DNA of 64,000 nt. Origin: Devosia sp. SD17-2 (GTDB lineage: Bacteria > Pseudomonadota > Alphaproteobacteria > Rhizobiales > Devosiaceae). The position numbers and the translations under genes were made by a program. This document shows positions 1 through 64,000 of the stretch, piece after piece; positions within the stretch are counted from its first letter, which is position 1, and each line of letters opens with the position of its first letter. Where the stretch lies: assembly GCF_029201565.1 (NCBI RefSeq), contig NZ_CP104002.1:3427001-3491000 (forward strand), written 5' to 3'. The notes under the pieces are model-generated. The model saw only the letters and a list, made by a program, of their open reading frames with translations, was not told the DNA's origin and did not search any database.

Positions 1-1
1 C

Positions 2-1363
2 GGGCGGCTGACGACGTTTCCGCGCTCGTCGAAATATCAGATCGTCATCGACAATATCGAGCCGGCCGGCGCCGGCGCGCTCATGGCCCTGCTCGAAGAG
101 CGGCGGAAGAAGTTGCTCGCCGAAGGTCTCTTTGCCCGCGAGCGCAAGCGCCCCCTGCCCTATCTGCCCCGCGTGATCGGCGTCGTCACTTCGCCGACCG
201 GCGCCGTGATCCGCGACATTCTCCATCGTCTCGCCGACCGGTTCCCCAGCCATGTGCTGGTTTGGCCGGTGCGCGTGCAGGGCGAAGGCTGCGCCCCCGA
301 GGTGGTCAATGCCATCGAGGGGTTCAACGCTCTTTTGCCGGGTGGGGCTATTCCGCGACCGGACCTTCTTATCGTCGCACGCGGCGGCGGCTCCATCGAG
401 GATCTTTGGGGATTTAACGAGGAGGCCGTCGTCCGGGCGGTCGCCAATTCGGACATCCCGGTCATCTCTGCAGTGGGGCATGAGACCGACACAACCCTTG
501 TCGACTACGCTTCCGACATGCGGGCGCCGACGCCGACGGCCGCCGCGGAAGCCGCTGTGCCGGTCCGCGCCGAGCTCATTGCCTATGTCGAAGATCAGGG
601 GAGCCGGCAGCGGCAGGCGGCGCGGCGCAGCCTCATCAGCCTCAAGGATCGGCTGCGCGCCGCTGGCGCGGGCCTACCGCGCCCGGCTGATCTGGTTGCC
701 ACCCAGAGGCAGAGCCTTGACCTGGCGGCAAGCGAACTCTCAGGAGCGCTGCGCCACTTCGTCCAATCTCGACGCCTTGCTTATTCACAGCTTGCCAGCG
801 CCGTGCAGCCGCGCCTCGTCCGCCAGCGCCATGCGGAGCTGGGAGACAAGTTGCGCCATTTGCAGCACCGCTCCGATGCCGGACTGACCAAAACCATCGA
901 GCGGGCGCGACTGACCTTTGATCCCCGCGCCGCACGGCTGGCCGGCAGCACCGAACAATCGCTCGAGCGCAAGCGCACCGCGCTGGGGCGGGTGGCACCA
1001 CGCCTATCCACCCAGCCACTGAAGGCGGAACTGCGCCATGCCCAGGGGCAACTCGCCCCCGTAGCGGCGCGTCTGGCCAAGGGCTCGGCGACCATTATTC
1101 CAGACCGCCGCCATGGGCTTGAGCAGTTGGGGAAACTCCTCGCGAGCCTCGGCTATCGCAATGTTCTCGCGCGCGGTTATGCGCTGGTGCATGATGACAA
1201 TGGTGCCTTGATCACCGGTAAGGCCGCGCTGCAGCCCGGCGATCAACTGAAGCTGACCTTTGCCGATGGCGATGTCGCAGCGTCGGTGGCGGGCGCACCG
1301 CCAGCCAAGCGCAAGGCCGCCCGTCCACAAGCGGACGACGGGTCGCAGGAAAGCCTCTTTTGA
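2..1363 (+). CDS. xseA: Exodeoxyribonuclease VII large subunit, 5' truncated by window edge
   Basis: Large subunit of exonuclease VII, which degrades single-stranded DNA to oligonucleotides with XseB in the cytoplasm. The frame is open from base 2 and reads GRLTTFPRSSKYQIVIDNIE before the first internal ATG at 83, so the N-terminal OB-fold part lies outside the window. Visible family motifs are RGGGSIEDLWGFNEE and, further on, SAVGHETDTTLVDYASDMRA; the middle is a long charged, probably coiled-coil region and the C-terminus has the conserved LARGYALV segment. 453 residues remain. It is followed on the same strand by the DUF2093 gene after a 49-base gap. Confidence 0.97.
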   Translation, partial: GRLTTFPRSSKYQIVIDNIEPAGAGALMALLEERRKKLLAEGLFARERKRPLPYLPRVIGVVTSPTGAVIRDILHRLADRFPSHVLVWPVRVQGEGCAPEVVNAIEGFNALLPGGAIPRPDLLIVARGGGSIEDLWGFNEEAVVRAVANSDIPVISAVGHETDTTLVDYASDMRAPTPTAAAEAAVPVRAELIAYVEDQGSRQRQAARRSLISLKDRLRAAGAGLPRPADLVATQRQSLDLAASELSGALRHFVQSRRLAYSQLASAVQPRLVRQRHAELGDKLRHLQHRSDAGLTKTIERARLTFDPRAARLAGSTEQSLERKRTALGRVAPRLSTQPLKAELRHAQGQLAPVAARLAKGSATIIPDRRHGLEQLGKLLASLGYRNVLARGYALVHDDNGALITGKAALQPGDQLKLTFADGDVAASVAGAPPAKRKAARPQADDGSQESLF

Positions 1364-1412
1364 TCGCGGCCATTGCGCCTTATATCGATCCTCAGAGACA
1401 AGGAGCCAGGCG

Positions 1413-1634
1413 ATGAACATCTTCGACAAGGGTTTTGCGCCGGCCGAGGCCACACTGCGCTATCTCGATGGAGACTATGTGGTGTTAAAGCCTGGCACGT
1501 TCGTGCGCTGCGCCATTACCGGCAAGCCGATCCCGCTCGATGAACTGAGCTATTGGAGCGTTGACCGCCAGGAAGCCTATGCTGATGCAGCCTCGGCCCA
1601 CACGGCGTTCGAGCGTTACGGCCGGGGCAAATAA
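1413..1634 (+). CDS. DUF2093 family protein
   Basis: A 73-residue protein (MNIFDKGFAPAEATLRYLDG...) matching the small alphaproteobacterial DUF2093 family, whose function is unknown. The ATG at 1413 follows AAGGAG at 1400-1405; the same frame is open upstream but lacks family character there. The sequence holds a short CAITGKPIPLDELSYWSV segment with one cysteine and no signal peptide. It lies between xseA and a glycosyltransferase-like gene that starts 2 bases after its stop, so the two are probably co-transcribed. As far as I recall, related rhizobia have DUF2093 near lipid A genes. Confidence 0.85.
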   Translation: MNIFDKGFAPAEATLRYLDGDYVVLKPGTFVRCAITGKPIPLDELSYWSVDRQEAYADAASAHTAFERYGRGK

Positions 1635-1636
1635 AG

Positions 1637-2788
1637 GTGACGGGGACGGCGGCGCGTCGACGCTACCTCGTCATTTCCAACGGTCACGGTGAAGATGCCA
1701 TTGCGGCAGCGCTGGTGAGACGCCTCAGGGATGTCGCCAGCGTCGAAGCTTACCCGATGATCGGCAGCGGCAAGGCCTATGATGGGGTCTGCGCTACGGT
1801 CGGGCCGCGTGCGTCGCTGGCCTCCGAAGGCTGGCGCAACGTCAAGGGGTCGCTGCGCCGGGATATTGTCACCGGCGGCATCATGACCGTGCCCCCTGCC
1901 CTCAAATTTCTCCGCTCGATCCGGGGCCGCTATGACCGGATCATCGTTGTGGGCGACATGGTCGGTGTGCTGGCATGCCTCGCCACCGGGAATCGCGACC
2001 TCTTTTACATCGACGTCTACAAAACAGGTGCAGCGCGGCTCTATTCGTCGCTTGAGGCCTGGGCGATCGCCCGGAGCTGCTCGACGGTCTTCTGCCGGGC
2101 GCAGGCGCTTTCGGACATGCTCGCGAGCAAGGGAATAGACGCCCGTTGCGCCGGCAATCTGATGATGGATGCCATCCCGCGGGGCGACTACGACGCAAAA
2201 TCGCGACGGCAGCGGTCCCTTGGGGTGACGCTCCTGCCGGGCAGCCGGGCACTCACTGCCGAGAGTTTTGGCCTGCAGATAGGCGCCTTGCGCAACCTTG
2301 ATCCAGAAGAGCGGCCGGACGTCTTTCTCGCCGTGGCCGGAAGCGTCAATGTCGATGAACTCGCGCGCATCGCAGGGCTTCGCCGAACCACAATGCTGAG
2401 CACAGAATCAGCCGATCTTGGTCAGTTGAGCGATGGCGAGCTGACCGTGCACATGGCGCGCGGCGAGGCGATGGGCAATTTGATCGATGCATCGGATGTG
2501 GTGCTGAGCCAGGCCGGAACGGCGACAGTCCAGTCCTTGGGCATGGGCAAGCCGGTGATATGCTTCATCAATCCGCGCGACAGACGCTCGCGCTTCGCCG
2601 ATGAGCAGAACCTCTTTTCAGCGGCGCGCGTGGTCGTTGATGCCAATGAAGCCGAAGTCGGGGCCGCCCTGCAGACGCTGCTCAGGGACGGAGAAGAACG
2701 TTCCCGGCTGGCCGAAATAGGCCGGGAACGCATTGGTGGGCCGGGCGCCATGGACGCCATCCTCGCCGCCCTTAACGAACGCGACTGA
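1637..2788 (+). CDS. Lipid-A-disaccharide-synthase-related glycosyltransferase
   Basis: A 383-residue GT-B glycosyltransferase resembling the LpxB-related family first described in cyanobacteria rather than canonical LpxB. It starts at GTG 1637, two bases after the DUF2093 stop. Features seen are SNGHGEDAIAAAL near the N-terminus, a central TLLPGSRALTAESFGLQ and a C-terminal VLSQAGTATVQSLGMGKPVI sugar-nucleotide-binding segment. The family is thought to transfer a sugar nucleotide to a lipid or saccharide acceptor; the acceptor here is unknown. It sits where I would expect lpxK/waaA in many rhizobia (see findings). No transmembrane helix is obvious. Confidence 0.75.
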   Translation: MTGTAARRRYLVISNGHGEDAIAAALVRRLRDVASVEAYPMIGSGKAYDGVCATVGPRASLASEGWRNVKGSLRRDIVTGGIMTVPPALKFLRSIRGRYDRIIVVGDMVGVLACLATGNRDLFYIDVYKTGAARLYSSLEAWAIARSCSTVFCRAQALSDMLASKGIDARCAGNLMMDAIPRGDYDAKSRRQRSLGVTLLPGSRALTAESFGLQIGALRNLDPEERPDVFLAVAGSVNVDELARIAGLRRTTMLSTESADLGQLSDGELTVHMARGEAMGNLIDASDVVLSQAGTATVQSLGMGKPVICFINPRDRRSRFADEQNLFSAARVVVDANEAEVGAALQTLLRDGEERSRLAEIGRERIGGPGAMDAILAALNERD

Positions 2789-2801
2789 TCGCGGACGGGG
2801 C

Positions 2802-3038
2802 TCAGGCGCCGGCGACTGCCGGATCGAGCAGGCGATGCAGGTGGACGATAAAATAGCGCGTCTGCGCGCTGTCCACGGTCATCTGGGCCTTCTGCTTCCA
2901 GACAGTATAGGCGGAAGCGTAGTTGGGATAGATTCCAACGATGTCGACCTTGTCGAGATCAGTGAACGTCACACCATCCAGGCTCGAAAGCTCGCCGCCG
3001 ATCACCAGGTGGAGCAGTTGTTTTTCCGTCTCAGCCAT
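2802..3038 (-). CDS. DUF4170 family protein
   Basis: A 78-residue cytoplasmic protein (MAETEKQLLHLVIGGELSSL...) of the alphaproteobacterial DUF4170 family, function unknown. The conserved part runs through the NYASAYTVWKQKAQMTVDSA segment and ends in FIVHLHRLL. It lies 17 bases downstream of the inositol-phosphatase-family gene on the same strand, a pairing I recall from other Hyphomicrobiales, usually next to LPS core genes. Its 3' end converges on the LpxB-related gene with only 13 bases between the stop codons. Confidence 0.85.
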   Translation of the reverse strand: MAETEKQLLHLVIGGELSSLDGVTFTDLDKVDIVGIYPNYASAYTVWKQKAQMTVDSAQTRYFIVHLHRLLDPAVAGA

Positions 3039-3055
3039 CGATAATTGTCCGGTTA

Positions 3056-3940
3056 TTAGAGGGTAGGAAGCTCGCTGCTGTCTTCTGCCACGGCCGGGCA
3101 GCCGTAGACTTTTATAAGTGCAGCATGAACCAAAGGTTTTAGGCTCATGTCAGCCAGGGCCGCAAGCGCCCCATGACGCACATCTCGTCTGTTAAATTGT
3201 GGGAACCCGACGCATACATCAGCGAAATCGAGGCCCGCTTCCCTCAGGATCAGGGCAGCGGCGGCGATATCCCAATCCTGGCTGCCACGGCGGGCGACAG
3301 CGCCATCGAGCTTGCCGGTCGCGACCTGAACCAGACGATAGGCCAGAGACGGATAGGCCGGACCGCGGGTATATTCGAGACCTGCCGCCTGCATTTCCTG
3401 GTGGACGGCCCCCGGAGCGGGGATCAGCGGGGCTGCGCCGGCGCGGCGGTGGCGCTTGAGCGGCTGGCCATTGAGCCAGGCACCACCATCCTTGGCGGCG
3501 CAATAAAGCTCATCGCGGGCCGGCGCGTAGACGACGCCGGCGACCGGTTCGCCATTCTCGACGACAGCCAGACAGATGGTCCAGCTATCCTCGCCACGCA
3601 GAAATCCGCGTGTACCATCAATGGGATCAACGACAAAGACGCGCTCGCAATCGAGGCGACTGGCATTGTCGGCAGTCTCCTCGCTGAGCCAGCCATAGGT
3701 CGGGCGGGCGCTCAACAGGCTGGATGCGAGGTAACGGTCGACGACAATATCAGCTTCGCTGACGGGGGAGGCATTCTCCTTGGTCCAGCTTTTGACGTCC
3801 CTGCGAAAATAGCTCGAGGCAATGATCCCCGCGGCCACGACACTGGCGCGGAGCAGTTCAAGATCGTCTTCAATTGGGGGCATAGCGGCCGGCATGGCGG
3901 GGCTTTTAGGCTTCCGGGGCCGTTTGGACAAGGGTTTCAT
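3056..3940 (-). CDS. Inositol monophosphatase family protein (3'(2'),5'-bisphosphate nucleotidase-like)
   Basis: A Mg2+-dependent phosphatase of the IMPase/CysQ superfamily. With the chosen ATG at 3940 (preceded by a G-rich GGGGGGAT ribosome site) it has 294 residues; the frame extends further to 3979. Metal and substrate motifs are all present: SEADIVVD (about residues 61-68), EE at 87-88, DPIDGTRG at 105-112 and QDWDIAAAALI near the C-terminus. The first ~25 residues are basic and proline-rich and not part of the fold. In related genomes the orthologue next to DUF4170 is often called cysQ; substrate choice between inositol phosphate and PAP cannot be read from sequence. Confidence 0.85.
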   Translation of the reverse strand: MKPLSKRPRKPKSPAMPAAMPPIEDDLELLRASVVAAGIIASSYFRRDVKSWTKENASPVSEADIVVDRYLASSLLSARPTYGWLSEETADNASRLDCERVFVVDPIDGTRGFLRGEDSWTICLAVVENGEPVAGVVYAPARDELYCAAKDGGAWLNGQPLKRHRRAGAAPLIPAPGAVHQEMQAAGLEYTRGPAYPSLAYRLVQVATGKLDGAVARRGSQDWDIAAAALILREAGLDFADVCVGFPQFNRRDVRHGALAALADMSLKPLVHAALIKVYGCPAVAEDSSELPTL

Positions 3941-4032
3941 CCCGATCCCCCCATATTGTAACGGCATGGCTGCGGCCACCTGCCAGTGACAGGGTAAACA
4001 GGGTGCAACCGCGTTATGTTAATTGCTTCCTA

Positions 4033-4049
4033 CAGGGTGCAACACCCTG
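4033..4049. promoter_or_regulatory. Perfect palindrome upstream of the 4178 gene
   Basis: CAGGGTG-CAA-CACCCTG lies in the 237-base gap between the divergent genes at 3940 and 4178. A second half-site-like CAGGGTGCAAC lies about 40 bases to the left. The rest of the gap is comparatively AT-rich, as expected for a promoter region. It could be an operator or a small hairpin; there is no T-run to make it a terminator. Confidence 0.35.
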
Positions 4050-4177
4050 CTAACCACCTCAAAAAACAACATAAACTTAACCCAACCCATTAAGACGGCT
4101 GGTAAGGGGACGCGCTAAATTAGCCTCATAAACGGAGCGAAAAAAACAGCTCTCGAAGTTACAGGAAGGCATCAAAA

Positions 4178-4693
4178 ATGGTTCATGGCGTTGCGATGGA
4201 AGGAGCGTCTGTCGTTCTGGCGTTCCGTAAGCCGTCCCTGGCTGAGCGCCGGTTTGTAGCGGCGAACGACAATGGCCCGCGTGATCCGGTCAAGACCGTG
4301 ACGGTGCGCAAGCAGCTCGAACAGAGCGGCGTTGCCATCAAGATCAAGATCCCGGTGACCGAATTTATCGGCGTTGCCGTGGCCACACGAATTTCCGAGG
4401 AAGGTGTTCTCACCAGCCTCATCGAACTGGTTCACCCGGATTCCGAGTTGAATTACAAAGTGTTCGAGGAAGAGGGCAATCACAGCGTGGTCGCCGAATG
4501 GCAGAACTGGGGCAAAAAGCTCCGCCTGCCGCTGTTCATCAAGGCCGGTGACGGCGCCTATATGCCCTATACCCAGCAGGTCGATGGCGTGATGCTCGGC
4601 GAGGTCGCCTATCGCCGCAAGCTTGCTGCAGAAGCAGCCCGCCGCCCGCGTTTTCTCAACCGGCGCAAGCCCGGCCAGGCCGAATCCAACTAA
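4178..4693 (+). CDS. Conserved alphaproteobacterial protein (possibly DUF6101)
   Basis: A 171-residue cytoplasmic protein starting at ATG 4178, 10 bases after AGGAAGG. It has the segment LAERRFVAANDNGPRDPVKT, a run of alternating basic and hydrophobic residues (VAIKIKIPVTEFIGVAVATR), a conserved-looking HPDSELNY and a basic C-terminus. I believe it belongs to DUF6101 but am not certain. No catalytic motif or membrane segment is seen. It is transcribed alone: a divergent promoter region lies upstream and a strong bidirectional terminator follows. Confidence 0.6.
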   Translation: MVHGVAMEGASVVLAFRKPSLAERRFVAANDNGPRDPVKTVTVRKQLEQSGVAIKIKIPVTEFIGVAVATRISEEGVLTSLIELVHPDSELNYKVFEEEGNHSVVAEWQNWGKKLRLPLFIKAGDGAYMPYTQQVDGVMLGEVAYRRKLAAEAARRPRFLNRRKPGQAESN

Positions 4694-4713
4694 TCGAAAA
4701 CCTCCATATGCAT

Positions 4714-4752
4714 GCCAAAAGGGTCAACCAGTGGTGCGGTTGGCCCTTTGGC
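4714..4752. terminator. Bidirectional terminator between convergent genes
   Basis: GCCAAAAGGGTCAACC and GGTTGGCCCTTTGGC form a long stem with an 8-base loop, midway between the stop of the 4178 gene and the downstream side of ubiA. An ATTTGGGG tail follows on the + strand. It can serve both converging units. Confidence 0.7.
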
Positions 4753-4831
4753 ATTTGGGGGAGTTTGCTAGCAGACTGTTAGCATCGAGCGCGACAAAGC
4801 GCGGATTTGGTTACAGAAATGGGGTTGCGCG

Positions 4832-5767
4832 TTACCACACCCACTCGGCCATGAGCGCGAGCGTGATAGCAATGCCCACATAGTGATTGATGACAAAGCG
4901 CGGCTTGGGATTGTGCGGATCGGCGGGATCGAGCGTCCAGACCTGCCAGGCCAGCACCCCTCCTCCGACGAGCGACAGGATGGCGTAGACGAAACCGCCG
5001 CCCGCCAGGATCGCCGCAGCGAGCCAGAGCACGAAAGCGCCAACATAGAGCGTCGCCACCGCCGGCTTCACGATATCACCAAAAAGACGGGCCGTGGATT
5101 TCACGCCGACAAGGGCATCATCCTCGATGTCCTGGAGGGCATAGATGGTGTCATAGCCGATGACCCACAGGATCGTGCCGAGATAGAGCAGGATTGGCGC
5201 CCAGCCGAGTGTGCCGGTCTCGCCCGTCCAGCCGACCAGCGCGCCATAGGAAAACGCGAGGCCGAGGAAAAGCTGCGGCCACCAGGTGATGCGCTTCATG
5301 AACGGGTAGATGGCCACCAGCACCAGTGAGAAGACGCCTGCCCAGACGGTAAAACGGTTAAACTGGAACAGCACTACCGCGCCCAGAAGCGCCTGGATGA
5401 TCAGGAAGACCAGCGCCTGCTTTGCGGTGACCTGACCCGAAGGAATGGGGCGGGAGCGAGTGCGCGCGACCTTCATGTCGATGTCGCGATCGACAATGTC
5501 ATTAAAGGTGCAGCCTGCCCCGCGCATCAGGATGGCGCCAATGAGCATGAGCACGGCATGCCACCAGCCAAATCCCTGGTCTGGAAAGGCCACCGCCGCC
5601 AGGGCAATGCCCCAGGCGCAGGGCCAGAACAAAAGCCAGAAGCCTATCGGCCGATCCCAGCGCGCCATGCGCCCATAGGGTTTTAGCCAATCAGGCGCGT
5701 AGCTATCGAGCCAGTTCCCCTTCTGGGCATCGGCGACGGTTCCGGACTGGGGAGGAATGTCGGTCAT
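4832..5767 (-). CDS. ubiA: 4-hydroxybenzoate octaprenyltransferase
   Basis: Integral membrane prenyltransferase that attaches the polyprenyl tail to 4-hydroxybenzoate in ubiquinone synthesis. The 311-residue length is normal. Both aspartate-rich motifs are visible: NDIVDRDID at residues 89-97 and YDTIYALQDIEDD in the second half. About eight hydrophobic helices follow a ~40-residue cytoplasmic N-terminus carrying the conserved RPIGFWLLFWPCAWG. It starts at ATG 5767. Upstream lies a decayed accessory region; downstream it converges on the terminator at 4714-4752. Confidence 0.95.
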   Translation of the reverse strand: MTDIPPQSGTVADAQKGNWLDSYAPDWLKPYGRMARWDRPIGFWLLFWPCAWGIALAAVAFPDQGFGWWHAVLMLIGAILMRGAGCTFNDIVDRDIDMKVARTRSRPIPSGQVTAKQALVFLIIQALLGAVVLFQFNRFTVWAGVFSLVLVAIYPFMKRITWWPQLFLGLAFSYGALVGWTGETGTLGWAPILLYLGTILWVIGYDTIYALQDIEDDALVGVKSTARLFGDIVKPAVATLYVGAFVLWLAAAILAGGGFVYAILSLVGGGVLAWQVWTLDPADPHNPKPRFVINHYVGIAITLALMAEWVW

Positions 5768-5890
5768 TCGGCCACGACTCTCACTTCTTTGGCAGGTCAG
5801 GTGAGGTCTACTGCAATTGGCTGGGAGGGGGGAAGGTTTTTGGACGGGGGGATGGGGAAGGACTGGTGGGTGTCTACCGCGTTGTCCTCA

Positions 5891-6240
5891 TCGACGAAGT
5901 CCCTGCCGCTCGCCAGAAGCGGACGCACAGTGGACTTTGACGTCCATGGCCTCGAAGGCCGAGAGATCGCCCGCGTCAGCTTCGACGATGAGATGGTAGA
6001 TGCGGGTGGGATCGGCAATCTTGAACGGGGCGACCCTACCCAGCTTTTCGGAGGTCGCTGCAATAACGAGCAGGCTGCTTTGCCCCAGCCGCGTGCCTCT
6101 CACCTCTGCCTCGGCGGCATCGAGGGCCGTCACGCCGATCGCGCTATCGACGCCGCAGGCACCGAGAATGGCCAGGTCAGCAAAAATCTGGCTCGCTTCG
6201 CGGATCGTCTGCGGGCCGAGGCAGGCTCCCTGCATATCCA
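5891..6240 (-). pseudogene. DeoR-family regulator, C-terminal remnant
   Basis: The minus-strand frame encodes FADLAILGACGVDSAIGVTA, DAAEAEV, LLVIAATSEKLGRVAPFKIA and a closing HLIVEADAG segment. This matches the sugar-phosphate-sensing C-terminal half of DeoR/GlpR repressors. No helix-turn-helix half is present upstream; the fragment begins abruptly near GPQTIREAS and the downstream frame runs into unrelated sequence. It is therefore a truncated relic. The adjacent plus-strand MFS fragment suggests a former sugar-uptake locus lost by deletion. Confidence 0.7.
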
Positions 6241-6293
6241 ATATCGCGCCTATACTCTTCACCCTCACCGGCAAGACCAAGCGGATGCATGCC

Positions 6294-6463
6294 AATCTGG
6301 CAGTGGTTTCGGTCTCGACCGTTGGCTATGCCGGGATCATCGCCAGCCCCACCGCCATTGGGCTCATTGCTCACGCCACAGCCTGGAGACCGCGTTCCTG
6401 CTGCTGTGCGGCACCATGGTGGTGATCGCGGTGTCCGCGCGGGCGATTTACAATCGGTTCTAG
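6294..6463 (+). pseudogene. MFS transporter, C-terminal remnant with frameshift
   Basis: Two plus-strand frames together rebuild the last helices of a major facilitator transporter: NLAVVSVSTVGYAGIIAS and IGLIAHAT in one frame, then SLETAFLLLCGTMVVIAVSA ending at the stop at 6461-6463 in another. The frame change at about 6380-6392 fits a one-base deletion. Nothing upstream encodes the rest of the transporter. Its end abuts the start of the DeoR remnant on the other strand, so both appear to be relics of one deleted locus. The remaining sequence from 5768 to 5890 and 6464 to 6555 shows no recognisable gene. Confidence 0.65.
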
Positions 6464-6555
6464 GAAGGGCCGAAATCGCCAGTTGCGAAGTCGCTAGTCT
6501 TACCGATTTCAGGCGACCGAGGAATCCTGCAGCGTAGCGATATCGAGCTGTCTGC

Positions 6556-7044
6556 TCACAACAATAAGATGTCGCTGTACACCGGCGCCCCCCCATTGAA
6601 CGTAGCGATGAAAGTGATCTCATTTGCATCAATGATGCCGTTGTCGTCCTTGGCTTCAAAATGAATGAGCGCAGCGCTTCCTGTGTGCACGCTGTGCCTG
6701 GCCAAGATCAGGAGATCTTCACCGAGATCGAAACGCGTCAGGTCAAGCGAGGCATTCAGCGTAGCAAGGGTCTGCGCCATGAGTGACGAGGCGCTGGAAA
6801 CGACGCTAGCCGGATTATTGAGGGTAAGCTGAACAGCTTCCGTCGTCGCGCCTACCACGATCTGAGGGCCGCCGCCGCCAACCCAAGAGAGGGCACCATT
6901 ATTGGTGTCGTCGATGGCAGTCCGAAGCGCGCCACTCAACCCGATGAAGTCTTTGACTGGATCAAAGTCGAGGATCAGATCCTCAGAAGCCGCATTGATA
7001 TTCGAGTAGGCTATGGTGAGCGGTGCGCCTTTGCTAAGCACCAC
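6556..7044 (-). CDS. C-terminal fragment of a DUF4214/RTX-type surface protein (frameshifted off)
   Basis: A 162-residue reading frame, with GTG at 7044 as the first possible start; the frame stays open upstream to about 7167, overlapping the end of the large RTX gene in another frame. The upstream codons read ADSVSRAIFGPASGSATLST, which looks like continuing protein. The body (DLILDFDPVKDFIGLSGAL, later EANDGIIDANEI-like acidic residues and a hydrophobic C-terminus) resembles the C-terminal domain of secreted DUF4214/RTX surface proteins. No ribosome site is clear before 7044. I read it as the original C-terminus of the 7107-9239 gene, separated by a frameshift. Confidence 0.6.
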   Translation of the reverse strand: MVLSKGAPLTIAYSNINAASEDLILDFDPVKDFIGLSGALRTAIDDTNNGALSWVGGGGPQIVVGATTEAVQLTLNNPASVVSSASSLMAQTLATLNASLDLTRFDLGEDLLILARHSVHTGSAALIHFEAKDDNGIIDANEITFIATFNGGAPVYSDILLL

Positions 7045-7106
7045 ATCGTGGCCCAGTCCAGTTGACAGGGTGGCAGAGCCCGACGCGGGACCAAAGATAG
7101 CCCGGC

Positions 7107-9239
7107 TTACGGAGTCAGCGTAGTCGGTGTTCCCGTCAGCGCATACATGCCAACAACGGCGAAACCGTCATTGTCAAAACCATTGTTTCGACCGCCTGCA
7201 AAGAAGATCTGCTCACTCGCCAAATGGCCAGCAGCCGTGTCGAACGTCCTGTCTGTCCAAAACATCGAGTAAAGATTGGAGGCCAGCGGGCCGTTGAAAG
7301 AGAGGACGTTGTCCTGCAGGCCGAAGAGTGGGCCGCTGACATAAGTTGTGTCGGACGGCCGCGGCGTAAAATCGCGATAGGTCAGCAACTGAAATTCGCT
7401 GTGGTCGGCGAGACCCGTTGCACTTTCAGGAGTGTGGGTAATTTGGTCCGGCGTACTTTGAAATGTCGCAATGCTCGTCCCGCTCAGCAGGTCGTAGCTG
7501 ACTGATATAACGTAGGAGGGGACGTGTGCTGGCTGTATAAGGGTCAGTGTGCCAGCGGCACTGTCGACAGAGAACTCGATACGGCTGCCGAGGTCTTGCA
7601 GGATAGTGCTGTTGACGACGCCATCCGTCACCCATTGCACCATGAAGTCATTATCGCCCGTGTTGCTGCCGCTTACAAAGGTCCCCCCGTCGAGCGACCC
7701 GCGAACAATGGCAAGCTCATTTGCACCAGCACCCGTGAGATAGGTTGTCTGGCTCACCGGGACGCCTGAGAAGGGGCGACCCACATCGATGATGTCTCCG
7801 ATACCCATGCCACTGATCTCGTCGATGCCTGCTGCAGATCCGCCGTCCAAGAAAAGCGGCGATCCTGCGAGGAAATCGCCTGCACTGTAGACCACGCGAT
7901 CAACATCGAGGTCCGCGCCCAGATTAATGCTATCCCCGCCTGGGCCGCCGTAGACCGTGTCCGCTCCAGCACCTGCTCGGATGGTGTCATTACCAGCACC
8001 ACCAAACAAGCTGTCCGCCCCGGCCGTGCCATCGATAAAATCGGCGCCGCCATGGCCCCAGACAAGCTGACCGGTAAGGGTCTCGTCGGCGCTAGAACCG
8101 ATACTGACAACGATGCCAGCGGGATCGCTGCCCAGAGCGCCACTAGGCGCCCGGACGACCACCGTGCCGGTCGCATTGCCGCCAGCCAATTGACCGATCA
8201 CGACATCGACAGGGTCGGTACCGTTGCCGACATGCACAAGAAAGCGGTTGCCCTCACCATCGTTGATGAGGATATCACCCGGCTTGTTGGACGTGACGTG
8301 GAGTCCGTCAACGCTGGCCGAGATGGAAACCACCGTCTCGACACCATCGACGACCACTGTGCCCGATGGATTGATGCCATCGAGAGTGCCGGCGGCCAAC
8401 GCTCTGCCCGTTGTGCTTTCGATCGTGCCAACCAAGGCATTGATGGCGGCCAGGGCCAGGTCGGCAATGCTGTCGCCCTCGGCCACCACATAGCTGAAAA
8501 CCAGGGTATCGCTGCCGTTGCCGCTGACATAGGCAGCGCGGCCGCCATTGTTCAGCACGATCTCGGTGCCGACAGCAGCCTGCACATCCGTATCGAAGAC
8601 AAGCTGCAATGTGATTGTCTCGCCGATGGCAAGCTGACCGTCATTGGGACCATAATTGACCTCGGTCAATTGGGGCGGCACCGGCTGGGGATCGGGATTG
8701 GTAGCGGGTGGCGCGAACGGATCGGCTCCACTCACCAGTGCTACCAGGAACGCATCCACGGCACCCAGTGTGGGAACGGAAGAGGGATCGGTCGTAACCT
8801 GAGCGAGAAATTTCTGCGCCAGGGCAATTGCAGCGGCACCGCTATAGGCCGCGATTTCTTCCGGCGCATCGATCGCGGTCGTGAAACGATTGGCGGCCTC
8901 GACCTTGTTTTGAAGGACTGCAAAGTCGCTGCCCCGGGCGCCATCGAAAATCGCGATGGCAAGCGAGTTGACGCCAGTGCTTCCGGACGCAAGCTGCTGG
9001 GACCAGAACGACAGCCCCTCCGGCTCCGCATCGCGAGCGAACAAACTTTGATAGATTGCATTGATGATCTGTGGCGCATCCATGCCGACAAACCGGGCCT
9101 GGTATTCGGGTGTTCCAGCCAGGTCACCAATGGCAGAAAGGTCGGCTCCGCCAGAGGTGACCGTGTTGAAGTACAGCAGGCCCTGGGGGTCGGCGGGGCG
9201 CCCGAACAGCGCCAGATAGATGCCTTGAATGCTTGCCAT
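7107..9239 (-). CDS. DUF4214 and RTX-repeat surface or secreted protein, probably frameshifted at 3' end
   Basis: 710 residues from ATG 9239 (MASIQGIYLALFGRPADPQG); an in-frame upstream extension to 9323 is AT-rich and unlike protein. The N-terminal ~150 residues are DUF4214, with the typical LALFGRPADPQGLLYF and FARDAEPEGLSFW repeats. A proline-rich linker follows, then beta-rich segments, then calcium-binding nonapeptide repeats (GGAGNDTIRAGAGADTVYGG) near residue 430. There is no Sec signal peptide, consistent with type I secretion through a C-terminal signal. No ABC exporter or membrane-fusion protein lies nearby. The stop at 7107 is probably premature (see 6556-7044). It is followed upstream by an AT-rich promoter region (9240-9310). 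Confidence 0.75.
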   Translation of the reverse strand: MASIQGIYLALFGRPADPQGLLYFNTVTSGGADLSAIGDLAGTPEYQARFVGMDAPQIINAIYQSLFARDAEPEGLSFWSQQLASGSTGVNSLAIAIFDGARGSDFAVLQNKVEAANRFTTAIDAPEEIAAYSGAAAIALAQKFLAQVTTDPSSVPTLGAVDAFLVALVSGADPFAPPATNPDPQPVPPQLTEVNYGPNDGQLAIGETITLQLVFDTDVQAAVGTEIVLNNGGRAAYVSGNGSDTLVFSYVVAEGDSIADLALAAINALVGTIESTTGRALAAGTLDGINPSGTVVVDGVETVVSISASVDGLHVTSNKPGDILINDGEGNRFLVHVGNGTDPVDVVIGQLAGGNATGTVVVRAPSGALGSDPAGIVVSIGSSADETLTGQLVWGHGGADFIDGTAGADSLFGGAGNDTIRAGAGADTVYGGPGGDSINLGADLDVDRVVYSAGDFLAGSPLFLDGGSAAGIDEISGMGIGDIIDVGRPFSGVPVSQTTYLTGAGANELAIVRGSLDGGTFVSGSNTGDNDFMVQWVTDGVVNSTILQDLGSRIEFSVDSAAGTLTLIQPAHVPSYVISVSYDLLSGTSIATFQSTPDQITHTPESATGLADHSEFQLLTYRDFTPRPSDTTYVSGPLFGLQDNVLSFNGPLASNLYSMFWTDRTFDTAAGHLASEQIFFAGGRNNGFDNDGFAVVGMYALTGTPTTLTP

Positions 9240-9497
9240 CGCCGTATCCAAAAATAGATTTTTATGAAAAATAAAATAATTAAACCGTTGATTGTATTTA
9301 ATATTCTCACGGACAGCGGTCAACAGCGTTCCGGATGGGATCGTCCAAGGCCTGCCAGTTTCAGGGGTAGGTTACGATCGCGCGCAGAGTGAATTCGCTT
9401 CAGTCCGTCCGCCCCGCCGGTTCTGTCGCCGGGCTTTGACCCTTGTGTCGAAGTCGGCCGGCGTCGTCCGTCGCTTCGTCGATGGAGGGGTATGCCA

Positions 9498-9872
9498 ATG
9501 AGCGACGAAACAGAGATTGTGAACCTGCTTGAGAATTGGGCCGAGGCCGTGCGGGACCGGGACATGGAGCGCATTCTGGCCAATCACGGCGCGGACATGC
9601 TGATGTTTGACGTGCCCGAGCCGCTGTTCAGCCGGGGGATGGCGGAATACCGGGCCACCTGGGATCTGTTTTTCCAGTATTCGCCCGGTGGGCCGAGATC
9701 GTTTGACCTCAGGGACATTGCGGTCACAGCCGATGGATCGGTGGCCTTCGCCACGGCCATAATCGGCATCTTCGACAGTTCGCTGCGCCTGACCGTCGGA
9801 CTGCGCAAGACAGCAGGGCAATGGCTGATTGTCCATGAACATCATAGCTATGCGATGAAATCGGACGGCTAG
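9498..9872 (+). CDS. SnoaL-like (NTF2-fold) protein
   Basis: A 124-residue single-domain protein of the SnoaL/DUF4440 type: an N-terminal helix (ETEIVNLLENWAEAVRDRDM), then a curved beta sheet with FATAIIGIFDSSLRLTVGLR and a closing WLIVHEHHSYAM. Family members are small enzymes or ligand-binding proteins; no substrate can be assigned. Two ATGs lie 6 bases apart at 9492 and 9498; GGAGGGG ends at 9490, giving a correct spacing only for 9498. It stands alone between the RTX gene and a secreted gamma-glutamyltransferase. Confidence 0.75.
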   Translation: MSDETEIVNLLENWAEAVRDRDMERILANHGADMLMFDVPEPLFSRGMAEYRATWDLFFQYSPGGPRSFDLRDIAVTADGSVAFATAIIGIFDSSLRLTVGLRKTAGQWLIVHEHHSYAMKSDG

Positions 9873-9959
9873 GAAAGCACGACGGCGGGCGGCAGCGGGC
9901 GCTTTTGCTTTACAGGCCCGGCCATTGGGGACAGCATTGCTGGATCAATGGAGGGAAAG

Positions 9960-11693
9960 ATGAAACTGCTCAACTCTATGATGTTTGCCCTGGCGGGGAG
10001 CGTGCTCCTGCCCGCGGCAGTGCTGGCGCAGGATGCTCCGCTTCAGCCTGAGGATACGACGGCGATTGCCGAGAAACAGACGGTGCGCGCCGAGAATTTC
10101 ATGGTCTCGTCAGCCCATCCGCTGGCCACGCAGGCTGGCTATGACGTGCTGGCCGCGGGGGGCACGGCGGCAGATGCGGCGGTGGCGGTGCAGGTGATGC
10201 TGGGTCTTGTCGAGCCACAGAGCTCGGGGCTCGGCGGGGGCGCGTTTCTGCTCTATTTCGACAAGGAAAGCGGCGAACTCACCACTTATGACGCGCGCGA
10301 AAAAGCGCCAATGGCGGCCGATGGCAGCTATTTCCTCGACGGCGCCGGGGCGCCTATGGGCTTTATGGACGCCGTGATCGGCGGCAAATCGGCCGGTGTA
10401 CCGGGCACGCCCAGATTGCTAGAAAAGCTGCATGCGGACCACGGGGAAAGCGACTGGGGCAGCCTGCTGCAGCCAGCCATCGACACCGCAGAGGCCGGGT
10501 TTGAGGTCTCCCAGCGCATGGCGGACTCGGTGGCGGGGACAGAGGGGCTCGACCAGTTCATCGCAACGGCGGAATACTTCCTTCCCGGCGGCAAGCCGAT
10601 TGCCGAGGGCACGCTGCTCAAAAACCCGGACTATGCCGAAACGCTGCGGCTCTTTGCCGAAGAGGGGGCAGCGCCGTTTTATACCGGCGAGATCGCCGCG
10701 GACATCGTTGCGGCGCTCAACACCAATATCAATCCGGGCATGCTGACCATGGAGGACATGGCGGCCTATGAGGTGGTGATGCGCGATCCCGTGTGCACCG
10801 ATTATCGCGGCTTTGATGTCTGCGGCATGGGGCCGCCCAGCTCGGGCGGGCTGACCGTGGGGCAGATCCTTGAGCTGCTTGAGCCATTTGATTTCAAGGC
10901 GATGGGCGACGGGGTGGAAGCGCGGCATCTCTTTACCCAAGCGTCGCGCCTCGCCTTCGCCGATCGCGGGCTTTATATGGCCGACCCCGATTTTGTGGAT
11001 GTGCCGCAGGGGCTGTTGGATGAAGCCTATCTCAAGGAGCGTTCCGCCCTGATCGATCCGGCAAAGGACATGGGCGCAGCCAAGGCCGGAACACCGCCGG
11101 CCGACAAGGTGGCGCTATTGGCGCCCGACATTGAGCGGCCCCGAAGCGGCACCTCGCACTTCGTGATCGTTGATGGCGAGGGCAACATGATCTCGGCCAC
11201 GACCACGATCGAGAGCGGCTTTGGCAATCGGGTGATGACCCGCGGTTTCCTGCTCAACAATGAAATGACCGATTTTTCGTTCGCGCCGGAGGCAGATGGT
11301 CTGCCGGTGGCCAATCGAGTGGAGGCAGGCAAACGGCCGCGCTCGTCCATGGCGCCGACAATTGTGCTGAAAAACGGTGAGCCGGTGCTGCTGACCGGCA
11401 GCCCGGGCGGCGCCAACATCATCGATTATACGGCGCTTTCGATCATCGCCCTGCTCGACTGGGAGATGGATCCGCAGGAGGCCATCGACCTGCCCCATGT
11501 GATCAATCTCAACGGTCCGACGCGCGTTGAGGAAGGGGACGGCGCCGAGGAGATGAGCGCCGCGCTGACCGCGCTGGGCCATGAGGTGACAATCGCCAAT
11601 CTCAATTCGGGGCTGCATGTGATCCAGATCACCGAGGATGGATTGCTGGGCGCGGCAGACAAGCGGCGAGAGGGGACGGTGCTCGGGGAGTGA
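9960..11693 (+). CDS. ggt: Gamma-glutamyltransferase, exported
   Basis: Periplasmic enzyme that hydrolyses or transfers the gamma-glutamyl group of glutathione and related peptides. From ATG 9960 (after GGAGGG at 9952-9957) the protein has 577 residues and a Sec signal ending AAVLAQ. It carries the large-subunit signature SSGLGGGAFLLYF and the autoprocessing and nucleophile site SGTSHFVIVDGEGN, where the threonine becomes the N-terminus of the small subunit; the small subunit also has GSPGGANII. All expected catalytic parts are intact. Glutathione synthesis (gshA) is encoded 1.2 kb downstream, but repeats and rsmE separate the two. Confidence 0.93.
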   Translation: MKLLNSMMFALAGSVLLPAAVLAQDAPLQPEDTTAIAEKQTVRAENFMVSSAHPLATQAGYDVLAAGGTAADAAVAVQVMLGLVEPQSSGLGGGAFLLYFDKESGELTTYDAREKAPMAADGSYFLDGAGAPMGFMDAVIGGKSAGVPGTPRLLEKLHADHGESDWGSLLQPAIDTAEAGFEVSQRMADSVAGTEGLDQFIATAEYFLPGGKPIAEGTLLKNPDYAETLRLFAEEGAAPFYTGEIAADIVAALNTNINPGMLTMEDMAAYEVVMRDPVCTDYRGFDVCGMGPPSSGGLTVGQILELLEPFDFKAMGDGVEARHLFTQASRLAFADRGLYMADPDFVDVPQGLLDEAYLKERSALIDPAKDMGAAKAGTPPADKVALLAPDIERPRSGTSHFVIVDGEGNMISATTTIESGFGNRVMTRGFLLNNEMTDFSFAPEADGLPVANRVEAGKRPRSSMAPTIVLKNGEPVLLTGSPGGANIIDYTALSIIALLDWEMDPQEAIDLPHVINLNGPTRVEEGDGAEEMSAALTALGHEVTIANLNSGLHVIQITEDGLLGAADKRREGTVLGE

Positions 11694-11696
11694 GGG

Positions 11697-11972
11697 ACCC
11701 CTCACCCACCGGGCTCGTGCGGGAGAGGTAAGGCCACCCCCGCCTGGTTTTGCTACGGCTCGGTGGGGCGATGGGTAGGCAATAATAAGAAGGCCCCCTC
11801 ACCCTAGCCCTCTCCCGTAGGGGCGAGGGGACAAGGCCGGTGCGTTTGGCCGGCCATATGGAGCGAGGGCGGAGGAGCTAAGGCCACCCCGCCTAGCTTT
11901 GCTACGGCCCGGGGGGCCGAGCGTCGCTACCTCCCCCTTCGGAAGGGAAGGTAGGGGCCGGTGGGTGGGGAT
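11697..11972 (+). repeat. Cluster of three GC-rich palindromic repeats
   Basis: The 419-base gap between ggt and rsmE is filled by three family copies: a divergent one (about 11697-11772), a clear one (11792-11850, CCCCTCACCCTAGCCCTCTC then GGGGCGAGGGG and GGCCGGTG), and a third (about 11880-11972) with an internal CTACGGCCCGGGGGGCCGAGCGTCGCTAC-like variable part. Bases 11973-12112 hold no recognisable feature apart from the rsmE upstream region. Confidence 0.75.
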
Positions 11973-12112
11973 AGTCGCGCGTTCATTGGCCGTCCAGCGT
12001 CATTGCCCGGCCTTTGCCGGCATTCCAGTTCGCGTCGTGCATGTGCAGGGAGGTGGAGATCGGGGCGAAGACGCAGTAGAGGTGGGGGACTTGCCGGAGA
12101 GTAGCGCCCCAT

Positions 12113-12862
12113 ATGCCCAGAACCCATTCGAGATTGCCGCGGCTGTTTGTTGGTCATGATCTGTCGCAGGGGGCGGTGATCGGGCTCGATAAGGAGCAGT
12201 CGCTCTATCTGGCCGCTGTGTTGCGCAAGGCGGTGGGCGATGAGGTGGTGCTGTTCAATGGGCGCGAGGGCGCCTGGCTTTGTCGGCTGACCAGCGATTC
12301 GAAGAAGTCGGTGGTGCTGGAGGCGGTTGAGCAGATCGCGCCGCAGACGCCGGTTTCCGACCTCTGGTATGGTTTTGCACCGCTGAAATCGGAGCGGCTC
12401 GACTATGTGATCCAGAAGGCGGTGGAGATGGGCGCCGGGGTGATCCAGCCAGTGATGACTCAATATACCCAGGTCAACCGGCTCAAGACCGAGCGCCTTT
12501 CCGCCAATGCCATCGAGGCGGCGGAGCAATGCGAAGTGCTGAGCGTGCCGGAAATCGGCGATGAGGTAAGCCTCGAGCGACTGCTGGGGACCTGGAAAGA
12601 GGTGCATGGCACAAGAAAACTGGTGTTTGCCGATGAGGGCGCTGCGTCGTCCTCGCCGCTCGAAACGCTGGACGGGCTGAGGGGCGAACGGATCGGGCTT
12701 CTGGTGGGGCCGGAAGGCGGATTTTCCGACGAGGAGCGGGAAAAACTCAATGGGCTCGACTTTGTCGTGCCGATCAGCCTGGGGCCGCGGATTTTGCGCG
12801 CCGACACGGCGGCAGTGGCTGCATTGGCGGTTATTCAGGCGACCATCGGCGATTGGCGATAA
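12113..12862 (+). CDS. rsmE: 16S rRNA (uracil1498-N3)-methyltransferase
   Basis: SPOUT-class methyltransferase that modifies U1498 of 16S rRNA using S-adenosylmethionine. The 249 residues show the N-terminal PUA-like region and the C-terminal knot with LLVGPEGGFSDEE and LGPRILRADTAAVAALAVIQ, both diagnostic. It begins at ATG 12113. The gene is followed 74 bases later by gshA in the same direction, an arrangement I know from other Hyphomicrobiales. Confidence 0.95.
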   Translation: MPRTHSRLPRLFVGHDLSQGAVIGLDKEQSLYLAAVLRKAVGDEVVLFNGREGAWLCRLTSDSKKSVVLEAVEQIAPQTPVSDLWYGFAPLKSERLDYVIQKAVEMGAGVIQPVMTQYTQVNRLKTERLSANAIEAAEQCEVLSVPEIGDEVSLERLLGTWKEVHGTRKLVFADEGAASSSPLETLDGLRGERIGLLVGPEGGFSDEEREKLNGLDFVVPISLGPRILRADTAAVAALAVIQATIGDWR

Positions 12863-12936
12863 AAGGCGATTGCTTTCCTTCTTGCCGTGGTTATGGTGCC
12901 GCACCATTCTAGCCCTCAGCACATAAAGAGGACCCC

Positions 12937-14307
12937 ATGGCCGGCGCCGACACAGCATCGCCTCTCATTGAATCGCGTGCCGACCTCATCGAGGCGATGG
13001 AGCGCGGCTGCAAGCCGGTCGAGCAATGGCGTGTTGGGACCGAGCACGAAAAGCACGTGTTCCACACCAATCCCGTGCGGCCGGTGACTTATGAGGGTCC
13101 GAACGGCGTCAAGGCGCTGCTCGACGGCATCGAGGCCGAGACCGGCTGGCAGCCCTTTTACGACGGGCAGAACCCGATCGGCCTGCTCAACAAGGCGCAG
13201 GCCGGCGGCATCTCGCTCGAGCCGGGAGGGCAGTTCGAGCTGTCCGGCGCGCCGATGGAAACCCTGCATGAGACGGCCGCCGAAATGGCCGAGCATATGC
13301 ACGTCGCCAAGAAAGTGGCCGAGCCGCTCGATATTCATTTCCTCGGGCTGGGCGTGACCCCGATCTGGTCGGTGAGCGAGATCCCGGCGATGCCGAAATC
13401 GCGCTATGGCATCATGACCCCCTATATGGACAAGGTCGGCACGCTGGGCACATCGATGATGTATCGCTCGGCCACGGTGCAGGCCAATCTCGATTTCTCG
13501 AGCGAAGCCGACATGGTGAAAAAGCTGCGCGTGTCGGTGGCGCTGCAGCCGGTGGCGACGGCGCTGTTTGCCAATTCGCCCTTCGTCGATGGGCGCGACA
13601 GCGGCTATCTCAGCTTCCGCAGCCATATCTGGCTCAATACCGACGCCGACCGCACCGGCATGCTGCCCTTCGCCTTCGAAGAGGGCTTCGGGTTCGAGCA
13701 ATATGCCGACCATGCACTCGATGTGCCGATGTATTTCGTCATTCGCAACGGGCAATATGTGAACGTGGCGGGCGAAAGCTTCCACGCCTTCCTCAAGGGG
13801 GAGCTACCGCAGCTTCCCGGGGAAAAGCCGACGATCAAGGATTGGGAAGACCACCTCTCGACCCTGTTCCCGGAGGTGCGCCTCAAACAATTCCTCGAAA
13901 TGCGCGGCGCCGATATGGGCGACGAAAAGCATGTGGTGGCGCTCTCGGCCTTCTGGGTGGGGCTGCTCTACGATCAGATTTCGCTCGACGCCGCCTGGGA
14001 TCTGGTCAGCGACTGGACCGACGAAGACCGCGATTATCTCCGCCGTGAAGTGCCGCGGCTGGGGCTGACGACGCCGTTCGACCGGTCGAGCCTGTTTGAT
14101 GTGGCGGCGCAGGCCGTGGGCATTGCATCGGCTGGCCTCGTGCGCCGGGCACGGCTCGATGCGCAGGGGCGCGACGAGACCATCCATCTGGCGGCGCTGG
14201 AAGAAACCATCCAGACGGGCAAATCTCCGGCGGAGCGGTGGCTGGAGAAGTTCCACGGGGAGTGGAACGGGGATCTCAGCCGGATTTTTGTTGAAGCGGA
14301 GATGTGA
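12937..14307 (+). CDS. gshA: Glutamate-cysteine ligase, plant/alphaproteobacterial type
   Basis: Catalyses ATP-dependent gamma-glutamylcysteine formation, the first step of glutathione synthesis. It is 456 residues, the usual length of the plant-type GCS2 family. Motifs include WRVGTEHEKHVF near the N-terminus, ISLEPGGQFELSGAP in the active site, MMYRSATVQANLDF and a conserved SFHAFLKGE. ATG 12937 starts shortly after AAAGAGGA. Located directly after rsmE. The glutathione synthetase gene is not in this window. Confidence 0.95.
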   Translation: MAGADTASPLIESRADLIEAMERGCKPVEQWRVGTEHEKHVFHTNPVRPVTYEGPNGVKALLDGIEAETGWQPFYDGQNPIGLLNKAQAGGISLEPGGQFELSGAPMETLHETAAEMAEHMHVAKKVAEPLDIHFLGLGVTPIWSVSEIPAMPKSRYGIMTPYMDKVGTLGTSMMYRSATVQANLDFSSEADMVKKLRVSVALQPVATALFANSPFVDGRDSGYLSFRSHIWLNTDADRTGMLPFAFEEGFGFEQYADHALDVPMYFVIRNGQYVNVAGESFHAFLKGELPQLPGEKPTIKDWEDHLSTLFPEVRLKQFLEMRGADMGDEKHVVALSAFWVGLLYDQISLDAAWDLVSDWTDEDRDYLRREVPRLGLTTPFDRSSLFDVAAQAVGIASAGLVRRARLDAQGRDETIHLAALEETIQTGKSPAERWLEKFHGEWNGDLSRIFVEAEM

Positions 14308-14417
14308 GGGGCGGTTTTGGCCCTCACTGCTATTCGTTCTTGTCACCCGGCTTGTCCGGGTGATTTCTTTTGTGGGGAATGGCGATCCCGTGCTGGCTCG
14401 GCCTTAGGGTCTGTGGC

Positions 14418-14636
14418 TCCCCTCCCCTCACCCTAACCCTCTCCCCGGAGGGGCGAGGGGATTGGGCCGGTGGGTGTGGACAGCGCGAAGTGCCAACCCA
14501 GCCAGCCATTCGAGAGCAGCTCTCATGGCCTTCTTCGCTCAAATCGCTTCACTGGAGCGATTTGCCTTCCGGCGCTGGGAAGCATCTTCTGCTTGCCCTT
14601 GGGGCTTGGGTCGTGCATCACGCCGGAAGGTTCAGC
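14418..14636 (+). repeat. Palindromic repeat plus nested ~80-bp stem-loop element
   Basis: The 341-base gap between gshA and purD holds a standard copy (14418-14478, CCCCTCACCCTAACCCTCTC with GGAGGGGCGAGGGG and GGCCGGTGGGTG). About 25 bases on comes a copy of the longer element (about 14502-14582): GCCATTCGAGAGCAGCTCTC-type hairpin, then CAAATCGCT...AGCGATTTG. The remainder (14583-14636) is related to the tail seen at the other copies but diverged. Confidence 0.75.
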
Positions 14637-14648
14637 ATGGAGGCAGAT

Positions 14649-15923
14649 ATGCGGGTTTTGGTGATTGGTTCGGGTGGACGCGAGCATGCGCTAGCCTGGA
14701 AGATCGCGCAGTCGCCTCTGCTGACAAAACTCTTCGTGGCGCCGGGCAATGGCGGGACCGAAGGGCTGGCCGAGAATGTGGCGCTCGATATTACCGACCA
14801 TGCAGCAGTGATCGATTTTGCCAAGGCGCAGAATGTCGACTTCGTCGTGGTCGGACCCGATGCGCAGGTGGTGGCCGGGCTGGGCGACGATGTGCGCGCG
14901 GCCGGGATCGACTGCTTCTGCCCGTCCAAGGCGGCGGGGCAGCTGGAGGGCTCGAAGAGCTTTACCAAGGCGCTCTGCGACGAGTTCGATATTCCCACCG
15001 CCGGCTATGCCCGTTTTGAGACCGAAGCTGCGGCGCTGGCCTATGTCTATACCCAGGGCGCGCCGATCGTGATCAAGGCCGATGGCCTCGCCGCCGGCAA
15101 GGGCGTGACCGTGGCGATGAGCGTCGAGGAGGCCGAGGAGGCCATCATCGATTGTTTCTCGGGCGCCTTCGGGGAAGCCGGGGCTGCCGTTGTGATCGAG
15201 GACTTCATGGAAGGCGAGGAGGTCAGCCTCTTTGTGCTCTGCGATGGCGAAACGCTGCTTCCGCTGACCACGGCGCAGGACCACAAGCGCGCCTTTGACG
15301 GCGACACCGGACCCAATACGGGCGGCATGGGCGCTTATTCACCTGCGCCGGTGATGACCCGCGAGCAATATGAATTCACCATGGAAAAGATCGTGGCGCC
15401 GACGGCGCGGGGGCTCGCCCAGCGTGGCACGCCCTATCAGGGTGTGTTCTATGCCGGGCTGATGCTGACCGAGGACGGGCCCAAGCTCGTGGAATACAAT
15501 GCCCGGTTTGGCGATCCGGAATGCCAGGTGATGATGATGCGGATGGAAAGCGATGTGCTGCCGCTGCTGCACGCCACAGCCACAGGCACGCTCAAGGGGC
15601 ATGACGTGGTCTGGAAGGACCAGTTTGCGCTGACCGTTATCATGGCCACCGAAGGCTATCCGGGCAGCTATGGCAAGGGCAGCGAAATCAAGGGTGTTGA
15701 TGGGCTCGATGATGCCGATCTCACCGTGTTTCACGCCGGAACGAAGCGCGATGGGCAACGTTTAATTGCCAATGGCGGGCGCGTGCTCAATGTGACGGCG
15801 CTCGGTGCCAGCGTGAAAGAGGCGCAGCATCGTGCTTATCGAGGCGTGGACGCGATTGACTGGCCGGAAGGATTTGCCCGCCGGGATATCGGCTGGCGTG
15901 AAATCGCCCGGGAACGCAACTGA
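14649..15923 (+). CDS. purD: Phosphoribosylamine-glycine ligase (GARS)
   Basis: ATP-grasp enzyme joining phosphoribosylamine and glycine in purine synthesis. 424 residues from ATG 14649, chosen because GGAGG at 14640-14644 precedes it and the protein begins with the canonical MRVLVIGSGGREHALAWK. Other family motifs are PTAGYARFE, IVIKADGLAAGKGVTVA, FDGDTGPNTGGMGAYSP and VEYNARFGDPECQVMM. The frame is open further upstream through the repeat region but that part is not protein-like. A patatin gene follows after about 140 bases. Confidence 0.97.
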   Translation: MRVLVIGSGGREHALAWKIAQSPLLTKLFVAPGNGGTEGLAENVALDITDHAAVIDFAKAQNVDFVVVGPDAQVVAGLGDDVRAAGIDCFCPSKAAGQLEGSKSFTKALCDEFDIPTAGYARFETEAAALAYVYTQGAPIVIKADGLAAGKGVTVAMSVEEAEEAIIDCFSGAFGEAGAAVVIEDFMEGEEVSLFVLCDGETLLPLTTAQDHKRAFDGDTGPNTGGMGAYSPAPVMTREQYEFTMEKIVAPTARGLAQRGTPYQGVFYAGLMLTEDGPKLVEYNARFGDPECQVMMMRMESDVLPLLHATATGTLKGHDVVWKDQFALTVIMATEGYPGSYGKGSEIKGVDGLDDADLTVFHAGTKRDGQRLIANGGRVLNVTALGASVKEAQHRAYRGVDAIDWPEGFARRDIGWREIARERN

Positions 15924-16065
15924 ACCCTTTCTCAATGCTCTGCGCCTACCCTCATTCCGGACCGTCTTTGACGGAACGCCGCCGCAACGCCCCCTGACCC
16001 CGCTTCAATTGCGGGGCATGGCTCTCGCGGAGCGGCTGCGCTCCAAGGGAATGGAGCGGAACGCA

Positions 16066-16917
16066 ATGGGCAATGGCGCGGGTCCACGGATCGGCGTGGC
16101 TTTGGGGGGCGGCTCGGCACGCGGGCTGACCCATATTCCCTATATCGAGGCGATGGACGAGCTGGGGCTCAAGCCATCGGCGATATCCGGCACCTCGATC
16201 GGAGCGCTGATCGGCGCCGGCTGGGCCGCAGGGATGAGCGGCAAAGAATTGCGCGAGCATTCCTTCGAGGTGCTGGGGACGCTCAGGACCATTGCCTCAA
16301 AGCTCTGGGCAACACAGATCCGCGGGCTGGGCGGGCTGCTCAAGAACGGCATTTCCGTACAGCTCGATGCGATGAGCGTGGTGGACGCCTTTGCGCCCGA
16401 TCACTTCCCCAAGGAATTCAAGGAACTCAAGGTGCCGCTCTATGTGGTGGCGACCGATTTCCAGTCCTGGCACCAGGTGGTGTTCAACTCCGGGCTATTG
16501 CGGCCGGCGATTGCCGGATCGGTGGCCATCCCGAGCTTTTTCAAGCCGGTTGTCTATAACAATCATTTGCTGGTGGATGGCGGGGTGGTCAATCCGCTGC
16601 CGCTCGACCAGGCCGATATCGACACCGACTTTCTCATCGGCATCGATGTGGCGGGGGATCCGTCCTCGGGGCTGACCAAGACCGATCATAAGGCGCTCGA
16701 TATCTGGTTCGGCTCGGCGCAGATCATGATGCACTCGCTGACCGCGCATATGATGGCGGCCTATCCACCGGATATTTACATCCGGCCACGGGTGGCGGCA
16801 TTCGGCGCGATGGAATTCTGGCGGGTGCGCGAGATCATCACCCATGCCGAAGCGGAGAAGGACCGGTTCAAGCGAATGCTTGAGCACAAGGTCGAGGCGT
16901 ATATTCGGGGGGAGTGA
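16066..16917 (+). CDS. Patatin-like phospholipase family protein
   Basis: Serine-aspartate dyad lipase of the RssA/YlbK type, 283 residues from ATG 16066 (GGAGCGGA lies 5 bases before). It has the oxyanion loop VALGGGSARGLTHI, the nucleophile elbow GTSIGA and the catalytic aspartate in LLVDGGVVNPLP. Upstream in-frame ATGs at 16018 and 16051 are possible starts, and the frame even overlaps the end of purD, but the conserved domain begins right after the chosen start. No signal peptide, so it is probably cytoplasmic or inner-membrane-associated. Substrate unknown. Confidence 0.85.
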   Translation: MGNGAGPRIGVALGGGSARGLTHIPYIEAMDELGLKPSAISGTSIGALIGAGWAAGMSGKELREHSFEVLGTLRTIASKLWATQIRGLGGLLKNGISVQLDAMSVVDAFAPDHFPKEFKELKVPLYVVATDFQSWHQVVFNSGLLRPAIAGSVAIPSFFKPVVYNNHLLVDGGVVNPLPLDQADIDTDFLIGIDVAGDPSSGLTKTDHKALDIWFGSAQIMMHSLTAHMMAAYPPDIYIRPRVAAFGAMEFWRVREIITHAEAEKDRFKRMLEHKVEAYIRGE

Positions 16918-16939
16918 GGGGCGGCGCGTCTGAAGGATT

Positions 16940-16985
16940 ACTCCCCACCCTCGATCCCTCCCCACAAGGGGGAGGGAGGCGATGG
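16940..16985 (+). repeat. GC-rich palindromic repeat copy
   Basis: CTCCCCACCCTCGATCCCTC followed by CCCACAAGGGGGAGGGAGG, in the gap between the convergent patatin and tadA genes. Its stem could also act as a transcription barrier for both. Confidence 0.75.
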
Positions 16986-17006
16986 AGCCGATAGGCTCCG
17001 AATAAA

Positions 17007-17459
17007 TCAGACCCGCAATTTCCGGAAAAAATCGGTGAGCATGGCTTCGGCGCGGGCGGCGGAGAGGCCGGAGATCACTTCGGGGCGGTGGTGGCAGGTG
17101 GGTTGGTCGAAGAGGCGGATGCCGTTTTCGACGGCGCCGGCCTTGATGTCCTCGGCGGCGAAATAGACGCGGCGCAGGCGGGTGTGGGCGATGGCGCCGG
17201 CGCACATGGCGCAGGGCTCGAGCGTGACATAGAGATCGCAGCCATCGAGCCGACCGGTGCCGCGCGTGGTGAGCGCGGTGCGCATCGCGAGGAATTCGGC
17301 GTGGGCAGTGGGATCGCGCAGGGCCTGCATGCGGTTGCGCTCGGCGGCGAGGATGCGAGTGCCCTCGACGATGACGGCACCGACCGGGGCCTCGCCATGG
17401 GCAGCGGCTTCCTCGGCGAGGGCAAGGGCGATTTCCATGGGCGGGCGGGTTGAGGTCAT
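17007..17459 (-). CDS. tadA: tRNA adenosine(34) deaminase
   Basis: Zinc enzyme converting A34 to inosine in tRNA-Arg(ACG). 150 residues, normal length. The zinc and catalytic motifs are HAEFLAM (His and the proton-shuttling Glu) and TLEPCAMCAGAI with both cysteines. It has the typical N-terminal MEIALALAEEAAAHGEAPVG. ATG at 17459. Divergent from mutL across a repeat-bearing gap and convergent with the patatin gene. Confidence 0.95.
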   Translation of the reverse strand: MTSTRPPMEIALALAEEAAAHGEAPVGAVIVEGTRILAAERNRMQALRDPTAHAEFLAMRTALTTRGTGRLDGCDLYVTLEPCAMCAGAIAHTRLRRVYFAAEDIKAGAVENGIRLFDQPTCHHRPEVISGLSAARAEAMLTDFFRKLRV

Positions 17460-17510
17460 GGGCTTGGGTTTAGCGTGGGGGGGAAGTTGAGGGAAGTGGG
17501 GGACCGTCAG

Positions 17511-17570
17511 ATACCCCCTCCTAGCCTCCCCCTCTCAGGGGGGGGGGTGGGGGCACCCGCCTCGGGTCGC
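17511..17570 (+). repeat. GC-rich palindromic repeat copy
   Basis: ACCCCCTCCTAGCCTCCCCC then a run of twelve G and GTGGGGGCACC in the tadA/mutL divergent gap. The left half is in forward orientation and the right half looks like the reverse arm, so this copy may be a near-symmetric or fused pair. Confidence 0.7.
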
Positions 17571-17618
17571 AATGGGCTCTGCCCTCCCCTATAATAAAGG
17601 CCTTACGGAGAATCGCCC

Positions 17619-19496
17619 TTGCCCATTCGTCAGCTGCCCGAAGACCTCATCAACCGCATTGCTGCCGGCGAGGTGGTGGAGCGGCCGGCCAGTGTGGTCA
17701 AGGAGTTGGTGGAAAACTCCATTGATGCGGGCGCCAGGCGGATCGTGGTGACCACCGCGGGCGACGGGATCGAACTCATTCGTATCACCGATGACGGCCA
17801 TGGCATGGATCGGGAGGACCTGATGCTGTCGGTGGAGCGGCACGCGACCTCCAAGCTCAGCGTCGATGATCTCGATGATATCCGCACACTGGGGTTCCGT
17901 GGCGAGGCGCTGGCCTCGATCGGCTCGGTGTCGCGGCTTAGCGTGGCCTCGCGCACGGCAGATGCGGAAAGTGGGCTGATCATTCGCGTCGACAACAGCA
18001 AGCGCAGCGGGCCGGTACCGCAGGCGATGAACCGGGGCACGGTGATCGAGGTCAAGGATATCTTTGGCCAGGTGCCGGCGCGGCGGAAATTCTTGAAGAG
18101 TGCGCGGGCCGAGACGGGAGCGATCACCGATGTGGTCAAGCGCCTCGCCATGGCCAATCCGGAAATCCATTTCATCATGGAAGGCACTGACCGGAGCATT
18201 TCCAACTGGCCGGCGGTGAGCGGGCCCGGGGCGCTTGAGGCGCGGCTGGCGCAGGTGATGGGCAGCGATTTCATCGAGAACGCGGTGCCGCTGGCCATGG
18301 CGCGCCACGGCGTGGTGGTGGCCGGGATGGTGGGGCTGCCGACCTATACGCGGGCCAATTCGCTCAGCCAGTTCTATTTCGTCAATGGCCGCTCGGTGCG
18401 CGACAAGGTGCTGGTGGGCGCGGTGCGCGCGGCCTTTGCCGACTATATATTCCGCGACCGCTTTCCGGTGGTGGCGATCTATGTGGCGATTGACCCGGCG
18501 CAGGTGGACGTCAATGTGCATCCGGCCAAGGCCGAATTGCGGTTCCAGGATCAGGGCGGGGTCCGCAGCGCTGTGATCCAGGCCATCGGCTCGGCGCTTA
18601 TGGCGGCCGGGTTCAAGGCGTCCAAGACCGTGGCCGAGGATATCTTGCAGGCGTTTTCGGCGCCCGAGGCTGAGGTGCGGGGGGTAGGCGACATGCAGGC
18701 GCTGGCGGCGCCGACAGCGAGCGGGTCGGGCTATGCGATGCCGTCCTATGGCGCTTCGGCAGCTTCTGCGCCGGTCAGTCGGCAGGGCTATTCCGGCTAT
18801 GGCAATTCGGGACGGGCGCGGCTCAATTATGATCGGGCGCCGCCGCGGCTTGATGGTTTTGCCGAGCCGAGTGCGCGGGTGGAGACAGCCGCGCCGGAAC
18901 CGGTGGCGATGGATTATCCGCTCGGCACGGCACGGGCGCAGATGTTCGACAATTACATCATCGCCCAGAACGAAAGCGGGCTGCTGCTGGTGGACCAGCA
19001 TGCGGCCCATGAGCGGCTGGTCTATGAGCGGTTCAAGGCGCAGCTGGCGTCTGGCCCGGCACCGAGCCAGGCTCATCTTATTCCTGTGATCGTTGAATTG
19101 CCGGAGGAAGATTGCACGCGGCTCGAGGAATGCGCGGAAGAGCTCGAAAAATTCGGGCTCTATCTCGACCGCTTCGGGCCCCGCGCCATTGCCGTGCGGG
19201 AAACCCCTGCCCTTTTGGGCAATAGCGATGTGGCGGGGCTGGTGCGTGACCTGGCCGATGGGCTGGCAGAATGGGACAGCACGGCGGCGCTGACCGACCG
19301 GATGGAAGCGATCATCGCGCGCATGGCCTGCCATGGTTCGGTGCGCTCGGGGCGGCGGCTGCGGGTCGACGAGATGAATGCGCTTTTGCGCGATATGGAG
19401 GCGACCCCGCATTCGGGCCAGTGCATCCATGGGCGGCCCACCTATGTGGAGCTCAAGAAGGGCGATATCGAGCGGTTGTTCGGGCGGAGCCGGTAG
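17619..19496 (+). CDS. mutL: DNA mismatch repair protein MutL
   Basis: GHKL ATPase that couples MutS mismatch recognition to downstream repair. 625 residues; the start is TTG 17619, eight bases after ACGGAG, and the protein opens with the conserved PIRQLPEDLINRIAAGEVVE. ATP-lid motifs DNGHGM-type (TDDGHGMDRED), TLGFRGEALASI and the GTVIEVKDIFGQVPARRKF segment are intact. After a low-complexity linker (about residues 350-430), the dimerisation domain has LLLVDQHAAHERLVYE and ends with ATPHSGQCIHGRPT. The QxHAxHER/CxHGRP motifs suggest the endonuclease-proficient MutL class. Confidence 0.97.
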   Translation: MPIRQLPEDLINRIAAGEVVERPASVVKELVENSIDAGARRIVVTTAGDGIELIRITDDGHGMDREDLMLSVERHATSKLSVDDLDDIRTLGFRGEALASIGSVSRLSVASRTADAESGLIIRVDNSKRSGPVPQAMNRGTVIEVKDIFGQVPARRKFLKSARAETGAITDVVKRLAMANPEIHFIMEGTDRSISNWPAVSGPGALEARLAQVMGSDFIENAVPLAMARHGVVVAGMVGLPTYTRANSLSQFYFVNGRSVRDKVLVGAVRAAFADYIFRDRFPVVAIYVAIDPAQVDVNVHPAKAELRFQDQGGVRSAVIQAIGSALMAAGFKASKTVAEDILQAFSAPEAEVRGVGDMQALAAPTASGSGYAMPSYGASAASAPVSRQGYSGYGNSGRARLNYDRAPPRLDGFAEPSARVETAAPEPVAMDYPLGTARAQMFDNYIIAQNESGLLLVDQHAAHERLVYERFKAQLASGPAPSQAHLIPVIVELPEEDCTRLEECAEELEKFGLYLDRFGPRAIAVRETPALLGNSDVAGLVRDLADGLAEWDSTAALTDRMEAIIARMACHGSVRSGRRLRVDEMNALLRDMEATPHSGQCIHGRPTYVELKKGDIERLFGRSR

Positions 19497-19521
19497 GGGA
19501 CGCGATATGCGGAGAGGCTTG

Positions 19522-19720
19522 CACCCCTCACCCTAGCCCTCTCCCCGGAGGGGCGAGGGGACCGGGCGGTGGGTGGGAGAGTTTGGTGCAGGAGCATGAA
19601 GACCCCCTCCTAGCCTCCCCCTGGTGGGGGGAGGGACAAGATCGGTGGATGGGAGGGGCATTGCGAAAGACTTCACCCTTCACCCTCCCCCCCGAGGGGG
19701 GAGGGGATCAGATCGAGATG
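19522..19720 (+). repeat. Three palindromic repeat copies between mutL and the VOC gene
   Basis: Copies at about 19522-19578 (CCCCTCACCCTAGCCCTCTC, GGAGGGGCGAGGGG), 19600-19650 (CCCCCTCCTAGCCTCCCCCT, GGTGGGGGGAGGGA) and 19670-19720 (CACCCTTCACCCTCCCCCC, GAGGGGGGAGGGG), each ending in a GATCGGTGG- or GATCGAGATGG-like tail. All are in the same orientation. Confidence 0.8.
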
Positions 19721-19757
19721 GTGGCGAGGCCACGCGAGACCAGAGGCAGAGCATAAA

Positions 19758-21296
19758 ATGACTTCAGGCATTCACCACGTCACGATGATCGCAGGGGATG
19801 TGCAGGCCAATGTCGACTTTTATGTCGGCTTTCTGGGGCTGCGGTTGGTCAAGCAGACGGGGGGATATGAGGATGCGCGGCAGCTGCACCTGTTTTACGG
19901 GGACTATGCGGCGACGCCAGGATCGCTGATCACCTTCCTCATGTGGCAGGGCGGATCACGCGGACAGGCGGGGGCTGGACAGGTGAGCGAGCTGGCGCTG
20001 GCGATTGCGCCGGGCTCGATCGGCTATTGGCTGGAACGGGCGCTGACCCATCAGGTGACGGTGGAGGGCACGGGCCAGGAGTTTGGCGAAACGGTGCTGC
20101 GCCTGCGCGACCCGGACGGGGTGGTGGTCAAACTGGTGAGCGCCGCCCTGCCCGCGCTGGAGATGCCGGACGGAGATATTCCGGCCGAACACCGTATCCG
20201 TCGCATTCGCGGGGTGACCATGCTGTCCGAGGTGCAGGAGGAGAGCGTTGATTTCCTCACCCGCTATTTTGGGTTTCGCACCGGGGCGAAGGACGGAGCC
20301 ATCCAGCGACTGGTGTCCGACATCGGCGATGTCATCGACATTCGCGACGCAGCAGGGTTCTGGCCCGGCGCGCCGGGGACCGGGACGGCAGACCATGTGG
20401 CGGTGCGGGCGAAAGATGTCGATGAAGTGCATGCAGTCGAGGCCGAACTGCGAAAGCGCAATTCGAGCATGACCAATTTGCATGACCGGAATTATTTCAC
20501 CGCGCTTTATGTGCGCGAGCCGGGCGGCACGCTGATCGAGATGGCCAGCGACGGGCCGGGATTTACCCAGGACGAAACGCTGGAGAAGCTCGGGGGCACT
20601 TTGTTCGTGCCGCCGGATACGCCGGATCCCGAAGCGGTCAAGGTGATGCTGCCGCAGTTCGGCCTGCCGGGGATGGAGCGCGTCGTCTATCGCGACCTTA
20701 TCTATAAGCACCGTTTTTATACGCCCGAAGATGCAGACGGGACGACCATCGTTCTGATGCACGGCACCGGCGGCAATGAGACCGACCTCATGCCGCTGGC
20801 GCACAAGGCGGCGCCACGAGCAACATTGCTGGGGATGCGCGGGCGCAGCACGGAGAGCGGCGTGCAGCGCTGGTTCCGAAGCTTCGGGCCGGCGATTTTC
20901 GACCAGAAGGACGTGCGCTTTGAATCAGGGGCGCTGGAAGCATTTTTCGAGGAGGCACGCGGGGCGTATCAGATTGCGCCAGAGCAGTTGGTTGCGCTGG
21001 GCTATTCCAATGGGGCAAATCTGCTCGGCGCGGCGATGCTGCTGCATCCCAGGATGGTGCAGCGGGCTGTGCTGATCCGGCCGGTCCTGGTGCTGGATGT
21101 GGTGCCGGAGGCTGATCTGGCCGGTGTGTCGGTGCTGGTGGTGCTGGGAGAAAAGGACGCCTATCGCGGCGAGGGGGAAAAGCTCGCAGCGGCGCTGGAG
21201 GCGGCGGGGGCGGATGTGACGGTGGAAGTGATCGCCGGCGGGCATGGGCTGGAGGATGCCGATGCCGGGGTGATTGGGGCGTGGCTAAGGGCTTAG
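19758..21296 (+). CDS. Fusion of ring-cleaving-dioxygenase-like VOC protein and alpha/beta hydrolase
   Basis: 512 residues in two parts. Residues 1 to ~300 are a double VOC unit of the PcpA/LinE/MhqO hydroquinone-dioxygenase-like class: GIHHVTMIAGDVQANVDFYV, ADHVAVRAKD and GGTLIEMASDGPGF supply the expected His, His, Glu metal ligands. Residues ~320-512 form a phospholipase/carboxylesterase-type alpha/beta hydrolase: VLMHGTGGNETDLMPLA, nucleophile GYSNGAN (Ser about 417), GEKDAY and GGHGLE. In Bacillus the related mhqO and mhqD are separate neighbouring genes. A role in quinone or aromatic detoxification is inference. ATG at 19758; the repeat region precedes it. Confidence 0.85.
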   Translation: MTSGIHHVTMIAGDVQANVDFYVGFLGLRLVKQTGGYEDARQLHLFYGDYAATPGSLITFLMWQGGSRGQAGAGQVSELALAIAPGSIGYWLERALTHQVTVEGTGQEFGETVLRLRDPDGVVVKLVSAALPALEMPDGDIPAEHRIRRIRGVTMLSEVQEESVDFLTRYFGFRTGAKDGAIQRLVSDIGDVIDIRDAAGFWPGAPGTGTADHVAVRAKDVDEVHAVEAELRKRNSSMTNLHDRNYFTALYVREPGGTLIEMASDGPGFTQDETLEKLGGTLFVPPDTPDPEAVKVMLPQFGLPGMERVVYRDLIYKHRFYTPEDADGTTIVLMHGTGGNETDLMPLAHKAAPRATLLGMRGRSTESGVQRWFRSFGPAIFDQKDVRFESGALEAFFEEARGAYQIAPEQLVALGYSNGANLLGAAMLLHPRMVQRAVLIRPVLVLDVVPEADLAGVSVLVVLGEKDAYRGEGEKLAAALEAAGADVTVEVIAGGHGLEDADAGVIGAWLRA

Positions 21297-21306
21297 GGGG
21301 AGAGAA

Positions 21307-21618
21307 GGCCCCCTCAACCTAGCCCTCTCCCTCGAGGGGAGAGGGGATTGGGCCGGTGGGTGTGAAGCCGACAGGGCTCTTGTATCTGGAGTTGTATAGG
21401 TGGGGCGGGAGCACCCCCACCTAGCCTCCCCCTGGTAGGGGGAGGGATTGGGCCGGTGGGTGGGGCGGGGTTCGGGGGATACTGGGGGCGCCCGTGCGCG
21501 CCAAGCCCCCCCACCCCAACCCTCCCCACGGAGGGGGAGGGAGACCGGCCGGTGGGTGTGGCACGACCTCATCCTCAATCCCTCCCCCATCAAGGGGAGG
21601 GAGGCAGGCCGGTGAGTG
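21307..21618 (+). repeat. Four consecutive palindromic repeat copies
   Basis: The 328-base convergent gap between the VOC-hydrolase gene and the pyrophosphatase is almost wholly repeats: 21307-21364, 21412-21463, 21504-21560 and 21567-21618. Each has C-rich left arm, G-rich right arm and a GGCCGGTGGGTG or GGCCGGTGAGTG tail in the same orientation. No gene is seen in the gap. Confidence 0.85.
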
Positions 21619-21624
21619 GACGCG

Positions 21625-22218
21625 TTACTGCGCGCGGTAGGCTTCGATCGCGTTGGTGACGAGCTGCTGGGCTTCGTTGACGCCGCTGAAGCCGTTGAGT
21701 TCGACCACCTTGCGGCCCTCGGGGAGCTGCTTGTAGACGCGGAAGAAGGCTTCGACGCGCTCGCGCTCTATGGCCGGGAGATCCTCGATATTGCGGATCT
21801 CGTCATAGGTCGGGTCGATGTCGGAGGCCGGGACGGCGATGATCTTGTCGTCTTCCTCGCCGCCGTCGATCATGTGCAGAACGCCAATGGCCCGCACCTT
21901 GATGAAGGCGCCGGGAACGATGGGTTCGCGGGTAAAGACCAGGGCATCGAGCGGATCGCCGTCGCCGCCGAGCGAGGACGGGATCGAGCCATAATTGGCC
22001 GGGTAGACGACCGGCATGGACTGGTAGCGGTCGACAATGATGTGGCCGTTGTCGGCGTCGATTTCATACTTGGTGAAGCTGCCCTGCGGGATTTCCACCA
22101 CGGTGAAGAATTCGGAGCTTTCTTCGGGCTGCGGATAGGCGAAGGGATTGACGAAATCGGCGTGGGCCGCGCCGGTGAGGGCGAGGACGCTGGCGGCGGC
22201 GAGGAGGAAGGACTTCAT
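21625..22218 (-). CDS. ppa: Inorganic pyrophosphatase with signal peptide
   Basis: Family I soluble pyrophosphatase: active-site motifs KYEIDADNGHIIVDR, YPANYGSIP and GDGDPLDALVF are complete. From ATG 22218 it has 197 residues and begins MKSFLLAAASVLALTGAAHA, a clear Sec signal peptide with an AHA cleavage site, so the enzyme should work in the periplasm rather than the cytosol. It lies 66 bases downstream of edd on the same strand. Exported family I pyrophosphatases are unusual; a cytosolic paralogue would be expected elsewhere. Confidence 0.9.
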   Translation of the reverse strand: MKSFLLAAASVLALTGAAHADFVNPFAYPQPEESSEFFTVVEIPQGSFTKYEIDADNGHIIVDRYQSMPVVYPANYGSIPSSLGGDGDPLDALVFTREPIVPGAFIKVRAIGVLHMIDGGEEDDKIIAVPASDIDPTYDEIRNIEDLPAIERERVEAFFRVYKQLPEGRKVVELNGFSGVNEAQQLVTNAIEAYRAQ

Positions 22219-22284
22219 AGCGATCAACTCCGAATAGGGGACGGTGATACCGTCCGCCTATCCGGTGGAGATGACAGCCAGATG

Positions 22285-24099
22285 TCAGCTGAAGACGCTG
22301 GCGCCGCGGTCGGCGGGGCCGATGAGGTTGCGGAAGCCGGCGAAGAGTTCACGGCCCATGCCGAACTGGGAGCGGCGCAGGTCTTCGGTGGCCGGGGTGC
22401 GGGAGAAGAATTCCTTCTCGTCGCCGAGGAACATCAGCGTGCCCTCATTGGCGTCGAGACGGATCATGTCGCCATCGCGGATCTTGCTGATCGGGCCGCC
22501 ATCCTTGGCTTCCGGGGTCATGTGAATGGCCGCAGGGACCTTGCCCGAGGCGCCGGACATGCGGCCATCGGTAAGAAGGGCGACCTTGAAGCCGCGATCC
22601 TGCAGATTGGCCAGCGACGGCGTCAGCTTGTGCAGCTCGGGCATGCCCATGGCCTGGGGGCCGGAGAAGCGGACTACGGCGATGACGTCGCCATTGATCT
22701 CGCCGGACTTGAAGGCGGCCTGGAGGCCATCCTGGCTATGGAAGACGCGCGCGGGCGCTTCGACAATGCGGTGCTCGGGCTTGACGGCCGAAACCTTGAT
22801 CACCGAGCGGCCGAGATTGCCCTTGAGGAGCTTCAGGCCACCCGTCGGCTGGAACGGGGTCTTGGCGCTGGCGAGGACCTTCGGCAACGCGCTTTCGGCT
22901 GGAGCGGGCTCGAAGGCAAGCTTGTTTTCCAGGAGCTTGGCTTCCACCGCATAGTTGGAGAGACCTGCGCCCCACACGGTCTTGACGTCTTCGTGCAGAT
23001 ACCCCTCGTCGAGCAGTTCGCGAATGAGGAAACCCATGCCACCGGCAGCGTGGAAATGGTTCACGTCGGCAACGCCATTGGGATAGACGCGGGCGAGCAG
23101 CGGCGTCGCGTCCGAAAGGTCGCTCATGTCGTCCCAGGTGACCTGGAGACCGGCAGCGGCGGCCATGGCGATGAGGTGCATGGTGTGATTGGTCGAGCCA
23201 CCGGTGGCGTGGAGGCCAACGAGACCGTTGACGATGGCCTTTTCGTCCATGATGTGGCCGATGGGGGTATAGTCATTGCCCTGGGCGGTCAGCGAAAGGG
23301 CACGCCGCGTCGCTTCGCGTGTCAGCGCATCGCGCAGCGGGGTGCCCGGATTGACGAAGCTGGAGCCGGGCAGATGCAGGCCCATGATTTCCATGAGCAT
23401 CTGATTGGAATTGGCGGTGCCGTAGAAGGTGCAGGTGCCAGCCGAATGGTAGGACTTGCTCTCGGCTTCGAGCAGCTCGGCGCGGCCGACCTTGCCCTCC
23501 ATATAGAGCTGACGGATGCGGCTTTTCTCGTCGTTGGGCAAGCCCGAGGACATGGGGCCGGCGGGCACGAAGACGGCCGGCAGATGGCCGAAGCTCAGCG
23601 CGCCGATGACGAGGCCGGGGACGATCTTGTCGCAAATGCCGAGATAGACGGCAGCGTCGAACATGTTGTGGCTGAGCGCAATGGCCGTCGACATGGCGAT
23701 GACGTCGCGGGAGAACAGCGACAAATCCATGCCCGGCTGGCCCTGGGTGACGCCGTCGCACATGGCGGGCACGCCACCGGCGACCTGGGCGGTGGCGCCG
23801 ATCTCGCGGGCCGCCTCTTTGATGATGTCGGGATAGAACTGATAGGGCTGGTGCGCGCTCAGCATGTCGTTGTAGCTGGTGACAATGCCCAGATTGAGCG
23901 TCTTGTCGCCGGCCAGCGCCGCCTTTTCAGACGGCGTACAGGCGGCAAAGCCGTGGGCGAGATTGCCGCAGGACAGGGTCGAGCGGTAAACGCCGGCCTC
24001 GCGGGCGGCCTCGAGGCGATCGAGATAATCGCGGCGGGTGTCGCGGCTGCGCGCTGCAATGCGGTCGGTCACGTCCTTGATGGCCTGACGAACGCTCAT
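22285..24099 (-). CDS. edd: Phosphogluconate dehydratase
   Basis: Entner-Doudoroff enzyme converting 6-phosphogluconate to 2-keto-3-deoxy-6-phosphogluconate; an Fe-S dehydratase of the IlvD/Edd family. 604 residues from ATG 24099, preceded by GGAGAT. Iron-sulfur cysteines are visible in [24 protein letters not shown] and [11 protein letters not shown]. Located 3' of zwf and pgl in one minus-strand operon. The partner aldolase (eda) is not in the window. Confidence 0.97.
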
Positions 24100-24218
24100 G
24101 ATTGATCTCCATAATGGGCAAGGCCGCGCCAAAGGGGGGACCGCTGGCGGCATTCCTTGCTGTGATGACTGGTGCTGTCAGCGGCCAGGGCGGTCGATTG
24201 GGGACCGCCCCAGGGGCG

Positions 24219-24914
24219 TCATGGACACCAGTAAACTGAAAGTGGCGCTCCCGAGCGCAGCACGGCGCGGATCGGCAGGTCTTCCACCGGTCCGTCGCCA
24301 AGCGCTGCGTCCAGAACCTCGGCCTTCGTGTCTCCTTCGATATGGAGATAAAGGCCGTCGGTTTGAAGGAGGCGCGGCAGGGTGAAGGTGACGCGCGGCT
24401 CGCCGGCGTCGGGGGCACGGATGGACAGGGTGGGCCCCTCCTCCGTCAAGGCTGCGGCCAGCGTGTCGCCGCCGGGAAAGAAGCTCGCCGTGTGGCCGTC
24501 ATTGCCCATGCCGAGAATGACCGCGGCGAAGGGTGTTGGCAGTTCGGCGAGGAGCGCATTGGTCCTGGCGATTGCGGCTTCGTCTGGCTCTTCGCCGCCC
24601 GAATAGAGCGGAAAGAACCGTGCCGTGGCAGCCGGGCCCTGCAGCATCTTCTCGTTGACGAGCAGCGCATTGGACCGCTTGCTGGTTTCATCGACCCAGC
24701 GCTCGTCGACCAGGGTGACGATGACCTTGTCCCACTCGATGTCCTTGGTCTTGCCCAGCGATGAGAAGAATTTCGCCGGCGTCGAGCCACCGCTGACAGC
24801 AATGGCCGCAACACCGCGCTCGGCAATGGCGGTGCGGATGCGGTCGGCCACGGCCTCGGCCAGTTCCTTGGCGAGGGTGATCTTGTCGGCGAAGGTGCGG
24901 CGGTCGATGGTCAT
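24219..24914 (-). CDS. pgl: 6-phosphogluconolactonase
   Basis: Hydrolyses 6-phosphogluconolactone between Zwf and Edd. 231 residues from ATG 24914 (MTIDRRTFADKITLAKELAE). Family motifs are IAVSGGSTPAKFF, VTLVDERWVDETSKRSN and ILGMGNDGHTASFFPG. The open frame continues upstream over the repeat region without protein character. It is 119 bases upstream of edd; zwf is 181 bases upstream, with two repeats in that gap. Confidence 0.95.
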   Translation of the reverse strand: MTIDRRTFADKITLAKELAEAVADRIRTAIAERGVAAIAVSGGSTPAKFFSSLGKTKDIEWDKVIVTLVDERWVDETSKRSNALLVNEKMLQGPAATARFFPLYSGGEEPDEAAIARTNALLAELPTPFAAVILGMGNDGHTASFFPGGDTLAAALTEEGPTLSIRAPDAGEPRVTFTLPRLLQTDGLYLHIEGDTKAEVLDAALGDGPVEDLPIRAVLRSGAPLSVYWCP

Positions 24915-24954
24915 GGTCTTGTCTTTCAGAGGCTGTACGGCGGGTTGATTAAAA

Positions 24955-25070
24955 TCCCCACCTAGCCTCCCCCCTGAGAGGGGGAGGAACAGATCGAGTG
25001 TGTCGCGACGATTGTGAGCCACTTGCCCGCCCCTCCCCCTCTCAGGGGGAGGCTCGGTGGGGGTACCACC
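24955..25070. repeat. Two palindromic repeats in opposite orientation
   Basis: A forward copy (24955-24999, CCCCACCTAGCCTCCCCCC then GAGAGGGGGAGG) and a reverse copy (25031-25063, CCTCCCCCTCTCAGGGGGAG then GCTCGGTGGGGG) in the zwf-pgl gap. Being inside an operon, they would be transcribed. Confidence 0.75.
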
Positions 25071-25095
25071 GCAGTCAGGCCGTGCGCTCTTTTCA

Positions 25096-26580
25096 TCACG
25101 AACTGGTACCCTCATACCACGTCCGGCCGTCGCGTTCGATGAGGGCGATGGCGCCGCTGGGGCCCCAGGTGCCGGCGGTGTAGGTCTGGGGCGGCTCGGA
25201 AGAGCGCTCCCAGGCTTCGCGGATCGGGTCGACCCAGGACCAGGCGGCCTCGAGCTCGTCGCGGCGCATGAAGAGGGTCTGGGAGCCGCGGATAACGTCC
25301 ATGAGCAGGCGCTCATAGGCTTCCGGCGTGCGCTCGGAGAAGGTCTCGGCGAACGACAGATTGAGCGGCACTTCGCGCAGGCGCATGCCGCCGGGACCGG
25401 GATCCTTGATCATCATCATCAGCTTGACGCCTTCATCGGGCTGCAGGCGGATGATGAGCTTGTTGGGCTTGGGCGCCCCCTCGGCATGATCGAAGATCGA
25501 ATGCGGGATGGGCTTGAACTGGATGCAGATTTCCGAGACGCGCTCGGCCATCCGCTTGCCGGTGCGCAGGTAGAAGGGCACGCCGGCCCAGCGCCAGTTG
25601 TCGATATTGGCCTTGAGCGCCACGAAGGTCTCGGTACGGCTGCCCTTGTTGGCCTCGGGTAGCTCGTCCTGATAGGACGCAACTTCGGCGGTTTCGGACT
25701 TCACGCCGCGATATTGGCCGCGCACGGTCATCTTGGAGACTTCGCCATTGACGATCGGGCGCAGGGCACGCAGCACCTTGAGCTTTTCGTCGCGCAGCGC
25801 ATTGGCCTCGTCGCTGGCGGGCGGCTCCATGGCCACAAGGCAGAGCAGCTGCAGCATGTGGTTCTGGATCATGTCGCGCAGGGCGCCGCTTTCGTCATAA
25901 TAGCCGCGTGTGCCGGCGCCGACCGATTCAGCCACGGTGAGCTGGACGTGATCGATATGGGCGGAGTTCCAGACGGGCTCGAACAGCGTATTGGCAAAGC
26001 GCAGGGCCAGAAGGTTCTGAACCGTCTCTTTCCCGAGATAATGGTCGATGCGGTACACCTGATCTTCCTTGAAGATCTTGGCGACACCGTCATTGATTTC
26101 CTGGGAAGACGCCAGGTCGTGGCCCAGCGGCTTTTCGATGACCACGCGGGCATCGCGCCGGTAGAGCTTCTTCTTGTGCAGATATTCGGCGATGGGCTCG
26201 AAAAGATCGGGCGCCACGGCGAGGTAGAAGGCACGGATGATTTTCGGATCATCGCGCAGGGCCTTGCCGAGATCGCCTGATTCATCGGGCTTGCTGGCGT
26301 CAACGGGCACATAGGTGCAGATCTTGACGAAGCGTTCGATGACCGCCGCGTCCTGATATTCCTTTTCAACGAAGGTTTCGATCGCCTCGCGGGCGGCCTT
26401 CTGGAAATCGGCTTCGCTGAGCTTGGAGCGCGACGCGCCGATGATGCGGCTCTGCTCGTCGAACTGGCCATCCTTGAAGCGATGATAGAGGGCCGGGATG
26501 AGTTTGCGCTTGGTCAGATCGCCGGTGGCGCCGAACACCACATAGTCAAAAGGCTGGACAGGAATTATGCGGCTGGACAC
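25096..26580 (-). CDS. zwf: Glucose-6-phosphate 1-dehydrogenase
   Basis: Oxidises glucose-6-phosphate to the lactone with NAD(P)+. 494 residues from GTG 26580. The dinucleotide site FGATGDLTKRKLIPALY, the catalytic RIDHYLGKETVQN and the FYLRTGKRM substrate segment are all present. First dedicated enzyme of the Entner-Doudoroff operon here, 24 bases after the upstream BadF-type kinase gene; pgl and edd follow. Confidence 0.97.
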   Translation of the reverse strand: MSSRIIPVQPFDYVVFGATGDLTKRKLIPALYHRFKDGQFDEQSRIIGASRSKLSEADFQKAAREAIETFVEKEYQDAAVIERFVKICTYVPVDASKPDESGDLGKALRDDPKIIRAFYLAVAPDLFEPIAEYLHKKKLYRRDARVVIEKPLGHDLASSQEINDGVAKIFKEDQVYRIDHYLGKETVQNLLALRFANTLFEPVWNSAHIDHVQLTVAESVGAGTRGYYDESGALRDMIQNHMLQLLCLVAMEPPASDEANALRDEKLKVLRALRPIVNGEVSKMTVRGQYRGVKSETAEVASYQDELPEANKGSRTETFVALKANIDNWRWAGVPFYLRTGKRMAERVSEICIQFKPIPHSIFDHAEGAPKPNKLIIRLQPDEGVKLMMMIKDPGPGGMRLREVPLNLSFAETFSERTPEAYERLLMDVIRGSQTLFMRRDELEAAWSWVDPIREAWERSSEPPQTYTAGTWGPSGAIALIERDGRTWYEGTSS

Positions 26581-26604
26581 AGGAGCAGTCCTTTTCAGGC
26601 GTGA

Positions 26605-27543
26605 TCAGGCGGAAAAATTCTGCTTGGCGAGGATGATCGCACCATGCAGTGGTTCGAATTTTGGCAGGGCGACGAAATCGCCATGGCGATCCTGCAGCCG
26701 CGGGAAGAGACGCTGGCCGAGGCCGCCGACGATCGACATGACCTGGGCGCCGTGGCCCTGGAACCAGCGCACATAGGCGTCGATATAGCCCATCTGGATG
26801 TCGAGCAGCTTGAGCGCGACCGGATCGTTCTTGTCGAGATAGTCGGAATAGAGCGGCATGAGCTTGCCGAATTCGCCGGGAGCGCGACCGATGAGGGCAT
26901 CATCGCAGCCTTCCGAGCCATCGCGGCTCAACAGCTTGAGATCCATTTCGGTGCCGAAGGACCAGGTCATTATGGCCTGGTTGTCGCCGCCCAGCGCAGC
27001 CGTGACGGCAGCGGTCAGAGGCGAGCCTTCGACCAGCCCATCATTGGCTTCGACGGTGTAGCGGACGAGCTCGCGACCGAGAATGGCGCCCGACATCTGG
27101 TCGCCTATGTGGAAGCCCCAGCCACCGGCCTGGTAGCGCGTGCCGCCGACAATGGACATGGCAGCCGAGCCGGTGCCGATGATGACGACGCCGCCCTCCT
27201 CGCCGCCAAGGGCGCCGGCATGGGCAATGTCGATATCGTCATAGACTTTTACGCCGGAAAAGGGCCAGGCGCGGGCAGCGAAATCGGCGCGGGCAGAATC
27301 CATGCGGCCGCCAGCCATGCCAAAGCAGGCGTAGGTATTGGCCGTCTCGGCATAATCGAGGCCGGCGGTCTCGAAAACGTCGCGCGTGCCGTCGAGAATG
27401 GCCTTGTAGGCGGGCTCGCCGCCATCGATCTGCAGATTGGAGCGGCCGTTTTTGACCTCAGCCAGCGTCACCAGATTTTCGTCGGCCAGACGAATGCGGC
27501 AATTGGTGCCACCACCGTCAACGCCAAGATAATATCGGGTCAC
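26605..27543 (-). CDS. BadF/BadG/BcrA-family sugar kinase (N-acetylglucosamine/glucosamine kinase-like)
   Basis: Actin-fold (ASKHA) kinase of 312 residues. GTG 27543 follows GGAGAAA at a good distance. The phosphate-binding start YYLGVDGGGTNCRIRLAD and the GGEEGGVVIIGTGSAAMSIV and GGWGFHIGDQMSGAILGREL segments are typical of glucosamine and N-acetylglucosamine kinases. It is the first gene before zwf, a place where some proteobacteria carry glk, so it could phosphorylate glucose or an amino sugar feeding this pathway; that is inference. Confidence 0.85.
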   Translation of the reverse strand: MTRYYLGVDGGGTNCRIRLADENLVTLAEVKNGRSNLQIDGGEPAYKAILDGTRDVFETAGLDYAETANTYACFGMAGGRMDSARADFAARAWPFSGVKVYDDIDIAHAGALGGEEGGVVIIGTGSAAMSIVGGTRYQAGGWGFHIGDQMSGAILGRELVRYTVEANDGLVEGSPLTAAVTAALGGDNQAIMTWSFGTEMDLKLLSRDGSEGCDDALIGRAPGEFGKLMPLYSDYLDKNDPVALKLLDIQMGYIDAYVRWFQGHGAQVMSIVGGLGQRLFPRLQDRHGDFVALPKFEPLHGAIILAKQNFSA

Positions 27544-27828
27544 GCGGGTTTCTCCATAGTCTGGTGGGAAGGCCGAAGACGGCGGCCGGGGAATGGCCCC
27601 TGCGCGACACCGGCTACCCTAAGCTGTCGTTTCGGCGCGGACCATAATGCGAAAGCTGCTAAGACGAAAGTAGCAGGAACCACAAATTCGACCAGTTCCC
27701 GCCCGGATTTTGCGGCCAAAAGGCAGGTGGCCCGAGGGGAGCGGAACGGGTTGCGGCAAAGGTGGGTTAGAGTTAGCTGGAACTGGGCAATCAAGGCCCC
27801 TGCCCTGTCCCCTCAAGGAGCCATGACA

Positions 27829-28356
27829 ATGCGACATACACTGGTACTGGGCGGCGCGCGCAGCGGCAAGACCGCCTTTGCCGAGCAATTGGTGCTGCGA
27901 ACGGGCGCCAAGCCGGTCTATCTCGCCACCGCCCAGGCGCTGGACACCGAAATGCAGGATCGCGTGTCCAGCCATCAGGCCAGCCGCGCCGGCCAGTTCG
28001 AGACTATCGAAGAGCCCCTGGCGCTTTCCCACGCCATTCTGCGGGCCGGGCAGAACCACGACGTGATCCTCGTCGATTGCCTGACGCTGTGGCTGACCAA
28101 TCTGCTGGTGGCCAATGAAGACGTGGCGGCGGCGGTCAGCGAGCTTTGCGCGACGCTGATGGAATTTCGGAGCGCCAAGGTGGTGCTGGTCTCCAATGAG
28201 GTGGGGCTGGGAATCGTGCCGGACAATGCCATGGCGCGGACATTTCGCGATCTTGCCGGCTCGGCGCATCAGCGACTGGCGCAGATCTGTGACGATGTCT
28301 ATTTCGTCGCGGCAGGGCTGCCGCTGACAATGAAGGGCGAGGCGCCGGGGATTTAG
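27829..28356 (+). CDS. cobU: Adenosylcobinamide kinase / adenosylcobinamide-phosphate guanylyltransferase
   Basis: Bifunctional nucleotide-loop assembly enzyme of cobalamin synthesis (CobU/CobP). 175 residues from ATG 27829, which is 8 bases after AAGGAG; ATG 27823 in the same frame is only 2 bases from it and less likely. P-loop HTLVLGGARSGKTAFAE, the VYLATAQALDTEM segment, the guanylylated His region RVSSHQASR and VDCLTLWLTNLL match the family. Divergent from the sugar-kinase operon; no riboswitch is apparent in the 285-base gap. Converges on cobD. Confidence 0.95.
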   Translation: MRHTLVLGGARSGKTAFAEQLVLRTGAKPVYLATAQALDTEMQDRVSSHQASRAGQFETIEEPLALSHAILRAGQNHDVILVDCLTLWLTNLLVANEDVAAAVSELCATLMEFRSAKVVLVSNEVGLGIVPDNAMARTFRDLAGSAHQRLAQICDDVYFVAAGLPLTMKGEAPGI

Positions 28357-28377
28357 GTTTTTTGGGGTGCTTCTAGA

Positions 28378-28502
28378 CACCCCCACCCCCACCCGGCCAC
28401 TCGAGCATAGCTCTCGTGGCCTTCTTGGCTCGAAAGGCTCCACCGAGCCTTTCGTCCTTTGGACCGCCGCGAAGCCCCCGAGAAGGGGGAGGAGGAGATC
28501 GG
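28378..28502 (+). repeat. Palindromic repeat split by the nested ~80-bp stem-loop element
   Basis: CACCCCCACCCCCACCC, then GGCCACTCGAGCATAGCTCTC and GTGGCC (stem 1), CGAAAGGCTC-CACC-GAGCCTTTCG (stem 2, perfect), a CCTTTGGACCGCCGCGAAGCC spacer, then the right arm CCCGAGAAGGGGGAGGAGGAG. It lies between the convergent cobU and cobD genes. Confidence 0.8.
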
Positions 28503-28513
28503 GACCTTCGGCC

Positions 28514-29476
28514 TTAGGCAGCCCACATCATCACGGCGATGAAGGTGCTGAGGGCGAGGAGGACGCCGAGGGTGGCGGTGTAGAGGGAGACGGCGCGGAG
28601 GATGTCGCTGGGGCCGAGCTGGGATTTGCCCGAGCCGAAGGCCGGCAGGTCAATGAGTTCGCCATCATAGGAGCGCGGGCCGCCGAGTTGGAGGCCGAGG
28701 GCACCGGCGAGGGCGGCTTCGGGCCAGCCAGCATTGGGTGAGTCGTGCTTTTTGGCGTCGCGGCGGGCGGTGGCCCAGGCGGCGCTGGGGCTGGCGCCAG
28801 GGACGAAGAAGCAGCCAGCAGTGATGAGCATGGCCGAAAGGCGCGCCGGGATCCAGTTGACCACATCATCGAGCTTGGCGGCAGCCCAGCCGTAGTCGCG
28901 ATAGCGCTCATTGAGATGGCCGATCATGCTGTCGGCAGTGTTGATGGCCTTGTAGGCAGCAATGCCGGGGAGGCCGAAAAGCAGGAGGAAAAACCAGGGC
29001 GCGACGACGCCATCCGAGGTGCTTTCGGCCAGGGTTTCCACCGCGGCGCGGGCGACGCCGGCCTCATCGAGCGCATGGGGATCGCGACCCACGATCTGGC
29101 TGACGGCTTCGCGGCCTTCGGACAGCGAGACGCGCAGGGCATCGGAAACGGCGGTAACGGCGCGGCCGAGTTCCTTTTGCGCGAGGAAGGCCGTGGCGAT
29201 AAGCATTTCGAGCACCCAGCCAAAGGGGAGCCAGGAAAGCATGGTGCGGATGCCGACCGTGACGATGAGCACGGCGAGAAGCAGCAAGGCCAGCGCGACG
29301 ATGCCGGCCAGTTTGCGCTGCTGGGGTGTGCGCTCGGTGGTGTTGAGGCGCGTTTCAAGGAAAGAGATCAGCGCGCCGAACCACATGACCGGGTGGCCGA
29401 TGCGGGCGAGGAGCGTAACGGGATAGCCGATGCGGCGCTCGATGAAAAGCGCGAGCGGGGCGATAAAGGGATCCAT
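28514..29476 (-). CDS. cobD: Adenosylcobinamide-phosphate synthase
   Basis: CobD/CbiB membrane protein that attaches aminopropanol (or its phosphate) to adenosylcobyric acid. 320 residues with several hydrophobic helices; conserved RIGHPVMWFGALI near the N-terminus, TLAESTSDGVVAPWFF and INTADSMIGH, DDVVNWIPARL in the middle. ATG 29476 overlaps the cobQ stop by one base (ATGA-like), so translation is coupled. Last gene of the cobA-cobB-cobQ-cobD group. Confidence 0.95.
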   Translation of the reverse strand: MDPFIAPLALFIERRIGYPVTLLARIGHPVMWFGALISFLETRLNTTERTPQQRKLAGIVALALLLLAVLIVTVGIRTMLSWLPFGWVLEMLIATAFLAQKELGRAVTAVSDALRVSLSEGREAVSQIVGRDPHALDEAGVARAAVETLAESTSDGVVAPWFFLLLFGLPGIAAYKAINTADSMIGHLNERYRDYGWAAAKLDDVVNWIPARLSAMLITAGCFFVPGASPSAAWATARRDAKKHDSPNAGWPEAALAGALGLQLGGPRSYDGELIDLPAFGSGKSQLGPSDILRAVSLYTATLGVLLALSTFIAVMMWAA

Positions 29477-30942
29477 CAGGGCAAGTCCAGAGGCGCGGCG
29501 AGACTGAGCAGGCCGTCTATATCAAGGTGGGTTTCAAGATGGGCCGCGAGCGCATCGAGGGTGGCTTCAATGCCGGCCTCATAGGAGAGATCGGGGCTTG
29601 AGGCGTTGCCGAGAAAGGCGCGGCGGAAGGGATCGGCAGCAAAAAGGCCGTGGAGATAGGTGCCCATGACGCGGCCATCGGCGGAGACGGCGCCTTCGGA
29701 GTCAGTGTCCACATGGGCGAAGGGCCGGTCGCGGTCGGGGCCAGCGGTGACGCCCATATGCATGTGGTAGCCGGCAATGCTCGCGCCTGTGGCGGCGTGG
29801 ACGGCGTTTTCGGTGCGCAGCATTTTGGTGGGGGTGAGGATTGTGTCGACGGCGAGGAGCCCGAGGCCTTGGCTGGTGCCGGGGGGGCCTTCGAGGCCAT
29901 TGGGGTCGGCAATGGTGCGGCCGAGCATCTGATAGCCGCCGCAAATGCCAAGGACCGAGCCGCCGGCGCGATGATGGGCCAAAATGTCGATATCCCAGCC
30001 GTTGTGACGCAGGGCATCGAGATCGGCGCGGGTGGATTTGGAGCCCGGCAGAAGGATAAGATCGGCGCTGCGCAGAATGGGTTCGCCCGGCTGAACGAGC
30101 GTGACCGTGACGCCGGGTTCGGCGCGGAGCGGGTCGAGATCGTCGAAATTGGCGATGCGCGGCAGGCGGGGCACGGCGATGTGGAAGGAACCGCCCTGCC
30201 CTTCGCGGGCAATGGTGTCGAGCGCGAGCGCGTCTTCGGCGGGGAGTTTTGCGGCGTCAGCAAAATTCGGGACCGGGCCGAGGCTGGGGATGCCCATTTT
30301 TTCGGCGAGGAAAGCTTTGCCGCTGTCGAAGAGGGCTGGATCGCCGAAGAAGCGATTGACGAGGCTGGCGCGGACGAGCGCGGCGTCTTCGGGGTCAATG
30401 ACAGCGAGCGTGCCGACGAGGGAGGCGATGACGCCGCCGCGATGGATATCACCGATCAGCACGACGGGAATATTGGCGGCGCGGGCAAAGCCGAAATTGG
30501 CAATGTCATTGGCGCGCAGATTGACCTCGGAGGCGCTGCCGGCGCCCTCGACGAGGATGTAATCACTGTCTGCAGCAAGCTCGGTGAACGCCGCGAGAAC
30601 TTCGGGCAGGAGCTGGCCGCGATCGGCCCAGTATTGGCGGGCGGAGAGGCTGGCGCGACGTTTTCCGCGCACGACGACTTGCGAACCGGTTTCGCCTTCG
30701 GGTTTTAAGAGCACCGGGTTCATGGCGGTGATGGGATCACGACGGGAAGCACGGGCTTGCAGCGCCTGGGCACGGCCGATCTCACCACCATCGGCGGTGA
30801 CGGCGGCATTGTTGCTCATGTTCTGCGGCTTGAACGGGGCGACGCGAAAACCGCGATTGGCGAGCGCGCGACAAAGCCCCGCCACGATCAGCGATTTGCC
30901 GACGTCGGAGCCGGTGCCCATGAACATGAGTGCGCGTGTCAT
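29476..30942 (-). CDS. cobQ: Cobyric acid synthase
   Basis: Glutamine-dependent amidase adding four amides to adenosylcobyrinic a,c-diamide. 488 residues from ATG 30942: N-terminal ATPase with [20 protein letters not shown] and [28 protein letters not shown], then a class I-like amidotransferase with nucleophile in [13 protein letters not shown] and the final YLHGLF histidine. A 109-residue upstream extension of the frame overlaps cobB and is not conserved-looking. It begins 8 bases after the cobB stop. Confidence 0.96.
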
Positions 30943-30950
30943 AGGCGATC

Positions 30951-32249
30951 TTATGGCGCAGAGATGACGTGAGCGTAAGACCCCATGACGCGGCCGAGTT
31001 GGGCGCCCATGGGGGGCTGGCGGATGGCTTCGGCGTCGAGGGCTTCGAAAAGGGGCGGCAGGCCTGCGCCCTTGGCGGACGAATAGTGGAATTCGTGGCC
31101 ATTGAGGCCCGCGGGCCAGGGCAAGGGGCTGTCGTGGAGGAGACGGCGATAGCCGAGGACGCGCTTGGGGCGGTCGATGCGGGTGATGGTGGGCAGAAGG
31201 CCGGTCATGGCGTGGCTGACGCCGGATTTGTCGACGAGGGCCTCGCCCAGAACCATGAAGCCACCGCACTCGCCATAGATGAGCGCATCGCGGTCGCGGG
31301 CGGCGACGAGGCCGGACTTGAATTTTTGGGCGGCGGCGAGAGTTGCGCCGTGGAGTTCGGGATAGCCGCCGGGAAGGAAGATGGCGTTGGCATCGGCTGA
31401 GGGCGCTTCGTCGGCAAGCGGGGAGAAGAACGAAAGCTCGGCTCCGGCGGCGCGCCAGCCATCGAGCAGATGGGGATAGAGGAAGGCGAAGGCGGCGTCG
31501 CTTGCGATGGCGATGCGCTGGCCGAGTGGAGCCAAGGCACGCGGCAGTTCGGTCGCTGCCGGGACCGGGGCGGCGAGGCGGGCGAGCGCGGCAAGGTCGA
31601 TATAGTCGGCAATGGCGGTTGCGGCGGCGGTGAGGAAGCCGTCAAAACCGTCGACTTCGCCGGGAAGGACAAGGCCGAGGTGGCGCTCGGGCACGATGAG
31701 ATCGGTGCGGCGGGGAATGGCGCCGAGGACGGGAATGTCGAGGGCGTTGAGGGCCGTGGTCAGCATGCGCTCGTGGCGGGCCGAGGCAACGCGATTGATG
31801 ATGATCCCCGCGATGCGCACGCCGGGACGCCAATGGGCGAAGCCGGCGACGAGCGGGGCAATGGACTGGCTCTGGCGATCGGCATCGGCGACGAGGATGA
31901 CGGGAAGTTTTAGGGTTTCGGCGAGATCGCCGGTGGAGCCCTTGCCGTCGGCGGCGCCATCGAACAGGCCCATGACACCCTCAACGAGGAGGAGATCGGC
32001 GCCGGTGGCCTGCTGGGCGGCGAGGGCGCGCAGCTGGGTGGCGTCCATGGCCCAGGGATCGAGGTTTATGGCTTCGCGACCGGCGGCGCGGGAGAGATAG
32101 ATGGGGTCGATATAGTCCGGGCCGGTTTTGGCGGGCGCAACGATTTTGCCCTGCTGCCGGAGTGCGGCGAGGAGCCCGAGGGTGATGAGGGTTTTGCCCG
32201 AGCCGGAGCGCGGGGCGGCGATGAGGAGGCCGGTGGGGTTAAGGGTCAT
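30951..32249 (-). CDS. cobB: Cobyrinic acid a,c-diamide synthase
   Basis: Glutamine- and ATP-dependent amidation of the a and c acetates of (hydrogeno)byrinic acid. 432 residues, ATG 32249. N-terminal P-loop [42 protein letters not shown]-terminal amidotransferase with [14 protein letters not shown] and the closing [10 protein letters not shown] histidine. Followed by cobQ 8 bases later; preceded by cobA, but a repeat-filled gap of 178 bases lies between. Confidence 0.96.
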
Positions 32250-32267
32250 GGTGATATGTCTTGGCTC

Positions 32268-32397
32268 TCATCCCCCACCCCAACCCTCCCCACGGAGGGG
32301 GAGGGAGTGGCGTCTGTGATCTTGGCGGGTTTGGAAGGCTAGTCCAAACTCCCACCCCCACCTAGCCTCCCCCTGATAGGGGGAGGGACGCATCGAT
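32268..32397 (+). repeat. Two palindromic repeat copies between cobA and cobB
   Basis: Copies at 32268-32310 (CCCCCACCCCAACCCTCCCC, ACGGAGGGGGAGGGAG) and 32350-32397 (CCCCCACCTAGCCTCCCCCT, GATAGGGGGAGGGAC). Both are in the forward orientation although the flanking genes are on the minus strand. Confidence 0.8.
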
Positions 32398-32427
32398 GTT
32401 GCGGAACGGTTTGGGATCACGGCGGAG

Positions 32428-33246
32428 TTAGCCGAAGACATGTTTGCGCACTTCTTCGACGTACCAGTCGAGGCTTTGGCGGTAGTTGGCGACGGCGCCG
32501 AGGACGATGATGGCGGGGGTGGGAATGTCGGCCAGAGCCCCGGCCGCGCCGAGGGTGGTTTCGAGCACGGACTGGCCCGGATTGGCGGCGTGGGAGACGA
32601 TGGTGAGGGCCTCGTCGGCGCCACGGCCGGCGGCGAGGAGGCGCTGGGTGATGGCGGGGAGATGTTTGACCGCCATGAACATGACGATGACCGGCGCGGC
32701 CTGGGCCACGGCAGGCCAATCGACGCCGCCGGGGACGGCACCGCTCTCATCGTGGCCGGTGAGGAAGATGACGGCCTGATTGACGTCGCGATGGGTGATG
32801 GGCAGGCCCGCATAGGCCAGCCCCCCGAGACCGGCGGAAATGCCGGGGACGATGCGGAAGGGGATGTTTTCGCGCACCAGCGCGCCGGCTTCTTCACCAC
32901 CGCGGCCGAACATGAAGGGATCGCCGCCCTTGAGGCGGAGGACGCGCTTGCCGGCTTTGGCGAGGGCGATCAGCTGGAGGGAAATGTCGGACTGCAGGGG
33001 CGAGGGTTTTCCACCGCGTTTACCGGCGTGGATGCGCTCGATATGGGGCGGGGCGAGCGCGAGGGTTTGCGGGGAGACCAGGGCATCGTGGACGATGACA
33101 TCGGCCTGGCCGAGCGCATGAAAGGCCAGAAGCGTGAGAAGGCCCGGCCCGCCGGGGCCGGCGCCAACGAGCCAGACAGAGCCCGGTTCGAACACGGGGA
33201 AGTCCGCGCCGTCGAGCTGGGCGAAGTGAGTCTGCGGCAGGCTCAT
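32428..33246 (-). CDS. cobA: Uroporphyrinogen-III C-methyltransferase
   Basis: SAM-dependent methylation of uroporphyrinogen III at C2 and C7 to precorrin-2, the branch to cobalamin (and siroheme). 272 residues, ATG 33246. Motifs VWLVGAGPGGPGLLTLLA, HIERIHAGKRGGKPSPLQSD, LRLKGGDPFMFGRGGEE and RIVPGISAGLGGLAYAGLPI are all intact. It is not fused to a CysG N-terminal domain. Divergent from cobK with a 66-base gap. Confidence 0.96.
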   Translation of the reverse strand: MSLPQTHFAQLDGADFPVFEPGSVWLVGAGPGGPGLLTLLAFHALGQADVIVHDALVSPQTLALAPPHIERIHAGKRGGKPSPLQSDISLQLIALAKAGKRVLRLKGGDPFMFGRGGEEAGALVRENIPFRIVPGISAGLGGLAYAGLPITHRDVNQAVIFLTGHDESGAVPGGVDWPAVAQAAPVIVMFMAVKHLPAITQRLLAAGRGADEALTIVSHAANPGQSVLETTLGAAGALADIPTPAIIVLGAVANYRQSLDWYVEEVRKHVFG

Positions 33247-33312
33247 GCGCGCACGCCTTGAGACAAAACCGATCTGCGGGCACAGTGGCGCAAATCAGGG
33301 AATGCGGTAGCC

Positions 33313-34035
33313 ATGAAAATCCTCATTCTGGGCGGAACGACCGAAGCCCGGGAACTTGCCAATCGCCTCGTCGCGGACGGACACGACGTCATTACATCTC
33401 TCGCCGGCAGGACGCGTGACCCCAAACTGCCGCAGGGCGGCATTCGTATGGGCCGGTTCGGCGGCATTCCGGGCCTTGCGGCTTATCTCAACGCGGCAGG
33501 TATCGAGGCGCTGGTGGACGCCACGCACCCCTATGCCGGGCAGATTTCGGTGAATGCGGTTGCGGCTGCGGAGGCCAGCGGCGTTCCGCTGGTGCGGGTG
33601 ATGCGTCCAGGCTGGGAGCCCCTGCCCGGCCAACGCTGGACAATCGTCGATACCCTGGCCGAAGCGGCGCTGAGCCTGCCCACCGGGGCCGAGGTGCTGC
33701 TGACGACCGGACACAGCGGACTCGGTCATTTTCTCGAGCGGGACGACTGCCATTTCATCGTGCGGCTGATCGAACCGCCCGAAATGGAGCTGCCGAGCCA
33801 CGCCGAGCTGCTGCTCAGCCGTCCGCCCTATGGCGTCGACGGCGAAATCGAGCTCATGCAGCGCAGGAGCGTGACCCATTTGGTCACGAAGAATTCGGGC
33901 GGAGGGCAGACGGCCGGCAAGCTCGAGGCGGCCCACAAACTGGGCGTGACGGTGATCATGATCGGGCGTCCGCATTACGGGCCTGCGCTGGAAGTGGCGA
34001 GCGTGGACGCGGCGGTGGACGCGCTGGGGTTGTAG
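33313..34035 (+). CDS. cobK: Precorrin-6A reductase
   Basis: NADPH-dependent reductase of the corrin ring. 240 residues from ATG 33313: MKILILGGTTEARELANRLV, DATHPYAGQISVNA, TTGHSGLGHFL and VTKNSGGGQTAGKLEAA identify CobK/CbiJ. Its last 61 bases overlap, tail to tail, the end of cobE on the other strand. The methyltransferases CobI, CobJ, CobM, CobF and CobL that it works with are not encoded in the window. Confidence 0.95.
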   Translation: MKILILGGTTEARELANRLVADGHDVITSLAGRTRDPKLPQGGIRMGRFGGIPGLAAYLNAAGIEALVDATHPYAGQISVNAVAAAEASGVPLVRVMRPGWEPLPGQRWTIVDTLAEAALSLPTGAEVLLTTGHSGLGHFLERDDCHFIVRLIEPPEMELPSHAELLLSRPPYGVDGEIELMQRRSVTHLVTKNSGGGQTAGKLEAAHKLGVTVIMIGRPHYGPALEVASVDAAVDALGL

Positions 34036-34442
34036 GCAAGACGCGCCAAGGCGCAGGTGGCGCCGGCGGAGGCAGACTTTTCGGCGAGCAACGGCCCGTG
34101 CGACTGTGCGGCGGCTTCGGCGACAGCAGGCACGCCGAAGAGGCGCGCCACCTTTGCCGATGGATTGGGGACATGGCGCGCAAACGCACCTGCATCGGCC
34201 GCGCGCAGATCAACGCCAAGCAAGGATGCGGCACCAAGAATGCCGGGGTGATTGAGCTTGTCGGGGTGGGTGACGCAGAAGGCGATCGACTGCGGCTGGA
34301 ACCCGTGCCGCGCGAGGCAGGCCGTTACGAGCGCAAGGATTTCATCGGCACCGGCATCGCGACGCGCACCAAGGCCGACGATAATATCGGGCCTATTGAA
34401 GTGATCCAGAGTGGGCGCGAGCCCGGACGTCCAAATAGTCAT
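33975..34442 (-). CDS. cobE: Cobalamin biosynthesis protein CobE (CbiG C-terminal domain)
   Basis: 155 residues, ATG 34442. The body (DIIVGLGARRDAGADEILAL, FCVTHPDKLNHPGILGAA, DAGAFARHVPNPSAKVARLFGVPAVAEAAA, ATCALARLAYNPSAS) matches the CobE/CbiG C-terminal family, linked to ring contraction but of unclear biochemical role. The gene overlaps cobK by 61 bases in convergent orientation. Upstream lies a decayed cobalamin-riboswitch-like sequence and a small hairpin that would cover the ribosome site. Confidence 0.85.
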   Translation of the reverse strand: MTIWTSGLAPTLDHFNRPDIIVGLGARRDAGADEILALVTACLARHGFQPQSIAFCVTHPDKLNHPGILGAASLLGVDLRAADAGAFARHVPNPSAKVARLFGVPAVAEAAAQSHGPLLAEKSASAGATCALARLAYNPSASTAASTLATSSAGP

Positions 34443-34445
34443 CTT

Positions 34446-34575
34446 CGCCTCGCTGCTACGAGGCAGGTTCGCTCAAAAGCCGGAGCAGCTTCCGGAATTG
34501 GTCCCGCAATTGGGTCGACCGCACCGGAGTCTGTTTCATTCCGTCGGGGGAACGCTGCACTGTTTTCTTTCTAGG
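34446..34575 (-). promoter_or_regulatory. Degenerate cobalamin-riboswitch-like leader of cobE
   Basis: Compared with the intact riboswitch at 43920-44115, this sequence shares the 13-base CGGAATTGGTCCC (34493-34505 and 44035-44047, + strand), then TGGGT and CCGCACCG (34519-34526 and 44059-44066) in the same order with nearly the same spacing, and further on GGGGAAC. On the transcript side it continues with GCTGCTCCGGC and ACCTGCC, weak matches to the core GCTGCCCCCGC and to the B12 box. The central core and expression platform are missing or shortened. CCTCG-TAGCAG-CGAGG (34449-34464) just before the ATG could sequester the GAGG ribosome site. Confidence 0.5.
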
Positions 34576-34720
34576 GCGCGGAAAGCACGTGGTCAATCAA
34601 TGGCTTGCGCGGCAGATCGCCCCGATGGAAATGCTTCTGAAAATCGTTCGCAAATTCAAGGGGTTGATGGAATCCGGACGAGGGTCTATGGCCAGAGATC
34701 AACAGCGAGCGGAGCCAGCA

Positions 34721-35617
34721 ATGGCCATCACGAACAAGACCCTGGCCGTGGCCGCGGCCAGCCTGGCTGTCGGCCTTATCGTCCTGGGAATCAAGTTTTT
34801 TGCCTGGCGGCTGACAGGGTCGATCGCACTCTATTCGGATGCGCTGGAGTCCATCGTCAACGTGGTCACGGCTCTCGTGGCGCTCGTCGCCGTGCGTTTT
34901 GCACAGCGGCCTGCTGACGCAGCCCTGCCCTATGGCTATCACAAGGCCGAGTATTTTTCCGCCGTGGTGGTGGGGGTGATGATCATCATCGCTGCCATTC
35001 TGGTTGGTCGCGAAGCCTATCTGGGTTTTCTCGCACCGAGCCTGCCCGAAGCGCCGATGGAGGGTATCGCCCTCAGCCTTGTGGCGACGCTCATCAATCT
35101 CGCCTGGGCACGTGTGCTGATCCGCCAGGGGCAAAAGGCACGTTCGCCGGCGCTCGAAGCCGACGGCAAGCATCTGATGACCGATGTGGTTTCCACCATT
35201 GGCGTCGTGATCGGACTTGGGCTGGTCTATCTGACGGGCTTTGCGCTGCTCGATCCGCTGCTGGCGGCGCTTGTGGCGCTTAATATCCTGTGGTCGGGCT
35301 GGGGCGTCATCAAGGACAGCGTTGGCGGGCTGATGGACGTGGCCGTGGCCAAGGATACCCAGGCGACCATCCGTGAGGTGATTGCGCGCAATGCCGATGG
35401 CGCCATCGAGGCGCATGACATTCGCACGCGGCAAGCCGGCAAGCTGACCTTTATCGATTTTCACCTGGTGGTGCCGGGCGCGATGAGCGTCGACGAGGCG
35501 CATGGGATCTGTGACTGCATCGAGGCCAAGCTGCGCGAAGCGGTGAAAGATGTTCAGATCACCATCCATGTCGAGCCCGAGAACAAGGCCAAGCATTCCG
35601 GGATCGTGGTGGTCTGA
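34721..35617 (+). CDS. Cation diffusion facilitator family transporter
   Basis: Divalent metal/H+ antiporter of the inner membrane. 298 residues from ATG 34721 (GGAG at 34711-34714); the frame extends to 34589 but family similarity starts at TNKTLAVAAASLAVGLIVLG. Six hydrophobic helices; zinc-site residues in YSDALESIVNV (S/D) and ADGKHLMTDVVSTIGV (H, D). The cytoplasmic C-terminal domain ends with FIDFHLVVPGAMSVDEAHGI and ITIHVEPE. Metal preference (Zn, Fe, Co) cannot be told; the cobalamin genes on its left and the zinc locus at 46-50 kb make Co or Zn attractive guesses. Confidence 0.88.
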   Translation: MAITNKTLAVAAASLAVGLIVLGIKFFAWRLTGSIALYSDALESIVNVVTALVALVAVRFAQRPADAALPYGYHKAEYFSAVVVGVMIIIAAILVGREAYLGFLAPSLPEAPMEGIALSLVATLINLAWARVLIRQGQKARSPALEADGKHLMTDVVSTIGVVIGLGLVYLTGFALLDPLLAALVALNILWSGWGVIKDSVGGLMDVAVAKDTQATIREVIARNADGAIEAHDIRTRQAGKLTFIDFHLVVPGAMSVDEAHGICDCIEAKLREAVKDVQITIHVEPENKAKHSGIVVV

Positions 35618-35658
35618 AGGCGCTTGTCCGAACGGCGCGACGCAGGCAGAATCGGGCC

Positions 35659-36138
35659 ATGCGTCTTATCTCACTTCTTTTCGCCGTCATCGCCCTTGTG
35701 GCTCCTGCCAATGCGCAGGAGTGGGGGCGCTATGACAATGACCGGTTTGGCTATTCCATCGCCGTGCCGCCCGGGTTTGTTGGCCAGGGCCAGAGCCAGA
35801 ATGGCGACGGGCAGGAATTTGTGCTGCCGGGACGGGTGACGAGCCTGACCGTCTGGGGCGGACTGACGGGCGTCGTCCATAACGGGTTTGAGGTTATGGC
35901 GGAGGCCAGCATCGGGCACGATACCGATGAGGGCTGGAACATCACCTATCGCGTGACGACGCCGAAATGGGCCAGCTGGAGCGGCACAAAGGGCGGAAAC
36001 ATCCTTTATCGGCGGATGGTGCTGCTCTGTGATGGCAGCGCCTATGCGGCGTTTGAGATGAAGTATGGGCAGATTGACCGGCCGAGCATGGACCCGGTGG
36101 TGGAGCGGCTAGTGGAGTCGCTTCGGGGGGATTGCTGA
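35659..36138 (+). CDS. Exported protein of unknown function
   Basis: 159 residues, ATG 35659. Residues 1-19 are a Sec signal peptide (MRLISLLFAVIALVAPANA). The mature part starts EWGRYDNDRFGYSIAVPPGF, a pattern common in small periplasmic proteins of Hyphomicrobiales, continues beta-rich and ends with one cysteine pair (LLCDGS and GDC), perhaps a disulfide. I do not recognise a named family. Located alone after the CDF transporter. Confidence 0.7.
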   Translation: MRLISLLFAVIALVAPANAQEWGRYDNDRFGYSIAVPPGFVGQGQSQNGDGQEFVLPGRVTSLTVWGGLTGVVHNGFEVMAEASIGHDTDEGWNITYRVTTPKWASWSGTKGGNILYRRMVLLCDGSAYAAFEMKYGQIDRPSMDPVVERLVESLRGDC

Positions 36139-36160
36139 GGTTTCTGGGGCCTGCCGAGCA

Positions 36161-36356
36161 CCCCCTCCTAACTAGCCATTCGAGCATAGCTCTCATGGCC
36201 TTCTCACCTAAAATCGCTCCACCGGAGCGATTTTGCCTTCGGCCGTTTCAAAGCCTCTGAGGAAGGGGGAGGGACAGATCGCGTTTGGGGCATTGTCGGC
36301 GGTCAGCCACGATGGGCCCCTCCCCCTTATTCAGGGGGAGGTCGGGTGGGGGTTGT
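36161..36356. repeat. Repeat split by nested stem-loop element, plus a reverse repeat copy
   Basis: 36161-36284: CACCCCCTCCTAACTAGCC, stem 1 (GCCATTCGAGCATAGCTCTC, ATGGCC), stem 2 AAAATCGCTCC-ACC-GGAGCGATTTT, CCTTCGGCCGTTTCAAAGCC, then the right arm AGGAAGGGGGAGGGACAG. 36313-36356: a reverse-orientation simple copy (CCCTCCCCCTTATTCAGGGG, GAGGTCGGGTGGGGG). Lies in the convergent gap before the cobO stop. Confidence 0.8.
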
Positions 36357-36365
36357 CTCCCGCTC

Positions 36366-37007
36366 CTAAAACTCGATGCCCTTCTGGGCTTTTACGCCGG
36401 CGCGGAAATGGTGCTTGATCTCGGTCATTTCGGTGACAAGGTCAGCGATTTCGATCAGTTCATCCTTGGCGTTGCGGCCGGTGACGATGACGTGCTTTTC
36501 GGCCGGCTTCTGCTGGAGGAATTCGACGACCTCTTCGATGGGAAGATAGTCATATCGCAGGCAGATGTTGAGCTCGTCGAGCAGGACCATGTCGTAGCTC
36601 GGGTCCATGATCAGAGCCTTGGCCTGCTCCCAGGCCTTGCGGGCAGCGGCGAGGTCGCGCTGGCGGTCGGCGACATCCCAGGTAAAGCCCTCACCCATGG
36701 CGTTGATGGTCACCTGATCGGGGAACTTGTCGAGCACGGTGCGCTCGCCGGTGTTCCAGACGCCCTTGACGAACTGTACAACGCCGACGCGCATGCCATT
36801 GCCCAAGGCGCGGAACACCATGCCGAAGGCCGCAGTGGACTTGCCCTTGCCCTTGCCGGTGTGGATGACCAGCAGGCCTTTTTCCTCGGTCTTGGTCGAG
36901 AGGATTTTATCGCGCGCGGCCTTCTTTTTCCGCATTTTTTCGGCGTGATAGGCATCGCGCTCGGCCTCGGACATAAGATCCGTCTTCTTGAGGGGCTTAT
37001 CGGTCAT
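36366..37007 (-). CDS. cobO: Cob(I)yrinic acid a,c-diamide adenosyltransferase
   Basis: Transfers the adenosyl group from ATP to the corrinoid cobalt. 213 residues: P-loop LLVIHTGKGKGKSTAAFGMV, conserved RVGVVQFVKGVW, MGEGFTWD and LLDELNICLRY, VIVTGRNA. ATG 37007 overlaps the stop of the preceding P-loop gene by 4 bases. It is the last gene of the riboswitch-controlled operon. Basic N-terminal extension (KMRKKKAARDK) is normal for CobO. Confidence 0.96.
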   Translation of the reverse strand: MTDKPLKKTDLMSEAERDAYHAEKMRKKKAARDKILSTKTEEKGLLVIHTGKGKGKSTAAFGMVFRALGNGMRVGVVQFVKGVWNTGERTVLDKFPDQVTINAMGEGFTWDVADRQRDLAAARKAWEQAKALIMDPSYDMVLLDELNICLRYDYLPIEEVVEFLQQKPAEKHVIVTGRNAKDELIEIADLVTEMTEIKHHFRAGVKAQKGIEF

Positions 37008-37570
37008 TGGAGGCGCTCCGCGTGTTCGATGATCAATTGGGCCGCGCGTTCGGGCGGCAGAATGGTGGTGTCGAGATCGAGCCGGTTCGGGTGCTCGATC
37101 CGCAAGATGGGACGACGCTGGCGGACGAGGGCGGCGCCGGCGGCATCGGTCATCTTGAGACGTTCCTCACGCTCGGGGCTCGGAATGCGTTCGTCGTGAG
37201 CCGCACCCGACGCCGTGAGGATGACGGGGATGAAGGTGGCACCGCGTTTTCGCGACACTTCAAGCACCTCGGCAAAGGCCTCGTGGTCGAGGGGATCGTC
37301 TTCCATCAGGGCATTTGTGAGCACGAAGCTGGCGTCGGGGCGGGCGATCTCGGTCATGGCCCGAAGCGCCTCGCGGCGGATGGTCATGATGATGTCCCAG
37401 GCGCTGTCGGGGATGGGAGAAGTGCCATCCTCGCGGATCAGCGAGAAGACGATGTTATTGGCCAGATGATTGTCGAAGAGGCGCGCCTCCGTGATGGCGC
37501 AGATCTCCTTGGCGATCGTGAGCTTGCCGACGCCATAGTGGCCGATGAGATAGATGATGGTATTGTTCAT
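37004..37570 (-). CDS. P-loop NTPase/kinase-like protein inside the cobalamin operon, function unknown
   Basis: 188 residues with a Walker A at the very N-terminus (IIYLIGHYGVGKLTIAKEI) and the layout of a small nucleoside/shikimate-kinase-like fold (RLFDNHLANNIVFSL, VLTNALMEDDPLDHEAF, RRPILRIEHPNRLDLDT at the end). No standard cobalamin step is assigned to such a protein. The start overlaps the cobN stop by 4 bases and the stop overlaps the cobO start by 4 bases, so it is translationally coupled to both. It may be a passenger or an accessory kinase/chaperone in this pathway. Confidence 0.8.
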   Translation of the reverse strand: MNNTIIYLIGHYGVGKLTIAKEICAITEARLFDNHLANNIVFSLIREDGTSPIPDSAWDIIMTIRREALRAMTEIARPDASFVLTNALMEDDPLDHEAFAEVLEVSRKRGATFIPVILTASGAAHDERIPSPEREERLKMTDAAGAALVRQRRPILRIEHPNRLDLDTTILPPERAAQLIIEHAERLQ

Positions 37571-40500
37571 GCTTCCCCCTCGAGGAAAGCATAGACGGAG
37601 TTGGAACGGGGCGACCAGAGACCGCGCTGCCGGGCGTCGCGGAACTTTTCGATGAGCTCGTCATAGCCATAGCGATTGACCGATTTCAGCCAGTCGCGGA
37701 TGGCGTCGTTTTCGACGAAGGCTTCGAAGGCGAGATCAAAGTGGTGGGTTTTCACCGCGCCGGTGGTGGCGGCGTAGGCGAACATGAAATCGACCGTGGC
37801 AATGATTTCGAAGGCGCCGCGATAGCCGTGGCGCTGCATGCCGGCGATCCATTTTGGATTGACGACGCGGGAGCGCATGACGTGGGAGATTTCCTGTTCC
37901 AGCGTCCGGATTTTTGGGGTTTCCGGGCGGGAATGGTCGTTGTGATAGGCGGCAGGCTTGTGGCCGGAAAGGGTTTCGGCGGCGGCGGAAAGGCCACCCT
38001 CGAACTGGTAGTAATTGTCGCTGTCGAGGAGGTCGTGCTCGCGATTGTCCTGATTGTGGAGGACCGCGTCGATCTGGCCGAGGCGGGCGGCGAAGCGGTC
38101 CTGGAGGGGGATGCCATCGGCCTTGGCGCCATAGGCATATTGCCCCCAGCGCAGGAACTGGTTGGCAAGATCGGCCTTTTCGGACCAATTGCCGTTGTCG
38201 ATCAGCTGGCCGAGACCGGCGCCATATGTGCCCGGTTTTGAGCCGAAAATACGCGCGCCAGATTCGAGGGAGGCCTCGGCCTCGGATTTTCCGGCGGCCA
38301 TGAGGCCAAGGGCTTCGGTGCGCATGCGGGCGGCGATGGGGTTGTCTTCCTCCGGCTCGTCGAGCGCACCGACGGCGCGGATGGCGCGATCGAACAGGGC
38401 GATCTGGGCCGGGAAGGCGTCGCGGAAGAAGCCGGAAATGCGCAGGGTGACGTCGACACGCGGGCGGCCGAGTTTTGCCAGGGGCACGATTTCATAGCCG
38501 GAGACGCGCAGAGAGCCCGGATCCCAGGTGGGTTTCGCGCCGATGAGCGCGAGGGCCTGGGCGATGTCATCGCCGCCGGTGCGCATATTGGCCGTGCCCC
38601 AGACCGACAGGGCCACGGATTTGAGATAATGCCCGTGGTCCTGGAGGTGGCGGAGGACGAGGCTTTCGGCGGACTTTTTGCCGAGTTCCCAGGCGCTGGG
38701 CGTGGGGACGGCGCGGGCATCGACGGAATAGAAATTTCGCCCGGTGGGCAGGACATCGAGCCGGCCACGCGAGGGCGCGCCGGATGGACCGGGGGCGATG
38801 AACTTGCCATCGAGACCGGCAAGGAAGGCCGCCATTTCGGCGGGGCCGGACGCGGCGAGGCGCGGCAGGATCAGGGTTTTTACCGTGTCGAGGACGGCGC
38901 TTGTGGCGGTCCACTCGGGGGGACAGGCCAGCGTGCCAGTGACGAGGTCGGCGGCGAGGGCTTCGAGGTGCTCGAGGATGTCGCCGATGGTGCGGGGTTT
39001 GGAGCGCTCAGACCCCCACCTAGCCTCCCCCTGGGAGGGGGAGGGACTGGCCGGTGAAACCGGCATGATCTGGGGCCCGGTCCAGGGGGTGCCGAGTTCG
39101 GCGGTGAGGGGATCGACGCCGAGTTTGAGGTCGTCGGCTAGGGCGCGGATGAGGGAGTTTTCGGCAGGGCTGTCGCCGCGGGTAATGCGGGCAAGGGCCA
39201 CGGCGAGATCGCGCTGGAGAGCACCCTCGGGCGACTGGCCGAAAATGTGGAGGCCATCGCGGATCTGGGCTTCCTTGAGGTCGCAGAGGAAGTTGTCGAT
39301 CTTGATGAGCGCCTCGGTCTCGTCCTCGGGCAGGACGATATCTGTGTCGAGGCGGCTGTCCCTGGTGAAATCGAGAATGCGGCGCTTGAGATCGGCCAGG
39401 CGCCGGCGATCCATGCCGGAGGCAGCGTAATATTCGTCGAGCAGCGCCTCGAGGTCCTTGAGAGGACCATAGGTTTCGGCGCGAGTGAGCGGGGGCACGA
39501 GGTGGTCGATGATGACCGCGCCGGTGCGGCGCTTGGCCTGGGTGCCCTCGCCCGGATCGTTGACAATGAAGGGATAAAGATGGGGCAGCTGGCCCCAGAG
39601 CGCGTCGGGATAGCAATCGGCGTCCAGCGCCGTGGCTTTGCCGGGCAGCCATTCGAGCGTGCCGTGCTTGCCATTGTGCACAAGGGCATGGGCGCCGAAC
39701 TTGTGGCGCAGCCAGAGATAGGCGGCGATATAGGCGTGGGGCGGGACCAGCGCCGGATCATGATAGCTCTCGGTTTCGTCAAGCTGATAGCCGCGCGCAG
39801 GCTGGAGCAGGAGCACGATATTGCCGAAGCGGTGCGCAGGGAGGTGGAAGGCGCCGTCGCGGATGAAGGGATCGGTCGCGGGATCGCCCCAACGGGTGGT
39901 GACGGCCTCGCGGGTTTCCTCGGGCAGCGCTGCGAAGAGTTCGGCATAGCGCGCGAGTGGGAGGATGGCAGCGGAAGTGCCGCGCTGGGGATTGGCGTTG
40001 GTGGGGCCGGACTGAAGGAGATCTATCAGATTGGCGGAAGTGGAGGGGAAGGCCCCCTCACCCGTCGGCTGCGCCGCCGACCTCTCCCCCGAAGGGAGAG
40101 GTGAAGACAGATCGTAGCCGGCGCGCTCGAGCTCGGCGAGCATGCGGACGGTGCTTTCGGGGGCGTCGTAGCCGACGCCGTTAGCGAGGCGACCGTCGCG
40201 GATGGGGTAATTGGCGAGGACGAAGGCCACGCGGCGCTCGGCGCGCGGGGTGGCGCGGAGGATGGCCCAGTTCTTGGCCAGCTGCACCGCGCGGGATATG
40301 CCGGAGGCATCGGGGGCGTAGGCGGTGAGCGGGCACTGGGTGCGCTCGTGCCAGACGGCGTCAGCCTTGTGACCCACCAAGAGCCCGCCGATGCGGCCAT
40401 CGACTTCGGGCATGACGAGATACATCGCCATGTCCTTTGACGAGAGGCCCTGGCTATCGGCGGCCCACTGAGCCTCAGAGCGACCGGACTGGATCAGCTG

Positions 40501-41454
40501 GATGACCGGCGCATCGGTGCCGGCGAAGGGATTTGATTTCTCGTCGAGATCGGCGATCCCTAGCGCGAAGGCGGTGAGATTGAGAATGGCCGCGGGCGGG
40601 AAGGCGGCGATCGCGTTCTGGACGAAGCGGACGCAGGCGGCTTCCTTGAGGGAGGAAACGAGCAGCGGCACCGGGGCGAGGCCCTGGGCTTCGAGCTCGG
40701 CAATGAGGGCTTCGAGCGTGGCGGTGCCGGCGCCTTCGAGGGCGGCGCGGTAGAAGAGGATGGGGGTGTAGGCGCTACCGGGCTCCGCCTGAGAGGGGGA
40801 GGAGCCGGCCGGTGGGCGTTGGTGCAAAGCCCGCAAACCGGCTTCGTCGGTCATGCCAGATGTGGGGTGCCAGAGGCCGAAGCGGGGGAAGGGCTTAGGG
40901 GTGGTATTGGAGAGCAAGGCCCCCTCACCCGGCTGCTGGGCAGCCGACCTCTCCCCCTCAGGGAGAGGTGAAGAGGCGCCGAGCGCCTCGAATGCGGCGA
41001 GGATCGCGTCGGCGTTGGCGGGGCCGCCGGCGACGAAGAGGTGGTGGAGGGCGAGCCAGTCGTCGGGGTGAATGGTTGAGCGGGACTGCAGGATCGGGTC
41101 GGGATTGGCGTCGCCCGGCAGGAGGGCGAGCGGGATCTTGCGGTTGGCGCAGAGGGCGGTGATTTCGTCGACGCCATATTGGAAATAGGCGGCGCCGCCG
41201 ATGAGGCGGAGGACGACGAGGCGCGCATGGGAGGCGGTCTGGTCGAGCCACATGTCGACCGAGAGATTGTTGGCGAGGCGCAGGAGATTGGCGAGGCGGA
41301 GTTCATCCTCCCCTGCTCGATCGGCGGCAGCGGCCAGCATGGCCAGTTCGCTATCGGCGGAGCTGGCAAAGATCAGCGCGCCGGGGCGCTGGGCAAGGTC
41401 AATGGCCTCGCCTTCCTGCTGGATGGCGCCGGCCTGGGCGGAGAGGAGATGCAT
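37567..41454 (-). CDS. cobN: Cobaltochelatase subunit CobN, with in-frame repeat insertions
   Basis: Large subunit of the aerobic ATP-dependent cobaltochelatase that inserts Co2+ into hydrogenobyrinic a,c-diamide with CobS and CobT (not in this window). 1,295 residues from ATG 41454, which shares an A with the upstream TGA; GTG 41457 is an alternative. Conserved segments include RLIGGAAYFQYGVDEI, the VHNGKHGTLEWLPGKA-like region, FGAHALVHNGKHG, LPHLYPFIVNDPGEGTQAKR and, near the C-terminus, VNPKWIAGMQRHGYRGAFE. Four stretches (about residues 160-180, 211-226, 447-468, 799-815) are translated palindromic repeats. Framed by membrane and P-loop genes. Confidence 0.95.
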   Translation of the reverse strand: MHLLSAQAGAIQQEGEAIDLAQRPGALIFASSADSELAMLAAAADRAGEDELRLANLLRLANNLSVDMWLDQTASHARLVVLRLIGGAAYFQYGVDEITALCANRKIPLALLPGDANPDPILQSRSTIHPDDWLALHHLFVAGGPANADAILAAFEALGASSPLPEGERSAAQQPGEGALLSNTTPKPFPRFGLWHPTSGMTDEAGLRALHQRPPAGSSPSQAEPGSAYTPILFYRAALEGAGTATLEALIAELEAQGLAPVPLLVSSLKEAACVRFVQNAIAAFPPAAILNLTAFALGIADLDEKSNPFAGTDAPVIQLIQSGRSEAQWAADSQGLSSKDMAMYLVMPEVDGRIGGLLVGHKADAVWHERTQCPLTAYAPDASGISRAVQLAKNWAILRATPRAERRVAFVLANYPIRDGRLANGVGYDAPESTVRMLAELERAGYDLSSPLPSGERSAAQPTGEGAFPSTSANLIDLLQSGPTNANPQRGTSAAILPLARYAELFAALPEETREAVTTRWGDPATDPFIRDGAFHLPAHRFGNIVLLLQPARGYQLDETESYHDPALVPPHAYIAAYLWLRHKFGAHALVHNGKHGTLEWLPGKATALDADCYPDALWGQLPHLYPFIVNDPGEGTQAKRRTGAVIIDHLVPPLTRAETYGPLKDLEALLDEYYAASGMDRRRLADLKRRILDFTRDSRLDTDIVLPEDETEALIKIDNFLCDLKEAQIRDGLHIFGQSPEGALQRDLAVALARITRGDSPAENSLIRALADDLKLGVDPLTAELGTPWTGPQIMPVSPASPSPSQGEARWGSERSKPRTIGDILEHLEALAADLVTGTLACPPEWTATSAVLDTVKTLILPRLAASGPAEMAAFLAGLDGKFIAPGPSGAPSRGRLDVLPTGRNFYSVDARAVPTPSAWELGKKSAESLVLRHLQDHGHYLKSVALSVWGTANMRTGGDDIAQALALIGAKPTWDPGSLRVSGYEIVPLAKLGRPRVDVTLRISGFFRDAFPAQIALFDRAIRAVGALDEPEEDNPIAARMRTEALGLMAAGKSEAEASLESGARIFGSKPGTYGAGLGQLIDNGNWSEKADLANQFLRWGQYAYGAKADGIPLQDRFAARLGQIDAVLHNQDNREHDLLDSDNYYQFEGGLSAAAETLSGHKPAAYHNDHSRPETPKIRTLEQEISHVMRSRVVNPKWIAGMQRHGYRGAFEIIATVDFMFAYAATTGAVKTHHFDLAFEAFVENDAIRDWLKSVNRYGYDELIEKFRDARQRGLWSPRSNSVYAFLEGEA
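39011..39056 (+). repeat. Palindromic repeat inside cobN, copy 1
   Basis: ACCCCCACCTAGCCTCCCCC, then GGGAGGGGGAGGGACTGGCC. Read on the cobN strand it encodes SPASPSPSQGEARWGSE (about residues 799-815) and keeps the frame. Flanking CobN sequence is conserved on both sides. Confidence 0.85.
40049..40113 (+). repeat. Palindromic repeat inside cobN, copy 2
   Basis: AAGGCCCCCTCACCCGTCGG, CTGCGCCGCCGACCTCTCCC and GAAGGGAGAGGTGAAGACAG. On the cobN strand it encodes LSSPLPSGERSAAQPTGEGA (about residues 447-468), in frame. Confidence 0.85.
40775..40822 (+). repeat. Palindromic repeat inside cobN, copy 3
   Basis: A shorter copy: CTACCGGGCTCCGCCTGAGA then GGGGGAGGAGCCGGCCGGTG. It encodes RPPAGSSPSQAEPGSA (about residues 211-226) in frame. 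Confidence 0.75.
40915..40975 (+). repeat. Palindromic repeat inside cobN, copy 4
   Basis: AAGGCCCCCTCACCCGGCTG, CTGGGCAGCCGACCTCTCCC, CTCAGGGAGAGGTGAAG. It encodes SSPLPEGERSAAQQPGEGAL (about residues 160-180), nearly the same peptide as copy 2. Confidence 0.85.
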
Positions 41455-41897
41455 CACGACGGTCTTTTACGAAATGGAAGAGCGGTCGCCGTCAGCGCTA
41501 TGGCGCCAGCCCAGGCGCCAAGCGCTGTGATCGGCATGGCTACAGTCAGCCGGTTCTCGAAGGTCGAGACGACGATGATGATGCCCAGCACACCGCTGAT
41601 GGCGCCCAGGCCAAGGCAAAGCGGGATGAGTTTTGCAGGGCTCCAGTGGCTCACCGCGGGATAGACTGCCCAATAGGCGAAGGCGGCCAGCATGGCCGGG
41701 ACGAGGCCGAAGAGATAGCCGAAGCTGAGGATGACGAGGGAGAACTCAGGGTCAGCGAGAAAAACTTCATCCGGGGGATCGGCGAGAAAAAGCCCGCCGA
41801 CGCCCAGGATGGTGCCCACCAGGGGGCCTAGAAACACAATCGCCGCGAGGCGCGTGCCGCTTGGCCGGTTGTCGGCCCTGGTGGGAGTTTTGGTCAC
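41454..41897 (-). CDS. Small integral membrane protein in the cobalamin operon, function unknown
   Basis: 147 residues, ATG 41897, with four predicted membrane helices (about residues 18-40, 53-80, 87-108, 118-138) and a basic tail FRKRPS. It has no His-rich metal loop and no family I recognise. The start overlaps the cobW stop by 4 bases and its TGA overlaps the cobN ATG, so it is coupled to both and lies under the same riboswitch. A role in cobalt or corrinoid handling is inference from position only. Confidence 0.8.
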   Translation of the reverse strand: MTKTPTRADNRPSGTRLAAIVFLGPLVGTILGVGGLFLADPPDEVFLADPEFSLVILSFGYLFGLVPAMLAAFAYWAVYPAVSHWSPAKLIPLCLGLGAISGVLGIIIVVSTFENRLTVAMPITALGAWAGAIALTATALPFRKRPS

Positions 41898-42943
41898 GCT
41901 GCGGCCTGATGCAGGCTTGCTGTGATCGCAGCGCGGTCAAGCGGGCTTTCGCCAATGACAACAAGCGCGGTTTCGCGCACTTCATCGGCCTTCCACGGGC
42001 GGTCGAAATAGGCGGTGACGCGTGGGCCGACGGCCTGGATGGCCAGCCGCGCGGCAGCGCCGGGAACGGCGGCAAAGCCTTTCAGACGCAGGACATCGTG
42101 GGCCTTGATGGTGTCGGCGATGACGGCGAGCAGCTGATCCTTGCCCTCGATCGTGGGCAGGTGGATCGAAAAACTGTCGAAATCGTCGTGCTCGTGGGTC
42201 TCGCCGCCGTGCTCGAGCTCGTGATGGCTGGGGCGATTGGCGATGTCGTCTTCCGAGCCCATGCCCATGCCGAGCAGCGCGGTGATATCGACATGGCCAT
42301 TGGCGGCACGGACGATGCCGACGCCGGGGCGCAGTTCGGCGCGGATATTGGCTTCGACCTTTTCGAGCATGGCGGCATCAACAAGGTCGGTCTTGTTGAT
42401 GATGATCATGTCGGCGGCGGAGAGCTGATCTTCAAACAGTTCGCCGAGCGGGGTCTCGTGATCGAGCATTTCGTCCTGACGGCGCTGGGCATCGACGGCG
42501 GCTTCGTCGGAGGCAAAACGGCCTTCGGCAAGGGCGGCCGCGTCGGCGACGGTGACGACGCCATCAATGGTGACCTGGGCCTTGATTTCGGGCCAGTTGA
42601 AGGCGCGGATCAGCGGCTGCGGCAGGGCGAGACCGGAGGTTTCAATGATGATGTGATCGAACTTTTCCTCGCGGGCGAGCAGCGCCTGCATGGTGGGGAT
42701 GAACTCATCGGCCACGGTGCAGCAGATGCAGCCATTGGAGAGCTCGACCATATCCTCTTCGCGGCAGGTCTCGTCGCCGCAACCGGCCAGGATATCCTTG
42801 TCGACGCCGAGATCACCGAACTCGTTGATGATCAGCGCTATGCGCTTGCCCTTGGGGGCATGGGCCAGCATGTGGCGGACCAGCGTGGTCTTGCCGGCAC
42901 CGAGGAAGCCGGTGATGACGGTGGTGGGGATCTTTGCGGTCAT
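41894..42943 (-). CDS. cobW: Cobalamin biosynthesis GTPase/metallochaperone CobW
   Basis: G3E-family GTPase thought to deliver Co2+ to cobaltochelatase. 349 residues: Walker A ITGFLGAGKTTLVRHML, the metal-site NGCICC preceded by VELS, the guanine motif INKTD, and a short His/Asp-rich stretch HHELEHGGETHEHDDFDS in the C-terminal half. ATG 42943 overlaps the cbtA stop by 4 bases. Adjacent to cobN, as in other alphaproteobacteria. Confidence 0.95.
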   Translation of the reverse strand: MTAKIPTTVITGFLGAGKTTLVRHMLAHAPKGKRIALIINEFGDLGVDKDILAGCGDETCREEDMVELSNGCICCTVADEFIPTMQALLAREEKFDHIIIETSGLALPQPLIRAFNWPEIKAQVTIDGVVTVADAAALAEGRFASDEAAVDAQRRQDEMLDHETPLGELFEDQLSAADMIIINKTDLVDAAMLEKVEANIRAELRPGVGIVRAANGHVDITALLGMGMGSEDDIANRPSHHELEHGGETHEHDDFDSFSIHLPTIEGKDQLLAVIADTIKAHDVLRLKGFAAVPGAAARLAIQAVGPRVTAYFDRPWKADEVRETALVVIGESPLDRAAITASLHQAAA

Positions 42944-43674
42944 GCGAGGGCTCCAGTGCGAACGCCAGTACGGGCGGCGCGATAATCATTGAACCAGCCA
43001 AAAGCGAGGCCGAGGGCGACCCAGAACAGGGCGCCGTTGAAGAGGACAGCCGAGACAAACTCGGCAGTGAGACGCGGCGGAACGCCGGACGGATCATCGG
43101 GGGCGACGGGCGCCTGGATGAGATGGGGCAGGATGATGAGCGCCACCGCCACGGCAAGAGCCCAGGGCGCGCGGAATTTTGCCACCAGCACAAGGGCCGC
43201 GCCGGTCGAGACGGCAGCGCCTGCCCACCACAGCTGGCGGGCAAAAGTATCGGCCACAGGCATGCCCGGCATGCCGGGCGGCAGGCCCAGCGCTGGCGCG
43301 AGGGTAAAGGCGGCAAAACCACCGAGCCCCCACAGCAGGCCATTGGCGAAAGTGATGGGGATGTTGAACAGCACCGAGACCGCGCCAAGGATCAGCGCAT
43401 AACCCGCGGCCATCAGGAGATTGGCGAAGATGGTGTAGGCGGTGCGCTCAACGCCATCCTGCGGGGCCCATTCGTCTTCGTCGTGGGAATGAGCTGGCAC
43501 TGCCGCAGCACTCGTGTCGGCGGCAGCCTCCTCGTGGTGGTGATCGGCACCAGAGCCTTCATAGGCTTCGGCGGCAAAGATCAACGGGGTGACGCGCCAG
43601 GCCTGGAATGCAGACGTGACAAGGCCAGCACAAAGCGCTGCGACAAGCGCAGCGTAAAACAGATTGCGGAACAT
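42940..43674 (-). CDS. cbtA: CbtA family cobalt transporter subunit
   Basis: Membrane protein of 244 residues predicted to import cobalt with CbtB; these are known as genes found under B12 riboswitches. It opens MFRNLFYAALVAALCAGLVT, then a periplasmic-type loop rich in His and acid residues (SGADHHHEEA, PAHSHDEDEW), then four further helices, and the conserved TFARQLWWAGAAV. ATG 43674. Second gene of the operon, 30 bases after cbtB and overlapping cobW by 4. Confidence 0.92.
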   Translation of the reverse strand: MFRNLFYAALVAALCAGLVTSAFQAWRVTPLIFAAEAYEGSGADHHHEEAAADTSAAAVPAHSHDEDEWAPQDGVERTAYTIFANLLMAAGYALILGAVSVLFNIPITFANGLLWGLGGFAAFTLAPALGLPPGMPGMPVADTFARQLWWAGAAVSTGAALVLVAKFRAPWALAVAVALIILPHLIQAPVAPDDPSGVPPRLTAEFVSAVLFNGALFWVALGLAFGWFNDYRAARTGVRTGALA

Positions 43675-43704
43675 TTTTGTCTCTCTAAAGCCCGAACCGC
43701 TGCC

Positions 43705-43887
43705 TTAGTGGCAGGGGAAGCCCATGGCGTGGCGGGTGTCGTGTGCGCCGTTGTGCAGGCGATAATCGCCAGCAAAACCGGTGCCGACGAGCAGCGTCGT
43801 GCCAAGGAACAGGGCAAGCAGCCCGGCCATGAGGCGCTGGGACAGCGAGAGAGAGGACAGGGAAGAGGAAACAGTGGTCGTGGTCAT
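43705..43887 (-). CDS. cbtB: CbtB family cobalt transporter subunit
   Basis: A 60-residue protein with one membrane helix (LMAGLLALFLGTTLLVGTGF) and the family C-terminus with metal-binding residues, HNGAHDTRHAMGFPCH. ATG 43887 is the start; the longer frame upstream runs into the riboswitch. First gene after the cobalamin riboswitch, whose end lies about 30 bases upstream. Confidence 0.93.
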   Translation of the reverse strand: MTTTTVSSSLSSLSLSQRLMAGLLALFLGTTLLVGTGFAGDYRLHNGAHDTRHAMGFPCH

Positions 43888-43917
43888 GCAGGCACCCTCC
43901 GTGCGCAGGATTGATCG

Positions 43918-44118
43918 GCGTGTGTCGGCAGGTCTCCTGGCTGGCGGTGAGTAAAGCCCCCTCGCCTTCCCGGCGCCGATTGGCGCCAGTGGCGAAATGA
44001 GGGGGCGCACCGCTTACAGTTGCGGGGGCAGCCACGGAATTGGTCCCTTATGGGTACGCCGCACCGTGTTCCCTTTTGATCCCCTTGTGCCCTTGCACGC
44101 GGGGAACCGTCACAACAC
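43918..44118 (-). promoter_or_regulatory. Cobalamin (AdoCbl) riboswitch
   Basis: Read on the minus strand the leader has, in order: GGTTCCCC near the 5' end, AAAAGGGAACACGGTGCGG, GGGACCAATTCCG, the core GGCTGCCCCCGCAACTGTAA with GCGG, CGCCACTGG, the GGCGCCGGGAAGGCGAGGGG arm, and the B12 box GCCAGCCAGGAGACCTGCC (43924-43942). This is a complete canonical cobalamin riboswitch. It should repress cbtB-cbtA-cobW-41454-cobN-37004-cobO when adenosylcobalamin is plentiful, probably at the level of the cbtB ribosome site. Confidence 0.97.
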
Positions 44119-44146
44119 AACCTCTACGCCCTTGGAGGGCGCGGGG

Positions 44147-44797
44147 TCAATATTCCGGCAGGGGTATGTGATCGGGCCAGGGATAACCGACGCTGACATG
44201 GGTGACGCGCGTGCCGATCTCATCGAGCAGCGGCATGTCGGAGTTGAGCTCGATATCGCCGGCCACCGAAGTGGTATCGATGGTCTCGGGGTAGTCATCG
44301 GCAGGCGAGAAGCGGTAGCCGACATGACAATTGGGATCGGGCTCGAAGAGATTGCCGACTTCGATCCAGGCGTAGCCGCCGTAATCCCACCAGAAGCCGC
44401 CGAGCTTGAAGGGCTGGCCATTGAGCGCCTCAACCTCGTCGATGCTCATGCCGACCCGGACGCCGCCCGGAGCGACCTGGCTTGGAGACAGGTCTATATT
44501 GCTGGGATAGGCGAGGTTTTCCTCATCGTACCAGAGGACTTCCATCTTGCGGGTGGGATCATCGGGATAGATCGTCGTGCCGAGCAGCTCCATGCCTTCT
44601 GGACCGTAAATGGTGCCGGTGACGACATTGTCGGCGCCAAAGTGCTCCCGCAGCCGTGCATCGGTGGTGTCGGCGCCGAAAATACCTTCGCAGAGGAACT
44701 GCTCAGCCGGAGGGGATTTGGCCTTGTCCTTGGCGGCGGACGGCTGGACGGCAATGAGAACGGCGCTCAGCGCCAAAAGTCCGATGCGGACAGGCAT
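44147..44797 (-). CDS. Exported protein of unknown function
   Basis: 216 residues from ATG 44797, preceded by GGGGGAGAT. Signal peptide MPVRIGLLALSAVLIAVQPSA with AKDKAK following. The mature protein is acidic, with two cysteines (FLCEGIF, PNCHVGYRF) and conserved-looking GVRVGMSIDEVEALNG, FKLGGFWWDYGGYAWIEVG. It may be periplasmic. I recognise no family. It is transcribed toward the riboswitch, ending just upstream of it on the same strand, but the riboswitch belongs to the next unit. Confidence 0.7.
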   Translation of the reverse strand: MPVRIGLLALSAVLIAVQPSAAKDKAKSPPAEQFLCEGIFGADTTDARLREHFGADNVVTGTIYGPEGMELLGTTIYPDDPTRKMEVLWYDEENLAYPSNIDLSPSQVAPGGVRVGMSIDEVEALNGQPFKLGGFWWDYGGYAWIEVGNLFEPDPNCHVGYRFSPADDYPETIDTTSVAGDIELNSDMPLLDEIGTRVTHVSVGYPWPDHIPLPEY

Positions 44798-44899
44798 GAT
44801 GATCAATCTCCCCCTGGATGCGGCCATTGTGTCGCAAGCAAGGACCGCCTGCAATCAACGACTCAGCTTATGAACGGGGGGTGAAAGAAGGATTTTGCG

Positions 44900-45151
44900 A
44901 TGAAGCCGATCAAGTTCGACCGCGATGAAACCAAGGCGATCGTCGCCGAGATCCAGGACTATTTCCGCGTTGAGCTGGACCAGTCGATCGGCGCCATTCC
45001 GGCCGAGATGCTGATGCAGTTCTTCGCCGACAAGATGGGCGCCTATTACTATAATCGCGGCCTGCACGACGCCCAGGCGCTGGTGCGCAAGAAGATCGAC
45101 GACGTCAGCGACGATATCTTCTCGCTCGAGCAGCCAACGAAGGTGCGCTGA
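44900..45151 (+). CDS. DUF2164 family protein
   Basis: 83 residues, ATG 44900 after AAGGATT. Matches DUF2164 with EIQDYFRVELDQSIGAIPAE and FFADKMGAYYYNRGLHDAQ; function unknown. Cytoplasmic, helical. It starts a short plus-strand pair with the downstream membrane protein. Confidence 0.85.
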   Translation: MKPIKFDRDETKAIVAEIQDYFRVELDQSIGAIPAEMLMQFFADKMGAYYYNRGLHDAQALVRKKIDDVSDDIFSLEQPTKVR

Positions 45152-45222
45152 GACGCGCGCGCCCACTTCCGCCGAACCACGTTCACGGCTAAATCAGGCT
45201 GTCTCGTCTTGAGGAGGAAGCC

Positions 45223-45579
45223 TTGGGCTTCAACTTTGCCACGCTGGCCCCGATCGGGCTGCTGATTGCGTCCAATCTGTTCATGACCTTTGCCTGGTAC
45301 GGGCACCTCAAATTCCCCAGCGCAACGCTGTGGGTGGTGGTGCTGATCAGCTGGGGCATTGCCTTTTTTGAATATTGGCTGGCGGTGCCGGCCAACCGGA
45401 TCGGCTATGGCGTCTATTCAGGGGCCGAACTCAAGACCATCCAGGAGGTCATCTCCCTCTCGGTCTTTGTGCTGTTTGCCGTGTTCTATCTCGGCGAGAA
45501 GCTGACCTGGAACCATGGCATCGGCTTTGCGCTGATCGCGCTGGGCGCCTTCTTCATCTTCAAGGGGCCGCTGAAATAG
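45223..45579 (+). CDS. DUF486 / DMT-type small membrane protein
   Basis: 118 residues with four membrane helices; the start is TTG 45223 placed by GAGGAGG at 45211-45217. The sequence NLFMTFAWYGHLKF, FFEYWLAVPANRIGYGVYSG, LKTIQEVISLSVFVLFAVFY and ALIALGAFFIF is typical of DUF486, half-size relatives of the drug/metabolite transporters. Substrate unknown. Its end converges on the aztD-like pseudogene 22 bases away. Confidence 0.85.
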   Translation: MGFNFATLAPIGLLIASNLFMTFAWYGHLKFPSATLWVVVLISWGIAFFEYWLAVPANRIGYGVYSGAELKTIQEVISLSVFVLFAVFYLGEKLTWNHGIGFALIALGAFFIFKGPLK

Positions 45580-45601
45580 CGACCCCTCTTGTCTCGTGCG
45601 G

Positions 45602-46788
45602 TCAGTGCTCAGCGAGGACACCGCCCACGGCAACAAGACTTGAGGGCGCGCCACCGAGGTCGATGGCACCGGTGAGCTCAAAGGTATCAAGATTGAGCTT
45701 GTGGACCTTACCAGCGGCCGGATCGGACACCAGGAGCGCGTCCCCTGCCTGCGCCAGGCGCGGCAAGGGCGCGCCATGCCCGCCGTCGGTCGCGTAGGGC
45801 TCGGTCACCTGGACCGAACGCTTGAGCTGAGCGGTGACGACGTCAAATTCATGCACGGAGCCATCGGCGAGAAGCAAATAGGCCAGGCGAGAATTGCTGC
45901 CATTGAGGATGAAGTGGATACGGTGGCCCGGCAAGTCTATGACGCGGATCGGGTTTTCGGCATCTGGCTCAATGAGCGCGATGGCGCGGGCGCCGTAATT
46001 CGCGAGAAAAAATTCCATCGTCTCCCCGCCCAGGAGCGACCCGACACGGCTTCCTGCAGGCCGGCCGAAGACAGGAACGTGACCTCAGACCCACCGCCAC
46101 GGGCAATCAACACACCGTCCGAACACCCGAAGGCAATAAGGCGGCCTGATGTGGCTTCTCCATGGACGTCGGCGCATTGATCAATGGTTGCGGTGAGCGT
46201 GCCGTCTGCATCGAATACGAGGAAGCCGGAAGGCAACCGCCCTTCTTCATCCGAGGGGCGGGTCACAATTGCACCGCCGTTAGATGGGACGGCCACGCCA
46301 TGGTGCGGCGTGCCGATGTCGAACGCGCTGATCTCGGACTTTCCGGAGAGCCAGTTGCGCTCGGAGAGAATGCTGGCCTTGCCAGAACCATCGAAATAAA
46401 CGGCGAGATGACCGGCATGCTCGACGAAATGAGTGGGTTTCTCGCCTTCAATTGCAAGATCGAGGGGCGCGGGCGCAGAAATCTTGAGGTCGCTATGATC
46501 CCCGTGATCGTCGCGCTCGATGCCGGAGAAAAAGGCATCGACGCGGTTGGCATTGCTTTGAACAGCAAAAATTGCCTGTCCTGACTGGCTGGCATAGAGC
46601 GTGGCGGGCGCAGTGACGTCAAAGGTTTCGAGAGTTTCGCCGGTTTCAAGTTCGATGACCGAAACCGTCGGCACAGCGCTGTAGGCGACAAAGAGACGCC
46701 AATGGGAATGATGATGATGATCTTCCCCATGAGCGGCCGAGATCAACGAGGAGCTGACGAGAAGAGCAGTTAAGGTGAGCAGGCGCAT
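45602..46788 (-). pseudogene. aztD: AztD-like periplasmic zinc metallochaperone, frameshifted
   Basis: The first part (from ATG 46788) has a signal peptide and an immediate HHHHSH zinc site (MRLLTLTALLVSSSLISAAHG then EDHHHHSHW), followed by beta-propeller blades. The frame continues past 46060 as nonsense (GRSWAGRRWNFFS...). Another frame supplies the natural continuation RVGSLLGGETMEFFLANYGA through the C-terminus to 45602. The join lies at about 46050-46080 and needs a single-base indel; together the product would be near 395 residues, right for AztD. A Zur-like palindrome lies at 46802-46816. Could be a genuine mutation or a sequence error. Confidence 0.75.
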
Positions 46789-46801
46789 GGATTCTCCGAT
46801 A

Positions 46802-46816
46802 TGTTAGAACATAACA
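46802..46816. promoter_or_regulatory. Zur-like operator upstream of aztD
   Basis: TGTTA-GAACA-TAACA, a perfect 5+5 palindrome 14 bases before the aztD ATG (46788). It resembles the boxes at 47918-47955 and the alphaproteobacterial Zur pattern TGTTATnnnATAACA. Confidence 0.6.
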
Positions 46817-46905
46817 AAATGGGCGAAATGGACGTGACGAGGCAGGCCCCAAAAGGAGCCCGCACCTCCCTCCCGCCGGGCGGCAAGAGGGAAGATCGAA
46901 GCAGA

Positions 46906-47883
46906 TCAGTTCAGGCAGTCAGCGATATCGGTAGCAAGGGTCCGGAGGAGTTCGGCATAAAGACCGGGGCCTTCGCTGAGCGCGCTGCCTTCGGGATCAA
47001 GCGTGCCCACTTTGGCCTCGGTGCCTTCGACGATGGTGTTGACGATGGCCGGCTGGAAATTGGGCTCCGCAAAGACACAGGTGGCGCCCAGCTCGGCAAC
47101 CTTGGTCCGCAGTTCATCAATGCGCCCTGCCCCCGGCATGGCTTCGGGAGAGACTGTTACCGTGCCAGCCAGAGTGAGGCCGAAGCGGGCCTCGAAATAT
47201 TGGTAGGCGTCGTGGAAAACGACAAAGGGTTTTGCCGCGACCGGCTCGAGGATGCCGGCGATCTCGGCGGTAAGGGCTGAAAGCTCGGCCCGGGTGGCCT
47301 CGGCATTGGCGGCGTAGATTGCGGCATTGTCCGGATCGGCGACGCTCAGCTCGGCAGCGATATCGGTTACCATGAGCGCCGCGTTTTCGGGATCGAGCCA
47401 GAAATGGAGATCGGACGGTTCGTGATGGTCGTGCCCATCGTCATCATGGGTGTGCTCGTCATGTGAATGGTCGTCATGATCGTGGTCATGGCCTTCATGG
47501 TCGTGGGCATGGTCATGCGCCTCGAAAGCGCCGCCCTCGCGGACCGGCAGAAGCTTTATGCCGTCAGCTTTGCTGAGTTCGATGATTTCGGCATTGCTGG
47601 AAAGGGTTTTGAGGGCATCGGCCAGGAACATCTCGAAACCGGGGCCGGTCCAGAAAACAATGTCCGCACTCTCAAGCGCTGCCGCATCCGAGGGCCGGAG
47701 AGCGTAGTCATGCGGCGAGGCTGCACCCTTGACGAGGAGGATCGGCGCGCCGGTGTCGCCCATGACTGCGGCGACAAGGGAATGGATGGGTTTTGTGGAG
47801 GCGACGACATTGGGCGCGGCTATCGCGGTGCCGGCCATAAGCAGCGTGGCAGCGGCGGCGAAGGAGAAGGCGGTTTTGTGCAT
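46906..47883 (-). CDS. znuA: Zinc ABC transporter substrate-binding protein
   Basis: Periplasmic zinc receptor. 325 residues, ATG 47883; signal peptide MHKTAFSFAAAATLLMAGTAIA. Typical motifs: VASTKPIHSLVAAVMGD, SPHDYALRPSDAAALESAD, a long His/Asp loop (EAHDHAHDHEGHDHDHDDHS..., residues ~120-155), DLHFWLDPENA, and FHDAYQYFEARFGL with a late CVFAEPNFQP. Divergent from znuC, with Zur-like boxes between. The aztD-like gene follows on the same strand after its own box. Confidence 0.95.
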   Translation of the reverse strand: MHKTAFSFAAAATLLMAGTAIAAPNVVASTKPIHSLVAAVMGDTGAPILLVKGAASPHDYALRPSDAAALESADIVFWTGPGFEMFLADALKTLSSNAEIIELSKADGIKLLPVREGGAFEAHDHAHDHEGHDHDHDDHSHDEHTHDDDGHDHHEPSDLHFWLDPENAALMVTDIAAELSVADPDNAAIYAANAEATRAELSALTAEIAGILEPVAAKPFVVFHDAYQYFEARFGLTLAGTVTVSPEAMPGAGRIDELRTKVAELGATCVFAEPNFQPAIVNTIVEGTEAKVGTLDPEGSALSEGPGLYAELLRTLATDIADCLN

Positions 47884-47917
47884 CGTCTGGCCTCTGGAGG
47901 AAAAGTCAGCGTGATAT

Positions 47918-47955
47918 GTTATGTTATTACGCTTGCCGGAGTGTTATGCTATAAC
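47918..47955. promoter_or_regulatory. Two Zur-like palindromes in the znuA/znuC divergent promoter
   Basis: GTTAT-GTT-ATTAC at 47918-47930 (imperfect) and GTTAT-GCT-ATAAC at 47943-47955 (perfect arms), with 12 bases between. Same pattern as 46802-46816. The sequence is markedly AT-richer than its surroundings, and the zur gene itself closes the znuCB operon, so binding by Zur is likely. Confidence 0.65.
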
Positions 47956-48052
47956 GTATTGAAATGCGTCAAGAGAGGTTTTGCGGAAAAGCGCAGTGCG
48001 CATTTTCCGGTGCCTCGTCTCCACCCGGCGCTCCAAGGATAGCTCAGCCGCA

Positions 48053-48868
48053 ATGCACGATCATCGCCACAGGGAAAATCTGATCAGCCTGAAAAATGCC
48101 GGAGTGCGGCGTGGCGGGCGCGTCTTGGTGGAGGGTGTCGACCTGTCGATCGCCCGTGGCGAAATCCTTACGCTGATCGGCCCGAACGGGTCGGGCAAAT
48201 CGACGACCGCCAAAATGGTGACGGGCGTTATCAAGCCGGATATGGGCCAGGTTGAGCGCAAGGCCGGGCTGACCATTGGCTATGTGCCGCAAAAGCTCGC
48301 CATCGACTGGACGCTGCCCCTCACGGTCGAGCGGCTGATGAATTTGACCGGGCGTTTTCCGAAGACCGAAATCGCGGCGGCGCTGGAGGCCGTTGGTGCG
48401 AGCCGCCTGCTACATGCAGCGGTGCAGGAATTGTCGGGCGGCGAATTCCAGCGCGTGCTGTTTGCACGGGCGATGATCCGCAAGCCGGATCTGCTGGTGC
48501 TCGACGAGCCGGTGCAGGGCGTCGATTTTTCGGGTGAAGTGGCGCTCTATCAGCTGATCCGCGAGATCCGCGACACGACCGGCGCCGGCATCTTGCTGAT
48601 CAGCCATGACCTGCATGTGGTGATGGCCGAGACCGACACGGTGATCTGCCTCAATGGTCACGTCTGCTGCCGGGGCACGCCGAGCACCGTCAAACGCGAT
48701 CCGGCCTATCTGCGCCTTTTCGGCGAAAGGGCGCATTCGGCGCTGGCGATCTATCAGCATCACCATGACCACGAGCACCATGACGATGGCTGTGTGGTGG
48801 GAGCGGAAGACGGGCATGAGCATGCGCACCACCATCACGACCATGAGGGGCACAGCCATGCGAAGTGA
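48053..48868 (+). CDS. znuC: Zinc ABC transporter ATP-binding protein
   Basis: Cytoplasmic ATPase of the ZnuABC importer. 271 residues from ATG 48053; the frame is open back to 47981, and no strong ribosome site decides. Walker A LIGPNGSGKSTTAKMV, signature ELSGGEFQRVLFARA, Walker B LLVLDEPVQGVDFSG and H-loop LLISHDLH are intact. The last ~30 residues are an unusual His/Asp-rich tail (HHHDHEHHDDG... AHHHHDHEGHSHAK). znuB begins 155 bases downstream across two palindromic repeats. Confidence 0.95.
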   Translation: MHDHRHRENLISLKNAGVRRGGRVLVEGVDLSIARGEILTLIGPNGSGKSTTAKMVTGVIKPDMGQVERKAGLTIGYVPQKLAIDWTLPLTVERLMNLTGRFPKTEIAAALEAVGASRLLHAAVQELSGGEFQRVLFARAMIRKPDLLVLDEPVQGVDFSGEVALYQLIREIRDTTGAGILLISHDLHVVMAETDTVICLNGHVCCRGTPSTVKRDPAYLRLFGERAHSALAIYQHHHDHEHHDDGCVVGAEDGHEHAHHHHDHEGHSHAK

Positions 48869-48887
48869 GGCGACGAGTCTGGTGACC

Positions 48888-49003
48888 AAGGCCCCACCCC
48901 ACCCTCATTCCCTCCCCATCAAGGGGAGGGAGGCGCAAGCACGACCTTCTCAGCTCCATCGTCTCCCTCCCCCGTGTGGGGAGGGATCAAGGGTGGGGGT
49001 GCA
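48888..49003. repeat. Two palindromic repeats between znuC and znuB, opposite orientation
   Basis: 48888-48935: GGCCCCACCCCACCCTCATT, CCCTCCCCATCAAGGGGAGG, forward. 48958-49003: CTCCCTCCCCCGTGTGGGGA, GGGATCAAGGGTGGGGGTGC, reverse. They separate genes of one operon. Confidence 0.75.
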
Positions 49004-49023
49004 AGTGGAACTGGGGGCTGGCC

Positions 49024-49842
49024 ATGTTCGGTGATTTCTTTTCGCGCGCACTGATTGCGGGCGTGGGGCTGGCGGCGGTGACGGGGCCGCTGGGGTGCTT
49101 CGTCGTCTGGCGGCGCATGGCTTACTTTGGGGATACGATGGCGCATTCGGCGCTGCTGGGCGTGGCCATCTCGATACTCCTCTCGATGAATATGACGCTG
49201 GGCGTGTTTGCCGTGGCGGCCCTGGTGGCGGGAGCGCTGCTGCTGCTGCAGAAGCAGAACACGCTGCCAACGGACGCGCTGCTCGGCATTCTGAGCCATT
49301 CCTCGCTGGCCGTGGGGCTGGTGCTGGTGGGGCTGCTGACCGGCGTGCGCATTGATCTCATGGGGTTTCTGTTCGGCGATATTCTCGCGGTTTCGACCGA
49401 AGACCTCGCTGTCATCTATGGCGGCGGCGCGGCGATCCTGTTTATGCTGTGGCTCAACTGGCGACCGCTGCTGGCGGCGACGGTGAGCCCGGAACTGGCT
49501 GAGGCCGAGGGCCTGCGCCCCGAGGTCAGCCGCATCATTCTCATGCTGCTGATGGCGAGCGTCATCGCCATCGCCATGAAACTGGTTGGCGTGATGCTGA
49601 TCACTTCGCTGCTGATCATTCCGGCGGCGACCGCGCGGCGGCTAAGTTCCACGCCGGAAATGATGGCGCTTGTAGCCGCAGCGCTGGGGGCCATTGCCGT
49701 GGTGGCCGGGCTGTTCGGCTCCCGAACCTGGGACAGCGCGTCGGGCCCGTCCATCGTCGTTGCTGCATTACTGATTTTTCTTGTGTCCCTGACGGTCCCG
49801 ACCGATCGTCTCTTTGGCAGGAGGGAACGCCATGGCGCATAG
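49024..49842 (+). CDS. znuB: Zinc ABC transporter permease
   Basis: Membrane permease of ZnuABC, 272 residues and about eight helices. ATG 49024 begins MFGDFFSRALIAGVGLAAVT; family motifs are GCFVVWRRMAYFGDTMAHSALLGVA, LLGILSHSSLAVGLV, FLFGDILAVS, KLVGVMLITSLLIIPAATAR and ASGPSIVV. The upstream frame extension to 48976 lies in a repeat. Its end overlaps zur by 11 bases. Confidence 0.95.
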   Translation: MFGDFFSRALIAGVGLAAVTGPLGCFVVWRRMAYFGDTMAHSALLGVAISILLSMNMTLGVFAVAALVAGALLLLQKQNTLPTDALLGILSHSSLAVGLVLVGLLTGVRIDLMGFLFGDILAVSTEDLAVIYGGGAAILFMLWLNWRPLLAATVSPELAEAEGLRPEVSRIILMLLMASVIAIAMKLVGVMLITSLLIIPAATARRLSSTPEMMALVAAALGAIAVVAGLFGSRTWDSASGPSIVVAALLIFLVSLTVPTDRLFGRRERHGA

Positions 49843-50245
49843 CCACGAGATGCCGACGGATCTGACGCGCAATCAGGAACTGGTGCTGGGCACGCTGAAC
49901 AAATCCCAGGGCCCGCTCAGCGCCTATGACATTCTTGACCGGCTGCGCGATGACGGATTACGCGCGCCGCTTCAGGTTTATCGCGCGCTCGACAAGCTGG
50001 TGGACCGGGGTCTCGCGCATCGGCTGGAGTCGCTCAATGCGTTCGTGGCCTGCGCAGATGCCCATTGCCATCGCAAGGGTCTGATCGCCTTTGCCATCTG
50101 CAGCGGCTGCGGGAAGGTGGACGAATTTGCCGATCCGGTGATCGAAGGCAGGCTCGGAGAATGGGCGCAGGGCAAGGATTTCACCGTGGAGCGCACCACG
50201 ATGGAAATCCGCGGCCGCTGTGCCGACTGCAAGCAGGCGGCCTGA
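49832..50245 (+). CDS. zur: Zinc uptake regulator Zur (Fur family)
   Basis: 137 residues from ATG 49832 (GGAGG at 49820-49824). N-terminal winged helix (LSAYDILDRLRDDGLRAPLQVYRALDKLVDRGLAHRLE) and C-terminal metal part with NAFVACADAHCHRKG, CSGCGKVDEF and RCADCKQ, the cysteine pairs of the structural zinc site. It overlaps znuB by 11 bases, so it is expressed with the transporter and probably autorepressed through the boxes at 47918-47955. Confidence 0.95.
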   Translation: MAHSHEMPTDLTRNQELVLGTLNKSQGPLSAYDILDRLRDDGLRAPLQVYRALDKLVDRGLAHRLESLNAFVACADAHCHRKGLIAFAICSGCGKVDEFADPVIEGRLGEWAQGKDFTVERTTMEIRGRCADCKQAA

Positions 50246-50251
50246 CCCGGC

Positions 50252-50629
50252 TCAGGGATCGCGGGGATACATGGGTATCCCCGGCAGGATCGGCAGCCAG
50301 GTTTCCCGACGGATGCACCAACCCTCGAATTGCGGCGCGAGGTTATTCGGCGCCTCATCAAGGCTCCCCAGATAGATCTCCACCTGATCGTCGCCGAAGC
50401 AGAAGACCCTGGACCCGCAAACGGGACAGAAGCATCGGCCGTCATAGGTTGAATAGGCGCCGGTCTGGGTGAATTGCGCCGGTCGCCAATCGGCGAAGGC
50501 GAGGAAAGAGGTGCCGGTGATCTTCCGGCAATCGGCGCAATGGCAAAGCCCCGATTTGAAGGGCGCGCCGCGTACCTCGTAGCGCACAGCGCCGCAAAGA
50601 CAGCCACCCGAGAGTGCTTCGTTGATCAT
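50252..50629 (-). CDS. GFA family (glutathione-dependent formaldehyde-activating-like) protein
   Basis: 125-residue zinc-binding protein of the GFA/Mss4-like fold: GGCLCGAVRYEVRG, CHCADCRKITGTSF, FCPVCGSRVFCF, all zinc cysteines present. GFA members include S-(hydroxymethyl)glutathione synthase but most are uncharacterised; no specific substrate can be given. ATG 50629. Converges on zur; rsmD lies upstream. Confidence 0.85.
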   Translation of the reverse strand: MINEALSGGCLCGAVRYEVRGAPFKSGLCHCADCRKITGTSFLAFADWRPAQFTQTGAYSTYDGRCFCPVCGSRVFCFGDDQVEIYLGSLDEAPNNLAPQFEGWCIRRETWLPILPGIPMYPRDP

Positions 50630-50672
50630 GAAATTGTCCTCCCACCGTGCGGGAGGACAAGGTGTGAGAACG

Positions 50673-51245
50673 TTAAAGGTTCACCGCAGCGCCAGTAAAA
50701 CTGAGGAAGCGGACGGCGGCGGCGCCGTATTCGCGGGTATCTTCGAGGGTAAAGCCCTCTGGAACCACCACCGGCACATCGACCGCTTCTTCCCAGACCA
50801 GCGTCGCGCCGGACTTGAGCCAGCCATTGGCGGCCAGTTCGGTCAGGGCCTTTTCGCCCAGCTGCTGGCCGTAAGGGGGATCGAGGAAGACGAGATCGAA
50901 TTCCCCGAAGGTGCCGGGTGCACCCACCCCCGTCGCATCGCGGCGCAGGAGCTTGGTGATGCCGGCAACGCCGAAGGCCTGGATATGGTCGCGAATGAGG
51001 CCACGGGCCTCGGCACCGATATCGACAAAGGTGACGTGGGCGGCGCCGCGCGAGAGCGCTTCGAAGCCCAGGGCACCTGTGCCGGCGAAGAGATCGAGCA
51101 CGCGCTTGCCCTCGAGCACCGGACCGAGCCGTGAGCCGAGAATGTTGAACATGCTTTCCCGCACGCGATCGGCCGTCGGACGAATAGAATCGTCCGACGG
51201 CGAGATCAGCTGCTTGCCGCGGAATTTTCCGGCAACAATGCGCAT
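50673..51245 (-). CDS. rsmD: 16S rRNA (guanine966-N2)-methyltransferase
   Basis: 190 residues, ATG 51245. Starts with MRIVAGKFRGKQLISPSDDS and RPTADRVRESMFNIL; SAM-binding LDLFAGTGALGFEALSRGA and the catalytic FLDPPYGQQLG are clear. It begins 3 bases after the pseudouridine synthase stop on the same strand, so the two rRNA-modification genes form an operon, as in other alphaproteobacteria. Confidence 0.95.
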   Translation of the reverse strand: MRIVAGKFRGKQLISPSDDSIRPTADRVRESMFNILGSRLGPVLEGKRVLDLFAGTGALGFEALSRGAAHVTFVDIGAEARGLIRDHIQAFGVAGITKLLRRDATGVGAPGTFGEFDLVFLDPPYGQQLGEKALTELAANGWLKSGATLVWEEAVDVPVVVPEGFTLEDTREYGAAAVRFLSFTGAAVNL

Positions 51246-51248
51246 GTC

Positions 51249-53195
51249 TTAGCCCCGCGGCTTACGCGGACCCGTGGGACGGGCGCCACCCGTAGGACGG
51301 GCGCCACCCGTAGGACGGGCACCGCCTGTGGAACGGGCACCACCCGTGGGACGAGCACCGCCTGTGGGGCGCGAACCGCCGGTCGGATGCTGTCCGCCCT
51401 GAGGACGTCCGCCACCACCTGCTGGCCGACCGCCACCCGAAGGACGACCGCCGCCTTCCGGGCGACCCCCGCCGAACGGGCGGCTGCCACCATCGGGACG
51501 ACCGCCACCGGCCGGACGGCCGAAGGGCTTGTCGCCACGCGGCTTGCCATCAAACGGACGGCCGCCACCCGGCTTGCCGCCGAACGGCTTGCGGTCGCCA
51601 CCTGGACGCCCACCTGCCGACGGACGGCCCTGCCCCGGCCGATCGTCGCGGCGCGGGCCGCGATTGTCATCAAACGAGCGCTGCGGGCGATCCCCGCGCG
51701 GACCATTGGACGGACGACCGGCGAAATCACCGCGTGCGGGACGATCACCGCCATCGCGGGGTGGACGCCCCTCGAAGCTGCGCTGCGGACGATCACCGAA
51801 ATTGCCGCGGGCTGGACGGTCACCGAAACCGCCGCGAGCGGGACGATCACCGCCATCACGGGGGGGACGACCCTCAAAGCTACGCTGCGGACGATCACCG
51901 AAATTGCCGCGGGCCGGACGATCACCGAAACCACCACGAGCGGGACGATCACCGCCATCGCGGGACGGACGACCCTCGAAGCTGCGCTGCGGACGGTCAC
52001 CGAAGCCGCCGCGAGCGGGACGATCACCATCCGGACGCGGGCCACGCTGCGGGCGGTCGCCGAAGGACTTCTTGTCACCATATGGCTTCTTGTCACCGTA
52101 CGGCTTCTTGTCGCCATAGGGCTTCTTGTCACCGAACGACTTCTTGTCGCCGTAGGGCTTCTTGTCGCCAAACGACTTGCGGTCGGGCGCTGCGCCATCA
52201 CGAGGGGGACGCGGCGGACGGGGAGCGGGCTTGCCGAAGGAGGAGATCGGCTGATCGTCGCGATCGCGACGCTGCTTGCCGGGGCCCTTGGGTTCGTATT
52301 CCTCGGGGGCGCGACCATCTTCGTCGAAGTGCACGCGGCGCGGGCGACCGGTACGCGGAGCATCGCGACCACCACGGGCAGCACGGAAATCCTCGCGCGG
52401 CGGGGGAGCCGTATCAGGCATCTCGCTGTCGAAATCGACGCCAGCGGCTTCGGCCAGCTTCTTGCCAAGCTGGTCCTTGAGCATCTTGGCGCGGACCATT
52501 TCGACGGCGCCTTCAGCCAGTTCGCCGAGCTGGAACGGACCATAGGACACGCGGATCAGGCGGTTCACCTCAAGGCCAAGCGCGCCGAGCACGTTCTTGA
52601 CTTCGCGGTTCTTGCCTTCGCGCAGGCCGAGCAGCAGCCAGACATTGCTGCCCTGGGAGCGTTCGAGCGTGGCTTCAATCGGGCCATAGGTGATGCCTTC
52701 AACTTCGATGCCATCCTTGAGGGCATCGAGCTGGGCCTGGGTGACGTGACCATAGGCGCGCACGCGATAGCGACGCAGCCAGCCGGTGGAGGGCAGCTCG
52801 AGCACGCGCTTGAGGCCGCCATCATTGGTGAGGAGCAGCAGGCCCTCGGTGTTGATGTCGAGACGGCCGACAGTGACGACGCGGGGGAGGCCCTCTTCGA
52901 GCAGGGCCTCGAAAATGGTCTTGCGACCCTCGGGGTCCTTCTCGGTGACAACCAGGCCAGCGGGCTTGTGGTAGAGCCAGATGCGCGTGCCCTGACGGGC
53001 AGCGAGCTGCTCGCCATCGACAACGATCTTGTCGCGGCTGGTGACGTTAAAGGCCGGGGTCAGTACCTTCTTGCCATTGACGGTGACACGGCCAGCCGTG
53101 ATCCAGCCTTCGGCGTCGCGGCGGGAGCAGAGGCCGGCGCGGGCCATGACCTTGGCAAGACGGTCAGCGATTTCGGGTTTTTCAGTTTCGCTCAT
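51249..53195 (-). CDS. rluB: RluB-type 23S rRNA pseudouridine synthase with long repeat tail
   Basis: Residues 1-~260: S4 RNA-binding domain (MARAGLCSRRDAEGWITAGRVTVNG) and RsuA/RluB catalytic domain with the conserved VGRLDINTEGLLLLTNDG (catalytic Asp) and NVWLLLGLREGKNREVKNV. Start ATG 53195; an upstream frame to 53216 is less likely. The remaining ~390 residues are low complexity: KKPYGDKKSFGD repeats, then arginine/glycine/proline-rich RPARGGFGDRPQRSFEGR repeats and a final ARPTGGARPTGG series. Such Arg/Gly tails bind RNA in other proteins; the function here is unknown. Confidence 0.9.
   Translation of the reverse strand: MSETEKPEIADRLAKVMARAGLCSRRDAEGWITAGRVTVNGKKVLTPAFNVTSRDKIVVDGEQLAARQGTRIWLYHKPAGLVVTEKDPEGRKTIFEALLEEGLPRVVTVGRLDINTEGLLLLTNDGGLKRVLELPSTGWLRRYRVRAYGHVTQAQLDALKDGIEVEGITYGPIEATLERSQGSNVWLLLGLREGKNREVKNVLGALGLEVNRLIRVSYGPFQLGELAEGAVEMVRAKMLKDQLGKKLAEAAGVDFDSEMPDTAPPPREDFRAARGGRDAPRTGRPRRVHFDEDGRAPEEYEPKGPGKQRRDRDDQPISSFGKPAPRPPRPPRDGAAPDRKSFGDKKPYGDKKSFGDKKPYGDKKPYGDKKPYGDKKSFGDRPQRGPRPDGDRPARGGFGDRPQRSFEGRPSRDGGDRPARGGFGDRPARGNFGDRPQRSFEGRPPRDGGDRPARGGFGDRPARGNFGDRPQRSFEGRPPRDGGDRPARGDFAGRPSNGPRGDRPQRSFDDNRGPRRDDRPGQGRPSAGGRPGGDRKPFGGKPGGGRPFDGKPRGDKPFGRPAGGGRPDGGSRPFGGGRPEGGGRPSGGGRPAGGGGRPQGGQHPTGGSRPTGGARPTGGARSTGGARPTGGARPTGGARPTGPRKPRG
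51270..52200. repeat. Coding tandem repeats in the rluB tail
   Basis: Three sets: (a) 51270-51375, about 18-base units (GGACGGGCGCCACCCGTAGG) encoding ARPTGG; (b) about 51740-52030, ~108-base units encoding SFEGRPPRDGGDRPARGGFG, two full copies plus partial ones; (c) 52075-52180, 24-base-type units encoding KPYGDKK/SFGDKK. They are translated and in frame, with near-identical neighbouring units, so they are likely to expand or shrink by slippage or recombination. Confidence 0.85.
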
Positions 53196-53253
53196 GCGGA
53201 CAGACTTCCATAACATGCGGGACCCATGAATGGGCGGCGCGGGGAATGCGAAA

Positions 53254-53275
53254 GCGGCCGGACAATTCCGGCCGC
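53254..53275 (-). terminator. Hairpin terminator after the lipoprotein gene
   Basis: GCGGCCGG-ACAATT-CCGGCCGC, a perfect 8-bp stem followed on the minus strand by TTTCGC, 30 bases after the lipoprotein stop (53306) and before rluB. It separates the lspA/lipoprotein unit from rluB. Confidence 0.6.
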
Positions 53276-53305
53276 CTCATTTTTGGATCGTAATGGGCTC
53301 GCAGA

Positions 53306-54007
53306 TTACTGCTTGCCGATATCCGAATTGGTGAGACGCGCGCCGGCAGTGCCGAGCGAGGCGCCTGCCTGCGGACCGCGGGGCCCGAAGGCCTTGCGGA
53401 TGTCTTCAGGGCAGCGGGCGTCGGCCAGTGGCACGAGCTCGCCGTTGGGCGCGCGGCATACCAGATTGGCATCGCCGACGCGGGTGAAATATTCATCAGG
53501 CGGCAGATACAGCGGGCGGCTGCCCGAAGCGGTGACCTGCATGCCCGAAGCGGTCATGCGGGCCGTCAGCGCACGTGACTCCTCAGCCGTCAGCGGACGG
53601 CCGGAGAGCGAGCGGAGATCGACAACCCGCGCATTGCGCAGGCGGGCAAGATCGGCTTCGCTGAGGCGCGAGGTGTCGATCTTGACGGTGTTGCTGTCGG
53701 CCGGGAGCTGGGCCGCGGCGGACTGGGTGGCTGGAACAGGTAGATTATTGCCCGAACGCGGCAGCGCCAGAGGCGCGCGAGCCTGGGTCAGATCGGCCTT
53801 GGGAGCCTCGCCTGGGATGAGGCCGATGCCGCGCGCCGTGGTGTTCATCACGTCGCGCTCGAAGGTGCCGAAATCGGTCAGGGCGTTGGTGCCTTCGACC
53901 GTGGTGCAGGCGCCAAGGGCCAGAGTCGCTACCAGCGCCAGAGACGCCAGACCTGCGCGCGCCGCGACCGAAACTCGGCTCTTACGGCCAGACAATCCAA
54001 TACGCAT
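53306..54007 (-). CDS. Putative lipoprotein of unknown function
   Basis: 233 residues from ATG 54007. N-terminus MRIGLSGRKSRVSVAARAGL followed by ASLALVATLALGAC: a lipobox with the modified cysteine at about residue 34, so it is membrane-anchored after processing by Lgt and LspA. The mature part is Ala/Pro/Ser-rich, with a conserved-looking RLRNARVVDLRSLSGRPLTA and GDANLVCRAPNGELVPLADA. No family recognised. It is located 85 bases downstream of lspA, which encodes its processing enzyme. Confidence 0.75.
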   Translation of the reverse strand: MRIGLSGRKSRVSVAARAGLASLALVATLALGACTTVEGTNALTDFGTFERDVMNTTARGIGLIPGEAPKADLTQARAPLALPRSGNNLPVPATQSAAAQLPADSNTVKIDTSRLSEADLARLRNARVVDLRSLSGRPLTAEESRALTARMTASGMQVTASGSRPLYLPPDEYFTRVGDANLVCRAPNGELVPLADARCPEDIRKAFGPRGPQAGASLGTAGARLTNSDIGKQ

Positions 54008-54091
54008 GAAACATCCCTTACGATCCTGGCGGCGCTTATAGCGCATTGTCGGCCCTAAGACCAGATTTTGGCAGCACAATGATTTGTATCG

Positions 54092-54637
54092 TCAGACCGG
54101 GCGATCAGCAGGCTTGCGCTTGAGGCCGAGCATGTCGACCAGAAGCAGTATGACACCAAAGGTGATCGCCACGTCGGCAATATTGAAAATGTAGAACGAC
54201 CACGTCCCCCAATGGAAGTGGAAGAAGTCGGCTACGCCGCCATAAATCAGCCGATCAAGCGCATTTGAGAGCGCACCACCAATGCAGAGCGCGAGACCAA
54301 GGCGCACCAGCGGCTCATGGGCGCGGACCCACCAGATCGACAGCGCAACAATGGCCACCAGCATGATGGCGCCCAGCACCCAGGTCGGCATGCCATCGAG
54401 CAGGCCGTAGGAAATGCCGGTGTTCCAGACGAGTACATAATCGAAGAACGGCGTGACCGGGACGATCTCGCCGCCGCGCCACCCCTGCATGGTGAAGGGG
54501 ATGTAGTTGGCGAAAATGTCGATGCACTTGGCCTGGGCGAAGCCGATGCACTCTTCGGCCAGGTGATAGGCTTTTTGCGCGCGATCAATGCCGAAGGCGA
54601 GGATGGCGGCAACGAGAGAGGTGTAGAGGGTCTTCAT
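54092..54637 (-). CDS. lspA: Lipoprotein signal peptidase (signal peptidase II)
   Basis: Aspartyl protease of the inner membrane that cleaves prolipoproteins. From ATG 54637 it has 181 residues (TTG 54649 is an alternative). Four helices; conserved VWNTGISYGLLDG, GGALSNALDRLIYGGVADFF (catalytic Asp) and FNIADVAITFGV (catalytic Asp). The stretch KCIDIFANYIPFTMQGWRGG is longer than in E. coli LspA. Follows ileS on the same strand with a repeat between. Confidence 0.95.
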   Translation of the reverse strand: MKTLYTSLVAAILAFGIDRAQKAYHLAEECIGFAQAKCIDIFANYIPFTMQGWRGGEIVPVTPFFDYVLVWNTGISYGLLDGMPTWVLGAIMLVAIVALSIWWVRAHEPLVRLGLALCIGGALSNALDRLIYGGVADFFHFHWGTWSFYIFNIADVAITFGVILLLVDMLGLKRKPADRPV

Positions 54638-54651
54638 CTTCGAGTTCAATT

Positions 54652-54698
54652 ACTCACCCCCACCCTTATTCCCTCCCCACGAGGGGGAGGGAGACGAT
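54652..54698 (+). repeat. GC-rich palindromic repeat copy
   Basis: CTCACCCCCACCCTTATTCC, CTCCCCACGAGGGGGAGGGA, forward orientation, in the ileS-lspA gap. Confidence 0.75.
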
Positions 54699-54741
54699 GA
54701 ACAGCGGCTTTGGCATTTAGCCGAGCTGCCTTGGTTCAAGT

Positions 54742-57732
54742 TCAGAGACCCGCCGCAGCGCGTTCGCGCAGGGCCTGGGCGTCGCGCGGGGTGACGTCGG
54801 GGTATTCCGCGTCGCTGCCAACTTCGGGAAGGACCTTCCAAGAGCGGGCGCAGCGCTGGCCTTCGGCCATGGCCGGCACGACCGAGACACCGGGCACATC
54901 ATCAAGCCGGAAGGCTTCTGAGGCGCCTTCGTTCTGCTTTATGTGGATGGCGGAGGTGATCGCGATCTCGGCAAGATCCTGGCCTTCGAGCGCCACGATG
55001 TAGCGGGCGTCGGCGACATAGACGGTAGGAGCCGCCTCGAGCGAGGAGCCGATGCGCTTTTCACGACGCTCGATTTCCAGCGCGCCGGTGACGACGCGGC
55101 GGACCGAGCGGATGAGCTGCCACTTTTCAGCCAGATCCTCGTCGATCCAGTCAGCCGGGATCTCCGGGAACAGACGCAGATGGACGGACGAGCCTTCTTC
55201 CGGGTGACGCTCCAGCCAGCATTCTTCCATGGTGAAGACGAGGATGGGCGCGAGCCATGCGGTCAGCGCGTTGAACAGGTGATCGAGCACGGTCAGCGCA
55301 GAGCGGCGCTTGAGCGAGGAGATCGGGTCGCAATAAAGCGCATCCTTGCGGATGTCGAAGTAGAACGCCGAAAGCTCGATATTCATGAAGTTGGTGAGGA
55401 GCGTGACGACCTTGCGGAAGTCATATTCCTTGTACGCTGAGCGCACGCCAACATCGAGCTGGGCCAGACGATGCAGCATCAGGCGCTCGAGTTCGGGCAT
55501 ATCGCGCGCGTCGACAACATCCTCGGCCTTGAAGTGAGCGAGGTTGCCGAGCAGCCAGCGCAGCGTGTTGCGGAGCTTGCGATAGCTGTCGACCGTGGTC
55601 TGGATGATTTCCTTGCCGAGGCGCAGATCTTCCGAATAGTCGGAGGAGGCAACCCAGAGGCGCAGGATGTCGGCGCCGAACTGCTTGATGATGTCCTGCG
55701 GGGCAACGGTGTTGCCGAGCGACTTACTCATCTTCTTGCCTTCGCCATCCATGGTGAAGCCATGGGTGAGAACGCTGTCATAGGGCGCGTGGCCGTTGGT
55801 GGCGCAGCTTTCGAGCAGGGACGAGTGGAACCAGCCACGATGCTGATCCGAGCCTTCGAGATACATCGAGGCCGGGAACTTGAGGTGCGGCCACTTCTGC
55901 TTGTTGCGCAGCACAAAGGAGTGGGTCGAACCACTATCGAACCAGACGTCGAGGACGTCGCGGATCATCTCGTAGTCATCGGCCTTGTAGGCATCTCCGA
56001 GGTAGCGCTGGGCAGCGCCCTCCTTGTACCAGGCGTCGGCGCCCTCTTCCTCGAAGGACTGGGCAATGCGCTCATTGACCAGCTCGTCGCGGAGGATTTC
56101 GCCGGTTTCGCGATTGACGAAGACGGTGATCGGCACGCCCCAGGCGCGCTGACGCGACAGCACCCAGTCGGGGCGGTCGGCGATCATGGCACGCAGGCGG
56201 TTCTGGCCGGCAGCGGGATAGAACTTGGTGGCGTCGATGGCGTTGAGCGCCCGGTGGCGCAGCGTATCGCCTTCCGCACCCTCAATGTTCTTGTCCATGT
56301 AGACAAACCATTGCGGGGTATTGCGGAAGATCACCGGCTTCTTGGAGCGCCAGGAATGGGGGTACTGATGCTTGACGCGGCCACGGGCGATGATGTTGCC
56401 GTGTTCGGAGAGAGCGGTGATAACGCGCTGGTTGGCGTCGCCCTTCTTGCCATTGTCGTCGATGACGCGCGCGCCGTCGAAGCCAGGGGCCTGAACGGTG
56501 TAGAAGCCGTCGTCGCCAACGGTGTAGGGGATGGCAGGATCAATGCCGCGATCCTGCAGCAGGCGCGTCGATTCCATCCAGATGCCAAAGTCGTCGAGAC
56601 CATGGCCCGGAGCGGTATGGACGAAACCGGTACCGGCATCATCGGTGACATGTTCGCCATCAAGCAGCGGCACGTCGAACGTGTAGCCGCCAGCAAAGCC
56701 GGCCAGCGGGTGGCTGGTGATGAGCTGGGACAACACGCCGTCGGGAAGGATGCTCACCTCGCGATAGCCGGTGACCTTGGCCTTGGCCATGACGTCAGCG
56801 GCAAGCGCGCTGGCGATGATGTAGCGCTCGCCCGTCTTGGCCCAATTGCCGTCGGGCGCCGAGGTGACCTCATAGACACCATAGTCGATCTGCGAGGAGA
56901 AGCTGATCGCGCGGTTGCCGGGGATGGTCCAGGGCGTGGTGGTCCAGATGAGCACCGAAGCGCCGCTCAACCCGATTTCCTCGAGTGCCTGAGCAGACAA
57001 GGGAGCGGGGCGGCCATCAGCGGTCGCGTCCTTGGACAGCAATGCCTTGACCGGGAACTTCACCCAGATCGTGTCGCTCTCATAGTCCTGGTATTCGATC
57101 TCGGCTTCGGCAAGCGCGGTGCGCTCGACGACAGACCACATGACGGGCTTGGAACCGCGATAGAGCTGGCCGGTCATCGAGACCTTCATCAGCTCGCGGG
57201 CGATCTGGGCCTCGGCGTCATAGCTCATGGTGAGATAGGGATTGTCCCACTCGCCCAGAATGCCGAGACGCTTGAATTCGTCGCGCTGGATATCGACCCA
57301 CTGTTCGGCAAACGTGCGGCATTCCTGGCGGAATTCGACCACCGGAACGTCGTTCTTGTCCTTGCCCTTGGCGCGGTATTGCTCTTCGATCTTCCATTCG
57401 ATGGGCAGGCCATGGCAGTCCCAGCCCGGCACATAGGCCGAGTTGTGCCCCAGCATCTGCATGGAGCGCGAGATCACATCCTTGAGCGTCTTGTTGAGCG
57501 CGTGCCCGATATGGATATTGCCATTGGCATAGGGAGGGCCGTCATGCAGCGTGAAAAGCGGCCGATCCTTGGCCTGCTCGCGCTGAAGGGCGTAAATATC
57601 CATGTCTTCCCAACGCTGGAGCCAGATGGGCTCGCGCTGGGGCAGGCCCGCGCGCATGGGGAATTCGGTTTCCGGCAGGAAAAGCGTGGCCGAGTAATCG
57701 GTTTCGGTCGCGCTGGAAGCGGTATCGGTCAT
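54742..57732 (-). CDS. ileS: Isoleucyl-tRNA synthetase
   Basis: 996 residues, ATG 57732. Class I synthetase: HIGH motif in [22 protein letters not shown] in [16 protein letters not shown], a CP1 editing domain between, and [14 protein letters not shown]. The C-terminus, [20 protein letters not shown], is short and lacks a four-cysteine zinc finger, as in many alphaproteobacterial IleS. ribF lies upstream after a repeat-bearing gap of ~260 bases; lspA is downstream. Confidence 0.98.
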
Positions 57733-57873
57733 GGATCGGCGTTTCGTTCGGGAAGATCGGGGTGCCTTTTAGCAAGGCAGGACGGAAGGGGCAAAGGTTG
57801 ATTTGCCGCGCTTGTACCTCGTCAGGCGGATGGGGCGACAATCGCGACAGTGACTATCAGCTTGGGAGGGGTT

Positions 57874-57956
57874 CACACCCCCACCCCAGCGCCGCTACGG
57901 CCCGGCGGGCCTAGCTCTGCTACCCTCCCCACAAGGGGGAGGGAGGGACAGAGCGG
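57874..57956 (+). repeat. Palindromic repeat copy with enlarged middle
   Basis: CACACCCCCACCCCAGCGCC, a GCTACGGCCCGGCGGGCC-type inner hairpin, then CCCTCCCCACAAGGGGGAGG and GACAGAGCGG, between ileS and ribF. The inner hairpin resembles the one in the copy at about 11880-11972. Confidence 0.75.
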
Positions 57957-57990
57957 AAAATTCATTGGGACTCGCTGGGCGCCAGGACGC

Positions 57991-58962
57991 CTAGGCGAAA
58001 AAGCCGAGCTTTTCGTCGAGGGGGCCCAGGGGGGCGCATTCGGCGATGAGAGCCCGTGCCTTGCCCGAGTCGCGATCCATGGCGGCGATCAGTTCGTCGA
58101 GGCCCTTGAACACTTCCTGTCCGCGAATGTGACCGACCAGCGCGACTTGCAGGGTCTGGCCATAAATGTCTTCGTCAAAATCGAAGAGGTGGGTTTCAAA
58201 CGGCGGGCGCTGATTGTCGAACATGGGCTTGCCATAGGCCGCGACGCCGTCGAGGAGGCGCGTGCCGAGCCGGGCGCGAACGGCATAGACGCCCTGGGCA
58301 AGCTGGAAGCCATTGGGGGTCATGGTGTTGGCGGTGGGATAGCCGAGGTCGCGACCGCGCTGGTCGCCCTTGACCACGCAACCCTCAAAGAACCAGTGAT
58401 AGCCCAGCAGACGATTTGCTGCGGTGACCGCGCCTTCCGAAAGCGCAGCCCGAATGCGCGAGGAGGAAATGACCTCGTCACCCTCATCCATGAGGTCGAG
58501 GGTTTCGACGGCAAAGCCAAGCCGCGCCCCTTCGTCGCGCAGAAATGCGGGCGTGCCGCGACGCTGGCGGCCGAAATGGAAATCGGAGCCCACGATGACG
58601 CCGCGCACACCGAGATCGCGCACCAGCATGTCGCCGACGAAATCCTCGGCTTCGATCTGGGAGAAGGGCTTGTCAAAGGGCAGGATGATGATGCCATCGA
58701 GCCCGAGCGCTTCGGCGAGACGTGCCTTGGCGTCACCCACGGTGAGCCGGAAAAGATGGGGCGTCGGGGCAAAAACGTCGCGCGGATGCGGCTCGAAGGT
58801 CAGCAGCAGCGCGGGAACGCCGGCCGCCTGGGCCCGCTGGCGCAGGGTTTCCACCACAGTCTGGTGGCCGCGATGCATGCCGTCGAAATTGCCGATAGCG
58901 ACATAGGCGCCGCGCAGCGAGGCCGGCAGATCGGAAAGATTGTCGAGGCGGATGAAGGTCAA
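57991..58962 (-). CDS. ribF: Bifunctional riboflavin kinase / FAD synthetase
   Basis: 323 residues; the start codon at 58962 is TTG. FAD-synthetase part: VAIGNFDGMHRGHQTVVETL, LLTFEPHPRDVF, VGSDFHFGRQRRGT and ISSSRIRAALSEG; kinase part: GRDLGYPTANTM (flavin/ATP site), GVYAVRARLG, ETHLFDFDEDIYGQ. Complete. The next gene upstream is the HAD hydrolase 29 bases away, same strand. Confidence 0.96.
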   Translation of the reverse strand: MTFIRLDNLSDLPASLRGAYVAIGNFDGMHRGHQTVVETLRQRAQAAGVPALLLTFEPHPRDVFAPTPHLFRLTVGDAKARLAEALGLDGIIILPFDKPFSQIEAEDFVGDMLVRDLGVRGVIVGSDFHFGRQRRGTPAFLRDEGARLGFAVETLDLMDEGDEVISSSRIRAALSEGAVTAANRLLGYHWFFEGCVVKGDQRGRDLGYPTANTMTPNGFQLAQGVYAVRARLGTRLLDGVAAYGKPMFDNQRPPFETHLFDFDEDIYGQTLQVALVGHIRGQEVFKGLDELIAAMDRDSGKARALIAECAPLGPLDEKLGFFA

Positions 58963-58991
58963 ATCAGGAGGCTCCAGACGCCAGGGAAAGA

Positions 58992-59858
58992 TTACCAGGT
59001 GAGGCGCGGCAGGAAGCCGGCCACACGCGCACGGCTGGGCGCGATAAGATCGGCAATGGCCTGAGGATCCGGCTTGCCGAAGGCATCGAGTTCCGCGGCA
59101 TGGATCGAGCCGGTGATGAAGAGGAGATCAATGCCGAACTGGGCCGCGCCGGTGGCATCGGTGCGCACACTGTCGCCGATGGCGAGGACGCGGGATTTAT
59201 CGAGGCTCTTGCCGGCGGCTTCTTCGGCAAGGCGAAAGGCCTCTTCGTAGATGGGCTGATAGGGCTTTCCGGCCATGTGGACCATGCCGCCCATGGCCGC
59301 GTAGAGATCGCCGAGGGCGCCGCCGCAATAGATGATCTTGTCGCCGTGCTCGACGACGCGATCCGGATTGGCGCAGATCATCGGCAGCTTTCGCTGCAGC
59401 CAGAGCTTGGCGCGCTCGCGGTACATTTCGGGCGTGTCTTCATCGGTATCGAGGTCGGTGACAACGACGACTTCGGCTTCCTCAGCGCCGGTGCGGGTGA
59501 GATCAAAGCCTTCGTAGAGCGCGTCATCCTCGGTCGGCGGGCCGACATGATGGATGGCCTTGCCGCGATATTTCGAGATCATCGCCCGCGTCGCGTCGCC
59601 CGAAGAGACGATGGCATCATAGGCCTCGCGCGGCACGCCGAGACGATCGAGCATGGCCACGATTGGCGGAGAGGGGCGCGGCGCATTGGTGATGAGCACC
59701 ACCCTGCCCCCGGCCTTGCGATAGGACACGAGCGCGTCCACAGCCTCGGGGAATGCCGAGACGCCGTTATGAATAACGCCCCAGACATCGCTTAGCACCG
59801 CTTCATAGCGAGATGCGAGTTCGGACAGACCAGAGATGATCGGCAGGGGCGAAGTCAT
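58992..59858 (-). CDS. HAD-superfamily hydrolase, TIGR01459/NagD-like type
   Basis: 288 residues, ATG 59858. HAD motifs: LSDVWGVIHNGVSAF (DxxG replaced by the NagD-like DVWG form, nucleophile Asp), VVLITNAPRP (motif II), KPYQPIYEEAFRLAEE (motif III Lys), AIGDSVRTDATGAAQFGID (motif IV). The family is common in alphaproteobacteria beside ribF and is presumed to hydrolyse a phosphorylated metabolite; substrate unknown. Confidence 0.9.
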   Translation of the reverse strand: MTSPLPIISGLSELASRYEAVLSDVWGVIHNGVSAFPEAVDALVSYRKAGGRVVLITNAPRPSPPIVAMLDRLGVPREAYDAIVSSGDATRAMISKYRGKAIHHVGPPTEDDALYEGFDLTRTGAEEAEVVVVTDLDTDEDTPEMYRERAKLWLQRKLPMICANPDRVVEHGDKIIYCGGALGDLYAAMGGMVHMAGKPYQPIYEEAFRLAEEAAGKSLDKSRVLAIGDSVRTDATGAAQFGIDLLFITGSIHAAELDAFGKPDPQAIADLIAPSRARVAGFLPRLTW

Positions 59859-59954
59859 GACGACACCAGGCTGTGAGGGATCGGGCGCGGCGAGCTATGG
59901 GGCAGTTTGCCCATCTCGATCAAGCAAAAACCTCACCGGCCGACCGCCAAGGCC

Positions 59955-61211
59955 CTAGTGTTCGGCCTGACGACGGATGGGCTGGGGCGAGACTGTCCGG
60001 ATCGGCTCAAGCAACAGATCGGGCCGAACGACGCTGGGCGGGGCGATGTGATTGCCCTGGACCAGGAGGATATCGTTATCGAGCAACTCGACGATCTGGC
60101 GCTCGCCTTCAACGCTTGTCGCCAGCAGCGAGAGGTCGTAGCGACCCACATAGGCGGCGATATCGGAGAGATGGAAGTCGGTGTAGCTCTCGGTCATGTC
60201 GACGAGGCGCGTGGCATCGACGCGAAGGGACCGCACGCCCAGATTGGACAGCTCGGCAAAATCGAGCCGGAGGGAGCGGACTGCCGAAAGCGAAAATCCT
60301 GCGCCCTTGCGCAGGATGACTTCGATCAGCGAACGATTGGTCTGGCAGAGGGTCTGGAATTCGGCTTCGGAGATGATGAAGACCAGACCTGTGGCGACGC
60401 CCTTGTTAGCATCGAGAGTTGCCATCAATTGCTCGACGGCAATTTCATTGCTGAGCGTGGCGCGGCTGAGCGGAACATAGAGGCTGACTGACTGGCCGCC
60501 GCTGCGGGCACGACGGGCGATGGCGACGGCCTCGTTGAGCGCAAGGCCCTCGATCCGTTCGCTGATGTCGTCGCTGCCGCGGCGGGGCATGAAGTCCGCC
60601 ATGTCGGCAAAATCGCCGTCTTCCATCACAAGGCGCGGCAGGAGATCGTACCCAGCAGGGCGACGCTGCGGCAGGCGGGCGATGGGCTGGATGTGAAAGA
60701 CCAGACGATCTTCTGCCAGAGCTTCGCGCACCACTTCGGGCGGGATGATCGGCTCGCTGTCGTCATCGGGAATATAGGGCGTAGCGGCGCGAACGGCCTC
60801 GATGGCCTGGCTCTGGCGCGGCAGGGTGGCAAGTGCATTGCCCTGCTTTTCCTCAAGGTCGGCGACGGCTTCAGCGACCTGACGAATGACGGTGCCGAGC
60901 ACCGAAATATCGGCTTCGACGGTATCGAGGCGCTGGCCCGGGTTCATCTCGGAAAGTGCATTGATACGGCGGCCGAGAACTGCGCCAGCCTGGGCATCGG
61001 TTGCGAGCAGGCGGGAAAGATCCTCGATGCCACGCTCGAGACGGCGTTCAGCGCGCAGACGGAGCTGGCGCTCGACGATCATTACGCAGACGCAAGCCAC
61101 CACCAGCGCGACGAGAATTGCATTGGCAGGCGTAAAGCTCAGGCCAAAATAGACCGCGGCCCCGAGGGCAACTGACGCAAGAGCAATGAATACATAGACC
61201 AGCGCCTGCAT
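59955..61211 (-). CDS. Membrane protein with degenerate EAL domain
   Basis: 418 residues from ATG 61211; upstream ATG at 61232 is possible. Two N-terminal helices (residues ~2-45), a coiled-coil-like linker (~50-135), then an EAL-fold domain. Catalytic positions are largely lost: the EAL motif reads GYDLLPRL, the VNLS-type Asn is replaced in YVPLSRATL, and no DDFG acidic pair is seen before LRVDATRLVD. It is unlikely to hydrolyse cyclic-di-GMP and may sense it or act through protein contact. It lies beside ribF/HAD genes and opposite a sigma-54 activator. Confidence 0.8.
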   Translation of the reverse strand: MQALVYVFIALASVALGAAVYFGLSFTPANAILVALVVACVCVMIVERQLRLRAERRLERGIEDLSRLLATDAQAGAVLGRRINALSEMNPGQRLDTVEADISVLGTVIRQVAEAVADLEEKQGNALATLPRQSQAIEAVRAATPYIPDDDSEPIIPPEVVREALAEDRLVFHIQPIARLPQRRPAGYDLLPRLVMEDGDFADMADFMPRRGSDDISERIEGLALNEAVAIARRARSGGQSVSLYVPLSRATLSNEIAVEQLMATLDANKGVATGLVFIISEAEFQTLCQTNRSLIEVILRKGAGFSLSAVRSLRLDFAELSNLGVRSLRVDATRLVDMTESYTDFHLSDIAAYVGRYDLSLLATSVEGERQIVELLDNDILLVQGNHIAPPSVVRPDLLLEPIRTVSPQPIRRQAEH

Positions 61212-61407
61212 TGGATTCCCGGGAAAATACATAAATAGTCAAGATTCGGCCTCATTCTCATACCACCGCCCCCCAGCAGGCAAAAGCGTTCACTCGCAAT
61301 CTGAGAGTATAAGAACGGAAAATTTACCCTGTTCCCGAACAATCCCCCCAAAGACAGGACCAGGCGCGCACCCGCCGCCTGGGGCGATAGACCGGGAATC
61401 CTTGATA

Positions 61408-62838
61408 ATGGCGATGCAAAACGGCCAGGAACATGCGTTGTGCGGGCGGCTTCTGCTGATCGACCGTGACGCGGAAGTGGCTCGCAGCACTGGCGAATCG
61501 CTCTGTCAGGCCCTGCTGGTGCCACCCCAATTGGTGTTTGCCAGCGACGGGCGCGAGGCCGTGGAGCACCTGCGTCGCACCCGGTTCGACATTATTCTTG
61601 CCGATATGCCCAGCCTTGCCGACCTCGAACAGAGCGCGGAAGACGCGATGGCGCGGCTGGTTCGCCTTGCCGAAGGCGCGCTGGTTCTTGCCATGGCCGA
61701 TGGCGCCTCGGTGAGCGCGGCGCTGGGCGCCATGCGCGTGGGCGCCCATGACTATGTGGCCAAGCCAGTTGCCGGACCGGCGCTGGCCAGCCGGATCGGC
61801 GAGCTGGCGCAGCGCCATGGTCGTCCGCGCTCGCTGGGTTTTGATACGGCACAGCCGCTGGCGGTGCCGGACTATGCCGGCTTTGTCGGCGCTTCGAGCG
61901 CCATGCAGTTCATCTACGAGCAGATCGGGCGTGTCTCGACGTCGTCGGCGCCGGTGTTCATCACTGGCGAAAGCGGCACGGGCAAGGATGTCTGCGCCGA
62001 GGCGCTGCACGCAAAGGGTCCGCGCTCCGGCAAGCGTTTCGTCGCCATCAATTGCGCCGCCATTCCCCGCGATCTGATGGAAAGCGAATTGTTCGGCGTG
62101 GTGCGCGGTGCTTTTACGGGCGCACATGAAGACCGCAAGGGCGCAGCCGAGCTGGCCGACGGCGGCACACTGTTCCTCGACGAAATCGGTGAAATGGACC
62201 TGTCGCTGCAGGCCAAGCTGCTGCGTTTCCTCCAGACCGGGACCATCTCACGAGTGGGCGAATCCACCCTGCGCAAGGTCGATGTGCGTGTCGTCTGCGC
62301 AACCAATCGCAACCCGCTGCAGATGATCTCGGAGCGCAAGTTCCGCGAGGACCTGTTCTATCGCCTGCACGTGCTGCCGATCCACCTGCCCCCGCTGCGC
62401 CAGCGACCGACCGATATCATGGTGCTCGCGCGTCATTTCCTCACCACCTATTCGCGCGAGGAGCACAAGAGCTTCTCTGGCTTCTCGAGCCAGGCTGCCC
62501 AGCAGCTGACGGCTGCCGACTGGCCAGGCAATGTGCGGCAGGTGCAGAACCTGATCCGGCGGATCGTGGTAATGTTCGACGGCGGCGAAGTGGATAACAC
62601 CATGCTCGATGCCGCCGATATCGAGTCTCAGGCCTTTGCACCGGTGGCCGCGCCGGTCAGCCGCGCCGAAACGCGCCGCACCATTCTGCCGATGTGGCAG
62701 CAGGAGCAGAAGATCATCGAAGACGCGATCGCAGCGTTCGGCGGCAATATTTCGCTCGCCGCCGCAGCGCTCGAGATCAGCCCGTCGACGATTTACCGCA
62801 AGCGCCAGAGCTGGGCAGACATGTCCGCGGCCAGCTAG
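61408..62838 (+). CDS. Sigma-54-dependent transcriptional activator (NtrC-type response regulator)
   Basis: 476 residues from ATG 61408 (GGGAAT upstream); TTG 61402 and ATG 61414 are alternatives. Receiver domain: RLLLIDRDAEVARS, ILADMPS (phospho-acceptor Asp) and VAKPV (Lys). AAA+ domain: ITGESGTGKDVCAEAL, ELFGVVRGAFTGAHED (intact sigma-54-contacting GAFTGA), GGTLFLDEIGEMDL, CATNRNPLQMI and a VARHFL-like sensor region. C-terminal Fis-type helix-turn-helix ends GNISLAAAALEISPSTIYRK. The linked histidine kinase is not in the window. Divergent from the EAL protein. Confidence 0.93.
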   Translation: MAMQNGQEHALCGRLLLIDRDAEVARSTGESLCQALLVPPQLVFASDGREAVEHLRRTRFDIILADMPSLADLEQSAEDAMARLVRLAEGALVLAMADGASVSAALGAMRVGAHDYVAKPVAGPALASRIGELAQRHGRPRSLGFDTAQPLAVPDYAGFVGASSAMQFIYEQIGRVSTSSAPVFITGESGTGKDVCAEALHAKGPRSGKRFVAINCAAIPRDLMESELFGVVRGAFTGAHEDRKGAAELADGGTLFLDEIGEMDLSLQAKLLRFLQTGTISRVGESTLRKVDVRVVCATNRNPLQMISERKFREDLFYRLHVLPIHLPPLRQRPTDIMVLARHFLTTYSREEHKSFSGFSSQAAQQLTAADWPGNVRQVQNLIRRIVVMFDGGEVDNTMLDAADIESQAFAPVAAPVSRAETRRTILPMWQQEQKIIEDAIAAFGGNISLAAAALEISPSTIYRKRQSWADMSAAS

Positions 62839-62858
62839 GCCGCACCCTCACGCAAGGC

Positions 62859-62876
62859 CGGCGGTTGTGGCCGCCG
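62859..62876. terminator. Possible hairpin terminator between convergent genes
   Basis: CGGCGG-TTGTGG-CCGCCG, a 6-bp GC stem 20 bases after the sigma-54 activator stop and just before the transporter stop on the other strand. No strong T-run. Confidence 0.4.
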
Positions 62877-62885
62877 TCTATTGGA

Positions 62886-63848
62886 TCAGGGCGTCGTCGC
62901 TTCGCGGGCCTTGGTGCGATCGAGCCCGAGCCGACGCTCGCGCAGGATGACGGCAATGCCTGAGCAGACGATGATCAGCGAGCCGATCAGCATGGTGACG
63001 GTGGGGACATCGGCAAAGATGATGAAGCCGATGATGATGGTCAGGATCAGCGAGACATATTCAAAGGGCGCAATGACCGACATGTCCGCATAGCGGTAGC
63101 AGGAGGTCATCAACAGCTGACCGATGCCACCGAAAAAGCCGGCGCCGATAAGGAGTGCCGCCTGCTGAGGCGTCGGCATGACCCAGCCGAACGGCAGGGT
63201 CAGAAGCGCAAGGAAACTGGCGCTGAGGAAAAAGTAGGTAACGATGGTTTCGGTGCGCTCGGTCTGGACGAGATTGCGGACCTGAAGCACCGCGAAGGCG
63301 GAGAGAATGGCGGCCATCAAGGCGCCGATGGCGCCGACAGCTTCGGCATTGCCCAGGGCATCCCCGCCACTGAAGACGGTGAGGCGCGGCCAGAGAATGA
63401 TGACGACGCCGACGAGGCCGAAGAGAACGGCGGTCCAGCGGAAAATATGGACGCGCTCATTGAGCAGCACGGCCGAGAAAATGACGATGAGAAGCGGCGT
63501 GGCATAGGTGATGGCCGTCGCTTCGGGAAGCGGCAGGCGCGTCAGGGCAAAAAAGCCCAGACCCATGGAGGCGACGCCGACAAGGCCCCGGACGATGTGA
63601 CCGAGCGGGCGCTTGGTCTGGAAGGCGTGCGAGAGACGGCGCTTCCATGCCAGATAGGCAAGGACGGGCAACATGGCAAAAAAGGCACGAAAAAAGACCA
63701 TTTCGCCGGGCGGAATGGTCTGGGTTGCCTTCAGCATGGTCGCCATGACGACGAAGCAGCACACAGAAACGATCTTGAGGATGATCCCCCGCACCGGGTC
63801 TGAAGCCGATGCAGGGCGAGCGTCGATGTGCACGGTAGGCGCCGTCAA
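62886..63848 (-). CDS. DMT superfamily (EamA) transporter
   Basis: 320 residues, ten membrane helices in two EamA repeats. ATG 63848. Family features: GEMVFFRAFFAMLPVLAYL, LPLPEATAITYATPLLIVIF, VLLNERV, then a second half with ICSGIAVIL and a short cytoplasmic C-terminus. Substrate unknown (S-adenosylmethionine, amino acids and drugs are all known for this family). Convergent with the sigma-54 activator. Confidence 0.88.
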   Translation of the reverse strand: MTAPTVHIDARPASASDPVRGIILKIVSVCCFVVMATMLKATQTIPPGEMVFFRAFFAMLPVLAYLAWKRRLSHAFQTKRPLGHIVRGLVGVASMGLGFFALTRLPLPEATAITYATPLLIVIFSAVLLNERVHIFRWTAVLFGLVGVVIILWPRLTVFSGGDALGNAEAVGAIGALMAAILSAFAVLQVRNLVQTERTETIVTYFFLSASFLALLTLPFGWVMPTPQQAALLIGAGFFGGIGQLLMTSCYRYADMSVIAPFEYVSLILTIIIGFIIFADVPTVTMLIGSLIIVCSGIAVILRERRLGLDRTKAREATTP

Positions 63849-63867
63849 TTGTAGTCCTTCTCAGGGC

Positions 63868-64000
63868 TTACTTGCCCTGGGCCTGCTCCAGCTTTTCCTT
63901 GGCAATGCGTGCGGTGGCAAATGCCTTGTGCTCGGCGCCGACGGCACTGCCCGTCTTGAGGGCCTTCCCGTCTGCATCAAGTACTTCCCAATGCCAGTTA
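63868..64000 (-). CDS. 3' end of an unidentified protein, truncated by window edge
   Basis: The last ~43 residues of a minus-strand protein, reading NWHWEVLDADGKALKTGSAV, GAEHKAFATARIAKEKLEQA and ending QGK at the stop 63868-63870. It is short, charged and helical at the end; I do not recognise it. The stop lies 19 bases upstream of the DMT transporter start, so the two could be one transcript. Confidence 0.6.
   Translation of the reverse strand, partial: NWHWEVLDADGKALKTGSAVGAEHKAFATARIAKEKLEQAQGK

What the first reader, a model, noticed from the sequence alone, without database searches (positions are those of the whole stretch)
39011..40975. Palindromic repeats inserted in frame in cobN
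Four copies of the window's intergenic repeat family lie inside cobN (39011-39056, 40049-40113, 40775-40822, 40915-40975), each a length that keeps the frame, translating to similar peptides such as SSPLPSGERSAAQPTGEGA. This resembles the in-frame palindromic elements of Rickettsia (RPE), where mobile repeats end up encoding extra protein segments. It suggests that these repeats are or were mobile and that CobN tolerates surface insertions at several sites.
Basis: partly seen in the sequence, partly recalled or inferred. Interest (0 to 1): 0.75.

Follow-up and report, generated by a model that had tools for sequence, protein, structure and literature searches.

The report
Mobile palindromes lodged inside cobN
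In Devosia bacteria, short mobile hairpin DNA repeats have lodged again and again in the same four flexible loops of the vitamin B12 enzyme CobN without breaking it, sometimes together with a complete DNA-cutting domain, which hints at what may move these repeats.

Summary
The window is Devosia; cobN (41457-37567, -) is intact and carries four in-frame palindromic inserts. Sites 2 and 4 belong to the window's intergenic family; sites 1 and 3 to a second, two-hairpin 57-nt family dispersed elsewhere in the genome. In 51 Devosia CobN the same four linkers are recurrent landing sites: 121 occupied cases, 113 matching dispersed repeats, at least 81 matching another insert out of phase; 7 species have none. 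So DNA inserted and in-frame copies survived. CobN's core is constrained (dN/dS 0.05-0.13). No copy tested elsewhere in G000 or G064 scored as inside a gene. New: in 12 genomes site 3 holds an in-frame DUF559 (Vsr-like nuclease) domain between repeats, itself constrained, with a tree that rejects CobN's tree (homing-like). Class-wide, 12 of 17 DUF559 genes lie between matching palindromes (controls 0 of 68, 0 of 27), while RAYT transposase is in 3 of 75 genus genomes. I propose that DUF559 nucleases spread these palindromes: inferred, about 0.4. In-frame repeat insertion is a known kind (Rickettsia RPE, intragenic REPs); the reused linkers and embedded nuclease are, as far as I found, new.

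The parts
37567..41457 (-). cobN, cobaltochelatase subunit (1296 codons, intact frame; orthologues suggest the start is the ATG at codon 2)
   Evidence: ORF; Pfam PF02514 1169.3 bits; 62 of 75 genus genomes have a match
40918..40974 (-). site 1 insert: 57-nt two-hairpin unit (family A), read as SSPLPEGERSAAQQPGEGA (residues 162-180)
   Evidence: codon print; hairpins (z -3.12); dispersed copies; insertion against outgroups
40775..40822 (-). site 2 insert: degenerate copy of the window's intergenic family, read as ..PPAGSSPSQAEPGS.. (about residues 212-228); more canonical in the same-species genome G045 (L003)
   Evidence: (D9, I9); hairpin not better than shuffles
40051..40107 (-). site 3 insert: 57-nt two-hairpin unit (family A), read as SSPLPSGERSAAQPTGEGA (residues 451-469); the linker that holds an in-frame DUF559 nuclease domain in 12 other genus genomes
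   Evidence: (z -2.75)
39011..39056 (-). site 4 insert: copy of the window's intergenic family, read as SPASPSPSQGEARWG (about residues 801-816)
   Evidence: D3, D6, I3; 50 genome matches at E<=0.001 including itself
32349..32389 (+). intergenic copy of the site-4 family (reference copy of D3)
   Evidence: 94% to site 4 over 36 nt
21408..21448 (+). intergenic copy of the site-4 family
   Evidence: 93% to site 4 over 46 nt
19597..19637 (+). intergenic copy of the site-4 family
25020..25064 (-). intergenic copy of the site-4 family, inverted
   Evidence: I3, I4, I5

Best explanation
The four segments are insertions of small REP-like palindromic mobile elements. Elements land in DNA irrespective of frame; copies that break a constrained gene are lost, so those seen in genes are in phase, stop-free and in a flexible surface linker. 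CobN has four such linkers, and in Devosia they have been filled, emptied and refilled by several unrelated palindromic families (SHOWN by alignment, by out-of-phase copies and by empty sites). CobN's core stays under purifying selection (SHOWN, dN/dS). The likely engine, INFERRED (about 0.4), is the DUF559/Vsr-like PD-(D/E)XK nuclease, which is found between matching palindromes in much of Alphaproteobacteria and in frame at cobN site 3 in 12 genus genomes. It would cut at or near palindromes or the empty site, and repair would copy the flanking units, with or without the nuclease gene, into the break; recombination between flanking repeats would remove the nuclease and leave an in-frame scar.
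For: Outgroup linkers are short; Devosia linkers hold >=9 extra residues in 39, 28, 34 and 20 of 51 CobN, and 113 of these 121 cases match a dispersed repeat; outgroups match in 2 of 36. 81 of 121 have an ungapped same-strand match of >=20 nt to another Devosia insert that is out of phase (98 with gaps allowed, >=25 nt). Example: L002 site 1 and L050 site 3, 91% over 56 nt, different frames. Seven of 51 are empty at all four sites, 12 full at all four. Filled/empty pair with closely similar flanks: L049/L033, 690 nt at site 3. Core dN/dS 0.05-0.13 in 7 pairs. In-gene copies elsewhere by a coding score: 0 of 40 other stretches in the 404-kb G000 sample, 0 of 12 family-A loci in G000, 0 of 20 in G064. 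Inserts coincide with low-pLDDT coil 165-177, 222-224, 457-467, 801-818. DUF559: 91-114 bits inside three CobN; dN/dS 0.11-0.24 in 7 of 8 pairs, one saturated; domain tree rejects the CobN topology (delta lnL 113, p-AU 2.5e-4); 12 changes needed on the CobN tree. Class-wide, matching palindromes flank 12 of 17 DUF559 genes (11 of 15 contexts), control 0 of 68; PIN-gene control 0 of 27. RAYT-type transposase in 3 of 75 genus genomes, DUF559 in 60 of 75. In G000 four places of the site-4 family stand just upstream of one of its two DUF559 genes.
Against: No transposition event, target-site duplication or cleavage was observed, and exact junctions cannot be fixed because linker sequence also drifts. 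In Devosia the DUF559-palindrome association is not independent: the 50 loci examined fall into 6 contexts, one (hydA region) supplying 27 of the 32 positives, and the second largest has 1 of 14. Because the units are palindromes, the flank test cannot by itself tell inverted from direct order: of the 12 class-wide positives the inverted match scores higher in 8 and the direct match in 4. Five of 17 have none. Family A is abundant in some genomes and has 0 matches in G005; whether copy number follows DUF559 was not tested. G000's own CobN has no DUF559. Ancient presence plus many losses, or exchange of cobN segments, could mimic homing.
Confidence: 0.8

Rival explanations
1. REPIN/RAYT: the palindromes are ordinary REP doublets moved by an IS200-like tyrosine transposase in trans.
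For: Most family-A loci looked at in G064 are inverted pairs: 16 of 20, 14 inward and 2 outward, mostly about 20-25 nt apart, the arrangement that defines REPINs (abstract and passages of PMC3116915).
Against: PF01797 is absent from G000 and present in only 3 of 75 genus genomes; none of the element-rich G016, G033, G064, G028 has it.
Confidence: 0.1
2. Recombination only: palindromes are no longer mobile, and linkers change by gene conversion or exchange of cobN segments between strains and with intergenic copies.
For: Alleles turn over fast: G000 and G060 CobN (91% identical) carry different peptides at all four sites; tree conflict at site 3 could come from exchange of cobN segments.
Against: Different families fill the same linker, in different frames, which needs some first insertion; the scattered same-site DUF559 (12 changes) and the sometimes filled, sometimes empty hydA site look like insertion.
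Confidence: 0.25
3. Protein-level expansion: low-complexity Ser/Pro/Gly linkers grew by slippage or duplication and only look like repeats.
For: The linkers are Ser/Pro/Gly-rich and change fast.
Against: The same DNA is read out of phase in at least 81 of 121 cases, and dispersed copies lie outside cobN.
Confidence: 0.02
4. Domesticated function: the inserts (or the embedded nuclease) serve CobN, for example as regulated linkers or RNA hairpins that tune translation.
For: Four inserts in one gene; the hairpins would be transcribed; the embedded DUF559 is under purifying selection.
Against: Seven of 51 CobN have no insert; element identity is not conserved between close species; in the one pair with shared inserts (L002/L003) linker dN/dS is 0.50.
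Confidence: 0.06
5. DUF559 is a passenger: a repair-type nuclease gene that simply sits in repeat-rich intergenic DNA, with one or two old insertions at cobN site 3 inherited, lost and exchanged.
For: A Caulobacter DUF559 protein, VsrA, is predicted to be a mismatch-repair endonuclease (summary and passages of PMC12907096); in Devosia most DUF559 loci are a few shared contexts; a single origin of the cobN DUF559 is not excluded.
Against: Matching palindromes abut 12 of 17 genes in 11 of 15 contexts across the class, against 0 of 68 shifted positions and 0 of 27 PIN genes; tree conflict with CobN.
Confidence: 0.4

Closest known systems
Rickettsia palindromic elements (RPE)
   Same: Palindromic DNA inserted in frame in a protein gene, adding a repeat-coded peptide (review passages PMC10969869).
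   Different: RPEs are about 150 bp, hit many unrelated genes and encode a conserved peptide; here units are about 35-57 nt, several families and frames are used, and among copies tested only cobN is hit.
Intragenic GTAG/CGTC REPs (Di Nocera et al. 2013)
   Same: REP units inside ORFs of several species; recB of two Xanthomonas hit at about the same site; CGTC REPs, commonest in alpha-proteobacteria, lack a dedicated transposase (abstract, section 6 and passages of PMC3733652).
   Different: Family A shows no obvious GTAG or CGTC tag (by eye); Devosia and cobN do not occur in that main text; no nuclease is linked to the repeats in the parts I saw.
REPIN/RAYT system
   Same: Inverted doublets with hairpins, extragenic, dispersed (PMC3116915 abstract and passages).
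   Different: No RAYT in G000 and in only 3 of 75 genus genomes; in G016 a nuclease gene of another kind occupies the middle of a doublet.
Homing endonucleases (free-standing or within inteins; PMC3943268 passages) and the ShiLan in-frame insertion
   Same: A nuclease gene at one site of a host gene, patchy, with filled and empty alleles and a tree unlike the host gene's. ShiLan is an unspliced insertion open in the host frame (abstract PMC11855218).
   Different: Here the nuclease itself is read in the host frame (ShiLan's HNH is out of frame), belongs to DUF559, and is bracketed by palindromic repeats; no cleavage shown.
Vsr-like DUF559 proteins of Caulobacter (VsrA)
   Same: Same domain, PD-(D/E)XK superfamily (PMC12907096 passages).
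   Different: Interpreted there as mismatch repair linked to cytosine methylation; no association with palindromes appears in the passages I saw.

Membership tests
Rickettsia palindromic element (RPE) | palindromic element inserted in frame inside a protein gene | tested here: met
Rickettsia palindromic element (RPE) | found in many unrelated genes of the genome | tested here: not met
   only cobN among 44 stretches in 404 kb, 12 family-A loci in G000 and 20 in G064; a sample and a coding score of mine, not whole annotated genomes
Rickettsia palindromic element (RPE) | sequence homology to RPE families | not tested
   no Rickettsia RPE sequence was fetched
REPIN/RAYT | inverted REP doublets with a spacer | tested here: met
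   16 of 20 family-A loci in G064; inside cobN of G000 the units are single
REPIN/RAYT | REP-associated tyrosine transposase (PF01797) in the genome | tested here: not met
   absent in G000; 3 of 75 genus genomes
CGTC-tagged REP (for family A) | 8-9-bp stem with an unpaired CGTC/TGTC/CCTC tag and CCA tail | tested here: inconclusive
   by eye sequences against the text description; no profile was run
Homing endonuclease (for the site-3 DUF559 insert) | recognisable nuclease domain with conserved acidic core | tested here: met
   PF04480 91-114 bits in three; ADF and E-x-DG-x-x-H kept in 12 of 12 (alignment; that these are the catalytic residues is recalled)
Homing endonuclease (for the site-3 DUF559 insert) | same site in different hosts, with empty alleles | tested here: met
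Homing endonuclease (for the site-3 DUF559 insert) | history differs from that of the host gene | tested here: met
   AU test of two topologies; 12 changes
Homing endonuclease (for the site-3 DUF559 insert) | cuts the empty allele and is copied into it | not testable with these tools
   needs biochemistry
Intein | self-splicing (Hint) domain around the nuclease | tested here: not met
   Pfam finds CobN, DUF559 and, in two, a related nuclease model, and no splicing domain, in three fusions

The most novel reading that the evidence does not exclude
A class of bacterial mobile element not described in the literature I could search: pairs of G+C-rich palindromes carrying a DUF559 (Vsr-like) nuclease instead of a transposase, widespread in Alphaproteobacteria, which spreads by homing-type cut-and-repair, leaves nuclease-less doublets and single palindromes, and at cobN lives in frame inside an enzyme that keeps working. 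It would supply a missing mobility factor for transposase-less alpha-proteobacterial palindromes.
Probability: 0.4. Interest if true: 0.87.

Novelty: new variant of a known kind. Interest (0 to 1): 0.74.

Why it matters
It shows one enzyme whose four linkers have been natural landing pads for selfish palindromes across a bacterial genus and beyond, which gives a natural record of insertion and of how new protein segments arise. It also points to a candidate engine, DUF559, for alpha-proteobacterial palindromes; one class of these was reported to have no dedicated transposase (PMC3733652). That open question becomes testable with small purified proteins and defined empty and filled alleles of cobN.

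Tried and rejected
Considered and rejected: protein-level slippage (the same DNA is read out of phase); RAYT as mover; intein; a second in-frame DUF559 in G004 (frame of 1139 aa) proved to be a DUF559 just upstream of an alanyl-tRNA synthetase-like frame, not an insert (gene name recalled).

Weakened by my own checks. (1) I first counted 110 of 121 inserts matching another 'on the other strand or out of phase'; palindromes match their own reverse strand, so I recounted same-strand matches only: 98 (gapped) or 81 (ungapped) of 121. (2) I first counted inverted arms at 22 of 30 Devosia DUF559 loci (controls 0 of 600 and 0 of 120) and 10 of 20 further loci chosen partly for long frames. Clustering the flanks showed only 6 contexts, 27 of the 32 positives being one hydA-region context and 1 of 14 in the next. 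I therefore rest the claim on the class-wide sample: of 28 loci returned I used the 20 with strong matches, dropped 3 truncated by contig ends, and tested 17, in 15 contexts. (3) The same flank test run for direct order had 8-11 positives of 120 in the same-locus control; I do not use it as evidence. (4) Six site-4 matches near a G000 DUF559 gene are four places, two counted on both strands; they are one tandem cluster, so the chance of a cluster that near (about 0.02) is the fair figure, not the binomial one. (5) Linker dN/dS (0.44-0.74) mixes inserts that are not all homologous in six of the seven pairs; only L002/L003 (0.50) share all four sites' elements, so it is weak evidence. The PIN control used 27 of 30 loci.

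The structure model is moderate (mean pLDDT 75.1, pTM 0.65, 14 low segments), so 'insert = low pLDDT' is supportive only. The fold comparison confirmed the CobN/ChlH fold and added nothing on the inserts.

Literature: all 10 searches used. DUF559 with palindromic, with endonuclease and mobile, with inverted repeat (no paper) and with REP/repeats gave nothing linking DUF559 to repeats, judged from the listings; Devosia with palindromic repeat gave 10 listings, none opened. Papers were seen as abstracts, passages or one section only, none whole: PMC3733652 (abstract, section 6, passages), PMC3116915, PMC3943268, PMC12907096 and PMC10969869 (passages), PMC11855218 (abstract and outline). The library lacks most subscription papers.


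Full report
WHAT IS THERE. The window lies at 3427001-3491000 of a one-contig 4.23-Mb genome. A same-species CobN, 97% identical, is in a Devosia sp. assembly (JADGNE010000004). cobN is one open frame of 1296 codons, 41457-37567 minus, and matches the CobN family over 1169 bits. Four palindromic segments lie in it in frame. Sites 1 and 3 are two copies of a 57-nt unit: hairpin 1, CCTCTCCC-loop-GGGAGAGG; hairpin 2, variable but self-complementary; and an end GGTGAGGGGGCC. Sites 2 and 4 belong to the family that also lies between genes of the window. Hairpin energy beats shuffles for sites 1 and 3 only.

THEY ARE INSERTIONS, MADE AT THE DNA LEVEL. I aligned 60 full CobN: 51 Devosia-named (49 of the search tool's own genus, two of a sister genus) and 9 outgroups. 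Outgroup linkers are short; L139 at site 2 (+13) and L105 at site 1 (+5) are the longest deviations. In Devosia the four linkers hold at least 9 extra residues in 39, 28, 34 and 20 of 51. Of these 121 cases 113 match a dispersed repeat (intergenic DNA, or an insert at a different site) at E<=1e-3; outgroup linkers match in 2 of 36. Counting same-strand matches only, because palindromes match their own reverse strand, 81 of 121 have an ungapped match of at least 20 nt that is out of phase, 98 with gaps allowed and at least 25 nt. The threshold and the relatedness of species make these counts descriptive, not a count of events. One element is 91% identical over 56 nt at site 1 of G000 and at site 3 of L050 yet is read in another frame. 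Seven species are empty at all four sites and 12 are full at all four. G000 and G060 CobN are 91% identical but carry different peptides at all four sites. Outside these linkers the alignment shows hardly any insert in Devosia, apart from 10 residues in L014 and L017.

OTHER GENERA. Of 38 further loci from the family, 35 gave a full CobN (three look like earlier records); by my count of the printed lengths 22 of 35 have 9 or more extra residues at site 3 and 12 of 35 at site 1, with similar-looking peptides (not tested at the DNA level). One more CobN (L282, another genus) holds a DUF559 domain.

ONLY COBN, AS FAR AS TESTED. In a 404-kb sample of the genome (window plus 17 stretches of 20 kb) 44 element stretches were found with a library made of cobN inserts and ten window copies; three of the four in cobN pass a 0.15 threshold for coding on both flanks and site 2 scores 0.10; the best other stretch scores 0.04. 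Of 12 family-A loci elsewhere in G000 (16 units), none passes; of 20 family-A loci among the best in G064 (59 matches), none, while its two cobN copies do. The score is a codon-usage measure of mine, not annotation.

THE NUCLEASE. In 12 genus genomes site 3 holds a DUF559 (PF04480) domain between repeat-coded peptides; 62 of 75 genus genomes have a CobN match, and site 3 was not recoverable in every fragmented one. In nine of the 12 the whole CobN is one open frame. Pfam gives 113.5, 90.7 and 107.4 bits in three. ADF and E-x-DG-x-x-H are present in 12 of 12 (alignment), and dN/dS is 0.11-0.24 in seven of eight pairs, at high dS in most. L049 and L033 differ by a 690-nt insert between closely similar flanks. 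On the CobN core tree the trait needs 12 changes, six forced by well-supported branches and no fewer than shuffled labels; three of the 12 rows are only 27% filled and the tree is a quick one. On a DUF559 tree the 12 fall in two groups; one origin is not excluded. The domain tree rejects the CobN topology (delta lnL 113, p-AU 2.5e-4) and the reverse also holds; two topologies were compared, from 12 rows and about 107 and 318 columns. This is what a homing nuclease would show; exchange of cobN segments could also do it.

THE NUCLEASE AND THE PALINDROMES. RAYT-type transposase is in 3 of 75 genus genomes and not in G000; DUF559 is in 60 of 75. Family A occurs largely as inverted doublets: 16 of 20 loci in G064, 14 facing inward, mostly about 20-25 nt apart. 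In G016 a DUF559 gene sits between two such units, inward-facing. In Devosia 32 of 50 DUF559 loci have matching arms, but these are few contexts. In a class-wide sample 12 of 17 usable loci, 11 of 15 contexts, have matching palindromes on both sides next to the domain, against 0 of 68 shifted positions; in 8 of the 12 the inverted match scores higher, in 4 the direct one. PIN genes of the genus give 0 of 27. In G147 the arm is one of 53 dispersed matches, some on both strands of one place. In G000, four places of the site-4 family stand just upstream of one DUF559 gene, and the other gene lies between direct copies of a repeat (80% over 116 nt); the chance of one cluster that near either gene is about 0.02. 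The hydA upstream site shows filled and empty states: 9 of 30 orthologous sites carry DUF559 within 500 nt.

HOW IT PROBABLY WORKS. Shown: repeated DNA insertion into four linkers, survival in frame, constrained host, constrained embedded nuclease, palindrome-DUF559 association. Inferred: the nuclease cuts at palindromes or empty sites and repair copies the flanking units; loss by recombination between repeats leaves scars such as GPKPLPLEGRGWGGG, seen both beside DUF559 inserts and alone at site 3.

PLACE AMONG KNOWN THINGS. In-frame palindromes are known in Rickettsia, and REPs inside ORFs in other bacteria. CGTC REPs, commonest in alpha-proteobacteria, were reported to lack a dedicated transposase; whether family A belongs to them was not settled. 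I found no paper in the library linking DUF559 to repeats. I therefore call the in-cobN palindromes a new variant of a known kind and keep the DUF559-palindrome element as the bold reading.

Noticed in passing
L368-L397, intergenic site upstream of a hydantoinase-like gene (hydA; name recalled, not from a call); G000 copy at G000:C1:87333: A second insertion hot spot: 9 of 30 orthologous sites have a DUF559 gene within 500 nt upstream, others do not, and G000 has a lone palindrome there.
   Followed up: partly
L044 (G062 CobN), site 3: Insert of about 406 residues: several tandem copies of a repeat pair plus a DUF559 domain, all in frame.
   Followed up: partly
L031 (G013 CobN), just before site 3: The stretch before the repeat is read in another frame and returns to frame within the repeat, as if one indel compensates another.
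   Followed up: no
L043, L053, L054 (G004, G052, G002): cobN lies in several frames; decay or sequencing error at hairpins not told apart.
   Followed up: no
L210 (G004:C2): A DUF559 frame directly upstream of, and open into, an alanyl-tRNA synthetase-like frame (name recalled), without flanking inverted repeats.
   Followed up: partly
window 51270-51524 and 51708-52181: Tandem 18-nt and longer repeats (families D1, D4, D5), perhaps coding.
   Followed up: no
window 14497-14573, 28388-28464, 36167-36243: A third dispersed repeat family of about 77 nt (D8), 69-79% alike.
   Followed up: no
L050 site 3; L007, L014, L025 site 2; L013, L029, L030 site 2: Peptides that look like CGTC-type REPs and another common proteobacterial repeat (recalled labels), so the linkers seem to take further unrelated families.
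   Followed up: no
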